Positions 1-64,000 of a stretch of DNA of 64,000 nt are shown here, piece by piece. How positions within the stretch are numbered: position 1 is the first letter of the stretch; every line of letters begins with the position of its first letter. The position numbers and the translations under genes are program-made. Under the pieces are notes generated by a model, which worked only from the letters and a program-made list of their open reading frames with translations, was not told where the DNA came from and searched no databases. Source of the stretch: Planctomycetota bacterium (GTDB taxonomy: Bacteria; Planctomycetota; Phycisphaerae; Phycisphaerales; Phycisphaeraceae); the NCBI GenBank assembly GCA_021413865.1, contig JAIOPN010000016.1, forward strand, positions 62,001-126,000. The letters run 5' to 3'.

Positions 1-812
1 AAGTCGCGTTCGCCGACGCTGACCCCGCCGTTGGTGATGACCAGGTGCGAGGCGGCCAGCGCCTCGCGGGCCGCGGCGCGGGTGGCCTCGGGGTCGTCGG
101 GAAGGTGGAGGTGTTGCAGCGCGGGCGTGCCCCAGTTGGCGAGGATCGCGGTGAGCATCGGGCCGTTGGAGTTGCGGATCTGATTGATCGCCAGGTTGGC
201 GGTCGTGGTGGCGGCGGGCAGCACCTCGTCGCCCGTGGTCAGCAGCGTGATGCGCGGCCGTTCCGTGACGGCCAGTTCGACCGCGCCGACCGAGGCGGCG
301 ATGCCGATGTGCCGGGGCATCAGCACCGTGCCGGCGCGGAGCACGACCTTGCCCGCGGCGGCGTCGGCTGCGCGGCGGTGGACGTTCTGCCACGGCTTGG
401 CCCCATCCAGCATGAACCGCACCAGGTCGCCCTCGACGGTGGAGAGCTCGACTTGGATCACGGCGTCCGCGCCGATCGGCAGCGCCGCGCCGGTGGCGAT
501 CCGCCGCGCCGTCCCGGGGGCCAGGGGCCTGGTGACCATCTCGGTGGCGCCGCCGGCGGAGACGGTGCCGGTGATGTTGAGCGCGGAATCGGGCCGGATA
601 TCGACGCTGCGCACCGCGAATCCGTCCATCGCGGAGCGGTTGAAGGGGGGCTGGTCCCGATCGGCGGCGACGTCTTCGCGGAGCACCCGGCCCAGCGCGC
701 CGCTCAGCGGCACGCGCTCGACCCGCAACGCCGGCACATGCTCCAGCACACGCGCCAACGCCTCGTCATAAGAGGGAAGCCCGCTCTTGGCTGGTGGCGT
801 GGGCTGGGTCAT
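1..812 (-). CDS. moeA: Molybdopterin molybdenumtransferase MoeA (3' end beyond window)
   Basis: Reading leftward from ATG at 812 gives about 270 residues of MoeA, the enzyme that inserts molybdate into adenylylated molybdopterin to form molybdenum cofactor in the cytoplasm. Visible family motifs, in order: QPPFNRSAMDGFAV near residue 60, ATGAALPIGADAVIQVE near 120, LLTTGDEV near 190, the NSNGPML segment, and GGVSVGERD at the window edge. The C-terminal part lies outside the window. The gene is divergent from the HAD gene that follows. Identification rests on motifs I can read; no partner moa or mob gene is visible nearby, and it could be a glp-type MoeA paralogue. Confidence 0.9.
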   Translation of the reverse strand, partial: MTQPTPPAKSGLPSYDEALARVLEHVPALRVERVPLSGALGRVLREDVAADRDQPPFNRSAMDGFAVRSVDIRPDSALNITGTVSAGGATEMVTRPLAPGTARRIATGAALPIGADAVIQVELSTVEGDLVRFMLDGAKPWQNVHRRAADAAAGKVVLRAGTVLMPRHIGIAASVGAVELAVTERPRITLLTTGDEVLPAATTTANLAINQIRNSNGPMLTAILANWGTPALQHLHLPDDPEATRAAAREALAASHLVITNGGVSVGERD

Positions 813-832
813 GGCGGTTGATTGTAATCCAT

Positions 833-859
833 GCACGCCCGCTTCAGCGGGCCGTGTCC
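833..859. repeat. 27-bp palindromic repeat, copy 1
   Basis: The 27 bp beginning GCACGCCCGCTTCAGCGGGC, with hairpin CCCGCT/AGCGGG, recurs as its exact reverse complement at 47426-47452. This copy lies between the divergent moeA and HAD starts, the other just downstream of an HTH gene, so it is a dispersed element rather than a gene-specific site. Confidence 0.75.
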
Positions 860-900
860 GTTGCCCGCAGAACCGTTCCGTGATCGGCTACACTTCCGCC

Positions 901-1587
901 ATGCTCAAAGCGATCGTTTTCGATTTCGACGGCGTGATCGTGGACTCCGAGCCGCTGCACTTCCGCTCGTTCCTGCGCATCGCGCAGGGTCTCGGTGTCA
1001 CGTTCAGTTACGAGGAATACCTGGAGAAATACATCGGCTACGACGACCGAGACGCGTTCCGGTCGATGCTCGGCCTGCCCACGGGGGTGGAGGGCAGGGA
1101 GGCGGACCGGCGGCGTGTGGCGGAGCTGGTCGAGAAGAAGGCCGACGCCTTCGAGGCGGTGGTGGCCGAGGGGATCGAGCCGATCCCCGGCGTGGTGGAG
1201 TTCGTGAAGCGGGCCGCCGCGTGCGGGCCGATCGCCATCGCCAGCGGCGCGACCCGGCGGGACATCGACCTGATCCTGCGGCGGCTGGACCTGTCGCACA
1301 TGTTCGGGACCATGGTCACGGCCGACATGGTCGCGCGCTCCAAGCCCGACCCGGCGAGCTACGCGATGGCGGTGACGCTGCTGGGCGCGCAGTCGCCCGG
1401 GCTGGCGCCGGCGGACTGCCTGGCGATCGAGGACACGGCCGCGGGCATCGAGTCGGCGCGCGGCGCGGGGCTGTTCACCATCGGCGTCACGACCACGGGC
1501 CCGGCGTCAAAACTGCACCGGGCGCACCGCGTGATCGAGGGGTTCCGAGGGCTGACGATGGATCAGGTTCGGCAGTGGGTGGGGTGA
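901..1587 (+). CDS. HAD-superfamily phosphatase (beta-phosphoglucomutase/phosphatase-like)
   Basis: A 228-residue cytosolic haloacid-dehalogenase hydrolase. All four HAD motifs are visible: DFDGVIVDSEP at residues 7-17 (nucleophile and acid/base Asp), the ASGATRRD Ser motif near 115, the RSKPDP Lys near 150, and AIEDTAAGIESARGAG near 180. The helical cap between motifs I and II makes it subfamily I, like beta-phosphoglucomutases and 2-deoxyglucose-6-phosphate phosphatases; the substrate cannot be read from sequence. ATG 901 was chosen because it places motif I at the normal N-terminal position; an in-frame extension to 787 has no family match. It ends before a strong bidirectional terminator. 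Confidence 0.88.
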   Translation: MLKAIVFDFDGVIVDSEPLHFRSFLRIAQGLGVTFSYEEYLEKYIGYDDRDAFRSMLGLPTGVEGREADRRRVAELVEKKADAFEAVVAEGIEPIPGVVEFVKRAAACGPIAIASGATRRDIDLILRRLDLSHMFGTMVTADMVARSKPDPASYAMAVTLLGAQSPGLAPADCLAIEDTAAGIESARGAGLFTIGVTTTGPASKLHRAHRVIEGFRGLTMDQVRQWVG

Positions 1588-1638
1588 GCGACGGGCGCGG
1601 AACCGCGAGTGAAGCAAGCCGAGAACTAAAATGAAAGA

Positions 1639-1664
1639 GGCCCGGCGTTTGCCGGGCCTTCTTT
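1639..1664. terminator. Bidirectional rho-independent terminator
   Basis: Perfect 8-bp stem GGCCCGGC/GCCGGGCC with a GTTT loop, followed by TTCTTT on the plus strand and U-rich on the minus strand as well. It lies between the convergent HAD and HD-GYP genes and can serve both. Confidence 0.85.
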
Positions 1665-1691
1665 ATGTTGTGATGGCTTGCCGTTGCTTCC

Positions 1692-3098
1692 TCACCCCTT
1701 CGGGCCGCTCAGCGGCCGGGCGACGGTGAGTTCCTGCTTGGGCACCTCGGCCAGGTCGATGATGTTCGTTGTGGGCGTGCCCTCGGCGCTGAGGAGCTGG
1801 ACGGTCGGGCGGTCGAGCAGCACGGGGTTGGTCGCGATGACGTGGGCGTTGACGCCGCTGGAGAGCTTGACGTAGGAGCCGACGGGGAAGAGGCCCGCCG
1901 CCTGAAGCAGGGCGCGGACCGCCGGTTTCCAGAGCGAGTTGGCGCTGGTGGACCTGATGGTCTCCTCCATGGCGATGTAGGGGAGCTTGGGCTTGCGGTA
2001 GTGGCGGGGCTCGGTCGTGGCGGCGAAGGAGTCGGCGACGGCGAGCACGCGGGCGTAGTCGCACAGGGCGTCCTTGCGGGTGCCGCGCGGGTAGCCCGAG
2101 CCGTTCTCCCGCTCCTGGTGCTGCAGGGCGGCGAGCTGGACGATGGGGTCGGCGTTCTCGATGACCTGGATCATGGCCAGGGAGAAGACGGGGTGGCGCT
2201 GCACGCGTGACCGGTCGATGTCGGTCAGCTCGCAGCCGCCGGTGCGGATGCGCTCGGGGACGAGCAACATGCCCAGGTCGAAGACGAACCCGACTTCGCC
2301 GATGCGGCGCACGGCCTCGAGCGGCCAGCGGAGCTGCGCCGCGATCGCCATCGCCAAAACGGTGACGGTGTAGGCGTGGTCGGGCAGGTAGTCCTCGCGG
2401 CGGGGGCAGAGCAGGGCGAGCTGCGTGAAGCGCGTGGGGTGGTGCGAGAGCTTGTCGAGCAGGTCGTCGATGATCGGCTTGAACTGCTCCATCTTGAGGG
2501 GCAGGCCCGCCTCGATGCGGGCGTAGAGCTGGCGGAGCTGCTCGACGGCCATGGCGCGCCAATCGGCCAGGTTCTGCGGCGTGGGCCAGTGGGAGGGGTC
2601 GGCGGGCTTGATCCAGTTGCACGTCTCGAGGGCCGTGACGCGCAGGCTCATCCCGGGGACCTGCTGCTCCAGGTCCTCGACCAGGGCGTCGGCCATCAGG
2701 ATGCGCTCGCGGCGCTGGGCCTGCTGTTTCTGCTGGCGCTTGGCTTCCGCCTTGGCGGCGTAGGTCTCGCCGCCCGCCTTGATGGCGTCGATGTGGTGCG
2801 CCTCGATCTCCTCGCCGGACTCGACGAGCACCTGCCCGGCGCGGGTGATCAGGTTGTCGTGCGACTTCTGGCCGACGGCGAGCTTGGAGCTGTCAACGCG
2901 GTTGATCAGCCCGGCCTCGGCCAGCTCGTTGATGCTGTCGGCGAGCACCACCTCGATCTCGCCGAACTGGCGCATCGCACTGAGGTGCCGCCCGGTCAAC
3001 GCCACGCCCGCGCCCAGCAGCTTCTGACCCGTCAACGAGAAAATCGTCTGCGGGTACACGCTGCCTTCACGCAGGTTCTGAATACGGATTTTTTCCAT
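1692..3098 (-). CDS. Degenerate HD-GYP-domain protein
   Basis: A 468-residue protein with an HD-GYP-like C-terminal half. The usual HHExxDGxGYP motif survives as LQHQERENGSGYPRG near residues 348-362, and HPVFS replaces HPxxG. The catalytic HD pair is replaced by FD in VGFVFDLGMLL near residue 270, so c-di-GMP phosphodiesterase activity is doubtful; a binding or scaffolding role is more likely. A coiled-coil, Gln/Lys/Arg-rich stretch lies near residues 110-140. No transmembrane segment or receiver domain is seen. ATG 3098 is the first start in a frame with no upstream extension. It is divergent from the mutase gene. A small family paralogue role in signalling is inference. Confidence 0.78.
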   Translation of the reverse strand: MEKIRIQNLREGSVYPQTIFSLTGQKLLGAGVALTGRHLSAMRQFGEIEVVLADSINELAEAGLINRVDSSKLAVGQKSHDNLITRAGQVLVESGEEIEAHHIDAIKAGGETYAAKAEAKRQQKQQAQRRERILMADALVEDLEQQVPGMSLRVTALETCNWIKPADPSHWPTPQNLADWRAMAVEQLRQLYARIEAGLPLKMEQFKPIIDDLLDKLSHHPTRFTQLALLCPRREDYLPDHAYTVTVLAMAIAAQLRWPLEAVRRIGEVGFVFDLGMLLVPERIRTGGCELTDIDRSRVQRHPVFSLAMIQVIENADPIVQLAALQHQERENGSGYPRGTRKDALCDYARVLAVADSFAATTEPRHYRKPKLPYIAMEETIRSTSANSLWKPAVRALLQAAGLFPVGSYVKLSSGVNAHVIATNPVLLDRPTVQLLSAEGTPTTNIIDLAEVPKQELTVARPLSGPKG

Positions 3099-3343
3099 GA
3101 CGCCCCGCGCCCTTGGTCACCGAGAAACTTCGGGTCACGCCCCTGGCGGCGCGGCCTCGCACTGTTCTCTGACCTGTGGAATCGGTTATCTCCATCGCGG
3201 TCTTAATCCCATTTGTCCGGTCCATGCGCAAAATCCTTGGTTACGCGGGGTTGGTGAACCGAGACAAGCCCGCCGCGCCGGGGTAATCTCCGGGTGATTT
3301 TCGGACGAACGTACATCCGTCGCCGCCGCGAAACGAGGAACCC

Positions 3344-4726
3344 GTGAACGCACCCGCCCCCTTGATGCTCAGCGTAAGCGGCCTGCGAGGCCTGATCGGT
3401 CAATCCCTCACCCCGCCCGTGGCGGCGCGCTACGGCGCGGCCTTCGGCGGGTGGCTGCGGCGGACCCGGTCGGCATCCGATAATCCCCCGCACGTCGTGC
3501 TGGGACGCGACAGCAGGCCCTCCGGGCAGATGATCGAGCTGGCGGTCGCCTCCGGGCTGATCGCCGCGGGTTGCCGCGTCACCATCCTGGGCATCGTCAC
3601 CACCCCCTCGGTCGCCCTCATGGCCGAGCAACTCCGCGCCGACGGCGGCATGGTCATTACCGCCAGCCACAACCCCATCATCTGGAACGGCATCAAGGCC
3701 CTGCGCCACGACGGCGTCGCCCCACCCGCCGCCGAGGCCAAGCAGATCATCGACGCCTTCAAAGAGGACCGGCTCGACTACGTCGGCGTCGAACGGCTGC
3801 TGCCGATCCAATACGACGACACGACCAATCGCATCCACGTCGATCGCGTGCTCGCTCACGTCGATGTCCAGGCGATACGGCGCCGCAAGCCAAAGGTCGT
3901 GCTCGACAGCGTCTGCGGCGCGGGCGGACCCGCGGCGGCGATGCTCCTGCGCGAACTGGGCGCGGAGGTTGTCCATCTCCACGCGGAGACTACGGGCCTG
4001 TTTCCCCACACGCCCGAGCCGACGCGGGAAAACCTCACCGGGCTGTGCGAGGCGGTGCGGAAGCACGGCGCGGATGTCGGCTTCGCCCAGGACCCCGACG
4101 CGGATCGGCTCGCCATCGTGGATGAGAAGGGGGGCTACATCGGCGAGGAATACACGCTCGTGCTGGGCGTGCTCCGCCTGCTGGAGCGCCACGGCAAACC
4201 CGGCGCGAAGCTCGCGACCAACCTCTCGACGAGCCGCATGATCGACGACACCGCCGCGCGCTTCGGGGCCACGGTCACGCGGACGGCCGTCGGCGAGGCG
4301 AACGTGGTCGAGGCCATGCGCAGGCTCGATGCGTTGGCGGGCGGGGAGGGCAACGGCGGCATCATCTGGCCCAGGGTGGTCCACGTGCGCGACAGCCTCT
4401 CGGGCATCGCCCTGGTGCTCGAGCTCCTCGCCAGCGGCGGGGGCACGCTGAGCCGGCGCATCGCGGATATGCCCTCGTACGCGATCGTGAAGGACAAGGT
4501 GGACATGGACGCCGCGCTGGCGGATCGCCTCAGGCCGGTGCTGCGGGAGAAGTACGCCTCGCAGCGCGTCGACGAGCAGGACGGCATCCGCATCGACTGG
4601 CCGGACCGCTGGGTCCACGTCCGCCCGAGCAACACCGAGCCGATCATCCGCCTCATCGCCGAGGCGCGCGACGAGGCCACCGCGAAGGGCCTTCTGGCGG
4701 AGGTGCGGGCGGCGCTGGGGTTGTGA
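3344..4726 (+). CDS. glmM: Phosphoglucosamine mutase / phosphomannomutase family
   Basis: A 460-residue alpha-D-phosphohexomutase. Visible hallmarks: phosphoserine loop TASHNP near residue 105, metal loop DPDADR near 248, sugar-recognition loop GEGNGGIIWP near 330, phosphate-binding RPSNTEPIIR near 427. In the cytoplasm these enzymes isomerise hexose 6-phosphates to 1-phosphates, here most plausibly glucosamine-6-P for UDP-GlcNAc and peptidoglycan. The substrate cannot be fixed by motif alone; phosphomannomutase/phosphoglucomutase remains possible. GTG 3344 is preceded by GAGGA at good spacing; ATG 3365 is an alternative. Confidence 0.88.
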   Translation: MNAPAPLMLSVSGLRGLIGQSLTPPVAARYGAAFGGWLRRTRSASDNPPHVVLGRDSRPSGQMIELAVASGLIAAGCRVTILGIVTTPSVALMAEQLRADGGMVITASHNPIIWNGIKALRHDGVAPPAAEAKQIIDAFKEDRLDYVGVERLLPIQYDDTTNRIHVDRVLAHVDVQAIRRRKPKVVLDSVCGAGGPAAAMLLRELGAEVVHLHAETTGLFPHTPEPTRENLTGLCEAVRKHGADVGFAQDPDADRLAIVDEKGGYIGEEYTLVLGVLRLLERHGKPGAKLATNLSTSRMIDDTAARFGATVTRTAVGEANVVEAMRRLDALAGGEGNGGIIWPRVVHVRDSLSGIALVLELLASGGGTLSRRIADMPSYAIVKDKVDMDAALADRLRPVLREKYASQRVDEQDGIRIDWPDRWVHVRPSNTEPIIRLIAEARDEATAKGLLAEVRAALGL

Positions 4727-4738
4727 GGGGCCGGTTGT

Positions 4739-5242
4739 CTATTTGAGCTTGGTCGCGGGCAGAACGGCCTCGGTCTCGAGCCGTGTGCCGTTAGAGCGCG
4801 TCATGCCCACGCGCAGCACGGTGTCGTGCAAAGGCGTCGCCGCGTCGTCCAGCTTCAAGCGGAAGAGATAGGTGCGCGTGATCGGGTCGTAGTACTGGCG
4901 CTGGTCCTCGAGCGACAAGACGCTGGCGTTCCACGCGTAGAGGCGTTCCCCCAGCGTTGAGTTCTTGGCGTTGGTCGCCGCGTAGAGCTCGAAGCGGAAC
5001 GTCCCGGCCCACTTGATGGAGTCGTTCATCGCGTCCAGCAGCTCGACGCGTGCCGAAAGGGCGACCTGGTCGCCCTCCTTGACGAAGTGGGACGACGGGA
5101 ACACGCGCATCGTGAGCGGCTCGGGCTTCCAGATCTCGGTCGGTGACGCGGGCTGCGTCTGCGAACCGGGCCCGCCTTTCCACTGGCACCCACACACGGC
5201 CAGCACCGTCGCCACCACCGCAGCCAAGCGCATATATCGCAT
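4739..5242 (-). CDS. Predicted lipoprotein, unknown function
   Basis: A 167-residue protein starting MRYMRLAAVV with a short hydrophobic signal and a lipobox-like VCGCQ at about residues 16-20, so probably a lipid-anchored envelope protein. The mature part is beta-rich, with an HFVKEGDQVALSARVEL segment that resembles an immunoglobulin-like or C2-like fold, but I recognise no family. It is convergent with the mutase gene, 12 bp apart. It borders the phage-like module but has no phage signature, so I place it with the host genes. Confidence 0.6.
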   Translation of the reverse strand: MRYMRLAAVVATVLAVCGCQWKGGPGSQTQPASPTEIWKPEPLTMRVFPSSHFVKEGDQVALSARVELLDAMNDSIKWAGTFRFELYAATNAKNSTLGERLYAWNASVLSLEDQRQYYDPITRTYLFRLKLDDAATPLHDTVLRVGMTRSNGTRLETEAVLPATKLK

Positions 5243-5335
5243 CGCGTCGTCCCCTGTGTTCAGCGCGAGCATAGCCCCGGCGGGGGTGCGGTTCAAGATG
5301 GTTTGTGATCGGCGTCGCGATTCGGGTCCCCCACG

Positions 5336-5593
5336 TCAGACGCGCAGCACGCGCGAGATCAGCCCCTCGATGAGCCCCACGACGCCCTCGACGGCGTCCA
5401 GCCGCGTGTTGTCCGCCGCCGCCCGCGCCACGGCCTGCTGGAATTGCGGGTCGTCCCGCAGCCGCTCCACCGTGGACTCGATCAGCCGCACGCGGTCGAT
5501 CGCCGCGGCCAGGTGCGGGTGCTCACGCGACCACTCCTCCCACAGCCGCCCCAGTTGCTTCTCGACCAGGTCCCTGAGTTCGGTGCTCGTCAT
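5336..5593 (-). CDS. Small last gene of phage-like module, unknown
   Basis: An 85-residue, charged, helix-rich protein without signal or membrane segment. Its ATG overlaps the stop of the upstream lipoprotein gene (ATGA), which shows translational coupling and places it as the last gene of the leftward phage-like operon. No family recognised; the C-terminal VVGLIEGLISRVLRV is amphipathic. Confidence 0.6.
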   Translation of the reverse strand: MTSTELRDLVEKQLGRLWEEWSREHPHLAAAIDRVRLIESTVERLRDDPQFQQAVARAAADNTRLDAVEGVVGLIEGLISRVLRV

Positions 5594-6081
5594 CGGTTTT
5601 TCTCCGTGGTTGTGGGCAGGCTGAAGGACGGCCGCGACCAGCGCAGCCGCCAAAGGTCCAGCCCGGTTGCACCCGTGATGAGTGCGTCCTGCCGTTCGAT
5701 CAGTTCGATCGCCCTGCGCTGCGCCTCGGCGGCGGCGAGGAGGTTTTCCGCCCGCCGTTCGCGCCCGCCGCGCAGGTTCATCTCGTGCCGCACGAGCTCC
5801 TCACACGCGGCGGTGTATCCCCTCACGGCGTCGAGCACCCACGGCTGATCGAGCACGGGCCGGTCGCGCAGGTCGGCCATGAACGCCTCTTCCAGCGAGC
5901 GCCTGGCTTGGGCTACCCGGAGGCCGTCGCGCTCCATGTCGTCGCGCACGAGTTCGGCCTCGCGCCGCACCGCGTCATCGACGACGCGAAGAAGGGGCGA
6001 GACCGACGGCGGCGACGTGCACGCCGACATCCCCGCCATCACCGCGGCCGTCACCGCCCACCGTTGCACCCTGTGTCGCAT
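5590..6081 (-). CDS. Lipoprotein in lysis-like position (spanin-like?)
   Basis: A 163-residue protein with a signal peptide and lipobox MAGMSAC around residues 15-21. The mature part is long, helical and charged, with two coiled-coil-like Arg/Glu-rich segments. ATG 6081 has a clear GGGAGGA ribosome site. It follows a holin-like gene and precedes a coupled small gene. A lipid-anchored helical protein after a one-TM protein is the layout of phage lysis cassettes, so an outer-membrane spanin subunit is my inference; there is no sequence motif that proves it, and no endolysin is seen. Confidence 0.55.
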   Translation of the reverse strand: MRHRVQRWAVTAAVMAGMSACTSPPSVSPLLRVVDDAVRREAELVRDDMERDGLRVAQARRSLEEAFMADLRDRPVLDQPWVLDAVRGYTAACEELVRHEMNLRGGRERRAENLLAAAEAQRRAIELIERQDALITGATGLDLWRLRWSRPSFSLPTTTEKNR

Positions 6082-6101
6082 GGCGATCCTCCCTGGCGCG
6101 G

Positions 6102-6374
6102 TCAGGCCGCGCTCTTTTTGATCTCCCGCACCATCCGGTCGATCAGCTCGATCAGCCGGACCTGCGTCTGCTCGAAGCGTTCCACGGCCTGGGTGTTGTG
6201 CTTGACCAGGTCGAGCAGCGCCGACAACTGCTCGCGCTGCGCCATGAGCCGCTCGTGCGTCTCGGACAGTTGCCGCTCCCGGCGCCGCGACATGAGCCGT
6301 TCCCAGACCCACAGCACGCCCATCAGGCCCGCCACGCCGAATTGCGTGAAATGCTCGACGATCTCGGGCGACAT
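6102..6374 (-). CDS. Holin-like small membrane protein
   Basis: A 90-residue protein: one hydrophobic segment at about residues 10-24 (FGVAGLMGVLWVWERL), then a long charged coiled coil. This is the shape of many phage holin-like or TM/coiled-coil proteins in lysis positions. The start MSPEIVEH at 6374 has a GGGGA site. It sits between the tail-hub-like gene and the lipoprotein gene in the same leftward run. Function is inferred from size, topology and position only. Confidence 0.55.
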   Translation of the reverse strand: MSPEIVEHFTQFGVAGLMGVLWVWERLMSRRRERQLSETHERLMAQREQLSALLDLVKHNTQAVERFEQTQVRLIELIDRMVREIKKSAA

Positions 6375-6384
6375 GGCGCATCCC

Positions 6385-8175
6385 CTATGCCGGTGACAAC
6401 TCGATGCGTGTAACGGGCGTCGCCCGTGACGGGTTACGCCGCCACGCGACGCGGAGCGACCGCACGACCCCGCCGGTGATTCCAAGACGCTCGGCGGGGT
6501 GCTCCGGGTCCAGCGGGGGTTCGACGCCGCCGATCACGCGGTCACCCACGCGCAGCGCGGGCCATGCGCCGGAGAGCTCGACCGTCGCGAGGCCGTCCCC
6601 GCCGTCGCTCCGCTCGCGCGATATCCGTTGCACCAGCCATGCAAACAGCGCGGGCCGCTGGTCGATCTCCGGGGCGATGAGCGTGCCGGCGTCGATCCCC
6701 GCGCGGTGGATGCTCGTGGCCGCGACGCGCCTGACCGAGAAGGCGTCTCCGAGATCGATGGTCCGCGGCGCATCGGCTCCGATGGATGGATTGCCGCGCC
6801 AGCGCGTGGCGCGCAGCGGCACGGGGCTTTGCAGGCTCGCGGTGACGCGCACCAATACGTCGTGGGTTTTCGCGGCCGTGAAGAATCCGGGCGGCAGCGT
6901 CGCGTCGTCGAAATAGACCGAGGCGCTGTCGCCCCTGAGCACGAAACGGCCCGGGTAATGCGACCAGCTCGATCCCGCATCGAGGCTGATCTCGACGATG
7001 GCCGCGCGCCGCCGCCCCGCGTCGTCGAGCGTGAGGCACGAATCAAACCGCAGCGCACCACGCCAGCCGGTCAGCGACTCGTCCCCGAAGAGCCCGGGCA
7101 GGTCGAACGCCGGGCCCCGCTCGAAGGGCGGCGGCGTGAACCGGCCGTCTTCGTTCAGCGCCCAGAGCCGATACACGTTGGCTACGTCGGCGAAATGCGG
7201 GTTGCCGGAGCGCCGGTAATCGTCATCGGGCAGCCCTTCAAGCGCCGGGTTCCACCCCTGGAGGAGATTGAAAGTCGATTCGACGACCGCGCCGCGCGCC
7301 TCGGCGGTCCAGAGCCGGGCACGCGGTGAAGGGGACACAGCGCGCACGCTCAAGACGTCGCCCAATCGGCGTGACGTGGACGGCCAAACTGGGCGGATCG
7401 TCGCGCCGTCGCCCAGGGCGATCACCGCGATCGTCTCCGACAGATCGCCCGCGTTGAAACGGAGCTCGCGCCGGATCGAAAGGCCGTACGGCTCCATGAT
7501 TCCCGTCAGCGCGTCGCCGAGCGGTTTGCCCAGGTCGATCTCGTGGACGAGCGGCGACCGCGCCACATCGACGGGCAGGCCACGGGTGATCAGATCGAAC
7601 CCCGCGAACGCCGCGAGCGACTCCAGCGCGTCGCGGACCGTCCAGGCGCCGCCCCCTTCGCGCAGCGCATAGACGGGGCGGTCGTTGATGGTGTGGCGTT
7701 GTAGCGAGCGGTTGCCGTCAATGCCGACGCGCATGACGCCCAGGGGGTGCGTCTCGACCGCGGCTCCCGTTTCTGTTTCCCGCCAGGCGGAGGGCAGGGG
7801 ATCGGCGAGCCGGCGCGACCAGTCATCGCTCAGCGTGAGCCGCCACCCATCGGTTCCCGCGGCGCGGCCCTCGTCGGAGGTCTCAAGCAGTCCCGCGCAG
7901 AGCGGCAGCCACCGGACGCTCTCGTCGGACAGCCGCAGCGGCATCGCGACGATGACCCCGGCCTGCGTCCACCCGTCGCGGCAGAGCGACCGGGCCTCCG
8001 GCGCGTTGGGACCGGCGAGGGCCACGCGGGCGGATCGCCGGTCGAGCGCGTCGTCGATGGACCACTCGACGACACGCAGCGCCGGCTCGGGCAGCCCATC
8101 CACGAGGACCATCGGTTCGGGGTCGGTGATGGTCGTTGTTTCGGGACTAATCGGGAGCGTGGCGCAGGCTTGCAT
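6385..8175 (-). CDS. Large phage tail/baseplate-like protein
   Basis: A roughly 596-residue soluble protein with mixed beta-rich sequence, no signal peptide or membrane segment. It begins 2 bp after the stop of the LamG/TIGR03790 gene and is followed by the lysis-like genes. Features such as WTVRDALESLAAFAGFDLITRG and GDRVIGGVEPP near the C-terminus recall tail-hub or baseplate proteins that build beta barrels, but no named family is certain. ATG 8175 (MQACATL) was chosen because a longer form would overlap the upstream gene. It has ordinary base composition for the window. Confidence 0.55.
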   Translation of the reverse strand: MQACATLPISPETTTITDPEPMVLVDGLPEPALRVVEWSIDDALDRRSARVALAGPNAPEARSLCRDGWTQAGVIVAMPLRLSDESVRWLPLCAGLLETSDEGRAAGTDGWRLTLSDDWSRRLADPLPSAWRETETGAAVETHPLGVMRVGIDGNRSLQRHTINDRPVYALREGGGAWTVRDALESLAAFAGFDLITRGLPVDVARSPLVHEIDLGKPLGDALTGIMEPYGLSIRRELRFNAGDLSETIAVIALGDGATIRPVWPSTSRRLGDVLSVRAVSPSPRARLWTAEARGAVVESTFNLLQGWNPALEGLPDDDYRRSGNPHFADVANVYRLWALNEDGRFTPPPFERGPAFDLPGLFGDESLTGWRGALRFDSCLTLDDAGRRRAAIVEISLDAGSSWSHYPGRFVLRGDSASVYFDDATLPPGFFTAAKTHDVLVRVTASLQSPVPLRATRWRGNPSIGADAPRTIDLGDAFSVRRVAATSIHRAGIDAGTLIAPEIDQRPALFAWLVQRISRERSDGGDGLATVELSGAWPALRVGDRVIGGVEPPLDPEHPAERLGITGGVVRSLRVAWRRNPSRATPVTRIELSPA

Positions 8176-8177
8176 GG

Positions 8178-10517
8178 TCAGGTTTCCACCAGAGGGAGAG
8201 GGGTCGTGGGCGCGGCGGGCGTCATCCACAACTCAGACCAGGGCGTAACGAACGTGACCCCGCTCGATGCACTCGGCCCGCGCACGCACCAGCGGAATCG
8301 CACCGAGGTCTCGGGGAGGGGTGCGGTGAGCTCGATGCGGTTGCCGCGCGGCTCGGGCGTCAGGGATTGCAGCGTCGCCGTCGGGCCGCCGTCGATCTCT
8401 GCATGCAAATCCACCGCGGCAACGCGCGTCGCCCGGATCGGGCGGTCCCAGTAGAGGCGGAGCACGAATTGGCCCGCTTCCACCCGCAAACGCCATCCTT
8501 CGGAGTCCGGCCAGACGGGGGACATCGGCGGCGGTACGGCCTGGTTGGGTGAGGAGGTGTCGGTTCCAATTCTCGTCCCGCGTAAACCGGCCTCGGTCCG
8601 GCCGAAGCCATCGACGTGCCGCACGACGTAGAGGGATGTTTCACCGGAGGCGGGCCGCGCGGTCGTTGTCAGCGCGGCGTGATCTTCATTTTCTCGCAGC
8701 CCCAGCAACGGCGTATCGGGGGTCATGTCTTCCATGCGGCTCATTGGGCCGAACACGTCCCAACCCCCGCGCGGCAGCGGGACGGTCATCAGCGGGTCGC
8801 CGATAAGCAGCTGTTTTCCTCCGAGCAGCGGGCTGGCGACAAAGCACGCCTCCGCGAGCGTCCAGCCCAGCCGCAGAGCGTCGAAGAACGGGCGGATGAA
8901 ACCGATCTCATCGATGCCGGATGGATCAACGGCGCCGAGCAGGGAGGCGTAACCCGCGGCGATGGCAAGACCGGCCCAGTCCGTCGGCGTGGCGGAGCGC
9001 AGCGTCGTGATCGCCGCCGACGCTGGACGGATCGGGTACGCGAACACACGCGCACCTCCGGGTATGTTGAAGAAACCAGGCGGCGGCGTTGCCTCGACCC
9101 AGCCCCAGAGGAACCCGTCGTTCGTCATTTCGTTGATGAACACGTCGCCCGGCGGTTCGCTTGCCAGCGTCGTCTCCAACGGCAGTCGCGTACGCATGCG
9201 GTGGATGCTCTCCGACCACGCGGCCATCGATTCGATGACCGGGTCCACCGACGGGGAGGGCGCGCGGAACGGGTTGAGCCACACGGTCATGTCGTCGCCC
9301 GTGCCGGCCGCGCCGCTGCTTATCGACGTGGCGCGATCGATCATGGCTGTCGCGCCGGTGAGGTCCGGCGCGTCGATCCGGGCGGTGAGATAGAGGCCGA
9401 GCGTGTTGGATTTGGCGGGTCGGGTCGGCGCCCCGTCCGTCGCGAGGGGGTTTGCCATCGACGCCCCGGTCAGGTCGTACAACAGGGAAGCGATCGGGCG
9501 GATGTCGCCCGCACCGTCGAGGTCCACCGTTCCGGGCACCCCGAACCCGAGCAGGATGCCCAGGATCGTTTCTTCGAGATCGTGATCGCACAGGTATGCC
9601 GCGAGCGCTTCGCGCAGCGGTATGTACGCGCTCGAATCCACATGCTCGTCGAAGGACATCGCTAGGCCGATGAGGTTGGCGAAGGGGATTCCCCGTGCGG
9701 CGCGGTAATGCTCGGCCCACGCGGAGGAGTCGGCGTGCGACGCATTGAAGAGGATCACCCACCGCGCCGGGTCGTCCGCGTGCGCGGTTGTTGGTTCGAC
9801 AAAGAGCGGGCCGGCGTAGCCCTCGGCGATGACGATCTCGTCCATCGCGGCTTGCCCGTGGGCCGCCGGGTCTTTCTCCACAGCGCCGAGTTCGACCCGC
9901 TCAACACGCCACGCGGAGAGGTCGCCGATGAGTTGATCGGTCTCGATCCCGTTGATGCGGAGGCTCACCAGGCCGTTGATCGATGCAGCGGCGATCGTGA
10001 TCTCGATGCAGTGCCACGCCAGCCCCGGCGGGAGCGTGCCGAGCAACTCTTCCCCGCCGAGCAGTGATACGGTGACGCGGCGCGGGTCGGGATCGAAAGC
10101 CACGCGGAACACCTCGGCGTTGGAGTCGTCGGTCGCCCGCGCCAGCGTGGCCGCGCCCGATGTGATGGTGGGCGGGCTGAACATGAAACGGAGGCTGATC
10201 AATGCCGGCGATGCGCCGCGGTTGTGCGTGAAGAAGGCCGTGCCCGCGCCGGGGGTGAGCGTGATGAGCAGCCCCGCTCCCGTGGTGTGGCGTGGCCGAT
10301 CGGGGAACGACGCGAGGGGGGATTGTTCCAGCGTGGCGGTGGAACCGGTGACGGTGGCCGGTGCGGCGAACTCTCCGAAAAAGGGCACCTCGAAGTCGAT
10401 CTGTTTCCAGGAGCCGTCGTATCGCGTGCGCGGTGAATCGAGGCCGAGGGTGCGCCAGTCGCCGGGGGTAACGCCGGTCCAGTCGTCGAGGCCGAGATGT
10501 CGCCAGGAGGTGCGCAT
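8178..10517 (-). CDS. LamG-like + TIGR03790-like protein in tail cluster
   Basis: About 779 residues. Residues about 60-230 look like a concanavalin/LamG jelly roll (segments ISLRFMFSP, VTVSLLGGEELLG, WHCIEITIAAASINGLVSLRING). Residues about 250-600 match the pattern of TIGR03790: WVILFNASHADSSAWAEHYR, ARGIPFANLIGL and GILLGFGVPGTVD. The C-terminal 150 residues are beta-rich and fibronectin-like. TIGR03790 proteins are known as uncharacterised proteins of planctomycetes, cyanobacteria and others, not as virion parts. Its place between tail-fibre-like and tail-hub-like genes, with spacings of a few bases, argues that it is made with the particle. Start could also be TTG 10523. Confidence 0.65.
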   Translation of the reverse strand: MRTSWRHLGLDDWTGVTPGDWRTLGLDSPRTRYDGSWKQIDFEVPFFGEFAAPATVTGSTATLEQSPLASFPDRPRHTTGAGLLITLTPGAGTAFFTHNRGASPALISLRFMFSPPTITSGAATLARATDDSNAEVFRVAFDPDPRRVTVSLLGGEELLGTLPPGLAWHCIEITIAAASINGLVSLRINGIETDQLIGDLSAWRVERVELGAVEKDPAAHGQAAMDEIVIAEGYAGPLFVEPTTAHADDPARWVILFNASHADSSAWAEHYRAARGIPFANLIGLAMSFDEHVDSSAYIPLREALAAYLCDHDLEETILGILLGFGVPGTVDLDGAGDIRPIASLLYDLTGASMANPLATDGAPTRPAKSNTLGLYLTARIDAPDLTGATAMIDRATSISSGAAGTGDDMTVWLNPFRAPSPSVDPVIESMAAWSESIHRMRTRLPLETTLASEPPGDVFINEMTNDGFLWGWVEATPPPGFFNIPGGARVFAYPIRPASAAITTLRSATPTDWAGLAIAAGYASLLGAVDPSGIDEIGFIRPFFDALRLGWTLAEACFVASPLLGGKQLLIGDPLMTVPLPRGGWDVFGPMSRMEDMTPDTPLLGLRENEDHAALTTTARPASGETSLYVVRHVDGFGRTEAGLRGTRIGTDTSSPNQAVPPPMSPVWPDSEGWRLRVEAGQFVLRLYWDRPIRATRVAAVDLHAEIDGGPTATLQSLTPEPRGNRIELTAPLPETSVRFRWCVRGPSASSGVTFVTPWSELWMTPAAPTTPLPLVET

Positions 10518-10569
10518 GTTCAACCGTTCTGTTCATCGCTTGTGTCGGTCGTTGCGGGAATGTGCCGGG

Positions 10570-11652
10570 TCACTCCCAGGCGTTGGCGTTGCTGTTGAGT
10601 CGGAGCAGGGCGCCGTCGTCGCCGGCGCTGCCCGTTGTGCCGGGCTGTGCCGTGGCGCCGCCCGCGCCTCCGGCGCCCCCCGCGAGGCTGCCGCCAGTGC
10701 CCCCGTTGCCGCCGGAGGCGGTGATCGTGCCTGAATTGGCGATCGACTTGGCCGCGATCCACACGACTCCGCCGCCCTGACCGCCGCCTCCGCCACCGTT
10801 CCCACCCTGGGCGGCCGCCCCTCCGCCGCCGCCGCCGCCCGCACCGCCGTTCCCGGCCCGGAGCAGTGTGGCGGCGTAGGAATGCCGGAGTTCCATATGC
10901 CGGATCGGGCGCTGCACCCCGGAAGCCGCCGCGCCGCCGCCCGCGCCAAGCCCCGTGGATGTTCCCCCGTCTCCTCCCGCGCCGCCGTTGCCGCAGGAAT
11001 AGGAGACCGCTGAGGATGGGGAGACGCCGCTGCTGCCGGCATTCCCGGCGTTGCCCCCGGGGCCGCCTTCCCCGCCGGTTGTCTGGGCGGGTACGTCCCC
11101 GCCCGTGATGGTCGCGCCGCTTGTTCCGCCCGCGCCACCGGTGGCGCCGGTGGGGGAAGCACCCGTCGAGCCCGCGGAGCCCGCCGCCGAAATGGTGCCG
11201 TTGTTGACCAGCGATCCCGCGATGTGGATGCGGTGGCCGGCGGGGATGAGGGTGGCCCCGCTGTTGATCGTGAGCGAGGCGTAATACATGTTGCGGGTGA
11301 GGGTGGTGGCGCCAGAGAGCGTGACGGCGCCGTCATAGCCATCACCAAACCACGCGGCGGTGGGCTGCTGCGCCCCGGCGGGGAGGGTCGTGACCTTCCA
11401 CACGGCGGAGCCGGGTGCGTTATTCACGCACACGAACTCGCGGCCCGTCACCGTGTTGACCCAGCGTGAACCGACCTCGTAGCCGCCGCCGGCGTCATCC
11501 GCCGCGCCCGGGTCGGTGACGGCCGAGAGGTTGCACGGGCCGATGCGGTCGGTGAGGGCGATGAAGTTGTTGTGGATCGCCAAACCGCCGGATTGGATCG
11601 GCGCGGGCGAGGGCAGTTGCAGGCCCTTGTAGTCGGTGAGCGTGGTGGGCAT
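10570..11652 (-). CDS. Glycine-rich tail-fibre-like protein
   Basis: A 360-residue protein. Residues 1-150 are a beta-rich head with SRWVNTVTGREFVCVNNAPG, a motif style common in phage fibre proteins, followed by LTINSGATLIPAGHRIHIAGSLVNNGTI, a beta-helix-like ladder. Residues about 165-345 are dominated by Gly and Ala with GAGGxGG repeats, like the polyglycine domains of phage adhesins. A ribosome site GGAGC precedes ATG 11652. It is followed by the LamG/TIGR03790 gene. Receptor-binding or fibre-tip role is inferred from composition and position. Confidence 0.65.
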   Translation of the reverse strand: MPTTLTDYKGLQLPSPAPIQSGGLAIHNNFIALTDRIGPCNLSAVTDPGAADDAGGGYEVGSRWVNTVTGREFVCVNNAPGSAVWKVTTLPAGAQQPTAAWFGDGYDGAVTLSGATTLTRNMYYASLTINSGATLIPAGHRIHIAGSLVNNGTISAAGSAGSTGASPTGATGGAGGTSGATITGGDVPAQTTGGEGGPGGNAGNAGSSGVSPSSAVSYSCGNGGAGGDGGTSTGLGAGGGAAASGVQRPIRHMELRHSYAATLLRAGNGGAGGGGGGGAAAQGGNGGGGGGQGGGVVWIAAKSIANSGTITASGGNGGTGGSLAGGAGGAGGATAQPGTTGSAGDDGALLRLNSNANAWE

Positions 11653-11676
11653 GGGCGCTCCATTGGGGTTGAGGGT

Positions 11677-12273
11677 TCAGGTGGTGAGGTAGCCGGCGCT
11701 GCGCAGGCCTTCGAGCAGGTCGTTGAGTGTCTCCTGGATGGCCTGCACCTGGGCCTGTGTCGGGGGCGAGGAAATGGTCTGCATCAGGTCCGTGATCGGT
11801 GGGACGCGGCCCGCGTGGGAGACGGCGCTGAGCATGGAGTCGGCACGGCGGTCGCGCAGCTCCACGACCGAGCCGCCCTCCACGACAACTTCCGCGAGGC
11901 GGACGTGGGGTGTCGATGGCCAACCCTCGCTCGCGGCGGCACCGCCGATCGTCGCATCACCCCCGCCATCCTCGATCCAGATCAGGGCGATGTTGTCGTT
12001 GAAAGGGGCGAGATCGAAAACGCCGCCCGTGTACTCCAATGTCGTATCGAAGAGCGACGCCCGCCCCGGCGCGATGCGCACGCTCGTGAGCGACGCGTCG
12101 TCGCGTTCCACGCGCAGGCCGCCCGCGGCCGCCTCGGATAAGCGGTACAGCGTGCGGATGAGCCAGCGGTAGTAGGGCTGCAGGCCGTTGGGCGGGAATT
12201 CGATGCCGGTGACGGCGTGGCGCGTGCCGACCAGCGCGTCGATTTCCTCATCGGTCAAGTCACGGAAGGCCAT
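11677..12273 (-). CDS. Phage-like structural protein (tail/fibre connector), unknown
   Basis: A 198-residue protein starting MAFRDLTDEEIDALVGTRHAV, with a beta-rich middle (ASLFDTTLEYTGGVFDLAPFNDNIALIWIED) and a helical C-terminus with TQAQVQAIQETLNDLLEGL. AGGAG precedes ATG 12273. This arrangement (solvent-exposed beta core then helix) is common in tail-associated adaptor proteins, but I do not recognise a family. It lies within the leftward structural run, 24 bp from the fibre gene. Confidence 0.5.
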   Translation of the reverse strand: MAFRDLTDEEIDALVGTRHAVTGIEFPPNGLQPYYRWLIRTLYRLSEAAAGGLRVERDDASLTSVRIAPGRASLFDTTLEYTGGVFDLAPFNDNIALIWIEDGGGDATIGGAAASEGWPSTPHVRLAEVVVEGGSVVELRDRRADSMLSAVSHAGRVPPITDLMQTISSPPTQAQVQAIQETLNDLLEGLRSAGYLTT

Positions 12274-12306
12274 GCGATGGCTCCTGGATCGGAATGAAAG
12301 CGCACG

Positions 12307-12978
12307 TCACTCGGTCCACGACAGCACGAAGTTCTGGTTCACGCTGACCGCCGTGGCCGCCGCGGGGAGTGGATCAACCGCGGCACTCAGCGCGCTTGGT
12401 GCAGCGACCGCGATGCCGCGTGGGTCGGTGGCGGCGAGGCCGACGTCGTGGTCGCCCCGCGCCAGTTGCCCGATGCGCCAGCCGAGCGATTCGCCGTCCA
12501 CGCCCAGCGGCCCCATGCCAAGCTCACCCATGCCCAGGCCCGGGCCGGCGTCGTCACCGCCCCACATCGCCGCCTCGGCGACGCGCGAGCCATCCAGCGA
12601 GACCGAGACGCGCGTCGCCACCGGGAGCGAGTCGTCCCGCAGGACGCGGGCGTTGATCTCCGTCACGGCGGATGGCGTCCAGCTCCGCAGCAGGTCGGGG
12701 CGCGGTTGGCGGGTGGCGTCGCCGTCGGTCGCGGGCAGGGCGAGCAGCTCGATGCGGCGCGCCGCCGAGCGGTTGCAGGTCAGCCACATCTCGCGCTGCG
12801 ACGGATCGAGCGTCGTCGCCGCGAGCGACCCGTCGATATACACCTGCACCACCCGGTCTCCCTGGTCCGTCGCCCGCCACCAGAGGTGAACAAGCGAGGG
12901 GTGTTCGCCCGATGGCGTGACGACCGGCCTGGCGAGCACGATCTCGAACACGTCTTGTGTGGCGATCGGTTGAGTCAT
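12307..12978 (-). CDS. Phage-like structural protein, unknown
   Basis: A 223-residue protein beginning MTQPIATQDVFEIVLARPVV; beta-rich, with an HLWWRATDQGDRVVQVYIDG segment resembling fibronectin-III-like or receptor-facing tail domains. Its ATG overlaps the previous stop (ATGA at 12975-12978), so it is translationally coupled to the upstream gene. The C-terminus VSVNQNFVLSWTE is another beta strand. No family name is justified. Confidence 0.5.
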   Translation of the reverse strand: MTQPIATQDVFEIVLARPVVTPSGEHPSLVHLWWRATDQGDRVVQVYIDGSLAATTLDPSQREMWLTCNRSAARRIELLALPATDGDATRQPRPDLLRSWTPSAVTEINARVLRDDSLPVATRVSVSLDGSRVAEAAMWGGDDAGPGLGMGELGMGPLGVDGESLGWRIGQLARGDHDVGLAATDPRGIAVAAPSALSAAVDPLPAAATAVSVNQNFVLSWTE

Positions 12979-13343
12979 GGCGTCAGTTGCAGGTATTCGA
13001 TGCGGTAGGGGACCCGGACGCGGGGGCCGAGGCGCTCGACCGTCTTGAGGCGGAAGGCGAGCATGACGGTTTGCGGCCACGACCTGCCCAGGTCATCGAT
13101 CAATTCGTGCGCAAGGCCATCGAGCATCGCCTCGATGGCGGAGGTGAGTTCACGCAGGGCCGTGGCGTCGTCGGCGATAAGGTGGCCGGTCTGGAAGATC
13201 GTTCGCCCGCTCACGCCCTGCGGGCCGACGCGCACACCGAGCGAGCCCGGCGCCTCGTGGGTCGAGTGCCGCAGCTCAACGCCCCTGACCTCGAACCGGT
13301 GCGGGCCGGTGCTGAACAGGTTTTTGCCGTCGAAAGAACTCAT
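12975..13343 (-). CDS. Small phage-like protein (head-tail joining?), unknown
   Basis: A 122-residue protein, MSSFDGKNLFSTGPHRFEVRGVELRHS at the start, mixed alpha/beta with a central helix LRELTSAIEAMLDGLAHELIDDLG. Size and position after the connector-like gene are those of a head-tail joining or tail-terminator protein, but that is inference. It is coupled by a 4-bp overlap to the downstream gene. Confidence 0.5.
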   Translation of the reverse strand: MSSFDGKNLFSTGPHRFEVRGVELRHSTHEAPGSLGVRVGPQGVSGRTIFQTGHLIADDATALRELTSAIEAMLDGLAHELIDDLGRSWPQTVMLAFRLKTVERLGPRVRVPYRIEYLQLTP

Positions 13344-13368
13344 GAGAGATCGCCCGGGTCTCGGATAT

Positions 13369-14007
13369 TCAAGCGCGTGTGAGGGGGATCAGGCCCAGGT
13401 GGCGGATCACGTCCGCCACGCCGTCGCCGTCGGTGTCGAGCGCGACGCGCGCTTCACGGCAGGCATCGTCGAAGCGGCGGCGGAAATAGGCGGCCTTGTG
13501 CCACAACTCGCGGTTCTCGCCGCTGATCGCCGCGCCGGCGGCGAAGACGCGCTCGAGCGTGGCCAGGGTTTCCATGCGGCGCATCAGGCCGACGGAGAGG
13601 ATGGACTCCTCGGTGTGGATCGAGCCGGGGTCATCCGGGTCGATGCCCAGTCGCGCCATCAGCAAGTCGTGTACAGCCTGTATCTGCGGGCGATAGGTGC
13701 GGACGATCATCACCAGCCCCGTGCCGTCCCCCGGCGGGATCACCGGGTCGTCCGCCGCGGCGCGGATGCGTGAGACCGTCAGCGTGGTCGCGTTCGTCCG
13801 GCCGGTGATCTCGATCGGGGTGTCGTTGACGAGCGCGACGTGCCCCGCCTCGACCCCCGCGGCGACGAAGTCGGAGGAGGCGCTGACGAGCGTGGCCCCG
13901 GTGATGGCCACGTCGTCGGCCCGCGCAAGCTGCTGCCCCGGGAGCGGCACGTCGCGCGCGAGCGAGGGTTCGTGGGCGAGCAGGTCCCGGTCGGTTGTGA
14001 AAATCAT
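13369..14007 (-). CDS. Connector/adaptor-like phage protein
   Basis: A 212-residue protein beginning MIFTTDRDLLAHEP just after a strong AGGAGG ribosome site; this fixes ATG 14007 against an upstream in-frame extension to 14259 that would overlap the capsid gene. The N-terminal half is a small beta domain (VALVNDTPIEITGRTNATTL), the C-terminal half is helical. It follows the capsid gene, the usual place for head completion or adaptor proteins. No family is certain. Confidence 0.55.
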   Translation of the reverse strand: MIFTTDRDLLAHEPSLARDVPLPGQQLARADDVAITGATLVSASSDFVAAGVEAGHVALVNDTPIEITGRTNATTLTVSRIRAAADDPVIPPGDGTGLVMIVRTYRPQIQAVHDLLMARLGIDPDDPGSIHTEESILSVGLMRRMETLATLERVFAAGAAISGENRELWHKAAYFRRRFDDACREARVALDTDGDGVADVIRHLGLIPLTRA

Positions 14008-14239
14008 GGGGGCCTCCTGAAACCGTCCCTGCGGCGCTTCCACCGCCGGGACGCGTGGGTGTGCTGGGTAGAAAGGACCGGGCGCGACACCCCGCATCGC
14101 CCGGCAGGGGGAGGGGCTGATCCGTCGGCGGTTGGACCCGGCGCCGGGTGGGGAGCGAGCCCGGCTGCTGTTGGAGCAGGATGTGCCGGTGTTTCCCCCG
14201 ATGGTTGCGTCGCCGGCGCCGGGTCCGTGCGCCTGGGGA

Positions 14240-15415
14240 TCAGCTGGTGGCCAGCCCACGGATCAGGCCGTGGGCGTTGGGGTTTCGCATCTCGAGCGTG
14301 TACTCGCCGATGACCTGGCCGACCTCGCTGTCGCCGGCGGAGGCCAGTTTCTTGAAGTGGAAGTTGCGGCCCGAGAGCGGCAGCACGTCAAGCCGGGAGC
14401 TGTCCAGCAGCAGGACGGTGTCGGCGGGGACCCACCGGCTCAGCACGACGCGGCAGACGCCGAAATCGCTCTCGTACACGCTGACCAGGCTCTTGAAGCT
14501 CTCATCGTCCGCGGCGAACTGGCGGTTGCTGGTGATGAAGGAGTTGATGCGGCGCTTCTGGTAGCCGTTGACGACGATGGTGTCGATCTGCGCCGCGGAT
14601 TGTTCCCAGATTTGCCGCAGGGCGGTGTTGACCTGCGCCTCGTTGAGCTGGTTCGTGCCGCCGCCGTCGCCCGCGGGGAAGCCGCCGGAGTTGTTGACGA
14701 AGAGGTTGGTGGAGATGGAGGGGATGATGCCGCGCATGGTGCGGCGGACGGTGGCGGAGCCCTCGGGGCTGGCGCCCGGTGCGACGCCGTTGATGACGCA
14801 GTTCTCCAGGTCGCGCAGGAGCTCGCGGAGGCGTTCCTGCTTCTGGTAATCCAGCTCGTCGGCGACGGCGATCTGCCTGGCCGCGAGCTGCGAGCCGGAA
14901 ACCTCGACGCCGGCGGTGAAGATCTGCGTGTAGTTCTGCCGCCGCGTGCGGTTGGTGAAACGCGTGGCGGGGCGGTCGTCGCCCTCGAGGGCGGCGTTGC
15001 CCAGGATGCGGATGACCTGGTCGTTGGCGAGCGCCGCGGCGGTGGTGCCGCCGTAGCCGCGCACGACGGTGAGCGTGTTCGTGCCGCTGTTGATGGCGGT
15101 GACGAGCATCACCTCGCGCGAGCCGACGACCTGGATTTGATCGCCGACGCGGAAGCGTGAGGCGGTGTCCACGACAAACGCCGTGTCGGCCGAGGCGTCG
15201 GTGTAGGTGGAGTCGTTGATCGCGTCGGTGTTGGGCAACAGCTCGTCCTCGATCCACTCGTGGATCGTGCTCGTGGCGGGCCGGCGCGGGTCGCCCAGGT
15301 GGTCGAGCAGGGGGGTCTCGAACGGGCTGACGATGCCGATGATGTCGGAGACGTCTTCGGCCAGTTCGGGCAGGGTGCTGCCGGCGGAATAGGAGGCTTT
15401 ACCTGTGAAGGACAT
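14240..15415 (-). CDS. Major capsid protein, SU10/DUF5309-like
   Basis: A 391-residue protein with the layout of SU10-type HK97-fold capsid proteins: N-terminal IIGIVSPFETPLLDHLGD then TSTIHEWIEDELLP (residues 26-63), an insertion with a beta domain (FRVGDQIQVVGSREVMLVTAI), a helical spine ELDYQKQERLRELLRDLENCVING near 205-230, and a C-terminal YESDFGVCRVVLSRWVPADTVLLLDSSRL typical of the P-domain end. It would form the particle shell. It follows the scaffold-like gene and precedes connector-like genes in the standard head order. The family assignment is from motif memory, not from a search. Confidence 0.82.
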   Translation of the reverse strand: MSFTGKASYSAGSTLPELAEDVSDIIGIVSPFETPLLDHLGDPRRPATSTIHEWIEDELLPNTDAINDSTYTDASADTAFVVDTASRFRVGDQIQVVGSREVMLVTAINSGTNTLTVVRGYGGTTAAALANDQVIRILGNAALEGDDRPATRFTNRTRRQNYTQIFTAGVEVSGSQLAARQIAVADELDYQKQERLRELLRDLENCVINGVAPGASPEGSATVRRTMRGIIPSISTNLFVNNSGGFPAGDGGGTNQLNEAQVNTALRQIWEQSAAQIDTIVVNGYQKRRINSFITSNRQFAADDESFKSLVSVYESDFGVCRVVLSRWVPADTVLLLDSSRLDVLPLSGRNFHFKKLASAGDSEVGQVIGEYTLEMRNPNAHGLIRGLATS

Positions 15416-15466
15416 AAGGGGTTCCTTGGGTGGTGGAGTTTGAAGGGAAAAAGAAGAGGGGGAGGG

Positions 15467-15486
15467 GACGCTAAGCCGCGAGCGGC
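15467..15486 (+). repeat. R1 hairpin repeat, copy 1
   Basis: GACGCTAAGCCGCGAGCGGC, flanked by purine-rich GAAGAG sequence; hairpin GCCGC-GA-GCGGC. It lies at the 3' edge of the scaffold-like gene, whose stop codon is in the bases just after the repeat. Confidence 0.85.
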
Positions 15487-15932
15487 TAAGAGTGGCGGCG
15501 GAGGCGGAGGTAGCTCAACAGGTCGCGCCGCTTGCCGGTCTCGACCGCGCGGCGGGCGGCGTTGTCGGCGTGGGTGTGCCGCGGGTCCGGCGAGCGGGCG
15601 GACATCGCGCGGTCCGGGGCGCGGTGGCGGAAGAGGTAGGGCTTGCTCTGGCGCAGGTCGTCGATGGCCAGCTTGAGGTCCGGCTCATCCATCATTTCAA
15701 CGGCCGCCTCCGTCAGGAGCCGCGCGAGTTCGACATCGACCGTGTCGGAGTCTGCGAGCAGCTCGTCGATTTTCTGCCGTCGCTCCAGCCGTGAGATCAT
15801 CTGGCGCGACTGCTCCAACTCGGTGGCGGTGTCCTGGAGCTGGCCCTTCACCTCGCCGAGTTCTCGTTCAAGAGCGGCGGGGTCCTGTGCGGATTTGTCG
15901 GTGTCTTGTGTGGCGTCTGGTGTCGGGTTCAT
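15486..15932 (-). CDS. Capsid scaffold-like protein
   Basis: A 148-residue, highly charged protein with a long predicted coiled coil (residues 20-60, ALERELGEVKGQLQDTATEL) and a helical C-terminus. It sits directly between portal and major capsid genes, where tailed phages keep their scaffold. No protease domain is seen. The last codons and stop lie at the border of an R1 repeat, so the original C-terminus may have been altered by that element. Confidence 0.65.
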   Translation of the reverse strand: MNPTPDATQDTDKSAQDPAALERELGEVKGQLQDTATELEQSRQMISRLERRQKIDELLADSDTVDVELARLLTEAAVEMMDEPDLKLAIDDLRQSKPYLFRHRAPDRAMSARSPDPRHTHADNAARRAVETGKRRDLLSYLRLRRHS

Positions 15933-15995
15933 GTGGATCCTCGTGTGTGAAAGCGGTGCGTGTTGAGAATTGGGAATGTCGTGCGGTCGAGCCGA

Positions 15996-17480
15996 TCAGC
16001 CTTCCTGTCCGGATTCGGGGCCGTAGCCCAGTTCGGTGAGCACCTGGTGCGCGGGGACGCCCAGGGCGAGTTTGAGCTGCCCGTCGCGGAGGCGCTGGGT
16101 GGTGTCGTCGGGGAGGGGGCTGGGCCAGTGGAGGCGGACGCGCCGCTCCTCGGGCCGGTTGGGGAAGATGCGGTGGACGTCGGCGGCGTGCAGCGCGAGC
16201 TCGCAGAGGCGGGCGACGCCCGCGCCGTAGGTCACGCGCTTCTTCTGCGTGCGCGAGAGCAGGCCCATCATCACGATGCGGATCGCGTTCTCGCTGGAGA
16301 GGTTGCCGACCCGGTTCCGCAGCAGCCCCGCGGCGACGGCGGTCACCGCGCTGGCCTTGTCCATCGCCTCGCGGATTTCGCTGATGTGCGACTCTTCCGA
16401 CGGGCTGGCGGCGTCACCGCCGAACTCCAGGATCGAAGCCTCGGGGTTCTCCGTCGCCCACATCTGCCCCGGGCCCACCGGCTTCTCGAGGAACCCCTCG
16501 ATGCCGCGGCCCAGGTACATCTTGAAGGACTGGAATGTCACCCGGTTCGCCCGGTCGGAGAGCCGTGTGTTCAGCTCGTCCTGCAACGGGATGAGCGGTT
16601 CGACCTCGGACAGCCCCTCGTAATAGAAGGGCTGCGGCAGGTTCTGGATGTGCACCACGGGGAGCACACCCAGTCCGTTGATGACCCGTTCCACGGTCTG
16701 GCGGTCGCCCGCCGGCCCCTCGGAATACTCCACCGATTGCCCCGTCCACACCTCGGTGCGATCGACGCTGCGCCGCCGCACGCGCGTGTTCCTGCGGCCG
16801 GCCAGCCCGAGCAGCCGGCCCGCGACCGAGCCGTCGCTTTCCACGTCGTTGAGCCGCCGGTGGTAGTGCAGGACGTAGGCGTCGAGCCGGCGGTAGTCAT
16901 CCGGGTTCAGAACCGGCACGGCCCGCGGCGCCTCGATCACGTCGAAGAGAATCCGCTCTGCCCCTCCACGAGCCGAGGAGACGACACTCTCCGCCGGCCC
17001 GACCCGCACCAGCACATCGACGAAGCCGTACACCGATCCCAGCAGGGCCATGTCCTGGAAGAGCGAGACGCCGCCGTTGGCGTCGAAGATGTCGCCGAGG
17101 AACGCCTCGATGGCGTCGGCGCGTTTGGGGTCGGCGGCCATGCTCTGGACGGTCACGGGCTTGGCGAACATGAAGTCCACCAGCGTGTGGACCCGCCAAG
17201 CGATGTCGTTTTCGATGACCACCTCGCGCCGCGAGACACCGGCGATGTTCGGCGGTTGCGTGATGCGCGGGGGCAGGCCTTGTTCCTGCCCGAGGTGGTA
17301 CCAGCGGCCGCCGCCGGTGCTGGTCGGCGACGCATTCTGGAGCGGGTTTCGGTAGTAGTCCCAGAGCCGTTCAAAGCGCGGGATGCACTTGACCGCGTGA
17401 TCTTCGAGCAGCACGTCCACGAGTCGTGGATCGACGGCTTGCGAAGGATGTTCAGTGCTGCGGGGCAGGGTTGTGGGCAT
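15996..17480 (-). CDS. Phage portal protein (SPP1 gp6-like)
   Basis: About 494 residues with the profile of SPP1-type portals: N-terminal helices ending in RLWDYYRNPLQN, IAWRVHTLVDFMFAKPVTVQ near 110, SVYGFVDVLVRVG near 160, a crown/wing beta region, then GLSEVEPLIPLQDELNTRLSDRANRVTF near 290 and VGNLSSENAIRIVMMGLLSRTQKKR near 405 (tunnel and clip helices). It forms the dodecameric DNA gate to which terminase docks. It is the first gene of the leftward structural run. ATG 17480 has GAGG upstream; ATG 17516 is a possible longer start. No terminase gene precedes it; that gene lies at 51.7-53.2 kb. Confidence 0.82.
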   Translation of the reverse strand: MPTTLPRSTEHPSQAVDPRLVDVLLEDHAVKCIPRFERLWDYYRNPLQNASPTSTGGGRWYHLGQEQGLPPRITQPPNIAGVSRREVVIENDIAWRVHTLVDFMFAKPVTVQSMAADPKRADAIEAFLGDIFDANGGVSLFQDMALLGSVYGFVDVLVRVGPAESVVSSARGGAERILFDVIEAPRAVPVLNPDDYRRLDAYVLHYHRRLNDVESDGSVAGRLLGLAGRRNTRVRRRSVDRTEVWTGQSVEYSEGPAGDRQTVERVINGLGVLPVVHIQNLPQPFYYEGLSEVEPLIPLQDELNTRLSDRANRVTFQSFKMYLGRGIEGFLEKPVGPGQMWATENPEASILEFGGDAASPSEESHISEIREAMDKASAVTAVAAGLLRNRVGNLSSENAIRIVMMGLLSRTQKKRVTYGAGVARLCELALHAADVHRIFPNRPEERRVRLHWPSPLPDDTTQRLRDGQLKLALGVPAHQVLTELGYGPESGQEG

Positions 17481-17752
17481 GTTGGGCCTCGCCTCGGAAG
17501 GCCGTCGTGGCATCACGAGCGGTCACCCTTGGCCCAAACGCCTGCTTTGTGCGCACAAACAGCGATCTTCTACTGACCCATCTGGAACGCAATCCTCTAC
17601 GCGATAAGGCGAAACGGTTTTTTCACAAACGGCCTCGTTTTATTCGGTATAAGTTTGGTATTGTGCGCGCGGCCATTATTATCTTGCTCCCAGCCATAAA
17701 ACAGGATCAATCAGCTTGTTAGCGAAGGCGACTGTTGATATTGTGGGCACCC
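17481..17752. other. AT-richer divergent intergenic region
   Basis: About 270 bp with clearly lower GC than its neighbours between portal and the sigma-54 activator, divergently transcribed. It holds T-rich tracts and a GGTATAAG box that could be part of a promoter. I see no tRNA, hairpin terminator or repeat. It is the left breakpoint in the inversion model described in the findings. Confidence 0.5.
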
Positions 17753-19396
<1,644 letters not shown>

Positions 19397-19418
19397 TCCC
19401 GCACGCCGCTCGACGCCC

Positions 19419-19874
19419 ATGCTCCACGTCGCCCTGTATCAACCCAAGATCCCGCCCAACACCGGCAACGTCTCGCGTCAGTGCGTCGGCATGGGCGCGC
19501 GGCTCCACCTCATCGGCCCCTGCGGCTTCGACCTCTCGGACACCTCCGTCAAGCGCGCCGGCCTCGATTACTGGCAGGACCTCGACCTCGCCCAGCACGA
19601 AAGCCCCGAGGCTTTTCTCGACTGGCTCGGCGACCGCAACCCATGGGTTGTTACCACGCGCGCCACGGCACGCTACGACCGCGTGACCTTCGCCGATGAG
19701 GATGTCCTTCTGTTCGGCAACGAAACCACCGGCCTGCCCGACGCCTGGCACGCCCGCTGGCCCGGCCGCGCCATCACCATCCCCATGCCCGGCCCGGTGC
19801 GCAACTACAACCTCTCCAACTCCGTCGCCATTGTTCTGGCGCAGGCGATGTCAACCGCGGGGTTGTACCGGTGA
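19419..19874 (+). CDS. trmL: tRNA (cytidine/uridine-34-2'-O)-methyltransferase
   Basis: A 151-residue SPOUT methyltransferase. Trefoil-knot motifs are visible: PPNTGNVSRQCVGMGARLHLIGP near the N-terminus, DYW near residue 48, VLLFGNETTGLPD near 95, and VRNYNLSNSVAIVLAQA near the C-terminus. Length and motifs match TrmL, which methylates the wobble ribose of tRNA-Leu anticodons using S-adenosylmethionine. It lies just behind the sigma-54 activator gene and may share its transcript, but that seems incidental. Confidence 0.9.
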   Translation: MLHVALYQPKIPPNTGNVSRQCVGMGARLHLIGPCGFDLSDTSVKRAGLDYWQDLDLAQHESPEAFLDWLGDRNPWVVTTRATARYDRVTFADEDVLLFGNETTGLPDAWHARWPGRAITIPMPGPVRNYNLSNSVAIVLAQAMSTAGLYR

Positions 19875-19895
19875 AATGAAGCGGATCGCCCCGAT

Positions 19896-21425
19896 CTATT
19901 TCCACGTCTCGATCGCGCGCACCAGCAGCCGCACGCCGAAGCCCGTCGGGCCCACGGCGTAGGGCGGCGAGTCTTTCTTCGTGTCCGCCACGCCGGCGAT
20001 GTCCAGGTGCGCCCAGGGCGTCTCGGGCATGCGCGTCTTGCCGTCGGGCTCGATGAAGTAGGAGAGGAACGCGGCGCCCTGGATCGGGTGCGCGTCGCGG
20101 CCGGCGGAGTTGAGGATGTCGCCGTGCGTCGCCTTGATCTGGGCGCGGTGTTCGTCCCACAGGGGCAGGTGCCAGAGACGCTCGCCGCTGTGGTCGGAGG
20201 CGTCGAACAGGTGGCCGCGGAACTTCGTGTCGCGGCAGAAGCAGCCGGCGCAGTACGGCCCGAGCGCGACGACCACGCCGCCGGTCAGCGTCGCCAGGTC
20301 CACCACCGCCGCGGGCTTGTAGGTGCGCGTGCCCCACGCCAGCGCATCGGCGAGGATCAGGCGTCCCTCGGCGTCGGTGTTGGTGATCTCCGAGGTCACG
20401 CCGTTGCAGAACGTGATGATGTCGCCGGGGCGGTAGGCGTTGGCGGCGATCATGTTCTCCGCCGCCGGGATCAGCCCCACGACGTGCACGGGCAGCTTGA
20501 GCGACGCGATGGCGTGCATCGCGCCGATCACCGCCATGCCGCCGCACTTGTCGTACTTCATCTTGTCCATGCCGTCGGCGGGCTTGATCGAATAGCCGCC
20601 GGTGTCGAAGGTGACGGCCTTGCCCACCAGAAGGATCGGCCCCTTGCCGCGGGTCCGCGCCGGCTTGTGCTCCAGCACGATCAGCGCCGGCGGGTGCGAC
20701 CCCGCCGCGCCCACCGCCAGCAGCCCGCCCATGCCCAGCGACTTGGCTTTCGCCGCGTCGATGATGCTGCAGCGCAGGCCCACCTTCTTCGCCATGCGCC
20801 GCGCCTGGTCCACGAGGTAGCCCGGGTGCGCGATATTGGGCGGGGTGGCCGCGAGGGTGCGGGTGAGATTGACCGATTCGCCCACGCGCAGGCCGTGCTC
20901 GATGCCGCGTCGCACCGCCGTCTGCGCGATCAGGTCGAGCCCGATCGCCGGCGCGGCGCTCTTCGTGCCGCCGTTGCCTCGGGCGGAGCCCTTGAAGGCG
21001 TCGAACTCGAAGTTGGCGATCGCCGCGCCGTCGCCGATCGCACGGCCGAGGTCTTCGAGGCTCAGCCTGCGCTCGACGCCCGCTTCAAGCTGCGCCTCGA
21101 CCCGGCGCATCTTGGCGGAGAACGCGGCGCGCAGCAGACGCGCCGCCGCGACGCGCACGGCCTCCGAGGTGAACTTGTCGCGGTCGCCCAGCCCGAGGAT
21201 GAACACGCGCGACGCCCCCTTGCCGCCCGCCGGGTACACCGTGGTCAGCGATCCACGGCCGGCGGAGAACTCGCCGCGTCCCAGCATCGCGGAGACGGCC
21301 CCGCCCGCGGCGCGGTCGATCGAGGCGTAAGCGCCGGGCAGCTTGCTCGTTTTCTCGAACAGCGCGATGGCCACGGCGTCGGGCTTGGAACGGCCGGTTT
21401 CGACGGCACGGAGGGATCGGTACAT
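19896..21425 (-). CDS. pepA: Leucyl aminopeptidase (M17)
   Basis: About 509 residues. The C-terminal catalytic domain carries the two metal-binding signatures of M17: VGKAVTFDTGGYSIKP with DKMKYDKCGGMAVIGAM, and NTDAEGRLILADAL. The enzyme removes N-terminal residues from peptides in the cytosol with two divalent metals. ATG 21425 (MYRSLRAVE) was chosen because AAGGAG sits 7 bp upstream; an ORF extension to 21647 overlaps the divergent gene and looks non-coding. Convergent with trmL. Confidence 0.92.
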   Translation of the reverse strand: MYRSLRAVETGRSKPDAVAIALFEKTSKLPGAYASIDRAAGGAVSAMLGRGEFSAGRGSLTTVYPAGGKGASRVFILGLGDRDKFTSEAVRVAAARLLRAAFSAKMRRVEAQLEAGVERRLSLEDLGRAIGDGAAIANFEFDAFKGSARGNGGTKSAAPAIGLDLIAQTAVRRGIEHGLRVGESVNLTRTLAATPPNIAHPGYLVDQARRMAKKVGLRCSIIDAAKAKSLGMGGLLAVGAAGSHPPALIVLEHKPARTRGKGPILLVGKAVTFDTGGYSIKPADGMDKMKYDKCGGMAVIGAMHAIASLKLPVHVVGLIPAAENMIAANAYRPGDIITFCNGVTSEITNTDAEGRLILADALAWGTRTYKPAAVVDLATLTGGVVVALGPYCAGCFCRDTKFRGHLFDASDHSGERLWHLPLWDEHRAQIKATHGDILNSAGRDAHPIQGAAFLSYFIEPDGKTRMPETPWAHLDIAGVADTKKDSPPYAVGPTGFGVRLLVRAIETWK

Positions 21426-21542
21426 GCATATACTCCTTGCGGTGTCCGGCCAGCATACGACGCCGCGACACCACGGCAAACCACGGCGTGACCCCGCGCG
21501 CCGCCGCCGGGAACCGCCCGCGCTCCGGGCAACGCGGAATTG

Positions 21543-21571
21543 TTGACATGCCACGGCAAACCCTGTTACCT
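21543..21571 (+). promoter_or_regulatory. Candidate sigma-70-type promoter
   Basis: TTGACA at 21543-21548, a 17-bp spacer, then TTACCT at 21566-21571, about 48 bp before the next start codon. The -35 box is perfect, the -10 weak. Support is positional only. Confidence 0.35.
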
Positions 21572-21618
21572 TCCAGCCCGACCGAGCCCCACCCCCTGAA
21601 TCCACGCGGAGAATCGGC

Positions 21619-22650
21619 ATGAAAACCGGGCGTCGCCTGTGCGGCATCCTGGTCGTGTTCGCGGTGCTTGCCGGCGGCCATGCCGCTTGGGCTCAGATCC
21701 CCGCCGCGATCATCACCGCTTCCACCACGCTCGGCTCGGATCAGCAGAAGATCGTGGACGACGAGGTCAAGGGGCTGGTGACCAAGCTGATCAACTTCGC
21801 GGATGAACGCGTCGGCGAGGCGCGGACGCACCTGCTCGATCCCTTCGAGCGCGGCCCGTCGGACATTTTCAGGCGTGCCTACTCGCAGGCCATGGCGCGT
21901 GAGCTGGTGCGGGCGTTGAACTCCGATCGGGTCATTGTCCGTGTCAATGCGATGCTGATCACGAGCAGGCTTGAAGACCCCGGGGTCGTGCCGCTGGTGG
22001 TCAAGGGCTTGGCGGACCCCAGCCAGGGCGTGCGTTACTGGGCGGCCCGGACCGTGAACGTCGGCGCGCCGATCGCGCAGGACGGCCGGGCGCCGCTGCT
22101 GGTGGCGCTGACCGAGGTGATGAAGACGGAGACGTCGGTGGATGTGCTGGAGCAGGTGCTCGGCGCGATGGTCGCCCTCGACGCTTTTGACCATGTGCTC
22201 AACGGCCTGAACGACCGCGTCGCGGTGCACGCGCAGAACCCCGCCGTTTCGCCCAGCGCGGACACCGAGGCGCTCCGCCGGCTGTACCAGAAGCTGGTGC
22301 AGGACGCGGCCGGGGGCAAGACAATCGCCGCGGCGACGCTGCGTGAGCTGGCGCGGGCGTCGTACCGCCTGCTGGATTTCGCGGCGATGGGCCTGGACAC
22401 CAAGCTGGTGCCCGCGGAGATGACCGGCGAGTGGAAACGCATGATCGAGGTCGCCGATGCCGCGCTGCGGTGGACGGTGAGCAACGCCAACCGCGACGCC
22501 AAACTCCCCGCCGAAGTCAAGCCCGACCTGGCCACGGGCAACTGGCCCGCGGTCCGGCTCCACATTGGTGACTGGGTCCCGGTCCTGACCGCCGCGCCGT
22601 TGAACCTCAAGCCCGAAGAACTCGCCGCGCCCAAGCCCGCGACGCCGTGA
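21619..22650 (+). CDS. Secreted HEAT-repeat-like protein, unknown function
   Basis: 343 residues with a Sec signal peptide (AVLAGGHAAWAQ, cleavage near residue 25). The mature part is entirely helical with VRVNAMLITSRLEDPGVVPLVVKGLADPSQGVRYWAARTV style HEAT-type repeats near residues 110-160, which suggests a protein-protein scaffold in the periplasm. GGAGA precedes the ATG. No enzymatic motif. It is convergent with the TPR membrane gene. Confidence 0.65.
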   Translation: MKTGRRLCGILVVFAVLAGGHAAWAQIPAAIITASTTLGSDQQKIVDDEVKGLVTKLINFADERVGEARTHLLDPFERGPSDIFRRAYSQAMARELVRALNSDRVIVRVNAMLITSRLEDPGVVPLVVKGLADPSQGVRYWAARTVNVGAPIAQDGRAPLLVALTEVMKTETSVDVLEQVLGAMVALDAFDHVLNGLNDRVAVHAQNPAVSPSADTEALRRLYQKLVQDAAGGKTIAAATLRELARASYRLLDFAAMGLDTKLVPAEMTGEWKRMIEVADAALRWTVSNANRDAKLPAEVKPDLATGNWPAVRLHIGDWVPVLTAAPLNLKPEELAAPKPATP

Positions 22651-22653
22651 CCC

Positions 22654-24672
22654 CTACGGTTTACGCCCCATCACGCCGAGCTTGTTTTCGGCGGCTATAG
22701 CTGTGTGGCCGCCCGCGGGTGCTAACCTGAGTGCCTTGCTCCACGCGGCGGCGGCTTCCTGGTGCCGGCCGAGCTTCTCCAGATCGTTCCCGAGCAGGAG
22801 GTGTAGCTCCGCATCGCCGGGACGGATTCGGATTGCGCGCTGATAGAGCTTGACCGCCTCGCCGTACTGCGCCCGGTCTTCATATGAGATGGCCAGATTG
22901 ACCATGCCGTTGGCGTAGGTCGATTCGCCGTCGGGGTCTTTGGGGCCGACCTCCAACGCGTGCTTGAACATGGCAAAAGCCTTCTCGGCCATCCCGAGAC
23001 CGGCGTAGAGTGCGCCGAGGCTGTTATAGACTTTTGCGTTGTTGCCATCGGTCTTGAGGGCGTGGTAGCAGGTGTCGATCGCCTCTTTGGTGCGGCCCAT
23101 CTGCGCTAGTGCAAGGACCTTGTTCAGGTGGGCTTCGGAATTGACGTCGCCCAGGCGGATCGCCGTTTCGGCGGCTGCGAGCGCTTCGTCGTTCCTGCCC
23201 ATGGCGTGGTACACCAGCGACAGATTGGTGGGCGGATCGGGGTTTTCCGGCTCGATGACGCGCGCCCGCAGCAGGGTCTGCTCGGCACGGGCGAGCTGCT
23301 CCATCGCTTCGTTCTGTTTTCCCACGAGCAGCAGTTTTGAGGCGTTGTTCTGGTACATCAGCCCCTGATTGATATACGCCATGATCGCGTTGGGGTTGCG
23401 GGCGATTGTGGTTTCCCAGAGCGACGCGGCATCGGCATATGTACGGCTCTGCAACGACGTGAGCACGCCCAGCAGCGCGACGACCGCCGCCGCGCCGGCG
23501 TAGCCGATCATCCTGACCGGATTCGCCGCGCCGCGCAGCAGCGTCGCGTACGAGCACGAGATCAGCGCGATGACACCCAGGCTCGCCAGGTATTGGAAGT
23601 GGTCCGCGACGAACGAGTACCTGAACGGGTAAACGTGCACGAACCCCAGCGCCGGCAGGAGGGTTCCGCCGAAGAAGAGCACGGCCGTCAACGGCCCGCG
23701 GCCCCAACGTCGGACGAGCAGCGACATCGTCAGGATCAGCAACGCCGCGCCGGCCGGGTACGCCCACTGCCAGGGGTCGTGGGCGTCGATCTTCCAGCGC
23801 GGGTACACGAAGACCAGGTTCGTCGGCCAGACGAGCTTTTGGGCGTAGAACCAGACGTCCCGGCCCGCGATCAGACAGCGCTCGGCGAAGGTGAAGAGGA
23901 ACTCGTTGCCCCGGGGGCCGATGTTCTTTTTCTCCACCAGCGCGGTCACGACCGACATGCACGCCCCGGTCAGGAAGAACGGGATCGTCGGCAGCACGTC
24001 GCGCACCAGGCCCAGCCGGCCGCGCCGCCACCACGTGAGCAGGAGGATAGCGGCGGGCAGCGAGGCGGTGACCGATTTGCTCAGGATGGCCGCGACGTAC
24101 AACGCGAAGGCGATGGCGTAGAACGCCTTCGGCCCCGAGGCGTCGTCGTCACGGGACGGGGAGGCGGGTTGCGTCACGGGGCGGAAGCGCAGGTAGCACG
24201 CCAGCGCGAGCATGTAGAACGAGCCGGACATCACGTTCTTGAGTTCGCTGATCCACGCGACGGATTCGGTGTGCACCGGGTGCAGGGCGAAGACGGCCGC
24301 CGCGAGCCACGCGCCCGGGACGAGCATGCGGCCGAGCAGGGTCCCGACCATCACGGAGATGAAGGCGTGCAGCATGATGTTGACGACGTGGTAGCCCAGG
24401 GTCTGGTCTCCCCAGAGCTTGTTCTGCACCCAAAACGCGGAACAGACCACCGGGTAGTACTGCTGGGTCACGCCCGGTATCCATATGTTCCTCAGGCCCG
24501 TGGCGTCGGCCTGGTCTTCATGGATCATGTGGGCCTCGTCGTCCCAGATGGGCGTGCCGTGAAGCGCTGGTGCGTAAACCGCCAGCAGCACGCCGGTGAA
24601 GAGGAGCCAGAGCGCGAGGAAGTTTCGGAAGTTCAACGGAGCCTCAAGGGGAGGGAAGGACCTGATATCCAC
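22654..24672 (-). CDS. Multi-pass membrane protein with C-terminal TPR repeats (TMTC/GT-C-like)
   Basis: About 672 residues. Residues 15-410 hold about ten membrane segments, with an early IWDDEAHMIHED loop that has the acidic pattern of GT-C glycosyltransferases and an HPVHTESVAWISELKNVMSG segment found in TMTC/DUF1736-type proteins. Residues about 440-670 carry five or six TPR units (for example NPDPPTNLSLVYHAMGRNDEALAAAETAIR). These proteins transfer sugars from lipid carriers to proteins at the membrane; donor and target here are unknown. GTG 24672 has AGAGG upstream; TTG 24636 is an alternative. It is divergent from a second membrane glycosyltransferase-like gene. Confidence 0.75.
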   Translation of the reverse strand: MDIRSFPPLEAPLNFRNFLALWLLFTGVLLAVYAPALHGTPIWDDEAHMIHEDQADATGLRNIWIPGVTQQYYPVVCSAFWVQNKLWGDQTLGYHVVNIMLHAFISVMVGTLLGRMLVPGAWLAAAVFALHPVHTESVAWISELKNVMSGSFYMLALACYLRFRPVTQPASPSRDDDASGPKAFYAIAFALYVAAILSKSVTASLPAAILLLTWWRRGRLGLVRDVLPTIPFFLTGACMSVVTALVEKKNIGPRGNEFLFTFAERCLIAGRDVWFYAQKLVWPTNLVFVYPRWKIDAHDPWQWAYPAGAALLILTMSLLVRRWGRGPLTAVLFFGGTLLPALGFVHVYPFRYSFVADHFQYLASLGVIALISCSYATLLRGAANPVRMIGYAGAAAVVALLGVLTSLQSRTYADAASLWETTIARNPNAIMAYINQGLMYQNNASKLLLVGKQNEAMEQLARAEQTLLRARVIEPENPDPPTNLSLVYHAMGRNDEALAAAETAIRLGDVNSEAHLNKVLALAQMGRTKEAIDTCYHALKTDGNNAKVYNSLGALYAGLGMAEKAFAMFKHALEVGPKDPDGESTYANGMVNLAISYEDRAQYGEAVKLYQRAIRIRPGDAELHLLLGNDLEKLGRHQEAAAAWSKALRLAPAGGHTAIAAENKLGVMGRKP

Positions 24673-24775
24673 GGAACCTCTTATATCGGTCTGAAACGCG
24701 CATGGGCGGGTATATTGCACCGGTTCGGCGTGGTGGATCATCTTCGGCCGGGACTTGCAGGGAAATCATAGGATC

Positions 24776-26251
24776 ATGGAATCCCCGCACGCCCCCGATC
24801 AGAGTCCGGCGCCGCCTGCACAGGTTTGGTGGCGCCGCCCGTACGCGGCGGGTTGGGCGACCGCGCTGGTCGTTGCCCTCGCAGCGGCCGTGCGGATCGC
24901 CGCGGCGAACAACGACCTCTGGCTTGACGAGATATGGTCTTGCGCCCTGGCCCACACCCTCAAGAGCGCCATGGGTGTCTTCACCGCGCTCCACCACGAC
25001 AACAACCACTACCTCAACACGCTCTACCTTTATCTCATCGGCGAACCCGACACGTGGATCGTTTATCGGTTGCTCTCCCTGGCCGAAGGGATCGGCGCCG
25101 TCGTGCTGGCCGCGGTGGTCACGCGGCAGCGGGGCAGGGCTGCGGCGGTCCTGGCGGCGCTGCTGATCGGCGGGTCGTTCCTGATGACCCACTATGCGTC
25201 CGAGGCCCGGGGTTATGCCGGCGCGGTCTTTTTCGGGTTTCTGGGCATCTACCTGGCGGATCGGTTCACCGTGACGCGCCGCCGCGCGTGGGCGTGCGCC
25301 TTTGCGCTTTCGGCGGTCCTCGGGTTCCTCTCGCACCTGACCTATCTCCAGGCCTATATGGGCCTGGCGGTGTGGACGGCCTACCGCTGTTTCCGCTGCC
25401 CCGGCGCGTGGTGGGGGAAGCTTGCCGATCTCGCGTGGTGCCACGCTCTCCCGATCGTCGGCCTCGTGGTGCTATATGTGGTGGACCTGCGCATTATGAA
25501 ACTCGGCGGCGGGCCCCAATACCCGCTCCTGGACATCGCGACCGGCGCGCTCTCCCTGTCGATGGGCGGTCCCGCCTCGGGGCCGGTTGCAGTCGCCTCA
25601 GCGCTGATCGCCATCGGTCTGGCGGCGGCGGCGGTTGTGGTGATGTGGCGCAGCGGCTCTGATCTCTGGGTGCTTTTCATTACCGCCGTTTTCGTGAGTC
25701 CCACGGTGATGATCGCGGTCTTCCGGCCGATCTATCTCTTCGAGCGATATTTTCTTGTCAGCGTCGCGTTTCTGCTGCTGTCGCTCCCCTGGCTGATCAC
25801 CGCGATTCCCATGCGATCCCGTGCCGCGGTCGTGTTGGCGTCGCTGGGCGTGGCGGTTTTTTTGACCGCGAACGGCGTGCACACCTACCGCCTGGTGACG
25901 CTGGGCCGGGGAGGGTATGTCGTCACGCTCAAATGGATCGCAGCGCATTCGCGCCGGCCACTGATCACGATCGGGAGCAACCAGGATTTTCAGAACGGCA
26001 TCCTGATCGAGTTCTACGGGCGGCACATGCCTCCCACGCCGCGGCTGGTTTACCTCTCGGAGCCCCAGTGGCCTGTTGAAGGGCCCGAGTGGTTTATCGC
26101 CAACACGCAGAGCCAGGGTGTCGCGCCGCCCACCGAGATGACCGATCGGTACGGAGTCCACTACGACCTTGCCGCCGTGAGCCGCTACGCCGCGCTCTCG
26201 GGTTGGCACTGGTTTCTCTACCACAACCGGGATGATGGTGGCGCGCGGTAA
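24776..26251 (+). CDS. Membrane glycosyltransferase-like protein (GT39/ArnT-like)
   Basis: About 491 residues with ten or so hydrophobic segments and the GT-C hallmark early loop NNDLWLDEIWS (residues about 47-57, acidic Asp-Glu pair), followed by HHDNNHYLNTL. The family uses polyprenyl-phosphate sugars on the outer face of the inner membrane. The C-terminal 120 residues are soluble. It is divergent from the TPR membrane gene, which has the same general fold, so the two may act on envelope glycans together; that is inference. Confidence 0.75.
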   Translation: MESPHAPDQSPAPPAQVWWRRPYAAGWATALVVALAAAVRIAAANNDLWLDEIWSCALAHTLKSAMGVFTALHHDNNHYLNTLYLYLIGEPDTWIVYRLLSLAEGIGAVVLAAVVTRQRGRAAAVLAALLIGGSFLMTHYASEARGYAGAVFFGFLGIYLADRFTVTRRRAWACAFALSAVLGFLSHLTYLQAYMGLAVWTAYRCFRCPGAWWGKLADLAWCHALPIVGLVVLYVVDLRIMKLGGGPQYPLLDIATGALSLSMGGPASGPVAVASALIAIGLAAAAVVVMWRSGSDLWVLFITAVFVSPTVMIAVFRPIYLFERYFLVSVAFLLLSLPWLITAIPMRSRAAVVLASLGVAVFLTANGVHTYRLVTLGRGGYVVTLKWIAAHSRRPLITIGSNQDFQNGILIEFYGRHMPPTPRLVYLSEPQWPVEGPEWFIANTQSQGVAPPTEMTDRYGVHYDLAAVSRYAALSGWHWFLYHNRDDGGAR

Positions 26252-26270
26252 TCCGCCGGGTTTGAGCCGA

Positions 26271-26723
26271 TCACGCCCGGGGGATCAGGTACCGCAGGTG
26301 ATGCGACGCGTGGATCGTGTTGAACTGCTCCCACTCGGTTTTGTCCATCTCGCCCAGGAACGGGCTGGGGTGCAGCGCGCCGGTGTGCGCCCTGAACCGG
26401 GTGATGAGGGCTTCGAGATTCCGGATTTCGGTATCGGCGTCGAGCCCGGGCGGCGGCTCTATCTCACGTGGCGCCTTGATGCCGTCCCTGAGCCGCCGGG
26501 TGCTGAAGATGCGCTTCTTGAAGACCAGGGGCCCGAGCACGCGTATCGCCAGCGGCGCCTCGAAAGAAAAACCGTCCATCGAATCTCGTATGGGGATCGC
26601 GATGTGCTGGCACATCTGTGCCAGGTCCCAGTTGCCCGCTTTTTCATAGCCGTCCGCGCGCAGACGGCGGACCTCGTCGAGCACGCCGTCAAAATCCCGC
26701 AGGTCGAGCTCTCGTGGTTTCAC
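26271..26723 (-). CDS. DUF1569 family protein (DinB-like fold)
   Basis: 150 residues starting at GTG 26723 with a GGAGG site 6 bp upstream. The pattern GNWDLAQMCQHIAIPIRDSMDGF and the C-terminal HASHHLRYLIP are the conserved blocks of DUF1569, a four-helix DinB-type fold with possible metal-binding histidines. The function is unknown; DinB-fold proteins include thiol-dependent transferases. It is convergent with the membrane glycosyltransferase and 32 bp from the ylbF-like gene. Confidence 0.78.
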   Translation of the reverse strand: MKPRELDLRDFDGVLDEVRRLRADGYEKAGNWDLAQMCQHIAIPIRDSMDGFSFEAPLAIRVLGPLVFKKRIFSTRRLRDGIKAPREIEPPPGLDADTEIRNLEALITRFRAHTGALHPSPFLGEMDKTEWEQFNTIHASHHLRYLIPRA

Positions 26724-26754
26724 GGCGGGCCTCCGGATGGGCCGTGTCGGAGTT

Positions 26755-27156
26755 TTACCGGCCCGGGCGGATCGCGCCGGCGATGTCCGGGCTGCCCGCG
26801 GGCGCTGCGCCCGGCGCGGCCGCGCCGGCGTCGCCGGACATGGCCTCGTCCACGCGACGCATCAGGTCGAGGTAGTCCATCTGCCGCATCTGGAAGTCGC
26901 GCAGCGTCGCGTTGCGGGCGATGCCGGCCTGGAGCTTTTCGAGCTGCTTCTTGTCCTCGACCTCGATCGGCTTGCCGGCGGCTTCCTTCTCGGAGAGCTT
27001 GGTCATGTGGCGGTTGTAATCGTTAAGCGCCCGCTGCGCCTCGACGTCGGCCTCGAGCTTGCGGAGCGTCTCCTCGAACTTCGCCGACGCCTCGTGCGTC
27101 GCGATGAGCTTGCCCAGTTCCTTCGCCGCGGCCAGGATTTCCTGCGTGGTTGCCAT
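26755..27156 (-). CDS. YlbF/YmcA-like protein
   Basis: 133 residues: an all-helical YlbF-type domain at 1-105 (MATTQEILAAAKELGKLIATHE, LRKLEADVEAQRALNDYNRHM, RDFQMRQMDYLDLMRRVDEAM) then an Ala/Gly/Pro-rich tail. In Firmicutes YlbF and YmcA form a complex with RNase Y that shapes mRNA decay. Here it is divergent from rnr (RNase R), 54 bp between the starts, a suggestive pairing with RNA turnover. A very long upstream in-frame extension antisense to rnr is not used. Confidence 0.8.
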   Translation of the reverse strand: MATTQEILAAAKELGKLIATHEASAKFEETLRKLEADVEAQRALNDYNRHMTKLSEKEAAGKPIEVEDKKQLEKLQAGIARNATLRDFQMRQMDYLDLMRRVDEAMSGDAGAAAPGAAPAGSPDIAGAIRPGR

Positions 27157-27210
27157 GCTCGGGATTGTAGGGGTTTCGCCGCGGCGCCGCCAAGTCTGTA
27201 GGATGAGGCC

Positions 27211-29667
27211 ATGTCTGACCGCTTTACGCGTCGAATCCTTGATTACCTCGCCGACTCCCGCTACCGCGCCCGCAAGGCCCAGGAGCTCGCCCAGGAGTTG
27301 AGCATCCCCGAGGCCGAGCTCGACGACTTCCTCCGCTCCGTCCAGCAGCTCGTCGAGAAACAGCAGATCGTCATCGGCGTGGGCGACCACGTCGTATTGC
27401 CGCCACCCGGCAAGCAGATGACCGGCGTCTTCCGCCTCCACGAGCGCGGCTTCGGCTTCATCGTCCCAGAGTCGCCCACCGAGCACGGCGACCTCTTCGT
27501 CCCCCCGGGCAACGCCGGCGGCGCGATGACCGGCGACCGCGTCACCGCGCGCGTCATCCACCAGGGCGGCCGCGCCGGCGAGGGGCGATCGCCCTACGTC
27601 GGCCTCATCACGGACATCATCCAGCGCGCCGAGAACCGCTACGTCGGCAACCTCGTCAAGCAGGGCTCGCACCACGTTGTCGAGGTGGACGCCAAGGTTC
27701 TCCAGCACCCCGTCGTCATCCGCGACCCGCACTCCAAGGGGGCGAAGATCGGCGACAAGGTCGTCATCGAGCTCACGCGCTACCCCTCCGAGGCCGCGCC
27801 GGGTGAGGGCGTCATCACCGAGGTGCTCGGCGAGCAGGGCGAACCGGACGTCGAGACCATCGCCGTCATGCGTGCCTACGGCCTGCCGGACCACTTCAAG
27901 CCCGAGGTGCTCGACGACGCCCGCGCCGCCGCGCAGTCGTTTCAGGGCGACGCCGTCCCCCCCGACCGTGAAGACCTCACCGGCGAGATGATCTGCACGA
28001 TCGACCCGCCCGACGCCAAGGACTACGACGACGCGATCAGCATCCACCGCCTGGACCGGGCCGAGGAGGGCGAGCCGGCGCGGCGCGGCGCGCAGCCGAA
28101 CGACGGCGCGGTGTGGGAGCTTGGCGTGCACATCGCGGACGTGTCGAGCTTCGTGCGCCTGGGCACCGCGCTCGACGCCGAGGCCCGCAAGCGCGGCAAC
28201 TCCGCCTACCTGCCGCGCAAGGTCATCCCCATGCTCCCCGAGACGCTCTCCAACGGCGTCTGCTCGCTGCAGGAGGGTGTCAACCGGTTCTGCAAGTCGG
28301 CGTTCATCCGCTACGACGCGCGGGGCAACGTCGTCGGCCAGCGCTTCGCCAACACGGTGATCCGCTCCGCCAAGCGGCTGACCTACCTCGAGGCGCAGGC
28401 GCTGATCGACTCCGACATCCGCGAGGCGCGCCGCCACGCCAAGTCCGAGCCCAAATACCCCACCCGACTGATCAACAAGATCAAGCTCATGGACGAGCTG
28501 GCGAAGGTGATCCGCGAGCGGCGGCAGCACGACGGCATGATCGTGCTGGGCCTGCCCGAGGTGGAGCTGATTTTTGACGACGCGGGCCGGGTCGTGGATG
28601 CCCAGCCGCAGGACACCTCGTTCACGCACACGCTCATCGAGATGTTCATGGTCGAGGCCAACGAGGCGACCGCCCGGCTCTTCAATTCGCTGCACGTCCC
28701 GATGATCCGCCGCGTCCACCCCGACCCGGACGCGTATGACATCACGGAGCTGCGCCAGTTCGCCCGCGTGGCGGGGTACAACATCCCGTCGCGCCCCAGC
28801 CGCAAGGAGTTGCAGGCGCTGCTCGACGGCGTGCGCGGCAAGCCCGCGCAGCACGCGGTCCACCTGGCCGTGCTCAAGACGCTCTCCAAGGCCGAGTATT
28901 CCCCGCTGCTCATCGGCCACTTCGCGCTGGCGAGCAAGCACTACACGCACTTCACCAGCCCGATCCGCCGCTACCCGGACCTGATCGTGCACCGCGGGCT
29001 GGACGCCTATTTCGAGGCCGTGAAGAAAACCCACGCCGGCAAGCCCGCAAGCCGCGCTGGCGGGGCCTCGTTGTTCGATCCGCCCGATGCCGCCGCCGCG
29101 CGTCGCCTCGCCGAGCTGATGACCAGCGACCCGCGCTGCCCGAGCGAGGATGATCTGACGAAGATGGGCCGTGAGTGCTCGGGCACCGAGCGCAAGGCCG
29201 AGTCCGCCGAGGACAGCCTCCGCACCTATCTCATCCTCGACCTCCTGAGCAACAAGCTCGGCGAGGATTTCGATGGGGTGGTCACCGGCGTCACCGGCTC
29301 GGGCATCTTCATCGAGATCAGCCGCTACCTGGTCGATGGTTTCGTCCGCCTCAACGACCTGCCCGGCCGGTCCGACGACCGCTGGCAGCTCAACCGCACC
29401 ACCGGGGCGCTGGTCGCGCAGCGCTCCGGCCGCGTCATCACCATCGGCGACCGTTTCACGATCCGCCTCGCACGCGTGAACCCCGTCGCGCGGCAGCTCG
29501 ACCTGGTCATCATCGAGGCGGTGCAGGACACCACCAAGAAAAAGGGCCCGCGTGCGCCGATGCGGCGCACGCAGCAGCCCCCGACAGGCCCGCGATCCCA
29601 CCAGCACGGCCCGGCCAAGGGCAAGGGCGGCCAGCAGCGGTTCAAGAAGCGCCGTAAGGGCCGCTGA
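27211..29667 (+). CDS. rnr: Ribonuclease R
   Basis: 818 residues. N-terminal winged-helix-like region (1-60), cold-shock domains around 70-230, RNB catalytic domain with the metal-binding DPPDAKDYDDAIS near 266-278, and an S1 RNA-binding domain near 680-760 (DGVVTGVTGSGIFIEISRYLVDGFVRLNDL). The C-terminus is basic, rich in Lys/Arg/Gln as in other RNase R. It is a processive 3'-5' exoribonuclease for structured RNA. A short insertion about residues 615-640 (AGKPASRAGGASLFDPPDA) interrupts the end of the RNB region and may be lineage-specific. Confidence 0.93.
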   Translation: MSDRFTRRILDYLADSRYRARKAQELAQELSIPEAELDDFLRSVQQLVEKQQIVIGVGDHVVLPPPGKQMTGVFRLHERGFGFIVPESPTEHGDLFVPPGNAGGAMTGDRVTARVIHQGGRAGEGRSPYVGLITDIIQRAENRYVGNLVKQGSHHVVEVDAKVLQHPVVIRDPHSKGAKIGDKVVIELTRYPSEAAPGEGVITEVLGEQGEPDVETIAVMRAYGLPDHFKPEVLDDARAAAQSFQGDAVPPDREDLTGEMICTIDPPDAKDYDDAISIHRLDRAEEGEPARRGAQPNDGAVWELGVHIADVSSFVRLGTALDAEARKRGNSAYLPRKVIPMLPETLSNGVCSLQEGVNRFCKSAFIRYDARGNVVGQRFANTVIRSAKRLTYLEAQALIDSDIREARRHAKSEPKYPTRLINKIKLMDELAKVIRERRQHDGMIVLGLPEVELIFDDAGRVVDAQPQDTSFTHTLIEMFMVEANEATARLFNSLHVPMIRRVHPDPDAYDITELRQFARVAGYNIPSRPSRKELQALLDGVRGKPAQHAVHLAVLKTLSKAEYSPLLIGHFALASKHYTHFTSPIRRYPDLIVHRGLDAYFEAVKKTHAGKPASRAGGASLFDPPDAAAARRLAELMTSDPRCPSEDDLTKMGRECSGTERKAESAEDSLRTYLILDLLSNKLGEDFDGVVTGVTGSGIFIEISRYLVDGFVRLNDLPGRSDDRWQLNRTTGALVAQRSGRVITIGDRFTIRLARVNPVARQLDLVIIEAVQDTTKKKGPRAPMRRTQQPPTGPRSHQHGPAKGKGGQQRFKKRRKGR

Positions 29668-29708
29668 CCGCGGCGCGCTTCACCACACTTTCAGGCCCGG
29701 TAATTTTC

Positions 29709-30785
29709 ATGCCCACCCTCGCGATTTATCTCCACAACCTCAACCCTTACGCCATCAAGCTCTGGGAGGGCGGCCCCATCCGCTGGTACGGGCTGTCGTA
29801 TCTGCTCGCCTTCTTCCTGGGCTACCTCGTCATCCGCCGGGTGACGCGCGTCGGCGTCTCGACGCTCAAGCCCGAACACGTCGGCGACCTGGTCATCACG
29901 CTCGCGCTGGGCGTCGTCATCGGCGGCCGCGTGGGCTACTGCCTCTTCTACCAGCCGCGGTTGCTGGGCCTGATCGATCATGCGCCCTACTGGGGCGTGC
30001 TGGCGATGAACGAGGGGGGCATGGCCAGCCACGGCGGGATGATCGGCGGCATCGTTGCGAGCTGGTGGTACGCACGGCGTCATAAGCACTCCTGGCCCTT
30101 CATCCTCGACCTCTTCGCCTTCGGCGCGCCGCTGGGGCTTTTCTTTGGGCGCATCGCCAATTTCGTCAACGGCGAGCTCTACGGCCGGCCGGTGCCCGAC
30201 GGCTCTGTCGCGATGAACTGGGCGGTGCGGTTCCCGCAGGAGATGCTGCACTGGAACCCGAACGTGCCGGCCGACAATCTGAAGATCGAGGCGGTCTCCG
30301 GCGCGATCCCGTTCCTGCCCGAGATCAAGGCCGGCTACGTCTTCAGCGGGTGGGAAGGCCAGGCGATGGCGACCCTCCGCGCGATCCAGGAGGGCAACGC
30401 CGAGGTGAGCCGGATCGTCGGCCCGGTCCTCACGCCGCGCCACCCGTCGCAGCTCTACGAGGCGCTGCTTGAAGGATTGGTCCTCTTCGCCGTGCTCTGC
30501 TGGCTCTGGCGCAGGCCGATGAAACCGGGCGTCATCGGCGGCGCGTTCTGCGTGACCTACGGCCTGGTCCGCATCCTCGGCGAGTGCTTCCGCACGCCCG
30601 ACTTCATCATCGCCGACCAGGAGTTCGCCGCCCTCGGCGTGACGCGCGGCCAGTGGCTCAGTGCCCTGCTCTGCCTCGCGGGCGTCGTGATGATCCTGGC
30701 CTTCCGCCGCCGCAACGTGGAACCGATGGGCGGTTTCTGCGGGAAGGCGGCGAACGCCGTATCGGTCGAGTCGAAACGCAGCTAA
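29709..30785 (+). CDS. lgt: Prolipoprotein diacylglyceryl transferase
   Basis: 358 residues, about seven membrane segments. Lgt signatures: GGRVGYCLFYQP near 77, GGMASHGGMIGGI near 100, the family signature GRIANFVNGELYGRP near 150, HPSQLYEALLEG near 247. It transfers the diacylglycerol group to the lipobox cysteine of prelipoproteins, the first step for the many predicted lipoproteins in this window. The region from about 175 to 235 is longer than in E. coli Lgt. It follows rnr by 42 bp. Confidence 0.93.
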   Translation: MPTLAIYLHNLNPYAIKLWEGGPIRWYGLSYLLAFFLGYLVIRRVTRVGVSTLKPEHVGDLVITLALGVVIGGRVGYCLFYQPRLLGLIDHAPYWGVLAMNEGGMASHGGMIGGIVASWWYARRHKHSWPFILDLFAFGAPLGLFFGRIANFVNGELYGRPVPDGSVAMNWAVRFPQEMLHWNPNVPADNLKIEAVSGAIPFLPEIKAGYVFSGWEGQAMATLRAIQEGNAEVSRIVGPVLTPRHPSQLYEALLEGLVLFAVLCWLWRRPMKPGVIGGAFCVTYGLVRILGECFRTPDFIIADQEFAALGVTRGQWLSALLCLAGVVMILAFRRRNVEPMGGFCGKAANAVSVESKRS

Positions 30786-30811
30786 GTGAATTTGTAAGTC
30801 ATCGCTGTGAG

Positions 30812-31315
30812 GTGGGCATAGAAAATTTCTTCAACATCTCGCGGTCCGCGCGGTGGCAAGTTTTTGCGGCTGTTGTCATTGGCGCGTTGTTCGGCCGCAT
30901 GGGCGCTGTCGAGTGCGGTCAGTCAGGGGTTTGGATTCTGGCAGGCGTTGTGGGTGGCGCGGTGGTGGGACTCCTAGCTGCTGCATTTCTGCTCTGGGTT
31001 GATGCCGGCCAACGCCAGAGGGAGGCGAAGAATCCCTCTCAGCCGGCACCGGATGACACACTTCTGAAGATGGACGATTTCGATTTAGAGATGAGAGACT
31101 CTTCGTTGGACGCGAAGAGCAATCAACTGCAGCCGGACCGCACGCCGCAGGTCGGCATCTTCACTCGTTTGGCGCGAGAGTTCACCGGCCTGACATTCCG
31201 CGAAAAAATCCTTGGCGTGTGTGTGATAGTCGGTTTATGTCTCGGAGCGGTCGCGATAGTGTGCAAGGTCCTTATGAACATCGTGCACATGGTGGAGTTT
31301 TTCCGCACGTTCTAG
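30812..31315 (+). CDS. Small membrane protein, unknown
   Basis: About 167 residues with two hydrophobic stretches near the N-terminus (VFAAVVIGALFG and VWILAGVVGGAVVGLLAAAFLLW), a polar linker with MDDFDLEMRDSSLDAKS, and a third at the C-terminus (ILGVCVIVGLCLGAVAIVC). The GTG start is uncertain. Base composition is lower in GC than its neighbours. No family recognised. It follows lgt on the same strand. Confidence 0.5.
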   Translation: MGIENFFNISRSARWQVFAAVVIGALFGRMGAVECGQSGVWILAGVVGGAVVGLLAAAFLLWVDAGQRQREAKNPSQPAPDDTLLKMDDFDLEMRDSSLDAKSNQLQPDRTPQVGIFTRLAREFTGLTFREKILGVCVIVGLCLGAVAIVCKVLMNIVHMVEFFRTF

Positions 31316-31335
31316 GGTGGGCTGAATCGAGTCTT

Positions 31336-32256
31336 TTACAGCTCGATCCGCGGGTCCACCCACGCGTAGGCCACATCGACGATCAGGTTGAACACGATCA
31401 GCATCGTGGCGTAAACCAGCACCACGCCCAGGAGCAGGAACTGGTCCTTGTTCTTCACCGCGTCCACGAAGTGCTGGCCGATCCCGTGCAGGTTGAAGAT
31501 GCGTTCGACGACGAACGAGCCGGTCATGGTGACGGCCGCGGCGGGGCCGAGGAAGCTCAGCACGGGGAGGAAGGCGACCTTGAGCGCGTGGCGGAAAAGC
31601 ACCTGCGGGTCGGAAAGCCCCTTGGCGCGGGCGGTGCGGACGAAGTCGCTGGACATGACGTCGGCCAGGCCCAGGCGGATCAGCCGGGCGATGTAGGCCG
31701 CCGGCGCCAGCGAGAGCGTGAGCGCGGGCAGCAGCACGTCGGTCCAGTGCTCCCAGGCGCCGGCGTTCACCCAGTTCAGCCAGACCGAGAAGACCATCAG
31801 CAGGATGGCCCCGGTGACGAACGTCGGCAGGCTCACGCCGATGAGCGCCACGACCAGTCCCGCCATGTCGAGCACGGAGCCGGGCCTGAGCGCACCGATG
31901 ACCCCCACGCCCACGCCGATGACCAGGGCCATGGCGATCGCGACGCCGCCGACGGTCGCGCTGACGGGCAGGCCCTCGGCGATCATCCGGCCCACGCGCT
32001 GGTCGAGGTACTGCAGGCTCGGGCCGAAGTCCCCCTTGGTCGCGACGTTCGTGATGTACTGCCCGGCGAACCGCCACGGGTTGTCGAGGTTGTACTGCCG
32101 CTTCATCGCCGCCTCGATCTCCGGCGAGGGCCTGCGCCCGTCCGGCCGGCTCAGCGGGTCGCCCGGCACGATCCACGCCAAGACGAACGTAACCGTGAAC
32201 ACCACCGCCAGGATGAGCGGGAGCTGCAAGAGGCGGGATGTGATGAGGCGGATCAT
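31336..32256 (-). CDS. Oligopeptide ABC transporter permease (OppB/DppB-like)
   Basis: 306 residues, six membrane segments, N-terminal MIRLITSRLLQLPLILAVVFTVTFVLAWIVPGDP typical of DppB/OppB, and the cytoplasmic EAA-type loop DFVRTARAKGLSDPQVLFRHALKVAFLP that docks to the ATPase. It forms the inner-membrane channel for peptides. Its solute-binding partner lies just upstream on the same strand; the second permease and ATPases are not in view, although the downstream side toward 31.3 kb does not contain them. Confidence 0.9.
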   Translation of the reverse strand: MIRLITSRLLQLPLILAVVFTVTFVLAWIVPGDPLSRPDGRRPSPEIEAAMKRQYNLDNPWRFAGQYITNVATKGDFGPSLQYLDQRVGRMIAEGLPVSATVGGVAIAMALVIGVGVGVIGALRPGSVLDMAGLVVALIGVSLPTFVTGAILLMVFSVWLNWVNAGAWEHWTDVLLPALTLSLAPAAYIARLIRLGLADVMSSDFVRTARAKGLSDPQVLFRHALKVAFLPVLSFLGPAAAVTMTGSFVVERIFNLHGIGQHFVDAVKNKDQFLLLGVVLVYATMLIVFNLIVDVAYAWVDPRIEL

Positions 32257-32279
32257 TCGGGTTGTGCATCCATGTAAGG

Positions 32280-32423
32280 TAGGGTGCGTGGAGCGGAGCG
32301 CAACGCACCATTCCCGTCATCGACAAGCCAGAATCATCCGGATCACCTTGGGTTGCAAGTCTCACGGACAAACCGCGAGAGCGTGGCGTTGGTGGTGCGT
32401 TGCGCTCCGCTCCACGCACCCTA
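32280..32423. repeat. Inverted-repeat element with 30-bp arms
   Basis: Arms 32281-32310 and 32394-32423 are perfect reverse complements (AGGGTGCGTGGAGCGGAGCG at the outer end), separated by about 80 bp. It sits between the solute-binding and permease genes on the same transcript path, so it would form a large hairpin in the mRNA. It resembles MITE-like palindromic elements; no transposase ORF fits inside. Confidence 0.85.
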
Positions 32424-32434
32424 CGCCATCGTAT

Positions 32435-34186
32435 TCATTTCACGCGCACAAACTCTAGCCGGCGGAAGTTCCAGATGTTCGGGTAGAGCCCCTCGACCTT
32501 CGCCGGGTCGTACGCCTGCAGGGTGATGTAGTGGAAGATCGGTGCGATCGGCTGTTCGCGGAGCAATAAAGACTCGGCCTTGCGCAGCGCCGCCAGCCGC
32601 TGCGCCGGGTCGGTGAGTTCAGACGCCTGATGCAGGAGCGAGTCGTACTCCGCGCTCGCCCACTTGCTGTCGTTGTTGCCGTTGCCCGAGGCGTGCTTGT
32701 CGAGGAACGTGGTGGCGTCGCGGTAGTCGCCGATCCACGAGGCGCGGGCGATGGTGTAGTGCTGCGTCTTGAGCCGCTGGCTGAACGCCTTGCCCTCGAC
32801 GCCCTCGAGCATGACCGAGACGCCGAGCACCTCTTCCCACGAGCGCTTGATCTGCTGGGCGACGTTCTCGTGGCCCTGCCCGGTGTTGAAGAGGATCGAC
32901 AGGCCGGTGAGCTTCGAGCCGTCCGCGTAGCCCGCCTCGGCGAGCAACCGCTTTGCCTCCTCCGGTTTGAAATCCGCGCCATCCTCCACCGGCGGCTCAT
33001 ACCCCGGCAGCGACCCGGGCGGGATGAACGACCGCGCCACCGGCTGGTTCAGCCGCGTCACGCGCTCGACGATCGTCTTGCGGTCGATCGCCATTGAGAG
33101 CGCCCGCCGCACCCGCGCGTCGGCGAGCGGGTTCACGGTTCCGTCTTCAAGCGTGGGCAGACAGTTGAAGTCGTAAAAATAAGTCCCCGCCCAGGGCGAG
33201 GCGACGAGGTCCGGCCGGTGTTGCGCCACCAGGTCGGCGGCGAGGCGCGAGGCGGTCGGTATCTCCGGCAGCCAGTCGATCCGGCCCTGCTTGTACATGA
33301 GCATCGCCATGTTGGGGTCGGCGATGAAGACCTCGCGGATCGAGGTGTTCCGCATCGCCGCGCGGTTCCAGTAGTGCGGGTTCTGCGTCATGAGCAGGTC
33401 GTTCTTGAACCGCCGGCGGGCGAGGAGGTACGGGCCGTTGGTGACGAGGCGCTCCGGGTCCGCCCAGTAGGTCGCGTCGGTCTCGAGCACGCCGACGGAC
33501 TCGCGGACGCTGGTCGCCTTCTCGACGCTGGCCGCGTGGACGGGGGCGAAGGCGGAGAACTGCGTGAGCTCGAGGAAATAGGGCGTCGGCCGGACGAGCC
33601 TGACGACGAGCGTGCCCGGGTCGGGTGACGAGATGCCGACGGTCTCTTTGAAATGATCGAGCGCGTCGGGCCACATCTTGTCGATGTGGCGTTGCAGGTC
33701 CCCGGGGCTGGCGAACCGCGCCCGCTGGAGGAAGTTGAGCTGTTCCTGCCGCCAGTGGAAGAAATCTTCCGCGCCGGCGATGAGGAAGAAGAGCTGCGAG
33801 TAATCCGCCGCCATGTCCGGGATGATGGCGCGGCGCCAGGCGTGGATGAAATCGCCCGCGGTGACGGGGTCGCCGTTGCTCCACTGAGCCTCGGGGCGGA
33901 TATGGAAGGTGTACGTCAGCCCGTCCGGTGAGACCTCCCACTTCGCCGCCGCCGCGGGCTCGACGGTCAACTCGGGGAGCTTGAAGCGCACGAGCGGCTC
34001 GTACAGACACTCGGCCACGCGCAGGTCGTGCAGCCAGCTCATCCGCTGCGGGTCGAGGAAGTTGTGGTCGTCCGGCGAGACGAAGGTGAAGTCCGCCTTT
34101 TCGTCACCGCCGTGTTCCCCGCGTAAAGCGAAGGCGAGCGAAAACAGGAGGAACGCGGCACAGCAAAGGAGCAGCAGGCGGCGCAT
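32435..34186 (-). CDS. Oligopeptide ABC transporter solute-binding protein (OppA-like)
   Basis: 583 residues with an N-terminal hydrophobic signal (LLLLCCAAFLLFSLAFA; cysteines near 8-9). SBP family 5 features: LDPQRMSWLHDLRVAECLYEPLV, GLTYTFHIRPEAQWSNGDPVTAGDFIHAWRR near 90-120, and RVRRALSMAIDRKTIVERV near 370. It captures peptides in the periplasm for the permease encoded 179 bp downstream. The separating element is an inverted repeat, which may lower distal expression. Confidence 0.92.
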   Translation of the reverse strand: MRRLLLLCCAAFLLFSLAFALRGEHGGDEKADFTFVSPDDHNFLDPQRMSWLHDLRVAECLYEPLVRFKLPELTVEPAAAAKWEVSPDGLTYTFHIRPEAQWSNGDPVTAGDFIHAWRRAIIPDMAADYSQLFFLIAGAEDFFHWRQEQLNFLQRARFASPGDLQRHIDKMWPDALDHFKETVGISSPDPGTLVVRLVRPTPYFLELTQFSAFAPVHAASVEKATSVRESVGVLETDATYWADPERLVTNGPYLLARRRFKNDLLMTQNPHYWNRAAMRNTSIREVFIADPNMAMLMYKQGRIDWLPEIPTASRLAADLVAQHRPDLVASPWAGTYFYDFNCLPTLEDGTVNPLADARVRRALSMAIDRKTIVERVTRLNQPVARSFIPPGSLPGYEPPVEDGADFKPEEAKRLLAEAGYADGSKLTGLSILFNTGQGHENVAQQIKRSWEEVLGVSVMLEGVEGKAFSQRLKTQHYTIARASWIGDYRDATTFLDKHASGNGNNDSKWASAEYDSLLHQASELTDPAQRLAALRKAESLLLREQPIAPIFHYITLQAYDPAKVEGLYPNIWNFRRLEFVRVK

Positions 34187-34266
34187 GGTGGGGTCCAGGC
34201 CCGATCGGACGGGGCGTTGCAGGGTGCAATATACTGTCGGGCTTCACAAAGACGAGGGATGAAATC

Positions 34267-35400
34267 ATGTGGACGATCGGGTCGTGGTACGAGGAGGGCC
34301 TGGCGGCGGGCCGGGCGCTCGGCGAGTTCATCCGCGGCCGCGCCGGCCACGTGCTCAAGTCCTACCTGGGTTGGCTGCCGGGAAAAAGCCGCGAGGAGAT
34401 CGGCCGGCTGCTGACGGAGTACAACCGCAAGCGGCTGGAGGCCACGCCAGATCTGGCGAAGTTTCCCGAGCTGCGCGGCATGCGCGAGCTGATCGAGGCG
34501 GAGCGGCGCGGCATCCGTGAAGGCGCGGGCCTGGACGACGTGCTCGCCGCCGTGCACTTCGACGGCCAGACTTATTTCCACCGCGAGATCGCCGGCAAGG
34601 CACAGGGCGCGCCCAAGGCGCACTGCTCCGTCGCCTACTTCGCCACCAGCGACCACGGCCCGCTTCTGGCGAGTAACCTCGACACCGACATCCACGAGCC
34701 CTACGCCCCGCCGGGCTGGCCCCTGCTCAACGAGCACCTCATCTTCGGCGGCGTCTCCAGCGGCGTTTTTCTCGACGAGAGCTCGCCCGAGATTTTCCCC
34801 GTGCCCGTCTTCAAGCTCATCGCCCGTTACTGCCGCAGCGCCCCCGAGGCGGTGGAGATGCTCGACCGCTACCGCCTCTTCGCCGGCCCGGGCAATCTCA
34901 TCATCATCGACCGCGACCACAGGATCGCCATGATCGAGAAGACCGCCTGCCGCATGGGCGTGCGCTGGGCGGACGGGTTCGGCTTCATCACCGCGATGAC
35001 GCAGGAAGACCCGGCGATGAAGGCTTTTGTTTCCGAGCGCCGCGCGGCGTCCCTCGTCGCGCGAGGCCTGCCCAACCCGTGCGCGGACACGCGCTACTGG
35101 GACGCGCAGGACGTTCGCCGTGAGATCATGAACCGCCTCACCGCCGACGCCCGCAGCGACCCGACGCTCGAGAAGATGCGCGCCCTCATGCAGTACCGCG
35201 GCCCCGACGGCGTCGTCGCGGACAACGGCGACATCCTCGCCCCCGGCGACCCGCCCATCGAGCACACCATCAAGATGCAGATCATTTGTTTGGCCGAGGC
35301 CCGCGCCCTGTGGTGGACCCGCGACAACGCCCGCAACATCCCGAGCTGGGAGAACCGCCGTGAGGACGTGACATTCACGGACGTGTTGGCGTGGAACTGA
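34267..35400 (+). CDS. C45-type Ntn-hydrolase-like protein (acyltransferase/amidase family)
   Basis: 377 residues. The core has AHCSVAYFATSDHGPLLASNLDTD near 118-140, the pattern of the acyl-CoA:6-APA acyltransferase/peptidase C45 family, in which the Cys (here Cys120) becomes the N-terminal nucleophile after autocleavage. GNLIIIDRDHRIAMIEKTA near 210 is another conserved block. The first 119 residues would be the leader. Substrate is unknown; its divergent placement from an oligopeptide-binding gene suggests peptide or amide substrates. GAGGGATG lies upstream of ATG 34267. Confidence 0.7.
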   Translation: MWTIGSWYEEGLAAGRALGEFIRGRAGHVLKSYLGWLPGKSREEIGRLLTEYNRKRLEATPDLAKFPELRGMRELIEAERRGIREGAGLDDVLAAVHFDGQTYFHREIAGKAQGAPKAHCSVAYFATSDHGPLLASNLDTDIHEPYAPPGWPLLNEHLIFGGVSSGVFLDESSPEIFPVPVFKLIARYCRSAPEAVEMLDRYRLFAGPGNLIIIDRDHRIAMIEKTACRMGVRWADGFGFITAMTQEDPAMKAFVSERRAASLVARGLPNPCADTRYWDAQDVRREIMNRLTADARSDPTLEKMRALMQYRGPDGVVADNGDILAPGDPPIEHTIKMQIICLAEARALWWTRDNARNIPSWENRREDVTFTDVLAWN

Positions 35401-35424
35401 CCCGCGCGGCGGGATGAGGGGATG

Positions 35425-35865
35425 TCACGGAGCGTTGGGCGTTGCAGGCGCCGCCGGCGGATCGGCGGTGATTGCGTTGGGCGGCGGGGGCTTGGTCCAC
35501 GAGGCGGGCGTGATCTTGTACGGGCTGAACTTGAAGATGTAGATCAGCGCGACGACCACGACGGCCATGGCGATGACCAGCAGCTTGCCGCGCGGGCTGG
35601 AGCGTTTCCCGCGCGCGTCGTGCACCGCCTCGACCTGCTCGTGCACGTTCCCGACGCGGACGGCTTCTTTGGACTCGAACGCCATCGCGCGGGCCTCGTC
35701 CTTCGTGCCGCCGGCGCGGGTCATCGCGCCGTAGTACCCCAGCCCGTCGCTGCGCGGCAGGACGTAGAAGATGCGCCCCTCCTCATCCTTGACCGCCCGC
35801 CCGGCGTCCTGGTCCCGCACCTTCACCGGGTTCCCGCTGTATGGACCGCGTACCGTGATTCCCAT
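35425..35865 (-). CDS. Hypothetical protein with one C-terminal membrane segment
   Basis: 146 residues. The N-terminal 60 residues (GRIFYVLPRSDGLGYYGAMTRAGG) look like a compact beta domain; a Lys/Arg-rich stretch precedes one membrane helix at about 95-112 (LLVIAMAVVVVALIYIF), followed by a Pro-rich tail. I recognise no family. It is convergent with the C45-like gene. Confidence 0.6.
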   Translation of the reverse strand: MGITVRGPYSGNPVKVRDQDAGRAVKDEEGRIFYVLPRSDGLGYYGAMTRAGGTKDEARAMAFESKEAVRVGNVHEQVEAVHDARGKRSSPRGKLLVIAMAVVVVALIYIFKFSPYKITPASWTKPPPPNAITADPPAAPATPNAP

Positions 35866-35912
35866 GGGGATAGTTTGAGGAAGCAGGGGCGGGTTGGCAA
35901 GGGGAGGGCCGG

Positions 35913-38249
35913 TTACAGGGCGATCGCAAGGTCCAAGTCGGCGAGTTGTTCCACCGCGATCACGCCGTTCTGCGATCCGCCGCCGCCCCCGATCCGGGTC
36001 AATTTATATTTCGTCTTACTGGCGGAGGTGAAGGTCAGTGCCATCAGCGACGCCCCCGTGATGCTGTCGATGAGGTTGACGATTGCCGAGTTCTTATCGG
36101 TGCGGGTGTAGGTGTAGTCGCCGAAACTGTCGAGCACATCCGCCCCGTCGCCTGACAGTTCGTAGGTGTTGCCCACGTCGGCGGCCGTGACGCTAAAACT
36201 GCCGTGAGAAGCGTAGGGCGTCGATCCCCTGGTGATCCGTGCCATGAAGGTAAGCCCAGCGATGTCGTACGGCGCGAACTCATCGTCAATGATCGTGCCA
36301 GTCGCTTCGCTTTGTCCCAACTCCGCGTTGACTGGGCTGCCCAAGCTCACGGTGAAATCCTCGTTTCCCTCGGTCGAAGTGTCGCCGAGGATGGGCACCG
36401 CGATCTTCTGCGTCCGGCTGCGGCCCGGGAGAAAGGTCACTGTCTGCGAGATAGGTACATAGTCGCTGTTCGCCGTGGCGCTGCCCTCAGCAGTGTCGAA
36501 CTGAACGGTGACCGCCCGATTGACGGCCGCGGAGAGCGTCACTTTGAACAGCATGCTCTTCGTCCCCGCGTCTCTCTCTTTGCCCGAGACGCTCGTCACC
36601 GAAATCACGGGTGCGGGGTCGTTGTCGAGGATCGTGGCCTGCGCCGTGTCATCGCTGATCGTTGCACCCACGGCATTGCCAAGTTGGAGGGAGAACGTTT
36701 CGTCGTCCTCGTAAAACGCGTCGTTCGGGACGGAGGCTATGACGGTCTTTGTGGTCTCGCCGGGATTGAAGGTCACTTTGCCTTGTTTAAGCCTGTAATC
36801 CTTCCCCGAGGCCGAGGCGGCGCCGTCCAGCGCGGCATAGGAAACGGTGACGGGATTCGGGCTTGGGTTCGAGAGGTGGATCGTGAAGACCGCGGGTGTG
36901 CCCTCGGTCACGGTGACGTCGTCCACAGAAATCACGGGCACAGGAGCTGCGGCGACCGTGACGACTCCCTGCGCGTAGTCGTAGCGGGTGTGCACGCCGT
37001 TGCTGATCATGGCGAAGAGGTGGTAATCACCCGGTGCGAGGCCGAGGGTCGGTACGGTGGATTCGTACTCGAACGCGGAGTCGAGCGTTGACTCCGTGAG
37101 CGCGGTGGCGCTGGCCCATGCGGTCTTGAGCGATGTGACATTAGACCGCCCGTTGTACGGGTTGGTGTCGTTGTCGAAACCGATCGTAATCGTTGCGTCG
37201 TGATTGAAATCCTGAAACCCCAAATCTACCGGCACAGTCTGCCCTTGCGTGATAGAGCCGGCATAATTTCCGAGCACGATGTTGTCCCACCTGCTAAAGC
37301 CGGTGGATTGAACAGCGGCCGTTACGCGTGGTGCACCATCCCCGAACGCCCAGCCATCGGTCGGGCGGGTTCCGCCGAGGATGTCGCTCCACGCGAAGCC
37401 GACGGAGTCGCGCGGGCCGACTGCGTCGTACCAGGAATTGCTGATCGATCCATCGCCGTCACTCGTCGCGGTGAGGTCGATTGTGCCTTGGTAAAAACGG
37501 TGAACGCCCGAGTGGCCGATGGCTAAGCCGTTCAGGTTGATGTTGTGAGCGCCAACGACGCTACTGCCTGTGACAAAGGCTTCGGTGATGTCGAGGTTGT
37601 CGGTCTGAAAATAGTTGTCCGCGAAGATGACATTGTTAGGGACGACTACATCAGGGTCCGGCACATCGATAAGAAACGGCGACTGCACAGGATGTGGATC
37701 CAAAGTGGTGAGTTGATCCACCCAGAACCCTTTGCTCGCCAAGTCCTTGGCGAGTTCGGAGATCACGGAGCCGCCACGGCTATGGCCGATCAAATGGATC
37801 GGTAGTTCGCCGAGTGGCCTAACGATTCCCAGAGAGGAATACACGTTTGAAAACAGGGGCGCTATGTGGTCTGCGATGGCGGTGGAATTTACAGCGGGGT
37901 TGCTCGCGATTGAAGTCCAGTTGAGCAGGACGAAGACGTCGGCTTCGTGATTATTTGGATCGCTGGGTGATTTCCCAGATAGCTTCTGGATCGTCGAGTC
38001 GTTGGCGGTCACATCAACTTCATAAATTGCTGTGTCCGGCGAAGCTTCCGATGCGATAGCTTGAGCCATTACATCGACCCAGTTGGGAAGTGTCTGGGTA
38101 TCGATTTGATAGCCATGCGTAATCAGCGTCACGCCGCTGAGCAGCGTGCGTGATTCGAGCGGTTCGAGGCCGGAAAGGCCTGAGCAGATCGCGGGTCGTT
38201 TTCGTGACGAAGACGAGCCCCGCCAGAAGATCAATCGCCTGTACCTCAT
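35913..38249 (-). CDS. Large surface protein: LEPR-xLL-like N-terminus, alpha/beta-hydrolase-like domain, two Calx-beta domains
   Basis: 778 residues. LEPLESRTLLSG at 29-39 matches the N-terminal motif of planctomycete LEPR-xLL proteins. Residues 40-260 contain VTLITHGYQ and the nucleophile elbow LIGHSRGG (Ser157), so an esterase/lipase-like fold is likely. After a beta domain near 300-420, two Calx-beta modules follow: PVISVDDVTVTEGTPAVFTIHLSN near 435 and PVISVTSVSGKERDAG near 545. These bind calcium in extracellular proteins. The C-terminus ends with a beta domain. GC is lower than in neighbours. Export by the LEPR-type route is known for the family only as a motif; activity is inference. 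Confidence 0.75.
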   Translation of the reverse strand: MRYRRLIFWRGSSSSRKRPAICSGLSGLEPLESRTLLSGVTLITHGYQIDTQTLPNWVDVMAQAIASEASPDTAIYEVDVTANDSTIQKLSGKSPSDPNNHEADVFVLLNWTSIASNPAVNSTAIADHIAPLFSNVYSSLGIVRPLGELPIHLIGHSRGGSVISELAKDLASKGFWVDQLTTLDPHPVQSPFLIDVPDPDVVVPNNVIFADNYFQTDNLDITEAFVTGSSVVGAHNINLNGLAIGHSGVHRFYQGTIDLTATSDGDGSISNSWYDAVGPRDSVGFAWSDILGGTRPTDGWAFGDGAPRVTAAVQSTGFSRWDNIVLGNYAGSITQGQTVPVDLGFQDFNHDATITIGFDNDTNPYNGRSNVTSLKTAWASATALTESTLDSAFEYESTVPTLGLAPGDYHLFAMISNGVHTRYDYAQGVVTVAAAPVPVISVDDVTVTEGTPAVFTIHLSNPSPNPVTVSYAALDGAASASGKDYRLKQGKVTFNPGETTKTVIASVPNDAFYEDDETFSLQLGNAVGATISDDTAQATILDNDPAPVISVTSVSGKERDAGTKSMLFKVTLSAAVNRAVTVQFDTAEGSATANSDYVPISQTVTFLPGRSRTQKIAVPILGDTSTEGNEDFTVSLGSPVNAELGQSEATGTIIDDEFAPYDIAGLTFMARITRGSTPYASHGSFSVTAADVGNTYELSGDGADVLDSFGDYTYTRTDKNSAIVNLIDSITGASLMALTFTSASKTKYKLTRIGGGGGSQNGVIAVEQLADLDLAIAL

Positions 38250-38459
38250 TGGGACCAATCCCCCGCATCACAGATAGGAACCGGGGAATGCTAATGGGGT
38301 GGTCGGAGGCTTGCAATCCGGAGGTTATTGGTCGGAAACGGCATCCCCTCGGCCCGATTTTGGGTCCGCTTCAGTTACACGCTTGTGTTTTTTTCATCGG
38401 CGGACCGATGCAAGGGTTCGCCGACCGAGACACGACACACGCCACTGGAGAGGCCCGCC

Positions 38460-38654
38460 ATGAGCAAAGAGCAATTGATCGACGAGATCCGCCGCCTGAA
38501 CCGCACCGCGGACAGCCAGTTCCTGGTGCACTTCAAGCCGGAGATGCTCGAGGAGTATCTCAAGCGGCTGGCCCTGACGGTGTCGGCGCGCGGGCGGGCG
38601 AGCGTGTGGGTGCGGACGGGGATTTCGCCGGCGGTGGTGACGCGGGTGCATTGA
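38460..38654 (+). CDS. Small conserved-looking protein, unknown
   Basis: 64 residues, MSKEQLIDEIRRLNRTADSQ at the start, preceded by GGAGAGG, then helical and basic with VWVRTGISPAVVTRVH at the end. A clean ribosome site and codon use support it as real. No family recognised. Divergent from the surface-protein gene; a terminator lies 107 bp downstream. Confidence 0.6.
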   Translation: MSKEQLIDEIRRLNRTADSQFLVHFKPEMLEEYLKRLALTVSARGRASVWVRTGISPAVVTRVH

Positions 38655-39200
38655 GGTTGTGAGGAGGAGGAGACGCCCTCACCCCTGCGCTCTCTCGGAG
38701 GGTGTAGTGGGGGTGGAGAAGAGGCTACGCCGCGAGCGGCGTGAAGACGTGCAACGAATGCCAACGGTCGCAGGGTGGGCGCGACCGTTGGTTTTTTTGT
38801 TTAGCCGGATCATGGGGGAAGAAGCCCGGGTGGTGTCCTGCATTTGAAATGGGTGGCTGGGGCTAAGGTCTTCCGCAGCCCCGGCGAGCGGCTCACGAAG
38901 AGCCGGGGCATCGAAGACTCTGCCCCAGCCACCCGACGCGAGAGAAGACACGCCGCACCCTGTCGGGATGCAGTGTGGCACCCGGCTCGCGTGATCGTAC
39001 GGGCCACGCGGCCGGTGATCCCTCACCCTAACCCTCTCCCGGGGGGAGAGGGGCGCAGCGGGGAAAATGTCGTGGATGGGCGGGAACGCGGCCGATAAAG
39101 CGTCATATTCGGCATGAGATGGGGCGGGGTGCGGCCGCCTACTATTTCGTGCCACAAACGCCCGCGACGCTCCACCCGGCACACGGGAGGAGGGCCACCC
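38655..39200. repeat. Gene-free interval built of palindromic repeats
   Basis: No gene is supported in this 546-bp gap. It contains, in order: a diverged R1-like copy (38724-38740, GCTACGCCGCGAGCGGC), a terminator (38761-38798), an 84-bp inverted repeat with 12-bp arms GGGTGGCTGGGG/CCCCAGCCACCC at 38851-38934 and inner paired CCCCGGC/GCCGGGG, and a CCTCACCCTAACCCTCTCCC box near 39022. The last 80 bp before murE are ordinary leader sequence. Confidence 0.7.
38761..38798 (+). terminator. Rho-independent terminator
   Basis: Perfect 11-bp stem CCAACGGTCGC/GCGACCGTTGG, 9-base loop, then seven T. It is downstream of the 64-residue gene. Confidence 0.85.
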
Positions 39201-40751
39201 ATGAAGCTCGAATCGCTCGTCCAGGGATTGAATGTCCGCCTCACCGGCGGCGCGGGCGTGGTGCTCACGGACATCACCGACGACTCACGCACGGCGGCGC
39301 GCGGCGGCCTCTTCATCGCCCGGCCGGGCACGAAGGCGGACGGCCGGCGGTACATCCTGGATGCGGTGACGCGCGGGGCGGCGGCCATCATCAGCGAGGA
39401 CGAAAAACCGGCCGACCTGCCGGCGGAACTCGGATGGGTCGTCGCGCCGGGGCTGAACAACGCCCTCGTTGGTGAACTGGCGGAACGATTCTTCGACCGC
39501 CCTTCGCAAAAGCTAAAGCTCATCGGCGTCACCGGGACCAACGGCAAGACGACGATCACCTTCGTCATCCAGCATTTCCTCCGCCACACCGGCGTGAAGG
39601 CGGGCATTATCGGCACCGTCTATATCGACGACGGCGACACGCGTAAGCCGGCCGAGCTGACCACGCCCGGGGCGATCGACTTCTCGCGCCACCTGGCGGC
39701 GATGGTGAAGAACGGTTGTGAAGCCGCGATCGCCGAGGTGTCGAGCCACGCGCTGCACCAGGGGCGCGCGGCGGCGCTGCGGTTCGACGTGGGCATCTTC
39801 ACGAACCTGACCGGCGACCACCTGGACTACCACGAGACGATGGAGAACTACGCGGCGGCGAAGGCGATCCTCTTTGAGGGACTGTCGGCCGAGGCGTGGG
39901 CGGTGGTGAACGGCGACGACGCGTGGACGGCCCGCATGGTGCGCGACACGCACGCACGGGTGGTGCGCTGCACGATGAAGGGGGCATGCGCGGACAACGC
40001 GGATAAGCAGACGGATGGATCGGGCTGCTCGGCGGAGGTGATCGCGCTGGGCGCGGACCACAGCCGGGTGCGGTTCGACGGGCCTTGGGGCAGCGTGGAG
40101 GTGCGGCTGCCGCTGGTGGGCCGGCACAACGTGATGAATGTTCTGGAGGCGCTGGCGGCGGCGAACTGCGTGAAGTCGCTGTCACGCGTGATGCGCGAGG
40201 CATTGGAGACATGCCCCGCGCCGCCGGGCCGGTTGGAGCCGGTGCGCGTGGAGGGGGATGAGCGGTCGCGGAGCGGTTCGCCGGCGGTGCTGGTGGATTA
40301 CGCCCACACGCACGACGCGCTGGAGAACGTGCTCTCATCGCTGCGGCCGGTGACCAAGGGGAAGGTGATCGTGATGTTCGGCTGCGGCGGGGACCGCGAT
40401 AGAACAAAGCGGCCGAAGATGGCGCGGGTGGCGTGCGCTCTGGCGGACGTGGTGGTGGTGACGAGCGACAACCCGCGGACGGAGGAGCCGGCGTTCATCA
40501 TCGGGCAGATCATGGAGGGCGTACCCGCGGAGTCGCGCGGAAAGGTGACGGTCGAGCCGGACCGCGCCCGCGCGATCAACCTCGCGGTGCGGATGGGCGG
40601 GCCGGACGACGTGGTCCTGCTCGCGGGCAAGGGGCACGAGGATTACCAGATCATCGGGACGACCAAGCGGCACTTCGACGACCGCGAGGAGGCCCGCCGG
40701 GTTTTGGAGGCGAGGATGAACAGCGCGAGGACGCCGGCGGGTGCCGCATGA
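39201..40751 (+). CDS. murE: UDP-MurNAc-L-Ala-D-Glu:meso-diaminopimelate ligase
   Basis: 516 residues. Mur ligase ATP loop GVTGTNGKTT near residue 114, central EVSSHALHQGR, and the substrate-specifying DNPRTEEP near 410, in which DNPR is the signature of meso-diaminopimelate-adding enzymes. It adds the third stem residue in cytoplasmic peptidoglycan precursor synthesis. GGAGGAGG lies just before ATG 39201. Its stop overlaps the murF start (ATGA), so the two are coupled. Confidence 0.95.
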   Translation: MKLESLVQGLNVRLTGGAGVVLTDITDDSRTAARGGLFIARPGTKADGRRYILDAVTRGAAAIISEDEKPADLPAELGWVVAPGLNNALVGELAERFFDRPSQKLKLIGVTGTNGKTTITFVIQHFLRHTGVKAGIIGTVYIDDGDTRKPAELTTPGAIDFSRHLAAMVKNGCEAAIAEVSSHALHQGRAAALRFDVGIFTNLTGDHLDYHETMENYAAAKAILFEGLSAEAWAVVNGDDAWTARMVRDTHARVVRCTMKGACADNADKQTDGSGCSAEVIALGADHSRVRFDGPWGSVEVRLPLVGRHNVMNVLEALAAANCVKSLSRVMREALETCPAPPGRLEPVRVEGDERSRSGSPAVLVDYAHTHDALENVLSSLRPVTKGKVIVMFGCGGDRDRTKRPKMARVACALADVVVVTSDNPRTEEPAFIIGQIMEGVPAESRGKVTVEPDRARAINLAVRMGGPDDVVLLAGKGHEDYQIIGTTKRHFDDREEARRVLEARMNSARTPAGAA

Positions 40752-42304
40752 ACTTCTGGACTCCGGAAAACATCCGTGAATGCACCGGCGGAAAGTGGCT
40801 GGCCGAGCCGCCCGCCGACGCGGGCACCGTCGCCGGCGTGACGACCGACTCACGCTCGGTGCGGGTGGGGCAGGCGTTTTTCGCCTTGCGCGGCGAGAAG
40901 TTTGACGGGCACGACTACCTCACGTCGTCGGCTCAGTCCGGCGCGGCGGTGCTCGTGGTGTCGGATGCCGAGAAGGCACGCTCGGCGCACACCGGCAAGG
41001 TGGGTGTGATTCTCGTCGAGGACACGCTCTTCGCGCTGCAGAAGCTGGCGTCGGCGTACCGCGACCATTTGAGGGCGTGCGGCACGCGCGTCATCGGCGT
41101 GGTCGGGTCCAACGGCAAGACGACCACGCGCAACCTGATCCACACCGTCCTGGCGGCGGCCTTCCGCGGCACGCAGTCGCCCAAGAGTTTTAATAACCAC
41201 ATCGGCGTGCCGCTGACGATCCTGGCCGCCGGCGCGGGCACCGCCAAGACGCAGGGCGTGACCGCCACGCGGAAGACAGCCCGGCGCGGCGACAGCACAC
41301 CTCATAAGGATGCGGACGATTTTGTCGTGGTGGAGATCGGGACGAACCACCCGGGCGAGGTTGACGCGCTGGCACGCCTCGCGCGGCCGGACGCGGTGGT
41401 TGTCACGTCGATCGGCCACGAGCACATGGAGTTCTTCAAGACCCTCGACGGCGTGGCGATCGAGGAGGCGTCCATCCTCCCGCACGTCGCGCCGGACGGC
41501 CTGGCGGTGATCGAGGGCGACGCGGCGACGCGGTTCGAGCGGCTCAAGCTCATCCCCGAGGGGCTGAAGGTCTGGACATACGGCCCGCACCACGCGGAGT
41601 CGGCGGCGACCTTCTACGACGAGCCCGTCACCGACGGCGACACGCAGACCTTCACGACGCGCGGCGGGAAGCTCATCATCCGCCTGCCGATCCTGGGCAC
41701 GCACAACGCGGTCAACGCGCTGGCGGCGACGCTGATCGGCAAGTGGATGGGGATGGAGGACGACCTGATCGCCGCGGCGCTGGCGCAGGCCAAACCGGTG
41801 GACATGCGGATGAACGTGCTGCACCTGGGCACGGGGGCGGCGGGCGTGACGCTGATCAATGACGCGTACAACGCCAACCCCAGTTCCGTCGTGGCGGCGC
41901 TGCGGACCGTGGCCGCGCTCCCGACGCCGGCGCCCGAGGGGCGCCGCATCGCCATCCTGGGGGACATGCTGGAACTGGGCGAGGAGAGCCCGGACCTGCA
42001 CCGGTACATCGGGAAGGTGATCGCCGAATCGTCGCTGCCATTCAGCGCGGGTGCGGCGCAGGCGAGCCGCGCGCCGGGCTTCAACAAGGCGATCTTCGTC
42101 GGCAAGCTCGCGTTCTTCATGGCCGAGGCGCTGTCGAAGGTGTGGCCGGCCTCGCAGATCGAGGTGCACCCGACGTGGGACGAGGCGCTGCCGGGCAGGA
42201 TCGCGGCCGCCGTTCAGCCCGGGGACCTGGTCCTGATCAAGGCCTCGCGCGGCATGGGGCTCGAGCGCCTCGCCGCCGCCATCCAGTTGCGGTTCAACGG
42301 ATGA
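40748..42304 (+). CDS. murF: UDP-MurNAc-tripeptide:D-Ala-D-Ala ligase
   Basis: 518 residues. ATP loop GVVGSNGKTTTRNLI near residue 117, EIGTNHPGEV and SIGHEHMEFF, and the DAYNANPSSV motif near 370 are MurF hallmarks. It adds D-Ala-D-Ala to complete the pentapeptide precursor. There are two small insertions unlike E. coli: KTQGVTATRKTARRGDSTPHKDADD near 165-190 and SSLPFSAGAAQASRAPG near 430. Coupled to murE by a 4-bp overlap; mraY follows after 79 bp. Confidence 0.95.
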   Translation: MNFWTPENIRECTGGKWLAEPPADAGTVAGVTTDSRSVRVGQAFFALRGEKFDGHDYLTSSAQSGAAVLVVSDAEKARSAHTGKVGVILVEDTLFALQKLASAYRDHLRACGTRVIGVVGSNGKTTTRNLIHTVLAAAFRGTQSPKSFNNHIGVPLTILAAGAGTAKTQGVTATRKTARRGDSTPHKDADDFVVVEIGTNHPGEVDALARLARPDAVVVTSIGHEHMEFFKTLDGVAIEEASILPHVAPDGLAVIEGDAATRFERLKLIPEGLKVWTYGPHHAESAATFYDEPVTDGDTQTFTTRGGKLIIRLPILGTHNAVNALAATLIGKWMGMEDDLIAAALAQAKPVDMRMNVLHLGTGAAGVTLINDAYNANPSSVVAALRTVAALPTPAPEGRRIAILGDMLELGEESPDLHRYIGKVIAESSLPFSAGAAQASRAPGFNKAIFVGKLAFFMAEALSKVWPASQIEVHPTWDEALPGRIAAAVQPGDLVLIKASRGMGLERLAAAIQLRFNG

Positions 42305-42382
42305 GTTGTCGCGCCCGGCCCGGGCGCGTTGCACGGAATGCCCCGACGGGAGCGGGGCGACACACTTCCACGCCCACCGCCC

Positions 42383-43615
42383 ATGATCCCCCTCATCATC
42401 GACTGGCTCAACGATAAATACGCCCGCGGGCTGTCCGACCACGGCCTGGGGTTCGTGCGCGTGCTGGGGACGCGCTACGTCGAGTTCCGCGCCCTGCTGG
42501 CCATGCTGCTGGGCTTCACGCTGGTCATCCTGTTCAGCCCGCGCGTCATCCGCAAGCTCATCACCCTCAAGGTCGGCGACAACCCCGAGTTCTACAACAA
42601 GACGCTCAACGAGCTGACCCGCAACAAGACCAACACGCCCACCATGGGCGGCGTGCTCATCATCTCGGCGATCCTGGCGGCTACGCTGCTCTTCTCCAAA
42701 CTCACGAGCTTCTACATCCAGATGGGGATCCTCTGCCTGTTCTGGCTGGGCGCGGTGGGCTTAGCGGACGACTGGCTCAAGCTGCGCTCGATCCGCCGCG
42801 GCGCCGGCCGGCGCGAGGGGCTGTACTCGTGGGAGAAGCTCGTCTTCCAGCTCGCCCTGGCGGTGATCCTGGGCCTGTTCATCCACCACCACGGCGAGCA
42901 GAAGCTCAAGTTCGAGTCGCAGGCGATCCTCGACATGAGCCGGTCGCTCAACCTGCCGTTTCTTAAGTCGTGGATGTTCGACGCCGCCAACCGGCAGTGG
43001 GTGCCCTCGTCGTCGCTGATCGTCCTCTCGGCGGTGCCCTTCGTGGTGCTCACGGTGGTGGTCATCACCGGCTCGTCCAACGCGGTGAACCTCACGGACG
43101 GGATGGACGGCCTGGCGGGCGGGATCATGTCGATCGTCGGCTTCGCGTTCATGATCCTCTGCCTCGTCGCGGGTGACGAGTACTACGCCAAGAAACTGCT
43201 CGTCCCCTACATCCCGCTCTCGGCGGAGCTGGCGATCGTCTGCGCCGCCATGGTCGGGGCGTGTCTCGCATTCCTCTGGTTCAACTGCAACCCCGCGCAG
43301 GTCTTCATGGGCGACACCGGCTCGCTCCCGCTGGGCGGGCTGATCGGATACATCGCCGTCGTCACGCGGCAGGAGTTCCTCCTGCTCATCATCGGCGGGG
43401 TCTTCGTGATGGAGGCCTGCTCGGTCATCGCCCAGGTCGGCTACTTCAAGCTCACCAAGAACTCCCCGGGCGGCGGGCGGCGGCTGCTCAAGTGCGCCCC
43501 GATCCACCACCACTTCCATCTTTCCGGCTGGACCGAGCAGCAGGTCGTCGTGCGCTTCTGGATCGTCTCGATCGTGCTGGTCGCCGTCGCGCTGGCGACG
43601 ATCCGGCTGCGATAA
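42383..43615 (+). CDS. mraY: Phospho-MurNAc-pentapeptide transferase
   Basis: 410 residues with about ten membrane segments. MraY motifs: TPTMGGVLI near residue 90, NLTDGMDGLAGG near 235, FMGDTGSLPLGGLIG near 310 and APIHHHFHLSGWTE near 375. It makes lipid I at the inner membrane. Longer than the usual 360 residues owing to a cytoplasmic insertion near 140-190. Ends at a strong terminator, so murE-murF-mraY behave as one unit. Confidence 0.95.
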   Translation: MIPLIIDWLNDKYARGLSDHGLGFVRVLGTRYVEFRALLAMLLGFTLVILFSPRVIRKLITLKVGDNPEFYNKTLNELTRNKTNTPTMGGVLIISAILAATLLFSKLTSFYIQMGILCLFWLGAVGLADDWLKLRSIRRGAGRREGLYSWEKLVFQLALAVILGLFIHHHGEQKLKFESQAILDMSRSLNLPFLKSWMFDAANRQWVPSSSLIVLSAVPFVVLTVVVITGSSNAVNLTDGMDGLAGGIMSIVGFAFMILCLVAGDEYYAKKLLVPYIPLSAELAIVCAAMVGACLAFLWFNCNPAQVFMGDTGSLPLGGLIGYIAVVTRQEFLLLIIGGVFVMEACSVIAQVGYFKLTKNSPGGGRRLLKCAPIHHHFHLSGWTEQQVVVRFWIVSIVLVAVALATIRLR

Positions 43616-43630
43616 ACGATCAACGCCCAA

Positions 43631-43661
43631 AGCCCAGGCATGGCCATGCCTGGGCTTTTTT
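43631..43661 (+). terminator. Rho-independent terminator of mur operon
   Basis: Perfect palindrome AGCCCAGGCATG... with 13-base arms (AGCCCAGGCATGG/CCATGCCTGGGCT) followed by TTTTTT. An ATG inside it (43640) is therefore not a start. Confidence 0.9.
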
Positions 43662-43708
43662 CTCGCCGCGCGTTTGCCAGAACGCCCACGCTCGTTCAAA
43701 CTGGTCGC

Positions 43709-45946
43709 GTGACCGCCCCCAGACGCAAGACCGACATCCACACGCCCGACGAACCCGCCAAGACGACGCACGACATCGCCGTCACCTCTTCGCCGCGCGC
43801 CCTGCTCGACCACGAGTGGACGATCGCCAACGGCACGGGGGCGTTCGCGATGGGCACGCTCCCCGGCGCCAACACACGGCGGTACCACGCCCTGTTCATC
43901 GCCGCGACGCGCCCGCCCGTCGGCCGCATCGTCGCGCTCAACCAGGTGCTCGAGCAGCTCGCCGCGCCCGGCTCGTCGGTCGAGCGGCCGATCGCCCAGT
44001 TCAGCACCTGCCTCTTCCGTGACGGCGGCGGGCAGCCCATCGCGGTGCCGGATGGCTGGGAATTTCTTCATCGTTTCGAGCGTGGGCTGGGTGTCGCGTG
44101 GACGCTGCGCCAAGCGGGCGTGATCCTCCGCCGCGAGCTTTCGCTGCACTGGAAGCAGCAGGCCGCCACGCTGCGGTACGTGATCCGCCCCGACGACACG
44201 CAGGCCCCGCCCGACGCGCCGCGGCCCGCCAAGCGCGAGGGGGCCGCTCGCTCCCCCGGCTACGTCGCGCCCGAAAAGCTCGCCCTGCGCCTCTGGCCGA
44301 TGCTCACGCTCCGCGACTTCCATGCCCTGCTCCGCCGCGAAAGCCCGGATGCGCGTATCGCCATGACGCAGGGGCTGGACGCCATCACCGCGCGGCGCGT
44401 GGTGGGGGATGAGACCGTCGAGGTCACGGTACGCTGCCCCGATTCACGATTCGTGCCCAACTCGATCTGGTGGGACCGCGTCTTTTATCCCGCCGACGCC
44501 GAGCGCGGGCAGGACGACCACGAGGATTACTTTCTGCCCGGCTATTTTGAAACGATCATCAACCCGCGCGAGGGCGAATCGGTCATCGAGATGACCGTCG
44601 CCCTGGGCGCGCAGCCCGCGACGCCCTCCGACCACGGCCGCGCCCGCGGGGCGCATCTGCGACCCATAGCCGCCGCGCTCTCGCTGCCCTCCGCCGACCT
44701 GCTGCACAAGCACGAGATCGACGCCGATGCTCTGCGCCGCGCCCTGGCCGTCGCCACTGACGACTTTGTCGTGGACCGCGCGGTGGCGGGGGAGAAGCTG
44801 GCGACCGTCATCGCCGGTTACCCATGGTTCGCCGACTGGGGCCGCGACACCTTCATTTCGCTCTCGGGTCTGATGCTCGCCACCGGCCGGTTCGACGAGG
44901 CGCGATCGACGCTGCGCGCCTTCGCACGCCACGTCGTCAACGGCCTGGTGCCCAACAAGTTCGACGACTACAACGACCAGGCCGCCGCCTACAACACGGT
45001 CGATGCCAGCCTCTGGTTCATCCACGCGGCGATGGAATACGTCCACGTCTCCAAGGATTCGGCCGCGTGGCGCGACTGGCTCGCCGACGCCTGCATGAGC
45101 ATCATCGACGCCTACATCAAGGGGACCAACGCCCCGGTCCACGCGGGCGGCGGCGCCGACGCCCCCATCCGCATGGCGGGTGATGGCCTCATCAGCGCCG
45201 GGACGCCCGTCACCCAGCTCACCTGGATGGACGCGATGACCAACGGCGTCGTCTTCACCCCGCGGCACGGCAAGGCCGTCGAGATCAACGCACTCTGGTA
45301 CCACGCGCTCATCGGCCTGAGCGCCGTGCTCAAGGCGACGCACAAGGCGCAGTCCGACCACTACCACCGCCTCGCCCAGCGCGTCGGCCGGGCGTTCCCG
45401 AAGGTCTTCTGGGACGAGGACCGCCAGTGCCTCTTCGACCACGTCTGGACCGACGCGGAAAACGTGGACCACCCGGACCCGGCGCTGCGGCCGAATCAGA
45501 TTTTCGCCGTCAGCGTCTTCAACTCCCCCATCCCGCGCACGCGGCAGACCAAGGTGCTCGAGCTGGTGCGCAGCGAGCTGCTCACGCCCGTGGGCCTGCG
45601 CACGCTGCCGACCGACGACCCGGGCTGCCTCACGCGGTTCACCGGGCCGCAGTTCGAGCGCGACCGGGCGTATCACCAGGGGACGATCTGGCCCTGGCTC
45701 ATCGGGCCGTATGCGGAGGGCGTGCTCCGCGGCGGCCGTTTCTCCGACAAGGCCCGCGACGAGGCGCTGGAGGCGATCGCGCCGCTGCTGCGTGAAATGC
45801 TCGGCCGCGGCCTGGGCCAGCTCCCCGAGATCTGCGAGGCTCAGACGCCGTTCCGCCCCGTCGGCTGCCCCGCCCAGGCGTGGTCCGTCGCCCAGGTCGC
45901 CCGCGTCCTGGCGATGTTGCAGGGCGACGTGTTCAATCCAGGTTGA
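43709..45946 (+). CDS. Glycogen debranching enzyme, GH133-type
   Basis: 745 residues from GTG 43709. The N-terminal domain with WTIANGTGAFAMGTLPGANTRRYHAL is the bacterial/archaeal GDE N-domain; the C-terminal (alpha/alpha)6 domain has AGYPWFADWGRDTFISLSGLML (Asp pair in the acid region near 385), NKFDDYNDQAAAYNTVDASLWFIHAA, and YHQGTIWPWLIGPYAEG near 660. It hydrolyses alpha-1,6 branch points in glycogen. A glycogen synthase-like gene lies at 59.9 kb in the same window. The stop codon is inside a 34-bp hairpin. Confidence 0.9.
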   Translation: MTAPRRKTDIHTPDEPAKTTHDIAVTSSPRALLDHEWTIANGTGAFAMGTLPGANTRRYHALFIAATRPPVGRIVALNQVLEQLAAPGSSVERPIAQFSTCLFRDGGGQPIAVPDGWEFLHRFERGLGVAWTLRQAGVILRRELSLHWKQQAATLRYVIRPDDTQAPPDAPRPAKREGAARSPGYVAPEKLALRLWPMLTLRDFHALLRRESPDARIAMTQGLDAITARRVVGDETVEVTVRCPDSRFVPNSIWWDRVFYPADAERGQDDHEDYFLPGYFETIINPREGESVIEMTVALGAQPATPSDHGRARGAHLRPIAAALSLPSADLLHKHEIDADALRRALAVATDDFVVDRAVAGEKLATVIAGYPWFADWGRDTFISLSGLMLATGRFDEARSTLRAFARHVVNGLVPNKFDDYNDQAAAYNTVDASLWFIHAAMEYVHVSKDSAAWRDWLADACMSIIDAYIKGTNAPVHAGGGADAPIRMAGDGLISAGTPVTQLTWMDAMTNGVVFTPRHGKAVEINALWYHALIGLSAVLKATHKAQSDHYHRLAQRVGRAFPKVFWDEDRQCLFDHVWTDAENVDHPDPALRPNQIFAVSVFNSPIPRTRQTKVLELVRSELLTPVGLRTLPTDDPGCLTRFTGPQFERDRAYHQGTIWPWLIGPYAEGVLRGGRFSDKARDEALEAIAPLLREMLGRGLGQLPEICEAQTPFRPVGCPAQAWSVAQVARVLAMLQGDVFNPG

Positions 45947-45956
45947 ACACGTCGCC
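45923..45956. terminator. Perfect hairpin overlapping the debranching-enzyme stop
   Basis: Arms GGCGACGTGTTCAA/TTGAACACGTCGCC (14 bp, perfect) around a 6-base loop; the TGA stop of the debranching gene is inside it. It lies between two convergent genes and probably terminates transcription on both sides, although T-tracts are absent. Confidence 0.6.
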
Positions 45957-45992
45957 TGTAGGTGCCGCTTCGGCGCACCCCCACGGAATACA

Positions 45993-46859
45993 TCACAGCC
46001 GGTGCATCACCATCACCGCTTTGTACAGCCCCGCGACGTGCTGGCGCTCCACGGTGCGCGGGGGGAACTGCGGGTTGAGCGGCTGGAGGCGGATCATCTG
46101 CTTCCGCCCGGCGGTCTCGAAGAAGATGCGCTTGAAGGTGCACTCGTGGTCGGGCTCGAGGCGGACGAAGCAGTCGTCGCCGTCGGCGGTCTTGGCGCGG
46201 GGGGAGAAGACGACGATGTCGCCCTCGCGGTAGTCGGGGAGCATGGAATCGCCCACGACGCGGGCGGCGAAGGCGGTGGGGTCGTTGACGCCCGGGCAGG
46301 AGACGTATTCGTCGGCGATTTTCACGGGGTGGTCCAGGTCGGTGAAGTCGCGCGGGTAGCCGGCGGCGACCTTGTTGATGAGGGGCACGCGGTAACGCAG
46401 GGGGATGGTGGGATCGATCGTCGTATCGGGGGCTTTCGCGGCCGCGCTTTTGCCGCCGCGCGGGCGGCGCAGGGTCTCGTTGATGCGCTTGGCGAGCTCC
46501 CCGCTCTTGATGAGTTGATCGAGGCCGCGCGCCCCGTCGCCGCGCTTGGCGGAGGATTTTTTGAGCCACTCCGCCAGCTCACGGCCCTGCCGCGCCTGCT
46601 CCTCGAGCTGCCCGATCCGCTCGCGCACCTCGCCGGGTGTGTTCTCCCACGCGGCGGCGCGGCGGAGCTCGCCGTCGCCCAGGTCCAGCGCCCGCTCCAG
46701 GGCGCGGAGCGCCGAATCGGAAGGGGGGTTGTCCACCTTGCCGTTCTCGATCATGGAGAGGTAGCTCTTGGTCAGCCCCGCGGCGGCGGCGAGGGCCGCC
46801 AGCGTCAGCGCCAGGGCCTCGCGCCGCTCCCGGATGATCCCGCCCACGCTGCCGTTCAT
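45993..46859 (-). CDS. Phage-type repressor: HTH_XRE + S24 self-cleaving domain (CI/LexA-like)
   Basis: 288 residues. HTH at about 8-60 (LTLAALAAAAGLTKSYLSMIENGK), a linker with Arg/Lys, and an S24 peptidase domain in which VPLINKVAAGYP contains an Ala-Gly cleavage site, VVGDSMLPDYREGDIVVF holds the catalytic Ser, and CTFKRIFFE the Lys. This is the design of phage repressors inactivated by RecA-stimulated autocleavage. ATG 46859. It is divergent from the HTH gene over a 123-bp region with two operator-like sites, so it probably represses both itself and the packaging module. It differs from host LexA in having an XRE- rather than winged-helix N-terminus. Confidence 0.88.
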   Translation of the reverse strand: MNGSVGGIIRERREALALTLAALAAAAGLTKSYLSMIENGKVDNPPSDSALRALERALDLGDGELRRAAAWENTPGEVRERIGQLEEQARQGRELAEWLKKSSAKRGDGARGLDQLIKSGELAKRINETLRRPRGGKSAAAKAPDTTIDPTIPLRYRVPLINKVAAGYPRDFTDLDHPVKIADEYVSCPGVNDPTAFAARVVGDSMLPDYREGDIVVFSPRAKTADGDDCFVRLEPDHECTFKRIFFETAGRKQMIRLQPLNPQFPPRTVERQHVAGLYKAVMVMHRL

Positions 46860-46875
46860 GCGACGCCTCCCGGGT

Positions 46876-46895
46876 AGTTCAAAAATTGGTGAACT
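46876..46895. promoter_or_regulatory. Operator-like site 1
   Basis: AGTTCAAAAATTGGTGAACT: perfect 6-bp arms AGTTCA/TGAACT with an 8-bp AT-rich centre. It is near the repressor start; similar half-sites recur 60 bp away. Confidence 0.7.
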
Positions 46896-46900
46896 TCCCC

Positions 46901-46929
46901 TTGACAAGCCCCGGCCGCCGTGCTTTACT
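46901..46929 (+). promoter_or_regulatory. Candidate rightward promoter of packaging module
   Basis: TTGACA at 46901-46906, 17-bp spacer, TTTACT at 46924-46929, lying between the two operator-like sites, 53 bp before the HTH gene start. Repressor bound at either site could block it. Confidence 0.6.
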
Positions 46930-46935
46930 GCACCG

Positions 46936-46955
46936 AGTTTACTAATTATTGAACT
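46936..46955. promoter_or_regulatory. Operator-like site 2
   Basis: AGTTTACTAATTATTGAACT: imperfect dyad (AGTTTA / TGAACT-type arms) with the same 20-bp spacing as site 1 and an AT-rich centre. Two related dyads flanking the promoter is the standard phage operator layout. Confidence 0.65.
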
Positions 46956-46982
46956 CCCGTCAATCCCCCGGGGAGCCGAGAC

Positions 46983-47420
46983 ATGCCGAGCGTTTCCGCC
47001 GCACGCCACGACCCCAGCCGCATCGCCGAGGCCGCCACCCGCGCCCGCGAGCGTTCCGGCGCCGTGCGCGGCCGGGCCGAGCGGCTGGTGGACCTGGCCC
47101 GCAGGCTGCCGCCGCCCGACCGCGCCCTGATCGATCAATTGCTGTCGCGGGGCTGCGGCCTTCGCGAGATCGCCACCCTCACGGGCAGGCCCACCGGCGC
47201 CGTGCGCCGCCGCGTCCGCCGCCTGCTCCGCCGGCTCAACAGCCCGGCCTTCGTCTTCCTCGACGAGCACGCCGCCGGGCTTGGCGAGCCGGAACGCCGC
47301 ACGGCGCAGCTCGTCGTGTTCCAGGGCCTGAGCCTCCGCGCCGCGGCGACAACGCAGGGGCTCTCGCTCCACCGTGTGCGCGGGCATATCCAGCGGTTTC
47401 GGGCGTTGGCGCGGGTGTGA
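46983..47420 (+). CDS. Sigma-region-4-like helix-turn-helix protein
   Basis: 145 basic residues. Two HTH-like segments: PPPDRALIDQLLSRGCGLREIATLTGRPTGAVRRRV at about 45-80 and QLVVFQGLSLRAAATTQGLSLHRVRGHIQRF near 110-140. The first is close to sigma-70 region 4 or phage late-gene activators. It is the first gene transcribed from the repressor-controlled promoter, so a role as early regulator is likely but inferred. A 27-bp palindromic repeat follows the stop. Confidence 0.65.
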   Translation: MPSVSAARHDPSRIAEAATRARERSGAVRGRAERLVDLARRLPPPDRALIDQLLSRGCGLREIATLTGRPTGAVRRRVRRLLRRLNSPAFVFLDEHAAGLGEPERRTAQLVVFQGLSLRAAATTQGLSLHRVRGHIQRFRALARV

Positions 47421-47425
47421 GGGGC

Positions 47426-47452
47426 GGACACGGCCCGCTGAAGCGGGCGTGC
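47426..47452. repeat. 27-bp palindromic repeat, copy 2
   Basis: Exact reverse complement of the copy at 833-859. It follows the HTH gene stop and could double as its terminator, although no T-run is present. Confidence 0.75.
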
Positions 47453-47461
47453 CGCGCGTGC

Positions 47462-48274
47462 CTATTTCGCGGCGTCGTAGGTGACGGGCATCCACCGGTT
47501 CGCGACGCGGTCGCCCTTCTCGATGCCCTCCCACATGAAGGGTTGCCAGCACTGACGCGGGCCGGTGCAGCGGCATTCGTCGGCGGCGTAGTGGAGGGAG
47601 ATGGCGTGGCGGGTTGTCTTGGTGCGGTTGGCCTTGCTGCCGTGCAGGGTCATGGCGTGGTGGATCGAGCCGCCGCCGGCCGGGACGACCGCGTCCACGA
47701 ATTCGAGCGCCGCGCCGGGCGGGCGGACCTTGTCGGCGGCCTCCATCATCTCGTCGTCGCTACCGCCGGCGAAGTTGCTCGGGGCGGGGGCGAGCGGCCA
47801 GCGGTGCGAGCCCTTGATGAAACGGATCGGGCCCATGTCGGGGGTGACATCGGTGAGCGCGACCCAGCAGGTCGCCATTTGCGGGATGTCGGAGAAGCCC
47901 CAGTAGGAGTAGTCCTGGTGCATCGCCAGCGCCAGGCCGCCGCCGGGTTTTTCCAGGAGTTGATCCTCGGTGAGGGAGACGCGCGGGGTGCGGAGCAGCT
48001 CGGCGGACATCCGCGCGGGGCGCTCGGAGGTGGCGATGTCCCAGAAGTCGCCGTCGAGGAAACGGGCGTGGACGTAGTGCTTGACGCGGTCGGGGCCCCA
48101 TTGCTGGACGGGGCCGCGGAAGGCCTCGGGTCGGCGGTCGTGGGTGATCTGGCCGCCATAGATGCGCGCCATCGCGTCGCGGCCGCGCTGCACCTGCTCG
48201 GGGGTGAGGATGCGGTCGATGACGAGGAAGCCGTCGCGCTCGAACTGCTCGATCTGTTGCGGGGACATGAGCAT
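47462..48274 (-). CDS. Phytanoyl-CoA dioxygenase-like Fe(II)/2-oxoglutarate oxygenase
   Basis: About 270 residues. QFERDGFLVIDRILTPEQV near the N-terminus, the iron-binding MHQDYSYWGF (His and Asp) near 115, and the distal IHHAMTLHGSKANR with the second His near 210, then an Arg in TRHAISLHY for 2-oxoglutarate. These proteins hydroxylate small molecules such as phytanoyl-CoA or ectoine. The gene points against its neighbours and sits between the HTH and ABC-ATPase genes of the phage-like module; it may be cargo or a host gene at a module border. Start ATG 48268 is equally possible. Confidence 0.82.
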   Translation of the reverse strand: MLMSPQQIEQFERDGFLVIDRILTPEQVQRGRDAMARIYGGQITHDRRPEAFRGPVQQWGPDRVKHYVHARFLDGDFWDIATSERPARMSAELLRTPRVSLTEDQLLEKPGGGLALAMHQDYSYWGFSDIPQMATCWVALTDVTPDMGPIRFIKGSHRWPLAPAPSNFAGGSDDEMMEAADKVRPPGAALEFVDAVVPAGGGSIHHAMTLHGSKANRTKTTRHAISLHYAADECRCTGPRQCWQPFMWEGIEKGDRVANRWMPVTYDAAK

Positions 48275-48377
48275 GACGGCCAACGATATCGCGGGGCGTG
48301 GGGGTGTGCCAGAGGGGAGAGCGGACCCCGGCGACTCGCGGACTCGTCATCGGGCTTGGCCACGGGAGGAGATGAAG

Positions 48378-49115
48378 ATGAAACATTCGATCACGCTGGA
48401 ATTGTCGATGTCGCGTCCGTCGGCGGTGGTGCCGTCGGAGCACGTTCTGCGCGTGGCGGCGATGTTTGGGTTGGGGATTGACGAGGGGCGCGAGGTGGTG
48501 ATCGTCCCGCCGATGCGGCTGACACTGGTGCCGGGGCGGGTTGTGTTCGTCACCGGGGCGAGCGGCGGGGGGAAGAGCACGATCCTGAACCTGATCGAGC
48601 GCGGGTTGAGCGAGGGATCGTTCGCGGGGGAGGCGCGGGTGATCCGGTTTGATCGCTTGCCCGAGCCGGCGGATCGGCCTTTGGTGGACGGATTTGGCGA
48701 GGCGCCGCTGGAGCGCGTGCTGGCGTGGCTGAGCCTGGCCGGGCTGAACGACGCGTTTGTGATGCTGCGCCGGCCGTGCGAGTTGTCGGACGGGCAGCGG
48801 TACCGGCTGCGGCTTGCGCAGGCGTTTCAGGCGGTGGAGGGGGAGGAACGATTCTGCGTCGTACTGGCGGATGAGTTTGGGGCGACGCTGGACCGGGTGA
48901 CGGCCAAGGTGATCGCGCGGAACGTGAGGAGGTGGGTGAGGAATGGGGAAAGAGAAGACGCTAAGCCGCGAGCGGCGGGGGAGAAGAGGGGAGGAGTTTG
49001 TTTTGTGGCGGCGACGACGCACGACGATTTGCTGGAGGCGTTGGAGCCGGACGTGTTGATCGAGAAACAGGCGGGGTCGGGGGTTGAGGTGGCGGTGCGC
49101 GGGGCGGAAGAGTAA
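48378..49115 (+). CDS. ABC-type ATPase (COG2401-like ATPase half)
   Basis: About 245 residues. Walker A GASGGGKST near 62-70, signature LSDGQRYRLRLAQAF near 138, Walker B CVVLADEFGATLDR near 158-170, and an H-loop FVAATTHDDL near 215. There is no membrane domain, so it is a soluble ABC ATPase. The combination with a GNAT gene nearby matches the two domains of COG2401 (ABC ATPase fused to acetyltransferase), here as separate genes. An R1 repeat at 48957-48976 is read in frame as GEREDAKPRAAGEKRGG just before the H-loop. GGAGGA upstream fits ATG 48378. Confidence 0.75.
   Translation: MKHSITLELSMSRPSAVVPSEHVLRVAAMFGLGIDEGREVVIVPPMRLTLVPGRVVFVTGASGGGKSTILNLIERGLSEGSFAGEARVIRFDRLPEPADRPLVDGFGEAPLERVLAWLSLAGLNDAFVMLRRPCELSDGQRYRLRLAQAFQAVEGEERFCVVLADEFGATLDRVTAKVIARNVRRWVRNGEREDAKPRAAGEKRGGVCFVAATTHDDLLEALEPDVLIEKQAGSGVEVAVRGAEE
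48957..48976 (+). repeat. R1 hairpin repeat, copy 3 (in ABC ATPase gene)
   Basis: Exact GACGCTAAGCCGCGAGCGGC within the ATPase coding sequence; encodes DAKPRAA. Flanks are GAAGA- and GGGGAGAAGAGG-type purine runs, as at the other copies. Confidence 0.9.
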
Positions 49116-49121
49116 ATGTGC

Positions 49122-49574
49122 TCATCTTTTTTTCTTACCTAACCACGTGTAGCCCGTCATGCCCGCGCCCACCAAGATCAACACGCACGACAACCAAAAC
49201 AAATACACGGGACCCGGGGGACTAATGACCGCAACAGATGGATTGTCCAATCTGTAATAAACCCATAGCTTCAAGCCCTTGGGGTATTTATTCCAAAAAT
49301 CGGCGGCCTCGCCTTTGCCAGGGGGATCATACGGGCCGTTTGAATTGTAAGATGAGCCAGTATGCACAACATCTTTTACTTGATACTCGTACGACATATC
49401 CGTCATCGAGTTTTTCCCACCCATGGAATGATGTGTAATTATCCCCCATGCCCTTCCATAGTCTCTGTTCATTATTTGGAATATCAAACAAACAATTATT
49501 CCAGCGGCCAGCACAACCGGTCCGGAAATGCGGCGCGTCATTCTAATAAATTGGCGTGAGCTCATCAGGTTCAT
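49122..49574 (-). CDS. DUF3592-like membrane protein, low GC
   Basis: About 150 residues. Membrane segment near residues 20-37 (GPVVLAAGIIVCLIFQIM), an extracytoplasmic domain with WGIITHHSM, MSYEYQVKDVVHTGSSY and YPKGLKLWVYYRLDNPSVAV, then a second membrane segment near 128-145 (VYLFWLSCVLILVGAGM). The YPxGxxVxVYYxPxNPxxAV pattern is that of DUF3592. GC content is plainly lower than the flanks. It lies opposite in direction between the ABC-ATPase and GNAT genes, as an inserted foreign gene would. Start uncertain among GTG 49580, ATG 49574 and ATG 49565. Confidence 0.75.
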   Translation of the reverse strand: MNLMSSRQFIRMTRRISGPVVLAAGIIVCLIFQIMNRDYGRAWGIITHHSMGGKNSMTDMSYEYQVKDVVHTGSSYNSNGPYDPPGKGEAADFWNKYPKGLKLWVYYRLDNPSVAVISPPGPVYLFWLSCVLILVGAGMTGYTWLGKKKR

Positions 49575-49693
49575 TGACACGGCCTCTGATTATCGAATCC
49601 GCCATTGACAATGTGCCAATGCCCGCAAGGTGCGAAGCCCGATTGCTGCTTCCAAAAACAATAGATGTAATTTTCTCTTTTTTCAAGGATCGA

Positions 49694-50503
49694 ATGGTGA
49701 CACCATTGCAACAACGGTTTCTCGCGCTGCCCGCGCCGGGGATCGAGGAGGAACTCGTGCTGCGGCCGGGCAGCCTGCGGGATTACGCGCTGCTGTCGTC
49801 GCACCACTACAAATCGGCGCGGCCGGCGACGGTGACGCGCGTGCTGGTGCTGGAGCACAAACAGCCGACGGTGTGCGGGCGGTTCCTGGGGCGGTGCGGG
49901 GAGGCGTGCGTGGTGGGGGTGCTGGTCGAATCGCTGCCGTCGCTGAGTTGCCGGCTGCGCGACTGGGCGCTCCACGATCGTTACGCGGGGCTGCGGGACC
50001 TGTCGCAGCGGGCGACACTGCTGAACCGGGAGGTGCGCTGCGTCAGCCGTGTGGTGGTGCACCCGCAGTGGCGCGGGCTTGGCGTCGCGGTGCGGTTGGT
50101 CAAGGCGGCGCTGGCGTCGGCGACGACGGTGTTTACCGAGGCGCTGGCGGCGATGGGGCACGTCAACCCGTTCTTCGAGCGCGCGGGGATGGCCGCGCAT
50201 CACAGGCCGCCGCACGCGTCGGACGCGCGGCTGATCGGGGCGCTGGCGTTGGTGGGCTTGTCGGGGGTGGACCTGGCATTACCGCGGGCGGCGTGGGCGA
50301 GGGTCGAGGGGCTGCCGTGCGGGAAGAGGGAGTGGGTGGTGGTTGAGTTGGAGCGGTGGTGGGGGAGGACGCACCGGGAGAGGCGGACGCTAAGCCGCGA
50401 ACGGCGGGGGGAAGAGGGGATGGAGTTGTTGCGCGAGGCGCGGGGGCGGCTGTTGTGCGAGCCGGTGTATTACCTGCGGGACAACCGGGAGGGTGTTTCC
50501 TAA
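49694..50503 (+). CDS. GNAT acetyltransferase-like protein (COG2401-like acetyltransferase half)
   Basis: 269 residues. The acetyl-CoA loop region VSRVVVHPQWRGLGVAVRLVKAAL near 117-140 has the R/Q-x-x-G-x-G/A pattern (QWRGLGVA), followed by VFTEALAAMGHVNPFFERAGM. The N-terminal part VLRPGSLRDYALLSSHHYKSARPATVTRVLVLE matches the acetyltransferase portion I associate with COG2401. AAGGA precedes ATG 49694; an extension to 49556 is AT-rich and non-coding-like. An R1 repeat at 50386-50405 is read as RRTLSRERRGEEG. Partner: the ABC ATPase 580 bp upstream. Role in the particle or in DNA modification is unknown. Confidence 0.7.
   Translation: MVTPLQQRFLALPAPGIEEELVLRPGSLRDYALLSSHHYKSARPATVTRVLVLEHKQPTVCGRFLGRCGEACVVGVLVESLPSLSCRLRDWALHDRYAGLRDLSQRATLLNREVRCVSRVVVHPQWRGLGVAVRLVKAALASATTVFTEALAAMGHVNPFFERAGMAAHHRPPHASDARLIGALALVGLSGVDLALPRAAWARVEGLPCGKREWVVVELERWWGRTHRERRTLSRERRGEEGMELLREARGRLLCEPVYYLRDNREGVS
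50386..50405 (+). repeat. R1 hairpin repeat, copy 4 (in GNAT gene)
   Basis: GACGCTAAGCCGCGAACGGC, one mismatch to the consensus, inside the GNAT gene in a different reading frame from copies 3, 5 and 6 (TLSRER). Confidence 0.88.
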
Positions 50504-50505
50504 CT

Positions 50506-50643
50506 CCCTCTCCCTGCGGGAGAGGGCATGGGTGAGGGGATCACCGGCCGGCTGGGTCGTGTGATGGCGTGAGACCTTTCCGGCCGGGAGTCCCCTCACC
50601 CGTCGGCGAAGACGCCGCCACCCTCTCCCGGAGGGAGAGGGGA
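50506..50643. repeat. Paired CCCTCTCCC/GGTGAGGGG inverted-repeat element
   Basis: Two oppositely oriented copies of a box with CTCTCCCTGCGGGAGAGGGC and GGGTGAGGGG, about 60 bp apart. The same box appears singly near 39022 and 38674. It fills the gap between GNAT and ParB-like genes. Confidence 0.7.
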
Positions 50644-50668
50644 TCAGAGGACAACCGGGAGGCGTTTG

Positions 50669-51286
50669 ATGGACATTGAACTGATCGATCTGGAACGGCT
50701 GGAGGCGCACCCGGCGAACGCGAACGTGATGCGCGCGGTGCTGTTCGAGAAGCTCAAGGGACACATCGAGCGGACGGACCGGTACCCGCCGGTGATCGTG
50801 CGGAGAGGCAGGCGGGACGCCTGCCCCACCGGACCGGGGGAGCGGTATCAAATCCTCGACGGCCACCACCGGGTCAAGGCGCTGCGCGCGCTGGGGCGGG
50901 CGCAGGCGCGGTGCGTGGTGTGGGAGGTGACGGACGAGGAGGCGCTGGTGCTGCTGGCGACGCTGAACCGGTTGCAGGGGCGGGACGACGTTTCGCTGCG
51001 GGCGTCGCTGATGGAGGAACTGACGGCACGGGTGGGTTCGTCGCTGGCGTCGGTGGCCGCGCTGGTGCCGGAGGGCCTGCCGGATTTACGGCATCTGCTG
51101 GATGCGGCCGCGGCGCCGGTTTCGCCGCGCGGGCCGCGGCCGTTGGAGGCGATGCCGGTCGCGGTGCATTTCTTCCTGCTGCCGGCGCAGAAGTCGGCTT
51201 TGGAGCGCCGGCTGCGTGAGGCCGGCGGGACGCGAGAGGAGGCGTTGATGCGATTGGTGGAAGGAGGCGGGCATGGAAGGGCGTGA
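50669..51286 (+). CDS. ParB/sulfiredoxin-like N-terminal domain protein
   Basis: 205 residues. The ParB-N fold is visible: LEAHPANANVM, then PPVIVRRG, then ERYQILDGHHRVKALRALG (the GHHR/ILDGHH motif) and NRLQGRDDVS. Such proteins appear in phages as DNA-binding or modification-associated ParB-like nucleases. A palindromic R2 repeat lies in frame at 50805-50829 and encodes GRRDACPT within the loop between two conserved blocks. ATG 50669 preceded by GGGAGG. Overlaps the small-terminase-like gene by 14 bp. Confidence 0.78.
   Translation: MDIELIDLERLEAHPANANVMRAVLFEKLKGHIERTDRYPPVIVRRGRRDACPTGPGERYQILDGHHRVKALRALGRAQARCVVWEVTDEEALVLLATLNRLQGRDDVSLRASLMEELTARVGSSLASVAALVPEGLPDLRHLLDAAAAPVSPRGPRPLEAMPVAVHFFLLPAQKSALERRLREAGGTREEALMRLVEGGGHGRA
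50805..50829 (+). repeat. R2 palindromic repeat in ParB-like gene
   Basis: GGCAGGCGGGACGCCTGCCC core with a following CACC; read in frame as RRDACPT. Full-length paired forms of the same family are at 54545-54645 and 59837-59932. Confidence 0.88.
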
Positions 51287-51719
51287 GAGAGACTCGGCGG
51301 AGAGGGAGTTGGTCGGCGACATCCTGGCGGCGCGGCATGACCTGATCGCGCTAGCGGAACGGCACGGGATGTCGGTGGCGGAGCTGGCCGACTGGATCGG
51401 GAAAACGGAGCACCGGCGGGTGATCCGCGGGCTGTGCGAGATCGCGGACGCGCAGGCGCAGGTGCTGCTCTGCCGGTACCGGCAGATGGCGGTGGCGCAG
51501 CTGGCCAAGCTGGCGACGCAGGAGGGGGAGGCCGGCGTGAGCGCGGCGGCGCTGGAGGTGACGCGGCGTGCGTGCATGGACATGCTGAAGATCGATCTGA
51601 GGCGAGGGGATTTGCCGGCGGGGGAGGGGTCGGGCGACGCACCGGACGGGGCGTCGCTGCGTGACATGTTGTATGGGCGCGGGGCGAAACCGGGCGGCGG
51701 TGAAGGGGGGCCGGCATGA
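51273..51719 (+). CDS. Small terminase-like protein
   Basis: 148 residues with an N-terminal HTH (LIALAERHGMSVAELADWIGKTEHRRVIRGL), a long central helix, then an acidic Gly-rich tail. It directly precedes and overlaps the large terminase by 4 bp, the normal position of the DNA-recognition subunit TerS. The family itself is too variable to fix by eye. Confidence 0.65.
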   Translation: MEGRERDSAERELVGDILAARHDLIALAERHGMSVAELADWIGKTEHRRVIRGLCEIADAQAQVLLCRYRQMAVAQLAKLATQEGEAGVSAAALEVTRRACMDMLKIDLRRGDLPAGEGSGDAPDGASLRDMLYGRGAKPGGGEGGPA

Positions 51720-53224
51720 AGAACAGGAAAAAAACATCGTTGAGCGCGTGGCGTGAGTTGGAGGCGCTGCGGCCGACCACGGCGGAGGAGCTGCACACGT
51801 TCCTGCGGGTGTTCCTCGGGTTGGACGTGCCGCGCGGGACGGTGGCGGAGGGGAGCTGCGCGCCGTTTGAGTATCTGGTGCACGCGTTTTTCGAGGGGCG
51901 GGGAGGGGAAGAGAAGAAGGACGCTAAGCCGCGAGCGGCGGGGGAGGAGGAGAGTGGGGATTGCGTGGTGTGGGCGAACCGGGGCGGGGGCAAGACGCAC
52001 CTGGGGGCGGCGGCGACGCTGCTGGATTTGCTGTTCAAGCCGGGGATTCAGGTGCGGATCCTCGGCGGGAGCATGGAGCAGTCGTCGCGGATGTATGCGC
52101 ACCTGCGGCGGATGGTGGAGCGTGAGGGGCTCAGGCGGCTGCTGGCGGGGGACCCGACGCAGCGGCGCATCGAGCTGAGCAACGGTAGTGTGGCCGAGGT
52201 GCTGGCGCAATCGCAGCGTTCGGTGCGTGGCACGCGGGTTCACAAGCTGCGGTGCGACGAGGTAGAGGAGTTTGACGAGGAGGTGTGGCGGGCGGCGCAG
52301 ATGGTGACGGGGTCGGGGGAGTGCGGCGGGGTGCGGGTGCGCGGGTCGGTGGAGGTGTTATCGACGATGCACCGGCCGTTCGGGTTGATGAGCCGGCTGG
52401 TGGCGCGGCCGGGGGCGAAGGTGTTCCGGTGGTGCGCGTTGGACGTGATCCAGCGCTGCCCGCCGGAGCGTGCGTGCGATGAGTGCGACTTGTGGGAGGA
52501 TTGCGGCGGGCGTGCCAAGACCGCCGACGGGTTCGTGCCGGTGGAGGACCTGGTGGCGGCGCGGAACCGGTCGAGCGAGGAGGCGTGGGAGAGCGAGATG
52601 ATGTGCCGCCGGCCGCGGGTGGACGCGAGCGTGTACCCGACGTTCCGGGTGGAGCGGCACGTGAAGAGCGGAGACGCTAAGCCGCGAGAGGCGGGAGAAG
52701 AGGTGATCGCGGGGATGGATTTCGGGATGCGGAGCCCGCTGGTGATGTTGTGGGCGGTGGTGCGCGGGGGCGGGGCGGTGGAGGAACGGGTGGTGGAGGT
52801 GATCGGGGAGTATGTTGAATCGGGCGTGACGCTGGGGGAGCACCTGGCGAAGGTGGAGTCGCTGGGCCACCCGAGGCCGGCGTGGATCGGCGTCGATCCG
52901 GCGGGCAACCAGCGCAACGCGCAGACGGGGATGTCGGACGTGCAGGTGCTGCGTCGGGGCGGGTACGCGGTGCGGGTCCGGCCGGCCTCGATAAGGGAGG
53001 GGGTGGATCGCGTCCGCCGGCGGCTGGACCACGGCCTGCTCGTCATCGGCGAGCGCTGCCCGCGCTTGATCGAGGCGTTGACGACGTACCACTTCGACCT
53101 CAGGCGGCGGGAGCGCGAGGAGCCGGTGAAGGACGGGCCGGATCACCTCTGCGACGCGCTGCGGTACATGATCGTGAGCCTGGATCGTGGTGTGAGCCGG
53201 GCGGAGAGCCGGGGGTATCTGTAG
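51716..53224 (+). CDS. Terminase large subunit
   Basis: 502 residues. ATPase domain: Walker A WANRGGGKTHLGAA near 86-99, Walker B VHKLRCDEVEEFDEE near 175-189. Nuclease domain: IAGMDFGMRSPL near 332, WIGVDPAGNQRNAQ near 388, and DGPDHLCDALRYMIV near 475, the three acidic clusters of RNase-H-type terminases. It packages DNA into capsids by docking on a portal. Two R1 repeats are inserted in frame: at residues about 68-76 (DAKPRAAGEE) between N-terminal region and ATPase, and about 320-328 (DAKPREAGEE) just before the nuclease domain. No portal gene follows; the portal is at 16-17.5 kb on the other strand. Confidence 0.88.
   Translation: MKNRKKTSLSAWRELEALRPTTAEELHTFLRVFLGLDVPRGTVAEGSCAPFEYLVHAFFEGRGGEEKKDAKPRAAGEEESGDCVVWANRGGGKTHLGAAATLLDLLFKPGIQVRILGGSMEQSSRMYAHLRRMVEREGLRRLLAGDPTQRRIELSNGSVAEVLAQSQRSVRGTRVHKLRCDEVEEFDEEVWRAAQMVTGSGECGGVRVRGSVEVLSTMHRPFGLMSRLVARPGAKVFRWCALDVIQRCPPERACDECDLWEDCGGRAKTADGFVPVEDLVAARNRSSEEAWESEMMCRRPRVDASVYPTFRVERHVKSGDAKPREAGEEVIAGMDFGMRSPLVMLWAVVRGGGAVEERVVEVIGEYVESGVTLGEHLAKVESLGHPRPAWIGVDPAGNQRNAQTGMSDVQVLRRGGYAVRVRPASIREGVDRVRRRLDHGLLVIGERCPRLIEALTTYHFDLRRREREEPVKDGPDHLCDALRYMIVSLDRGVSRAESRGYL
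51920..51939 (+). repeat. R1 hairpin repeat, copy 5 (in large terminase)
   Basis: Exact GACGCTAAGCCGCGAGCGGC, in frame, encoding DAKPRAA before the ATPase domain. Confidence 0.9.
52673..52692 (+). repeat. R1 hairpin repeat, copy 6 (in large terminase)
   Basis: GACGCTAAGCCGCGAGAGGC, one mismatch, in the same reading frame as copy 5, encoding DAKPREA between ATPase and nuclease domains. Confidence 0.88.
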
Positions 53225-53362
53225 CGGCGGCCGGGCCGGGAAATCAGGGCCGCTTGTGGAAGAATTGTGCAAGATTTTGGCCGGATCGGGCGTTCATCCA
53301 CGGAGGGACGGCCGAGAATCAAGAATCACATGTAAAGGTTGCATTGCCTGATTATGTGGGAT

Positions 53363-53453
53363 AGACTTCGTCTGTCGATTGGAGCTACGGCTCCGTATAA
53401 CCTTGCCCCCGGAAGCCCGTGCCATCCCCTTGTGGGGTGGCGCGGGTTTTTTT
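53363..53453 (+). ncRNA. Candidate short structured RNA
   Basis: TTGCAT (53338-53343), a 17-bp spacer and TAGACT (53361-53366) could be a promoter; downstream are hairpin AGAC-TTC-GTCT (53363-53373), hairpin GGAGC-TACG-GCTCC (53381-53394, UNCG-type tetraloop) and a terminator. The transcript would be about 85 nt. No coding frame. No homology known to me. Confidence 0.35.
53416..53453 (+). terminator. Rho-independent terminator downstream of terminase
   Basis: Stem CCCGTGCCATCCCC/GGGGTGGCGCGGG with a TTGT loop, then seven T. It ends either the packaging operon or the candidate small RNA. Confidence 0.85.
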
Positions 53454-53460
53454 GTTTTTG

Positions 53461-53544
53461 CGGACGAGCCGCGACCGTGAGAGAGCGGTCTGTGATGGGG
53501 TGATTCCCGGAGAAGACCGCTCTCTCACGGTCGCGGCTCGTCCG
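53461..53544. repeat. Perfect 31-bp inverted repeat
   Basis: Arms 53461-53491 and 53514-53544 are perfect reverse complements (CGGACGAGCCGCGACCGTGA at the outer end), 22-bp spacer. It sits between the phage-module terminator and mqnD, close to the proposed right breakpoint. Confidence 0.9.
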
Positions 53545-53556
53545 GGGCGGAGGCGC

Positions 53557-54498
53557 TCAGGCGGGGTCGATGAAATCGACGCGGCCCACGTCGGGGACGA
53601 GGCCGAGCTTCGCCGCCTCGGAGAGAAGCTTGTTCACCGCGTTACGGCCGGTCGGGCCGTAGTCGAGCGTCCATTTGTTGACGTACATCCCGACGAAGCG
53701 GTCGGCCAGGTCCTTGCCCATGTCGCGTGCGTAGTTGAGGGCGAAGGCGACCGATTCGTCGCGGTGGCCCAGCGCATATTCGATGGAGTCGAGCAGCACG
53801 CGGCAGACGCGGCCCAGCGCGTCGGGGCCGGCCGGGCCGTTCACGAGGTCGCGTCGGATCGCGTTGCCGCCCAGCGGCAGGGGCAGGCCGCGCGTCTGCG
53901 TCCACCACTTGCCCAGGTCCACCACGCACTCGAGGCCGGACTTCTCAAAGGTCAACTGCCCCTCGTGGATGATCAGCCCCGCATCGAACTCGCCGCTGGC
54001 GACCGACTGGATGATCTGGTCGAACATCACGAACTTGTAGTTGGGGACGCGCTGGCCCAGGAGCAGCGAGAGGGCGAGGAAGGCGGTGGTCCGCTCGCCG
54101 GGGATGGCGATGCGCACGCGCGACAGGTCCTCGGGCTTCAATTTCGAGCCGCGTTTGGCGACGATCATCGGGCCGTAGTTGTCGCCCATCGACGAGCCGC
54201 AGCTCGTCAGCGCGTAGCGGTCGGCGACGTAGGGGTACTGGTGGATGGAGATGGCGGTGATCTCCAACTCGCCGCGGATGGAGCGCTCGTTGAGCGACTG
54301 GATGTCTTCGAGGACGTGGACGAACTCGAAGGGACCGGTGTCGATGCGTGGGGTGTAGGCCCGGCGCTCGGCGCCCGCCCCGACGGCGAAGTTCGCCAGC
54401 GGGTACCACATGAAGGCGTCGTCCGGGTCGGGGGAGTGGCCCAGGCGGAGGGTGATCTTGGAACCGGGGACGGCACGGGTGGGGGGGGCGGCGGTCAT
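53557..54498 (-). CDS. mqnD: 1,4-dihydroxy-6-naphthoate synthase (futalosine pathway)
   Basis: 313 residues of the MqnA/MqnD periplasmic-binding-like fold: LGHSPDPDDAFMWYPLAN at the N-terminus (MqnD type), ITAISIHQYPYVADRYAL near 90, SCGSSMGDNYGPMIVA near 110, GERTTAFLALSLLLG near 140, and IIHEGQLTF near 190. It converts cyclic de-hypoxanthine futalosine to dihydroxynaphthoate for menaquinone. Standard planctomycete menaquinone route. Other mqn genes are not in the window. Confidence 0.82.
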   Translation of the reverse strand: MTAAPPTRAVPGSKITLRLGHSPDPDDAFMWYPLANFAVGAGAERRAYTPRIDTGPFEFVHVLEDIQSLNERSIRGELEITAISIHQYPYVADRYALTSCGSSMGDNYGPMIVAKRGSKLKPEDLSRVRIAIPGERTTAFLALSLLLGQRVPNYKFVMFDQIIQSVASGEFDAGLIIHEGQLTFEKSGLECVVDLGKWWTQTRGLPLPLGGNAIRRDLVNGPAGPDALGRVCRVLLDSIEYALGHRDESVAFALNYARDMGKDLADRFVGMYVNKWTLDYGPTGRNAVNKLLSEAAKLGLVPDVGRVDFIDPA

Positions 54499-54544
54499 GC
54501 GGGGATCGTAGCGGAGGCGCGGCGGCGTGTCATGGGCGGCGCAT

Positions 54545-54645
54545 CTCTGGTGGGGCAGGCGTCCCGCCTGTCTCTTTTTTTGCTTTGAATTTGGAATCCG
54601 GCCTGGGAAGGCCGGCGGCAGGCGGGACGCCTGCCCCACCAGAGG
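54545..54645 (+). repeat. R2 full element, copy A
   Basis: Inverted copies of GGCAGGCGGGACGCCTGCCC about 55 bp apart, with a spacer containing CCGGCCTGGGAAGGCCGGCG. It is nearly the reverse complement of the element at 59837-59932, so the 95-100-bp unit is the mobile repeat. Confidence 0.88.
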
Positions 54646-54651
54646 TGAACG

Positions 54652-55341
54652 TCAGCGGATGTACACCGACCTGCGGACGATCTCGGTGAGGAGGCGTTCC
54701 TCGAGGTAGGGGTCGCGGCCGGTGGGGAACCAGTAGGAGGGTGGGATGCCGCGGGCGACGAGCTCGCCGGGCGGGCCGTGGAGGTTGCTCACCATGCCCG
54801 AGCCGCGGGTGGTGCCGTTGAGGCGGCGGGTGGTGGATTGGAACTGCTCGATCTGCACCTCGACGGTGAGCAGGTAGGTGCCCACGCCGTCGGGCTGTGT
54901 CGCGGCGGCGGCCGGCTGGGTGGCGGGGGAATCGGGGCCGGGGGCGACCGTCACGAGTTTCTCGGGCAGCCGGCCGGAGGGGAGATCGACGGAGGGCACG
55001 GCGGGGCCGGGCTCGGCGACGGGCTCGATGCTCACGCGCACCACGCGGCGCGTCTTGTTCATCGTGGAGCTCATCGCCTGGTAGAGCGTGGTGTTCGAGT
55101 GCTTCCAGGGTTCAATGACGGCGGGGGAGACCTGCGGGGGCGTGCTGATCTCGCCGAAGCGGTGGTCGCGGCGCTCGATGGTGAAGCCGTATTCACGGAG
55201 CACGGCCTCGGAGGCGAGGAACATGCGAGTGTATTCCGCGCGGTCGATCTCGACGGGGTTGTGCAGGTTCGGCGCCGCCGAGCAGCCGGCGAGCGTGACG
55301 CCCAGGCAGGAGAGCAGAAGGAGGATGGCGGCGCGGGTCAT
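54652..55341 (-). CDS. Predicted lipoprotein, unknown function
   Basis: 229 residues with signal and lipobox LAGCS (Cys about residue 20). The mature part starts NLHNPVEIDRAEYTRMFLASEAVLREYGF and ends with PYLEERLLTEIVRRSVYIR, with an ATQPAAAATQ low-complexity linker. The pattern resembles planctomycete outer-surface lipoproteins but no family is recognised. Start ATG 55341. Confidence 0.65.
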   Translation of the reverse strand: MTRAAILLLLSCLGVTLAGCSAAPNLHNPVEIDRAEYTRMFLASEAVLREYGFTIERRDHRFGEISTPPQVSPAVIEPWKHSNTTLYQAMSSTMNKTRRVVRVSIEPVAEPGPAVPSVDLPSGRLPEKLVTVAPGPDSPATQPAAAATQPDGVGTYLLTVEVQIEQFQSTTRRLNGTTRGSGMVSNLHGPPGELVARGIPPSYWFPTGRDPYLEERLLTEIVRRSVYIR

Positions 55342-55375
55342 GCGGGGCAGTCTAGCATCACGGTGGTTTTTCCGC

Positions 55376-55631
55376 CCCATAGCCCCCGGCTCCGCCGGGG
55401 GGTTCCGCGCGCGATCACCGTCAAACGCAAACGCGCCGCGGGTGTGTTGATCCAACGAAGAACCCCCCGGCGGACAGCATTATTCATCGAGCAACCGATT
55501 GCGTGGCGCAAGTACTTACGTCTGCAGAATTCACGGCTGCACTGCTAATCCTCTCCCCATTTGGCGCAATCAACGATAAAACACGAGTAGTTCCTAAGGA
55601 ATGAATAATGCTGGGAGCCGGGGGCTATGGG
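55376..55631. repeat. R3 composite repeat, copy A with 117-bp core
   Basis: Ends CCCATAGCCCCCGGC and GCCGGGGGCTATGGG are inverted. The 117-bp core is 55484-55600. It is flanked by CAGCATTATTCAT and, after the core, ATGAATAATGCTG, a perfect inverted pair. Copies B (56812-56970) and C (61748-61970) share the core identically. Confidence 0.92.
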
Positions 55632-55638
55632 AAGAGAC

Positions 55639-56253
55639 TCACCGCGCCTCGGTCAGCGCCGGGGCGGGGAGGCCCAGGAAGTTGGCGAGCAGACGCGGGC
55701 CCTCGATTGTCAGGAAGCTCTCGGGGTGGAACTGCACGCCCTCCATCGGCGCGGGGCCGAAGACGCCGGGTTTGGCGCGGAGGGCCATGATCTCTTTCTC
55801 GTCGGTCCAGGCGGAGACCTCGAAGCGTGCGTGGTCGAAGCTGTCGGGGCGGATGACGAGGCTGTGGTAGCGGGTGGCGGTGAAGGGGTTGCTCACGCCG
55901 CGGAAGAGGGTCTTGCCGTCGTGGTGGATGGGGGAGGTCTTGCCGTGCATGAGGCGGTAGTTGCGGACGACCTTCATGCCGAAGGTGTGGCCCATGCACT
56001 GGTGGCCCAGGCAGACGCCCAGGAGTGGGGTCTTGCCGGCGAAGGCTTTGATGATGTCGTTGGAGACGCCCGCCTCGTTGGGCGAGCAGGGGCCGGGCGA
56101 GACGATGACGTGGTCGGGCTTCATGCCCACGGCCTCGGCGGCGGTGATCTTGTCGTTGCGGACCACGCGCAGGTCGAGCGATGGGTCCATCTCGCCGATG
56201 CGCTGCACGAGGTTGTAGGTGAAGCTGTCGTAGTTGTCGATGAGGAGGATCAT
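55639..56253 (-). CDS. trpG: Anthranilate/aminodeoxychorismate synthase glutamine amidotransferase component
   Basis: 204 residues, class I glutamine amidotransferase: LLIDNYDSFTYNLVQ at the N-terminus, VSPGPCSPNEAG near 52, LLGVCLGHQCMGH near 76 (nucleophile Cys), and VQFHPESFLTIEG near 172 (His and Glu). It supplies ammonia for anthranilate or para-aminobenzoate synthesis; motifs cannot separate TrpG from PabA. No trpE/pabB lies beside it. Confidence 0.9.
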   Translation of the reverse strand: MILLIDNYDSFTYNLVQRIGEMDPSLDLRVVRNDKITAAEAVGMKPDHVIVSPGPCSPNEAGVSNDIIKAFAGKTPLLGVCLGHQCMGHTFGMKVVRNYRLMHGKTSPIHHDGKTLFRGVSNPFTATRYHSLVIRPDSFDHARFEVSAWTDEKEIMALRAKPGVFGPAPMEGVQFHPESFLTIEGPRLLANFLGLPAPALTEAR

Positions 56254-56291
56254 GGTATGTGGGAGTGGTGAGGGAGATGGGATAAAGAGAA

Positions 56292-56311
56292 GACGCTAAG
56301 CCGCGAGCGGC
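56292..56311 (+). repeat. R1 hairpin repeat, copy 7
   Basis: Exact GACGCTAAGCCGCGAGCGGC between trpG/pabA and a lipoprotein gene, flanked by AAAGAGAA and GTAAGAGGG purine runs. Confidence 0.9.
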
Positions 56312-56320
56312 GTAAGAGGG

Positions 56321-56764
56321 TCAGGGTTCGGGTTTGGGTTCCGCAGGCGCTGGCGCGGGCTTGGGGGCCTCGGCGGGGGGCTTTTGGACGGGCTCGACGC
56401 TGCTGAGGGCGCCGTCCTTGTACTGGAGGCGGTAGCTCTTGCCGTTGGAGTCGGTGAAGGAGGTCTGGCCGGTGTAGTTCTTGGGGAGGTTGAGCGTGTT
56501 GCCGCTGGGGGAGGCGACCTTCACGCTGTCGGACTTGTCATCGGGGAAGAGGTTGCCGATGCCGTCGCCCACGGCCTTGAAGGGGGCGAGCAGGTCCCAG
56601 TCGTCGTTTTGTTTGCGTTCGGGCGGCTTGTCGAAGCGGGTGGCGACGGGTGTGATCGGCGACGGGCTGCCGAACGAGGTGCGCGTGGTCCGCTTCGTCT
56701 CGACGCAGCCGGCCAGCGCGATGGCGAGCAGGGGGAGGGCGAGGATGGATCGGGGCCGGGGCAT
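56321..56764 (-). CDS. Predicted lipoprotein, Pro/Ala-rich C-terminus
   Basis: 147 residues, lipobox ALAGCV (Cys about residue 20), then a polar domain with SFTDSNGKSYRLQYKDGALSSVEP and a PAPAPAEPKP tail. No family recognised. A longer in-frame form reads back into the R3 flank (MMNNAVRRG) and is not used. Confidence 0.65.
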   Translation of the reverse strand: MPRPRSILALPLLAIALAGCVETKRTTRTSFGSPSPITPVATRFDKPPERKQNDDWDLLAPFKAVGDGIGNLFPDDKSDSVKVASPSGNTLNLPKNYTGQTSFTDSNGKSYRLQYKDGALSSVEPVQKPPAEAPKPAPAPAEPKPEP

Positions 56765-56811
56765 GGGTTCATTATGGTAGCAGGGTGGGGAGGGGGTACG
56801 CGGCATTCCGT

Positions 56812-56970
56812 CCCATAGCCCCCGGCGGACAGCATTATTCATCATGTGCGGCATCCTTAGGAACTACTCGTGTTTTATCGTTGATTGCGCCAAATGGGGA
56901 GAGGATTAGCAGTGCAGCCGTGAATTCTGCAGACGTAAGTACTTGCGCCACGCAATCGGTTGCTCGATGA
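56812..56970. repeat. R3 composite repeat, copy B (C-terminus of leuS)
   Basis: Core 56854-56970 is the exact reverse complement of copies A and C. The left side has CCCATAGCCCCCGGC, GGACAGCATTATTCAT. The leuS reading frame passes through the whole core and stops in the flank (TAA at 56835-56837). Confidence 0.92.
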
Positions 56971-59771
56971 TCCAGTGAGGCCTGCACTTTTTCGTCGGCG
57001 CGGGCGGCGGTCTCGATGGCGAGGTTGTCGGCGTCGGACGGCACCGTCACCCGGCCGCGCAGCTTGCCGTTGATCTGCACGGGGTACTCGACCGTCTCCT
57101 CGACCAGCATCTGCGGGTCGAACGACGGCCAACGCTCGCGCGCGAGCGTGTCGGCGTGGCCGAGCTTCGACCACAACTCCTCCGCCATGTGCGGGGCGAG
57201 CGGGGCGAGCATCAGCACGAACGGCTCGGCGACGGCGATCGGCAACGCCTTGTCCTTCGCCTCCGGCGGGTACTGTTTGAGCAATTCGTTGTTCATCTCG
57301 ATCAGCGCCGCGATGGCGACGTTGAACGAGAGGGCCTCCATCGCGTCGGTCACGCGCTTGATGGTCTTGTGCAGCAGGCGGGTGACCTCCGGCGAGGGGG
57401 CGGCGTCGGCGACGCGCGGGTTGCCGGTGGTTTCGTCGATGAAGAGCCGCCAGACGCGTTGCAGGAACCGGTGCACGCCGATGATGTCGCGGGTGTTCCA
57501 CACCTTCGATTGGTCGAGCGGGCCCAGGTACATCTCGTAGAGGCGCAGCGTGTCGCAGCCGTATTGGTCGCACACCTCGTCGGGTGCGACGGAGTTCTTG
57601 AGCGACTTGCCCATCTTGCCGAACTCTTGTTTGACCTCTTCGCCGTTGTGGTAGTGCTTGCCGCCGCGCTCCTGGATTTCCTCGGCGGGGAGGTAAACGC
57701 CGCGCGCGTCGGTGTAGGCGTGGGCCTGGATGTAGCCCTGGTTGAACAGCCGGCCGAACGGCTCGGGCGTGGAGACGTGGCCCAGGTCGAAGAGCACCTT
57801 GTGCCAGAAGCGGGCGTAGAGCAGGTGGAGCACCGCGTGCTCCGCGCCGCCGACGTAAAGATCGATCCCGCCCTTCATCCAGTAGCGCTCGGCCTCCGCG
57901 GAGACGAAGCGCTTGCCGTTCTTCGGGTCGATGAAGCGCAGGTAGTACCAGCACGACCCGGCCCACTGGGGCATGGTGTTCAGCTCACGGGCGTAGCGTG
58001 TGCCGCTGCGCGTGACGTATTTCCACGCATCGGGCGCGCGGGCCAGCGGCGGCTGCGGCGGGGCGGCGGGGTCGTCGCTGGCGGTGGGGGAGAAGTCCGC
58101 CATCTCGGGCAGGCGCACGGGCAGCTCGCTCTCGTCCAGCGCGACGACCCGGCCGTCCGGCGCGTGCAGGACCGGGAACGGCTCGCCCCAGTAGCGCTGC
58201 CGGCTGAAGAGCCAGTCGCGCAGCTTGTACTGCACCATGCCCCGGCCCAGGCCGTTCTCCTCCAGCCAGCGCGTGATCAGCGCCTTGGCCTCGGCGGTCG
58301 GCCTGCCGTCGAGGGAGATGGATTCGTTGGCGGAATCGACCGCGACGCCCTCCTGGCAGAAGGCGGCGACGGTGATGTCGATCTCTTTGCCGTCGGCGGG
58401 GGCGACGACCTGGCGGATGGGCAGGTGGAACTGCTTGGCGAAGGCCCAGTCGCGCTCGTCGTGCGCGGGCACGGCCATGATCGCGCCGGTGCCGTAGCCC
58501 GTCATCACGTAGTCGGCGATCCAGACCGGGATGCGCTCGTTGTTGACCGGGTTGAGGGCGTAGCCGCCGGTGAAGACGCCGGTCTTCTGGCCCGAGGCGG
58601 CCTCGGCCTGGCGCTGGGCGTCGCTCTTGGCGGCGGTCTGCCTGCGGTACTCCTCCACCGCCGGCCACTGCGCGCCGCTGGTGAGCGACTCGACCATCGG
58701 GTGCTCGGGGGCGAGCACCATGTAGGTTGCGCCGAAGAGCGTGTCGGGCCGGGTGGTGAAGACGCTGATCGTCTCGCTGCCGTCGCCCGCCTCGCCGACG
58801 TCAACGCTGTCGCCCCGGGGCCTGGCGCCGTCGCTGAAGGCGACGTCGAACTCGACGCGCGCGCCGGTGCTGCGGCCGATCCAGTTGCGCTGCATCAGCT
58901 TGATCGCCTCGGGCCAGTCCACCATGCTCAGGTCGCTCTCGAGGCGGTCCGCCAGGGCGGTGATGCGGAGCATCCACTGCTTGAGGGGGCGTTTGAAGAC
59001 GGGGTGGTTGCCGCGCTCGGACTTGCCGTCGTTGGTCACTTCTTCGTTGGCCAGCACGGTGCCCAGGGCGGGGCACCAGTTGACGTTGACCTCCGCGAGG
59101 TAGGCCAGGCGCACCTCGTCGAGCAGGTTGAGGCGGGCCTCCTGGGTCAGCTCGCCCCAGGTGCGCGTGCCGATGGGCTGGCCTGTCAGCGCGGTCAGGT
59201 CCCGGCCCGCGCCGGCGTACACCAGCTCGCCGTCGGCGTCGATGAGGTACTGCTCGCTCTCGAGGCCGCGGATCAGCTCGGCGATGGGGCGGGCCTGTTT
59301 TTTCGACGGGTCGAACCAGGCGTTGTGGAGCTGGAGGAAAATCCACTGCGTCCAGCGGTAGTACTCCTCGTCGGTGGTCGCCAGCGCGCGGTCCCAGTCG
59401 TAGGAGAGCCCCAGCCGTTTGAGCTGGCGGGTCATGTTGGCGATGTTCTTCTCGGTGGTGATGCGCGGGTGGACGCCGTGCTCGACGGCGAACTGCTCGG
59501 CGGGCAGGCCGAAGGCGTCGTAGCCCATGGGGTGGAGCACGTTGAAGCCGCGCGTGCGCTTGTAGCGGGCGATGATGTCGGTGGCGATGTAGCCCAGCGG
59601 GTGGCCGACGTGCAGCCCCACGCCCGAGGGGTAGGGGAACATGTCCAGGACGTAGTACTTGGGCGCGTTGGGGTCGAAGCCCGGGTCGCCGGGGTTGAGC
59701 GTGCGGAACGTGCCGAGCTGCGCCCAGCGCTCCTGCCAGCGCTTCTCGATGGCGGTGAAGTCGTATTGCAT
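56835..59771 (-). CDS. leuS: Leucyl-tRNA synthetase with a repeat-encoded C-terminus
   Basis: 978 residues. Class I signatures: MFPYPSGVGLHVGHPLGY (HIGH region) near 43-60 and KMGKSLKNSVAPDEV near 685 (KMSKS). The CP1 editing domain lies around 230-430. The C-terminal domain reaches VQINGKLRGRVTVPSDAD and EKVQASL, but the usual final ~20 residues (G-K-T-V-x-K-V-I-x-V-P-G-x-x-N) are absent; instead 42 residues come from the 117-bp R3 core and its flank (HRATDCVAQVLTSAEFT...). ATG 59771 starts MQYDFTAIEKRWQ, the normal N-terminus. In E. coli the C-terminal tail contacts tRNA, so activity with this end should be examined. Confidence 0.9.
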   Translation of the reverse strand: MQYDFTAIEKRWQERWAQLGTFRTLNPGDPGFDPNAPKYYVLDMFPYPSGVGLHVGHPLGYIATDIIARYKRTRGFNVLHPMGYDAFGLPAEQFAVEHGVHPRITTEKNIANMTRQLKRLGLSYDWDRALATTDEEYYRWTQWIFLQLHNAWFDPSKKQARPIAELIRGLESEQYLIDADGELVYAGAGRDLTALTGQPIGTRTWGELTQEARLNLLDEVRLAYLAEVNVNWCPALGTVLANEEVTNDGKSERGNHPVFKRPLKQWMLRITALADRLESDLSMVDWPEAIKLMQRNWIGRSTGARVEFDVAFSDGARPRGDSVDVGEAGDGSETISVFTTRPDTLFGATYMVLAPEHPMVESLTSGAQWPAVEEYRRQTAAKSDAQRQAEAASGQKTGVFTGGYALNPVNNERIPVWIADYVMTGYGTGAIMAVPAHDERDWAFAKQFHLPIRQVVAPADGKEIDITVAAFCQEGVAVDSANESISLDGRPTAEAKALITRWLEENGLGRGMVQYKLRDWLFSRQRYWGEPFPVLHAPDGRVVALDESELPVRLPEMADFSPTASDDPAAPPQPPLARAPDAWKYVTRSGTRYARELNTMPQWAGSCWYYLRFIDPKNGKRFVSAEAERYWMKGGIDLYVGGAEHAVLHLLYARFWHKVLFDLGHVSTPEPFGRLFNQGYIQAHAYTDARGVYLPAEEIQERGGKHYHNGEEVKQEFGKMGKSLKNSVAPDEVCDQYGCDTLRLYEMYLGPLDQSKVWNTRDIIGVHRFLQRVWRLFIDETTGNPRVADAAPSPEVTRLLHKTIKRVTDAMEALSFNVAIAALIEMNNELLKQYPPEAKDKALPIAVAEPFVLMLAPLAPHMAEELWSKLGHADTLARERWPSFDPQMLVEETVEYPVQINGKLRGRVTVPSDADNLAIETAARADEKVQASLDHRATDCVAQVLTSAEFTAALLILSPFGAINDKTRVVPKDAAHDE

Positions 59772-59836
59772 ATCGGCATGAGGATACGGGATCGCCGCCG
59801 GGCGGGACAAACGCGCGGGGAAGGGATTGTGTGGAA

Positions 59837-59932
59837 TGGGTGGGGCAGGCGTCCCGCCTGCCGCCAGCCTTCCGAGGCCGGGTCTGAATTTCGCAGAAAG
59901 AGAAGAGACAGGCGGGACGCCTGCCCCACCGG
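59837..59932 (-). repeat. R2 full element, copy B
   Basis: Inverted copies of GGCAGGCGGGACGCCTGCCC separated by about 55 bp. Spacer resembles that of the 54545-54645 element in reverse. It lies between glgA-like and leuS genes. Confidence 0.88.
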
Positions 59933-59933
59933 A

Positions 59934-61739
59934 TTACTTCTTCGCCCCGCCGTTCCCGTTGACGGCGGGCAGGTTCCGCAGGCGCTCGAGCATCGGCAGC
60001 AGCGACTCGGCGATCACCTGGTCCCAACCCATGCGGGCGACGAGCGCCTGGCCGGCGTGCAGGAGCTTGTGCTGGCGCTCCTCGTCCCAGGGCAAACGGT
60101 CCATGATCTGGTCGGCGACGCCGCGCGCGACGGCTTCTTCGATCGCGTTGCGGTCCTCTCGCGTCATTTTCTTGAGCTCTTCGATCGTGCGCGGGCGGTC
60201 CAGGCGGGTGAAGTCGGCGACGATGACGTTGTGCGACCCGTGGCCGTGCGTCACGTGGTTGACGAAGCCCTGGCAGCCGCAGACGTTGGAGATGACGCAG
60301 AGCGCGCCGGAGCCCAGCGGCTCGAGCGGGCTGATGCCGAAGGGCTCGTAGGTCGCCATGCCGAACTCGACGTCGGTGGCGCGGCGGAGGTCGGCGAAGT
60401 CCATTTTCTCGGGCAGCCGTTTGCCGATGCGGGATCGCGACCAGCCGAACTGATTCACGAGGACGATCTGCACCGCCTCGTGGTCGGCGTTGAACAGCTC
60501 GGCGTCGTTGTGGATGTCGCTCTCGGGGCCGACCAGGTCGGGGTAGCCGGGCTTGTGGACCCGCGGCCAGCCGTAGTGCTCCTCCATGGCGGCGACGTCC
60601 TGCGGCCGCCGCGCCCCGCCGCCGCTGGTGAGGATGTAGAGGATGCCGGTCTTGCCCTGTGCGGAGAGGCGTTCATCCAGCGCGTGGCAGACCTTCATGT
60701 CGCGCCAGAGCCCCTTGCTGATGACGGGGCGGGTGACGTGCGTCATGAGCACGTCGGGGCAGTAGCCGACCAGCGCCTGGGAATAATCGAGGAGCATCTT
60801 GCGGCTGGCGTTTTTCTGCGCGGGTGTGACCTTCATCGCGGGGACGCCGTTGTAGACCAGGTCGATGGGGTGGTCGTCGAACTTGCTGTTGAGGAATTGC
60901 AACTCGTCGCGGGTGCGGTCGCCGACGGCGATGACGCCGTCGCACAGGTGCGACCGGCCGACCAGGGCGTGGCGGAAGAGGGCGTCCATGGAGCCGAAGA
61001 CGTCCTCGACGTAGAGCCCGTCGTCCATCGCCTGGTCGAGGACGTTGTAGAACATGGTGTCGTGGCCGGGGTGGTCCTCGACGATGCGGCGGGCGGTGGC
61101 GCACTCGTGGGCGTGGAAGACGGTGTGGAACTTTTTCTGGCCGTCGAGGATGGCCTTGAGCGCCGCGGGCATGCCCATGAACTCGTGGCTGAAGAGCACG
61201 CAGGGGAGCTCGTCGTCGTTGAGCATGGCGGAAAGGGCGTAGAAGGCGGGCTCGGCGAGGCGGACGTATTCCTCGTAGTCCCAGTTTTTTTCGTAGCGGC
61301 CGCTGTCCAGGCCGAACGTCTCCCAGAGGCGGAGCTTGAAGACGTTGAGCCGGTCGGGGTTGACGCGGAAGACGTCGATGAGGAGGACCTCGGACTCGCC
61401 GGACCTGCCCTCGCCGCCGCCGTCGTAGTGGCGCGTGCCGTAAACGATGGCGACGTTGAACGCCCACTCGATGGGCTTGAACTTGCCGGAGAACCCGCCG
61501 CGGTCGATGTTGTCGATCGAGCTGTAGAGGACCTTGCCGTGGTCGCCCAGGCGGTGCTCCGGGTCGGTGGACATGTGCGTGGCGGTGGGGCCGACGAGGA
61601 TGGAACGGCCGACGTGTTTTTGATACACGGGGCTGATCATCAGGCCCTCGAGCACGGTGCCGATGCCGCCGAGTTGCTCGACGGCCTCGTGCGTGACGTG
61701 GGCGAAGGTGAGCGGCTTGCGGTCGGGTTTGGGGGGCAT
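59934..61739 (-). CDS. Glycogen synthase-like glycosyltransferase (GT3/GT5 type)
   Basis: 601 residues. HVTHEAVEQLGGIGTVLEG at the N-terminus is the glycogen-synthase glucosyl-donor loop pattern (K/x-x-G-G); residues 190-200 SHEFMGMPA, then C-terminal GT-B features FGMATYEPFGISPLEPLGSGALCVISNV near 510-540 with the catalytic Glu (E-P-F-G-I-S-P-L-E). It elongates glycogen in the cytosol; a debranching enzyme is at 43.7 kb. The exact family (GT3-like or GT5) I cannot decide by eye. Start ATG 61739 follows the R3 copy C flank, which occupies its upstream region. Confidence 0.82.
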   Translation of the reverse strand: MPPKPDRKPLTFAHVTHEAVEQLGGIGTVLEGLMISPVYQKHVGRSILVGPTATHMSTDPEHRLGDHGKVLYSSIDNIDRGGFSGKFKPIEWAFNVAIVYGTRHYDGGGEGRSGESEVLLIDVFRVNPDRLNVFKLRLWETFGLDSGRYEKNWDYEEYVRLAEPAFYALSAMLNDDELPCVLFSHEFMGMPAALKAILDGQKKFHTVFHAHECATARRIVEDHPGHDTMFYNVLDQAMDDGLYVEDVFGSMDALFRHALVGRSHLCDGVIAVGDRTRDELQFLNSKFDDHPIDLVYNGVPAMKVTPAQKNASRKMLLDYSQALVGYCPDVLMTHVTRPVISKGLWRDMKVCHALDERLSAQGKTGILYILTSGGGARRPQDVAAMEEHYGWPRVHKPGYPDLVGPESDIHNDAELFNADHEAVQIVLVNQFGWSRSRIGKRLPEKMDFADLRRATDVEFGMATYEPFGISPLEPLGSGALCVISNVCGCQGFVNHVTHGHGSHNVIVADFTRLDRPRTIEELKKMTREDRNAIEEAVARGVADQIMDRLPWDEERQHKLLHAGQALVARMGWDQVIAESLLPMLERLRNLPAVNGNGGAKK

Positions 61740-61747
61740 GTGCTTTT

Positions 61748-61970
61748 CCCATAGCCCCCGGCTCGGCCGGGGGGTTCTTGGGCGATCTACGAACTCCGCA
61801 CATGCGCCGCGAGACGGTGATCCAACGCGGAACCCCCCGGCGGACAGCATTATTCATCGAGCAACCGATTGCGTGGCGCAAGTACTTACGTCTGCAGAAT
61901 TCACGGCTGCACTGCTAATCCTCTCCCCATTTGGCGCAATCAACGATAAAACACGAGTAGTTCCTAAGGA
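61748..61970. repeat. R3 composite repeat, copy C (C-terminus of ilvN/H)
   Basis: CCCATAGCCCCCGGC (61748-61762), a variable 50-bp section, ACAGCATTATTCAT, then the 117-bp core 61854-61970. Left 30 bp before the core match copy A almost exactly. The ilvN reading frame enters the core and ends on its last codon, TGA at 61854-61856. Confidence 0.92.
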
Positions 61971-62504
61971 CACGGCCTTGGCGGGCCCGCCGCTGCCGCG
62001 CGGCATGGCGATCACGCCCGTGCGCGCCAGCTCCACGATCCCGTAGGGCTGGATCAGCTCCATGAACGCCTCGAGCTTTTCCTCGCTGCCCGAGAGCTCG
62101 ATCATCAGTTTGTCGGGGCTGACGTCCACGACCTTGGCGCGGAACAGGTTGGCCAGGGTGATGATCTCCTCGCGCTTGTCCGACGCGCCGGCGGCGGTGG
62201 CGGTGGAGACGGCCACGAGCATCAGGTCGCGCTCCACGAACGCCACGTCGGTGTAGTCCACGACCTTGACGACCGGGACGAGCTTCTGGAGCTGCTTGCG
62301 GACCTGCTCGAGGACGGCGTTGTCGCCGTACACGGTGATGGTCATGCGGGAGAACTCGGGGTTCTCGGTCCGGCCGACCACGAGGGAGTCGATGTTGAAG
62401 CCGCGGGCCGCGAACATGCCGGCGACCTGGGCGAGCACGCCCGGTTCGTTCGTGACCAGCGCGGCGATCACGTGCCGCATCAGTGGGGTTTGGGTGTCGG
62501 TCAT
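61854..62504 (-). CDS. ilvN: Acetolactate synthase small (regulatory) subunit with a repeat-encoded tail
   Basis: 216 residues. ACT domain HVIAALVTNEPGVLAQVAGMFAARGFNIDSLVVG at 11-45, central RKQLQKLVPVVKVVDYT, and the C-terminal small-subunit domain ending IQPYGIVELARTGVIAMPRG near 165. It confers valine feedback control on the large subunit (not in the window). The family normally ends soon after this point; here 38 more residues (SLGTTRVLSLIAPNGERISS and on) are encoded wholly by the R3 core, with the core supplying the stop. ATG 62504. Confidence 0.9.
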   Translation of the reverse strand: MTDTQTPLMRHVIAALVTNEPGVLAQVAGMFAARGFNIDSLVVGRTENPEFSRMTITVYGDNAVLEQVRKQLQKLVPVVKVVDYTDVAFVERDLMLVAVSTATAAGASDKREEIITLANLFRAKVVDVSPDKLMIELSGSEEKLEAFMELIQPYGIVELARTGVIAMPRGSGGPAKAVSLGTTRVLSLIAPNGERISSAAVNSADVSTCATQSVAR

Positions 62505-62531
62505 AAGGGCAACATCATAGCGGGCATTTTT

Positions 62532-62623
62532 GTTAGCCGTCGGGCTCGCCCGACGTTTTGTACGAACGGTAAGGGGGTACGCCCGTTGACCGAAAGAATC
62601 GCCGGGTGAACCCGGCGGCTAAC
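62532..62623. repeat. Paired inverted-repeat element GTTAGCCG...CGGCTAAC
   Basis: Ends GTTAGCCG and CGGCTAAC are inverted; inside are hairpins GTCGGGC-TC-GCCCGAC and CGCCGGGT-GAA-CCCGGCG. The GH116 stop (62619-62621) lies within it. Confidence 0.75.
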
Positions 62624-64000
62624 GCGCCACCGTGAATTTCGCCGATTTCCCCGCCGCGATCGTCCGCGGCTTGGCGAGCATCAACTCGCCCACGCCGGCG
62701 ATCTCGACGCGGCGGAGCGTGACCGTGCCGTGCTGCACGTTCAGTTCGACGGCGATGCCCGTGCGTGAGGGAACCAGTTTCACTATTCCCCACGCCGAGC
62801 CGTTGGACCAGAACCAGCGCGTCGCCTTTTTCACCGAGCGGAAGCGGATCGACTGCTCGACGCCGGAGAAGGCGAAGCCGGTGAGGGCGAGCAGGGCGGT
62901 CCAGCTCGCCATGGCGCGGGCGTAGTGGTGGCCGCACTCGGCCTCGTTGAAGGGGCTGCGCTTCAGGCCGTCGTAGCGAGCGCGGATGGCGTTGATGCAG
63001 GTCAGGCCCTCGCGTTCGAGGCCCTCGTAGATCATGCCGGCGGCGGCGGTGTACTCGAAGCCGGTCATCACCTCGTTGTAGTAGGGGAACGGCTGTTTGG
63101 GGCGGCGGCCCAGCGGGTAGGTCGCCATGAGCAGGGCGGATTCGTCGCCGAGGACGAAGGAGCGCAGGTGGTTGAAGTGGTCGGTGAAGTCGCGTTTGAA
63201 GTTGAAGCGCATGATGCTGGCGTGGGTCTTGCGGGAGTGCTCGGGGTCGATGACGTACCCCAGGCCGACCGCGTGGGCCATGTACTGGCCGACGAGCTGA
63301 TCGACGAGGCAGCCCGCGCCGAGCTGGAAGAGCGGGTCGCTCATGTCGGGGGAGCCCATGCCGATGCGGAGGCCCTTGGCGATCTTCGTTTCGTCGGTGA
63401 TGGGGCGGACGTGGTGCTCGTAGTAGTCGCCGTTGAAGAGGTTGGCGTCGGTCCACGCCCGGCCTGTCTCGAAGAGGGCGCGGCAGCGGTCGGCGAAGGC
63501 GTCGTCATCGGCGTGGCGGGCCATCTCCTCGCAGGCGCGGAGGGCGGCGAGGTACCAGACCTGCATCTGCGGGTTGGGGCCGAAGTACTCGACGTCCATG
63601 GTGTTGTGCTGGCAGCCCTCCATGACGCCGTCGCGGTCGCCGTCCCAGCCGCCGTCGGCCCAGCAGAACTCGATCGCCCGCCGCGCCGCGGGCCAGATCG
63701 CGCGCAGCCATTTGTCGTCGCCGCACAGACGCCAGTCGCGGTAGAGCCGCACCAGCGTGCCCATCTGCCCGTCGGCGGCGGCGTGCTTCCACTCCTGCGC
63801 CCGGGCGATGGGCAGGTTCACGCGGAAGCACATCAGCCCCTCCGGGGTGGTGGCGTGGAGGAACTCGACCCCGCGCTGGCTCCGCGCCACCTCGCCGAAG
63901 AGGAAGCCTACTGCGTTCTCGTAGTTCCAGACGTGCGTGCAGGAGCCGTGGCAGCAGCCGGCGTAGTCGAAGCAGCCCTCCCAGCCGAAGACGTGGCCGT
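62619..64000 (-). CDS. GH116-type beta-glycosidase (GBA2-like), N-terminus beyond window
   Basis: About 460 C-terminal residues, open at the window edge. It begins with GWEGCFDYAGCCHGSCTHVWNYENAVGFLFG, and contains ADGQMGTLVRLYRDWRLCG, GVMEGCQHNTMDVEYFGPNP (nucleophile region E-x-x-Q-H-N-T-x-D of GH116) and YYNEVMTGFEYTAAAGMIYEG (acid/base region). These are the marks of non-lysosomal glucosylceramidase-type enzymes; bacterial members act on glucosides or xylosides. Export cannot be judged without the N-terminus. Located upstream of ilvN on the same strand. Confidence 0.85.
   Translation of the reverse strand, partial: GHVFGWEGCFDYAGCCHGSCTHVWNYENAVGFLFGEVARSQRGVEFLHATTPEGLMCFRVNLPIARAQEWKHAAADGQMGTLVRLYRDWRLCGDDKWLRAIWPAARRAIEFCWADGGWDGDRDGVMEGCQHNTMDVEYFGPNPQMQVWYLAALRACEEMARHADDDAFADRCRALFETGRAWTDANLFNGDYYEHHVRPITDETKIAKGLRIGMGSPDMSDPLFQLGAGCLVDQLVGQYMAHAVGLGYVIDPEHSRKTHASIMRFNFKRDFTDHFNHLRSFVLGDESALLMATYPLGRRPKQPFPYYNEVMTGFEYTAAAGMIYEGLEREGLTCINAIRARYDGLKRSPFNEAECGHHYARAMASWTALLALTGFAFSGVEQSIRFRSVKKATRWFWSNGSAWGIVKLVPSRTGIAVELNVQHGTVTLRRVEIAGVGELMLAKPRTIAAGKSAKFTVAR

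Follow-up and report, generated by a model that had tools for sequence, protein, structure and literature searches.

Probable MITE insertions in REP hairpin loops provide the annotated 3' ends of leuS and ilvN in a Phycisphaeraceae draft genome

The window, that is, the whole stretch of 64,000 nucleotides that was analysed (positions 62,001 to 126,000 of contig JAIOPN010000016.1, Planctomycetota assembly GCA_021413865.1), carries three copies, A, B and C, of a 117-bp core sequence, the first of them beside trpG and the other two joined directly to leuS and ilvN (Table 1). As the first-pass annotation had stated, the three cores are identical (100% over 117 bp) and unlike their surroundings in base composition (GC 0.50 vs. 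0.676 in the window), and the core does form the C-terminus of IlvN. The tail of LeuS is likewise taken from the repeat, although its length had been given as 42 residues and we count 44. Across the junctions the order is leuS, core, lipoprotein gene in one case and ilvN, core, glgA in the other.

Table 1 Features at the three copies of the element (positions within the window)
Feature	Position	Strand	Remarks
REP pair (BIME), left flank of copy A	55376..55474		first hairpin CCCATAGCCCCCGGCTCCGCCGGGGGG
Second hairpin of copy A, left half	from about 55460		loop triplet GGA 55472-55474
MITE copy A, complete, 139 bp	55475..55613	+	TIR CAGCATTATTCATC 55475-55488; right TIR 55601-55613
Core of copy A	55484..55600	+	
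Duplicated loop triplet GGA and REP hairpin right half GCCGGGGGCTATGGG	55614..55631		7 bp from trpG stop codon
Surviving REP half and loop triplet GGA, copy B	56812..56829		
MITE copy B, one-ended	56830..56970	-	one TIR and core 56854-56970
leuS	56835..59810	-	991 aa, ends ...KVQASLD/HRATDC...AAHDE
REP pair (BIME), left of copy C	61748..61844		loop triplet GGA 61842-61844
MITE copy C, one-ended	61845..61970	+	left TIR and core 61854-61970
ilvN	61854..62504	-	216 aa; core gives 38 residues and TGA

The core is the middle part of a non-coding MITE of 139-150 bp with the terminal inverted repeat (TIR) CAGCATTATTCATC. The perfect pair CAGCATTATTCAT/ATGAATAATGCTG, correctly noticed earlier to bracket copy A, is this terminal inverted repeat, and CAGCATTATTCAT with up to two mismatches occurs four times in the window, where 0.24 occurrences are expected. 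The search of the core against the rest of the genome and against relatives, which the first-pass annotation had proposed, returned eight copies in the genome (88-100% identity), spread beyond the window, and none in the 60 relatives searched, among which no genome of the same genus appeared; copy A with its arms gave no match to plasmids. Of the eight core copies, five belong to complete elements in which neither arm is missing, and the TIR at these five shows zero to one mismatches to CAGCATTATTCATC. Compared with full-length copies, copy A lacks 11 bp beside its right TIR. Copy B has lost most of its other TIR together with the REP half belonging to it, and in copy C the right TIR and its REP half are absent.

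Elsewhere in the genome (C26:26687-27669) there is a related IS that shares both the TIR and the REP flanks, and its predicted transposase matches PF01609 (DDE_Tnp_1) with 27.3 bits at a cut-off of 23. The short element aligns with the tnp end of this IS over about 150 bp, while the opposite TIR aligns separately; it is short and non-coding, is bounded by TIRs and shares its ends with a putative autonomous IS, as a MITE should. Similarity between the MITE and the IS copies at hand is distant, and its immediate parent is not among them. The transposase resembles those of the IS5 group in its DDE_Tnp_1 domain and in having IS5_3 as its best NCBIfam model, but the score of 23.7 bits is far under the curated cut-off of 110, so that we do not assign it to the IS5 family; eight of nine homologues match IS5_3, but eight also match IS982 and IS1182. 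We propose that the MITE is an internally deleted relative of an IS of about 950 bp with a DDE_Tnp_1 transposase, in which the IS end comprising the promoter region of tnp and its first codons would have become joined to the opposite terminal repeat. The earlier suggestion of a mobile sequence agrees with the mobile-element anatomy, with the dispersal of the copies and with their forming the ends of two genes that lack the normal one, and the MITE was probably mobile.

The GC-rich sequences described as neighbours of each copy were confirmed, as both CCCATAGCCCCCGGC and GGACAGCATTATTCAT adjoin all three. The former is an arm of a REP hairpin, CCCATAGCCCCCGGC-NNN-GCCGGGGGCTATGGG, whose 3-nt loop holds the IS and the MITE. 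REP arm sites number 147 (73+74), compared with 3 (2+1) for a reversed control, and nearly all of the 71 REP clusters examined lie between predicted genes; like REP sequences, the palindrome is both abundant and intergenic. Of these clusters, 53 have the predicted 3' end of a gene at a distance of 60 bp or less (a count made without a random-intergenic control), the median distance, for gene ends between -200 and 400 bp, is 12.5 bp for 3' ends vs. 63 bp for 5' ends, and 14 clusters are flanked by two 5' ends. The MITE comes to stand at gene 3' ends because REP hairpins mostly lie a few bases behind stop codons, and an insertion target at gene ends explains the apparently coding repeat found there. 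Nothing suggests the sequence made to replace or extend gene ends that had been supposed; the target is mostly at such ends already and most of the core copies are complete. The genome contains five Y1_Tnp matches, one of which was classified, as IS200 with a REP_Tyr model score below cut-off. The hairpin-plus-TIR pattern had no match across the genome collection with its own genome left out, and the excerpts of the literature on terminators as IS targets, on IS5 and REP sequences and on ISs or REPs of Planctomycetes contain no mention of this hairpin.

Among the 14 IS and MITE copies located away from contig ends, seven are complete, six one-ended and one has a weak, non-hairpin partner. The loop triplet is duplicated exactly at two of the seven complete copies (GGA at copy A, TCC at C53:5062), and the other five have mixed triplets (TCG...CGA and GGA...CGA twice each, TCT...CGA once), which we assume to have arisen by recombination between copies. 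Both IS and MITE would enter the REP hairpin loop (stem CCCATAGCCCCCGGC, loop of 3 nt) and duplicate the loop triplet. We regard the identity of the element as a MITE with a related IS, and its insertion into the REP hairpin loop, as highly probable.

In other genomes, several homologous ISs are likewise placed in hairpin loops, of hairpins that differ in sequence. With IS ends set after earlier results had been seen, including those of a scan of 20 loci, a 4-nt loop is exactly duplicated at five of six homologous IS copies in genome G090, where one copy (L258) has a weak stem only, and at three of four in G052. Further homologous ISs lie in the hairpin loops AAA (G160), CGCG (G026) and TTAA (G011). 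Of the 20 transposase loci scanned, seven scored above all 20 shuffles and 13 did not; one of the seven (L226) did so by a single point, and two (L228 and L235) have a different geometry and may represent flanking repeats. A second search for a hairpin pattern (stem of at least 4) at 13 homologue loci gave no match.

The absence of the usual end of LeuS, another observation of the first-pass annotation, was borne out by the C-terminal alignment that it had recommended. The gene lacks the conserved last ~19 codons and continues instead with 44 residues from copy B, and the match to the curated LeuS model stops at position 826 of 843. In the comparison with 29 relatives' loci (23 aligned, one of them cut by the locus end, and six without alignment) an end resembling GKTVRKVIVVPGKLVNIVA is kept in 22 of 22 readable relatives. 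Similarly, the conserved ...LPPG end of IlvN is gone and 38 residues derive from copy C, while IlvN was matched in 25 of 40 relatives and all 25 keep the xLPPG end. For TrpG, whose gene adjoins the complete copy A, the match to the model runs almost to its end. A gene end and one transposon arm are missing together at both leuS and ilvN, which points to deletion: a later event at copies B and C may have removed one arm of the element and the end of the gene, in an estimate made rough by the lost spacer 100-170 bp, and leuS and ilvN would now be read into the MITE up to the first in-frame stop.

The strongest alternative concerns this deletion only and leaves the identity of the element untouched. 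It holds that the element is real and that its junctions with LeuS and IlvN result from faulty assembly, in which the gene end, the spacer and one arm of a long inverted repeat were lost. This would account for the absence here of two ends that every readable relative keeps, and the loss of two conserved ends, of genes that are single-copy in the assembly, within 5 kb is suspicious in a real genome. Copies A, B and C do not differ in the core, and contigs C2, C13, C17 and C25 terminate within the related IS, as expected of a short-read draft. No second leuS copy was found in the assembly, and a search for a free LeuS tail, limited in sensitivity by its short query, returned leuS itself (E 0.004) and one match with E 0.65. 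On the other hand, four other copies are also one-armed (L008, L110, L123 and L126), and trpG beside the complete copy A is nearly full to the model end. Copy B retains the 11 bp absent from A and is therefore not a pasted-in copy A. By reasoning, a misjoin within the repeat would leave the junctions between gene and core supported by reads. We give assembly error somewhat less than an even chance, and slightly favour a deletion that took place in the organism.

It is very improbable that the core is a protein-coding palindrome spread by means of a tolerated peptide encoded on both strands, in the manner of the RPE of Rickettsia, which are in-frame insertions in genes that keep the reading frame. 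The frame used by LeuS is open in all eight cores and that used by IlvN is open in all eight to the last codon, two copies (L007 and L008) stopping one codon sooner. However, when the letters were shuffled 5000 times, 874 of the resulting sequences were equally open on both strands, so that the openness mentioned in the first-pass annotation is nothing special. Moreover, LeuS, IlvN and a PhyH-type gene use three different frames of the core, each at the gene end, the LeuS frame is not that of the transposase of the related IS, and Pfam gave no match for three peptides encoded by the core and the end of the IS. Equally improbable is a non-mobile, conserved structured RNA or regulatory element, which the long inverted repeat, mostly situated behind genes, might suggest, since the eight core loci gave nothing above the Rfam gathering score (eight weak matches to microRNA-like or antisense models were far under it), the sequence resembles an IS end and the relatives searched do not carry it. 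An integron-like site was also considered and rejected, by reading only.

Since members of one IS group occur in hairpins that vary in the sequence of both stem and loop, recognition of DNA structure by a DDE transposase becomes testable. A broader reading, which we consider rather doubtful, is that Phycisphaerales DDE transposases, with members 37-50% identical to the present one, choose GC-rich hairpin loops by structure and not by sequence, and that the MITE thereby rewrote the C-termini of LeuS and IlvN used by the living cell; this would imply a working LeuS without its conserved last strand and a working IlvN without its LPPG end. If the two endings are real, they provide a natural test of tolerable loss in two conserved C-termini; if they are not, they are a warning of the spurious gene ends that repeats of this kind can produce in draft assemblies.

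MITEs, insertion at the axis of REP sequences and MITE-derived protein tails are each already known singly. REP sequences and BIMEs are short, high-copy intergenic hairpins, single or in inverted pairs, reported also from Planctomycetes in the excerpts of PMC3733652; by eye, the present hairpin has neither the GTAG nor the CGTC tag of the families described there. According to the excerpts of Tobes and Pareja 2006 (PMC1525189), ISPsy8 and ISRm22 enter REP hairpins at their axis, and mixed direct repeats of ISRm22 are attributed to recombination between copies; the IS5-family element ISNm1106 is given there only as lying near REPs. The case described here resembles ISPsy8 and ISRm22 in that the element lies at the axis of symmetry of a palindromic repeat and has short direct repeats beside it, 3 bp long in ISPsy8 and, here, exact at two of seven complete copies, and differs in hosts and elements, being a DDE_Tnp_1 IS with its MITE in Phycisphaerales, and in that divergent relatives of the present IS use different hairpins. 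A parallel for the gene ends, in the excerpts of PMC5896051, is offered by QMITE1 and QMITE2 of Coxiella burnetii, MITEs that overlap gene 3' ends, and by EnhC, whose last 33 residues in one strain presumably derive from a MITE. Those cases comprise overlaps and an extension, whereas here LeuS and IlvN lack their conserved ends and the MITE lacks one of its arms as well.

The three 117-bp cores in the window (copy A, copy B at the end of leuS and copy C at the end of ilvN; see table) are identical throughout, as the first-pass annotation had stated, and a search of the genome holding the window (4.37 Mb, 67 contigs, 95% complete) revealed five further copies with 88-98% identity. Letters private to A, B and C (TTAGGAACT) are replaced by TTGGGAAAT or TTGGAAAAT in the copies on contigs C58, C17 (C17:1452), C53 and C33, and the three window cores are therefore one another's nearest relatives. 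The core is the middle of a 139-150-bp MITE with terminal inverted repeats (TIRs), which was absent from all 60 relatives searched, 36 from the same family and 24 from the same order. On C58, C17, C53 and C33 the complete copies have the structure CCCATAGCCCCCGGC-NNN-CAGCATTATTCATC ... GATGAATAATGCTG-NNN-GCCGGGGGCTATGGG, two of them with one-letter variants in the outer arm.

The motif AGCATTATTCAT occurs at 24 places in the search (0 for the reversed control). On contig C26 one pair of it flanks about 950 bp of a related IS with a 253-codon transposase frame, which scores 27.3 bits against DDE_Tnp_1 (PF01609; cut-off 23) and whose nearest NCBIfam model, IS5_3, is matched far under its cut-off. 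An alignment of about 150 bp, with numerous differences, links the MITE to the IS end bearing the start of the transposase gene, and a separate one links it to the opposite terminal repeat; on these alignments we interpret the MITE as derived by internal deletion from an IS of this kind. No immediate parent, expected to be nearer in sequence, was found in the genome's own assembly, where contig ends cut several IS copies. A second kind of MITE on C53 (L127) has the same TIR, an exact TCC duplication and another inverted repeat (GGTGCGTTGCGCT...) as its interior; locus L110 resembles a one-ended version of the same MITE, with an arm missing.

Features located in the window and on other contigs of the same genome
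Feature	Position	Strand	Detail
Core A	window 55484-55600		
Core B	window 56854-56970		leuS end
Core C	window 61854-61970		ilvN end
Related IS	C26:26687-27669		hairpin halves included
Second MITE kind (L127)	C53:4848-5090		
GACGCTAAGCCGCGAGCGGC copies	window 15467, 38721, 48957, 50386, 51920, 52673, 56292	+	20 bp each
GTAG-headed inverted repeat	window 32279-32424		arms 32 bp, 100% complementary, 82 bp apart
Palindromic family around GGTGGGGCAGGCGTCCCGCCTG	window 50804-50833, 54546-54640, 59839-59933		

Both the IS and the MITE are positioned between the two halves of a REP hairpin. The arm motif of this hairpin, CATAGCCCCCGGC, has with at most one mismatch 73 + 74 sites in this genome vs. 2 + 1 for the reversed control, arranged either as bare hairpins (16 bp between arm starts) or as inverted pairs about 97 bp apart. 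The flanking triplets are identical at two of the seven complete IS/MITE copies (A, GGA; C53:5062, TCC) and mixed at five. CATAGCCCCCGGC is rare in the order, with an exact match in 52 of 400 genomes (this one included); it has 104 places here, followed by 21, 15 and 10 in three genomes of one other genus. We examined 73 REP clusters, drawn from exact CATAGCCCCCGGC places among the matches listed plus the window, and 71 remained after removal of two duplicates. With genes taken from our own simple codon-usage predictions, a 3' end lay within 60 bp of 53 clusters, only a 5' end of nine and neither of nine (raw, uncontrolled counts); 14 clusters lay between two 5' ends. The TAG stop codon of a neighbouring gene falls inside a REP arm at eight of the 71 (L049, L187, L195, L196, L198, L204, L206, L207). 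In a check of four of these genes for a lost end, nifS and ksgA gave model matches reaching almost to the end, the L207 gene has only model matches under cut-off, and no model matched the L204 gene.

Other repeats were seen in the window. All seven GACGCTAAGCCGCGAGCGGC copies (at most three mismatches; 0.02 expected) share one strand, and two are in frame (...KKDAKPRAAGEEE..., ...SGDAKPREAGEE...) within a long ORF (51716-53224) that has no Pfam match; the repeat looks like a protein-coding palindrome. The GTAG-headed repeat would, judged by its first letters, be of the GTAG REP type, and the GGTGGGGCAGGCGTCCCGCCTG family includes two 95-bp stretches, 86% alike and inverted in orientation.

LeuS, IlvN and a PhyH-type gene (L007; Pfam PhyH), the last running into a complete element, use three different frames of the element, that of LeuS being shifted relative to the IS transposase frame. 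Random shuffling of the core's letters left both strands open in 874 of 5000 trials, so the double open frame calls for no explanation. The core does supply the final 38 residues of IlvN and most of the LeuS tail, as first annotated, the tail being 44 rather than 42 residues long. The reported lack of the usual LeuS end is borne out by comparison with 29 relatives' loci, 23 of which aligned and one of these was cut short: all 22 readable relatives keep a GKTVRKVIVVPGKLVNIVA-like end, and the window LeuS matches its curated model up to position 826 of 843. The gene is single in the assembly, the remaining matches there being core copies and weak synthetase-like ones, and a short query of limited sensitivity showed no detached LeuS tail elsewhere in it. 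For IlvN (L134-L159 vs. window 61854-62504), all 25 matching genomes among 40 relatives searched have a conserved xLPPG end after a variable linker, for which we know of no function. The window IlvN matches curated models nearly to their ends, and the lost part is therefore the lineage's own tail. Model matches also run almost to the end for the proteins of trpG (beside complete copy A), nifS and ksgA, genes that all adjoin such hairpins.

The missing arm is on the side toward leuS in B and toward ilvN in C. We lean slightly towards a real deletion of the two gene ends, because one-ended copies are frequent (six of the 14 away from contig ends, plus one doubtful), four of the six are not at leuS or ilvN, and pasting would not account for how B and C differ from A. 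Misassembly at both junctions is somewhat less probable; in its favour, two conserved ends are gone within 5 kb in a draft genome represented by a single strain.

Relatives of the transposase (E 1e-10 or better) occur in 21 of the 400 genomes of the order, this one included. In the 20 loci retrieved by that search we looked for terminal repeats, a duplicated loop and a stem on the flanks, and compared every locus with 20 local shuffles. Seven beat all shuffles: L225 of this genome, L226 (by one point), L228, L231, L234, L235 and L241. Two of these, L228 and L235, are of odd length with repeats of 2 bp and could represent flanking repeats or chance, and L241 has a good stem with weak terminal repeats. 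The other 13 failed to beat their shuffles, L230 among them yielding no candidate. By eye and pattern we also inspected six copies in genome G090, overlooked by the shuffle score, and four in G052. A clear stem is present in nine of these ten (with one mismatch in L256) and a weak one in L258; exact duplication of the 4-nt loop is seen in five of the six and three of the four, respectively. Stems and loops vary among genomes and partly among copies (GCGA, TCGC, TTGC, TATT, AATA, AAA, CGCG, TTAA), which suggests, from six genomes including this one, that the hairpin counts for more than its letters. When three of these transposases were used to scan public genomes, 11 loci emerged; their record titles place all of them in Phycisphaerales or other Planctomycetota, and none adds a new hairpin case.

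Comparable systems have been described: ISPsy8 inserts exactly at the REP hairpin axis with a 3-bp repeat, and ISRm22, some of whose repeats are mixed, at the axis of a palindrome (PMC1525189); MITEs of Coxiella overlap gene ends, one presumably giving EnhC 33 residues (PMC5896051); and REPs are reported from Planctomycetes (PMC3733652). The kind of element is thus already known, and what deserves a further look is the hairpin-loop habit common to divergent relatives, together with the loss of the LeuS and IlvN ends.
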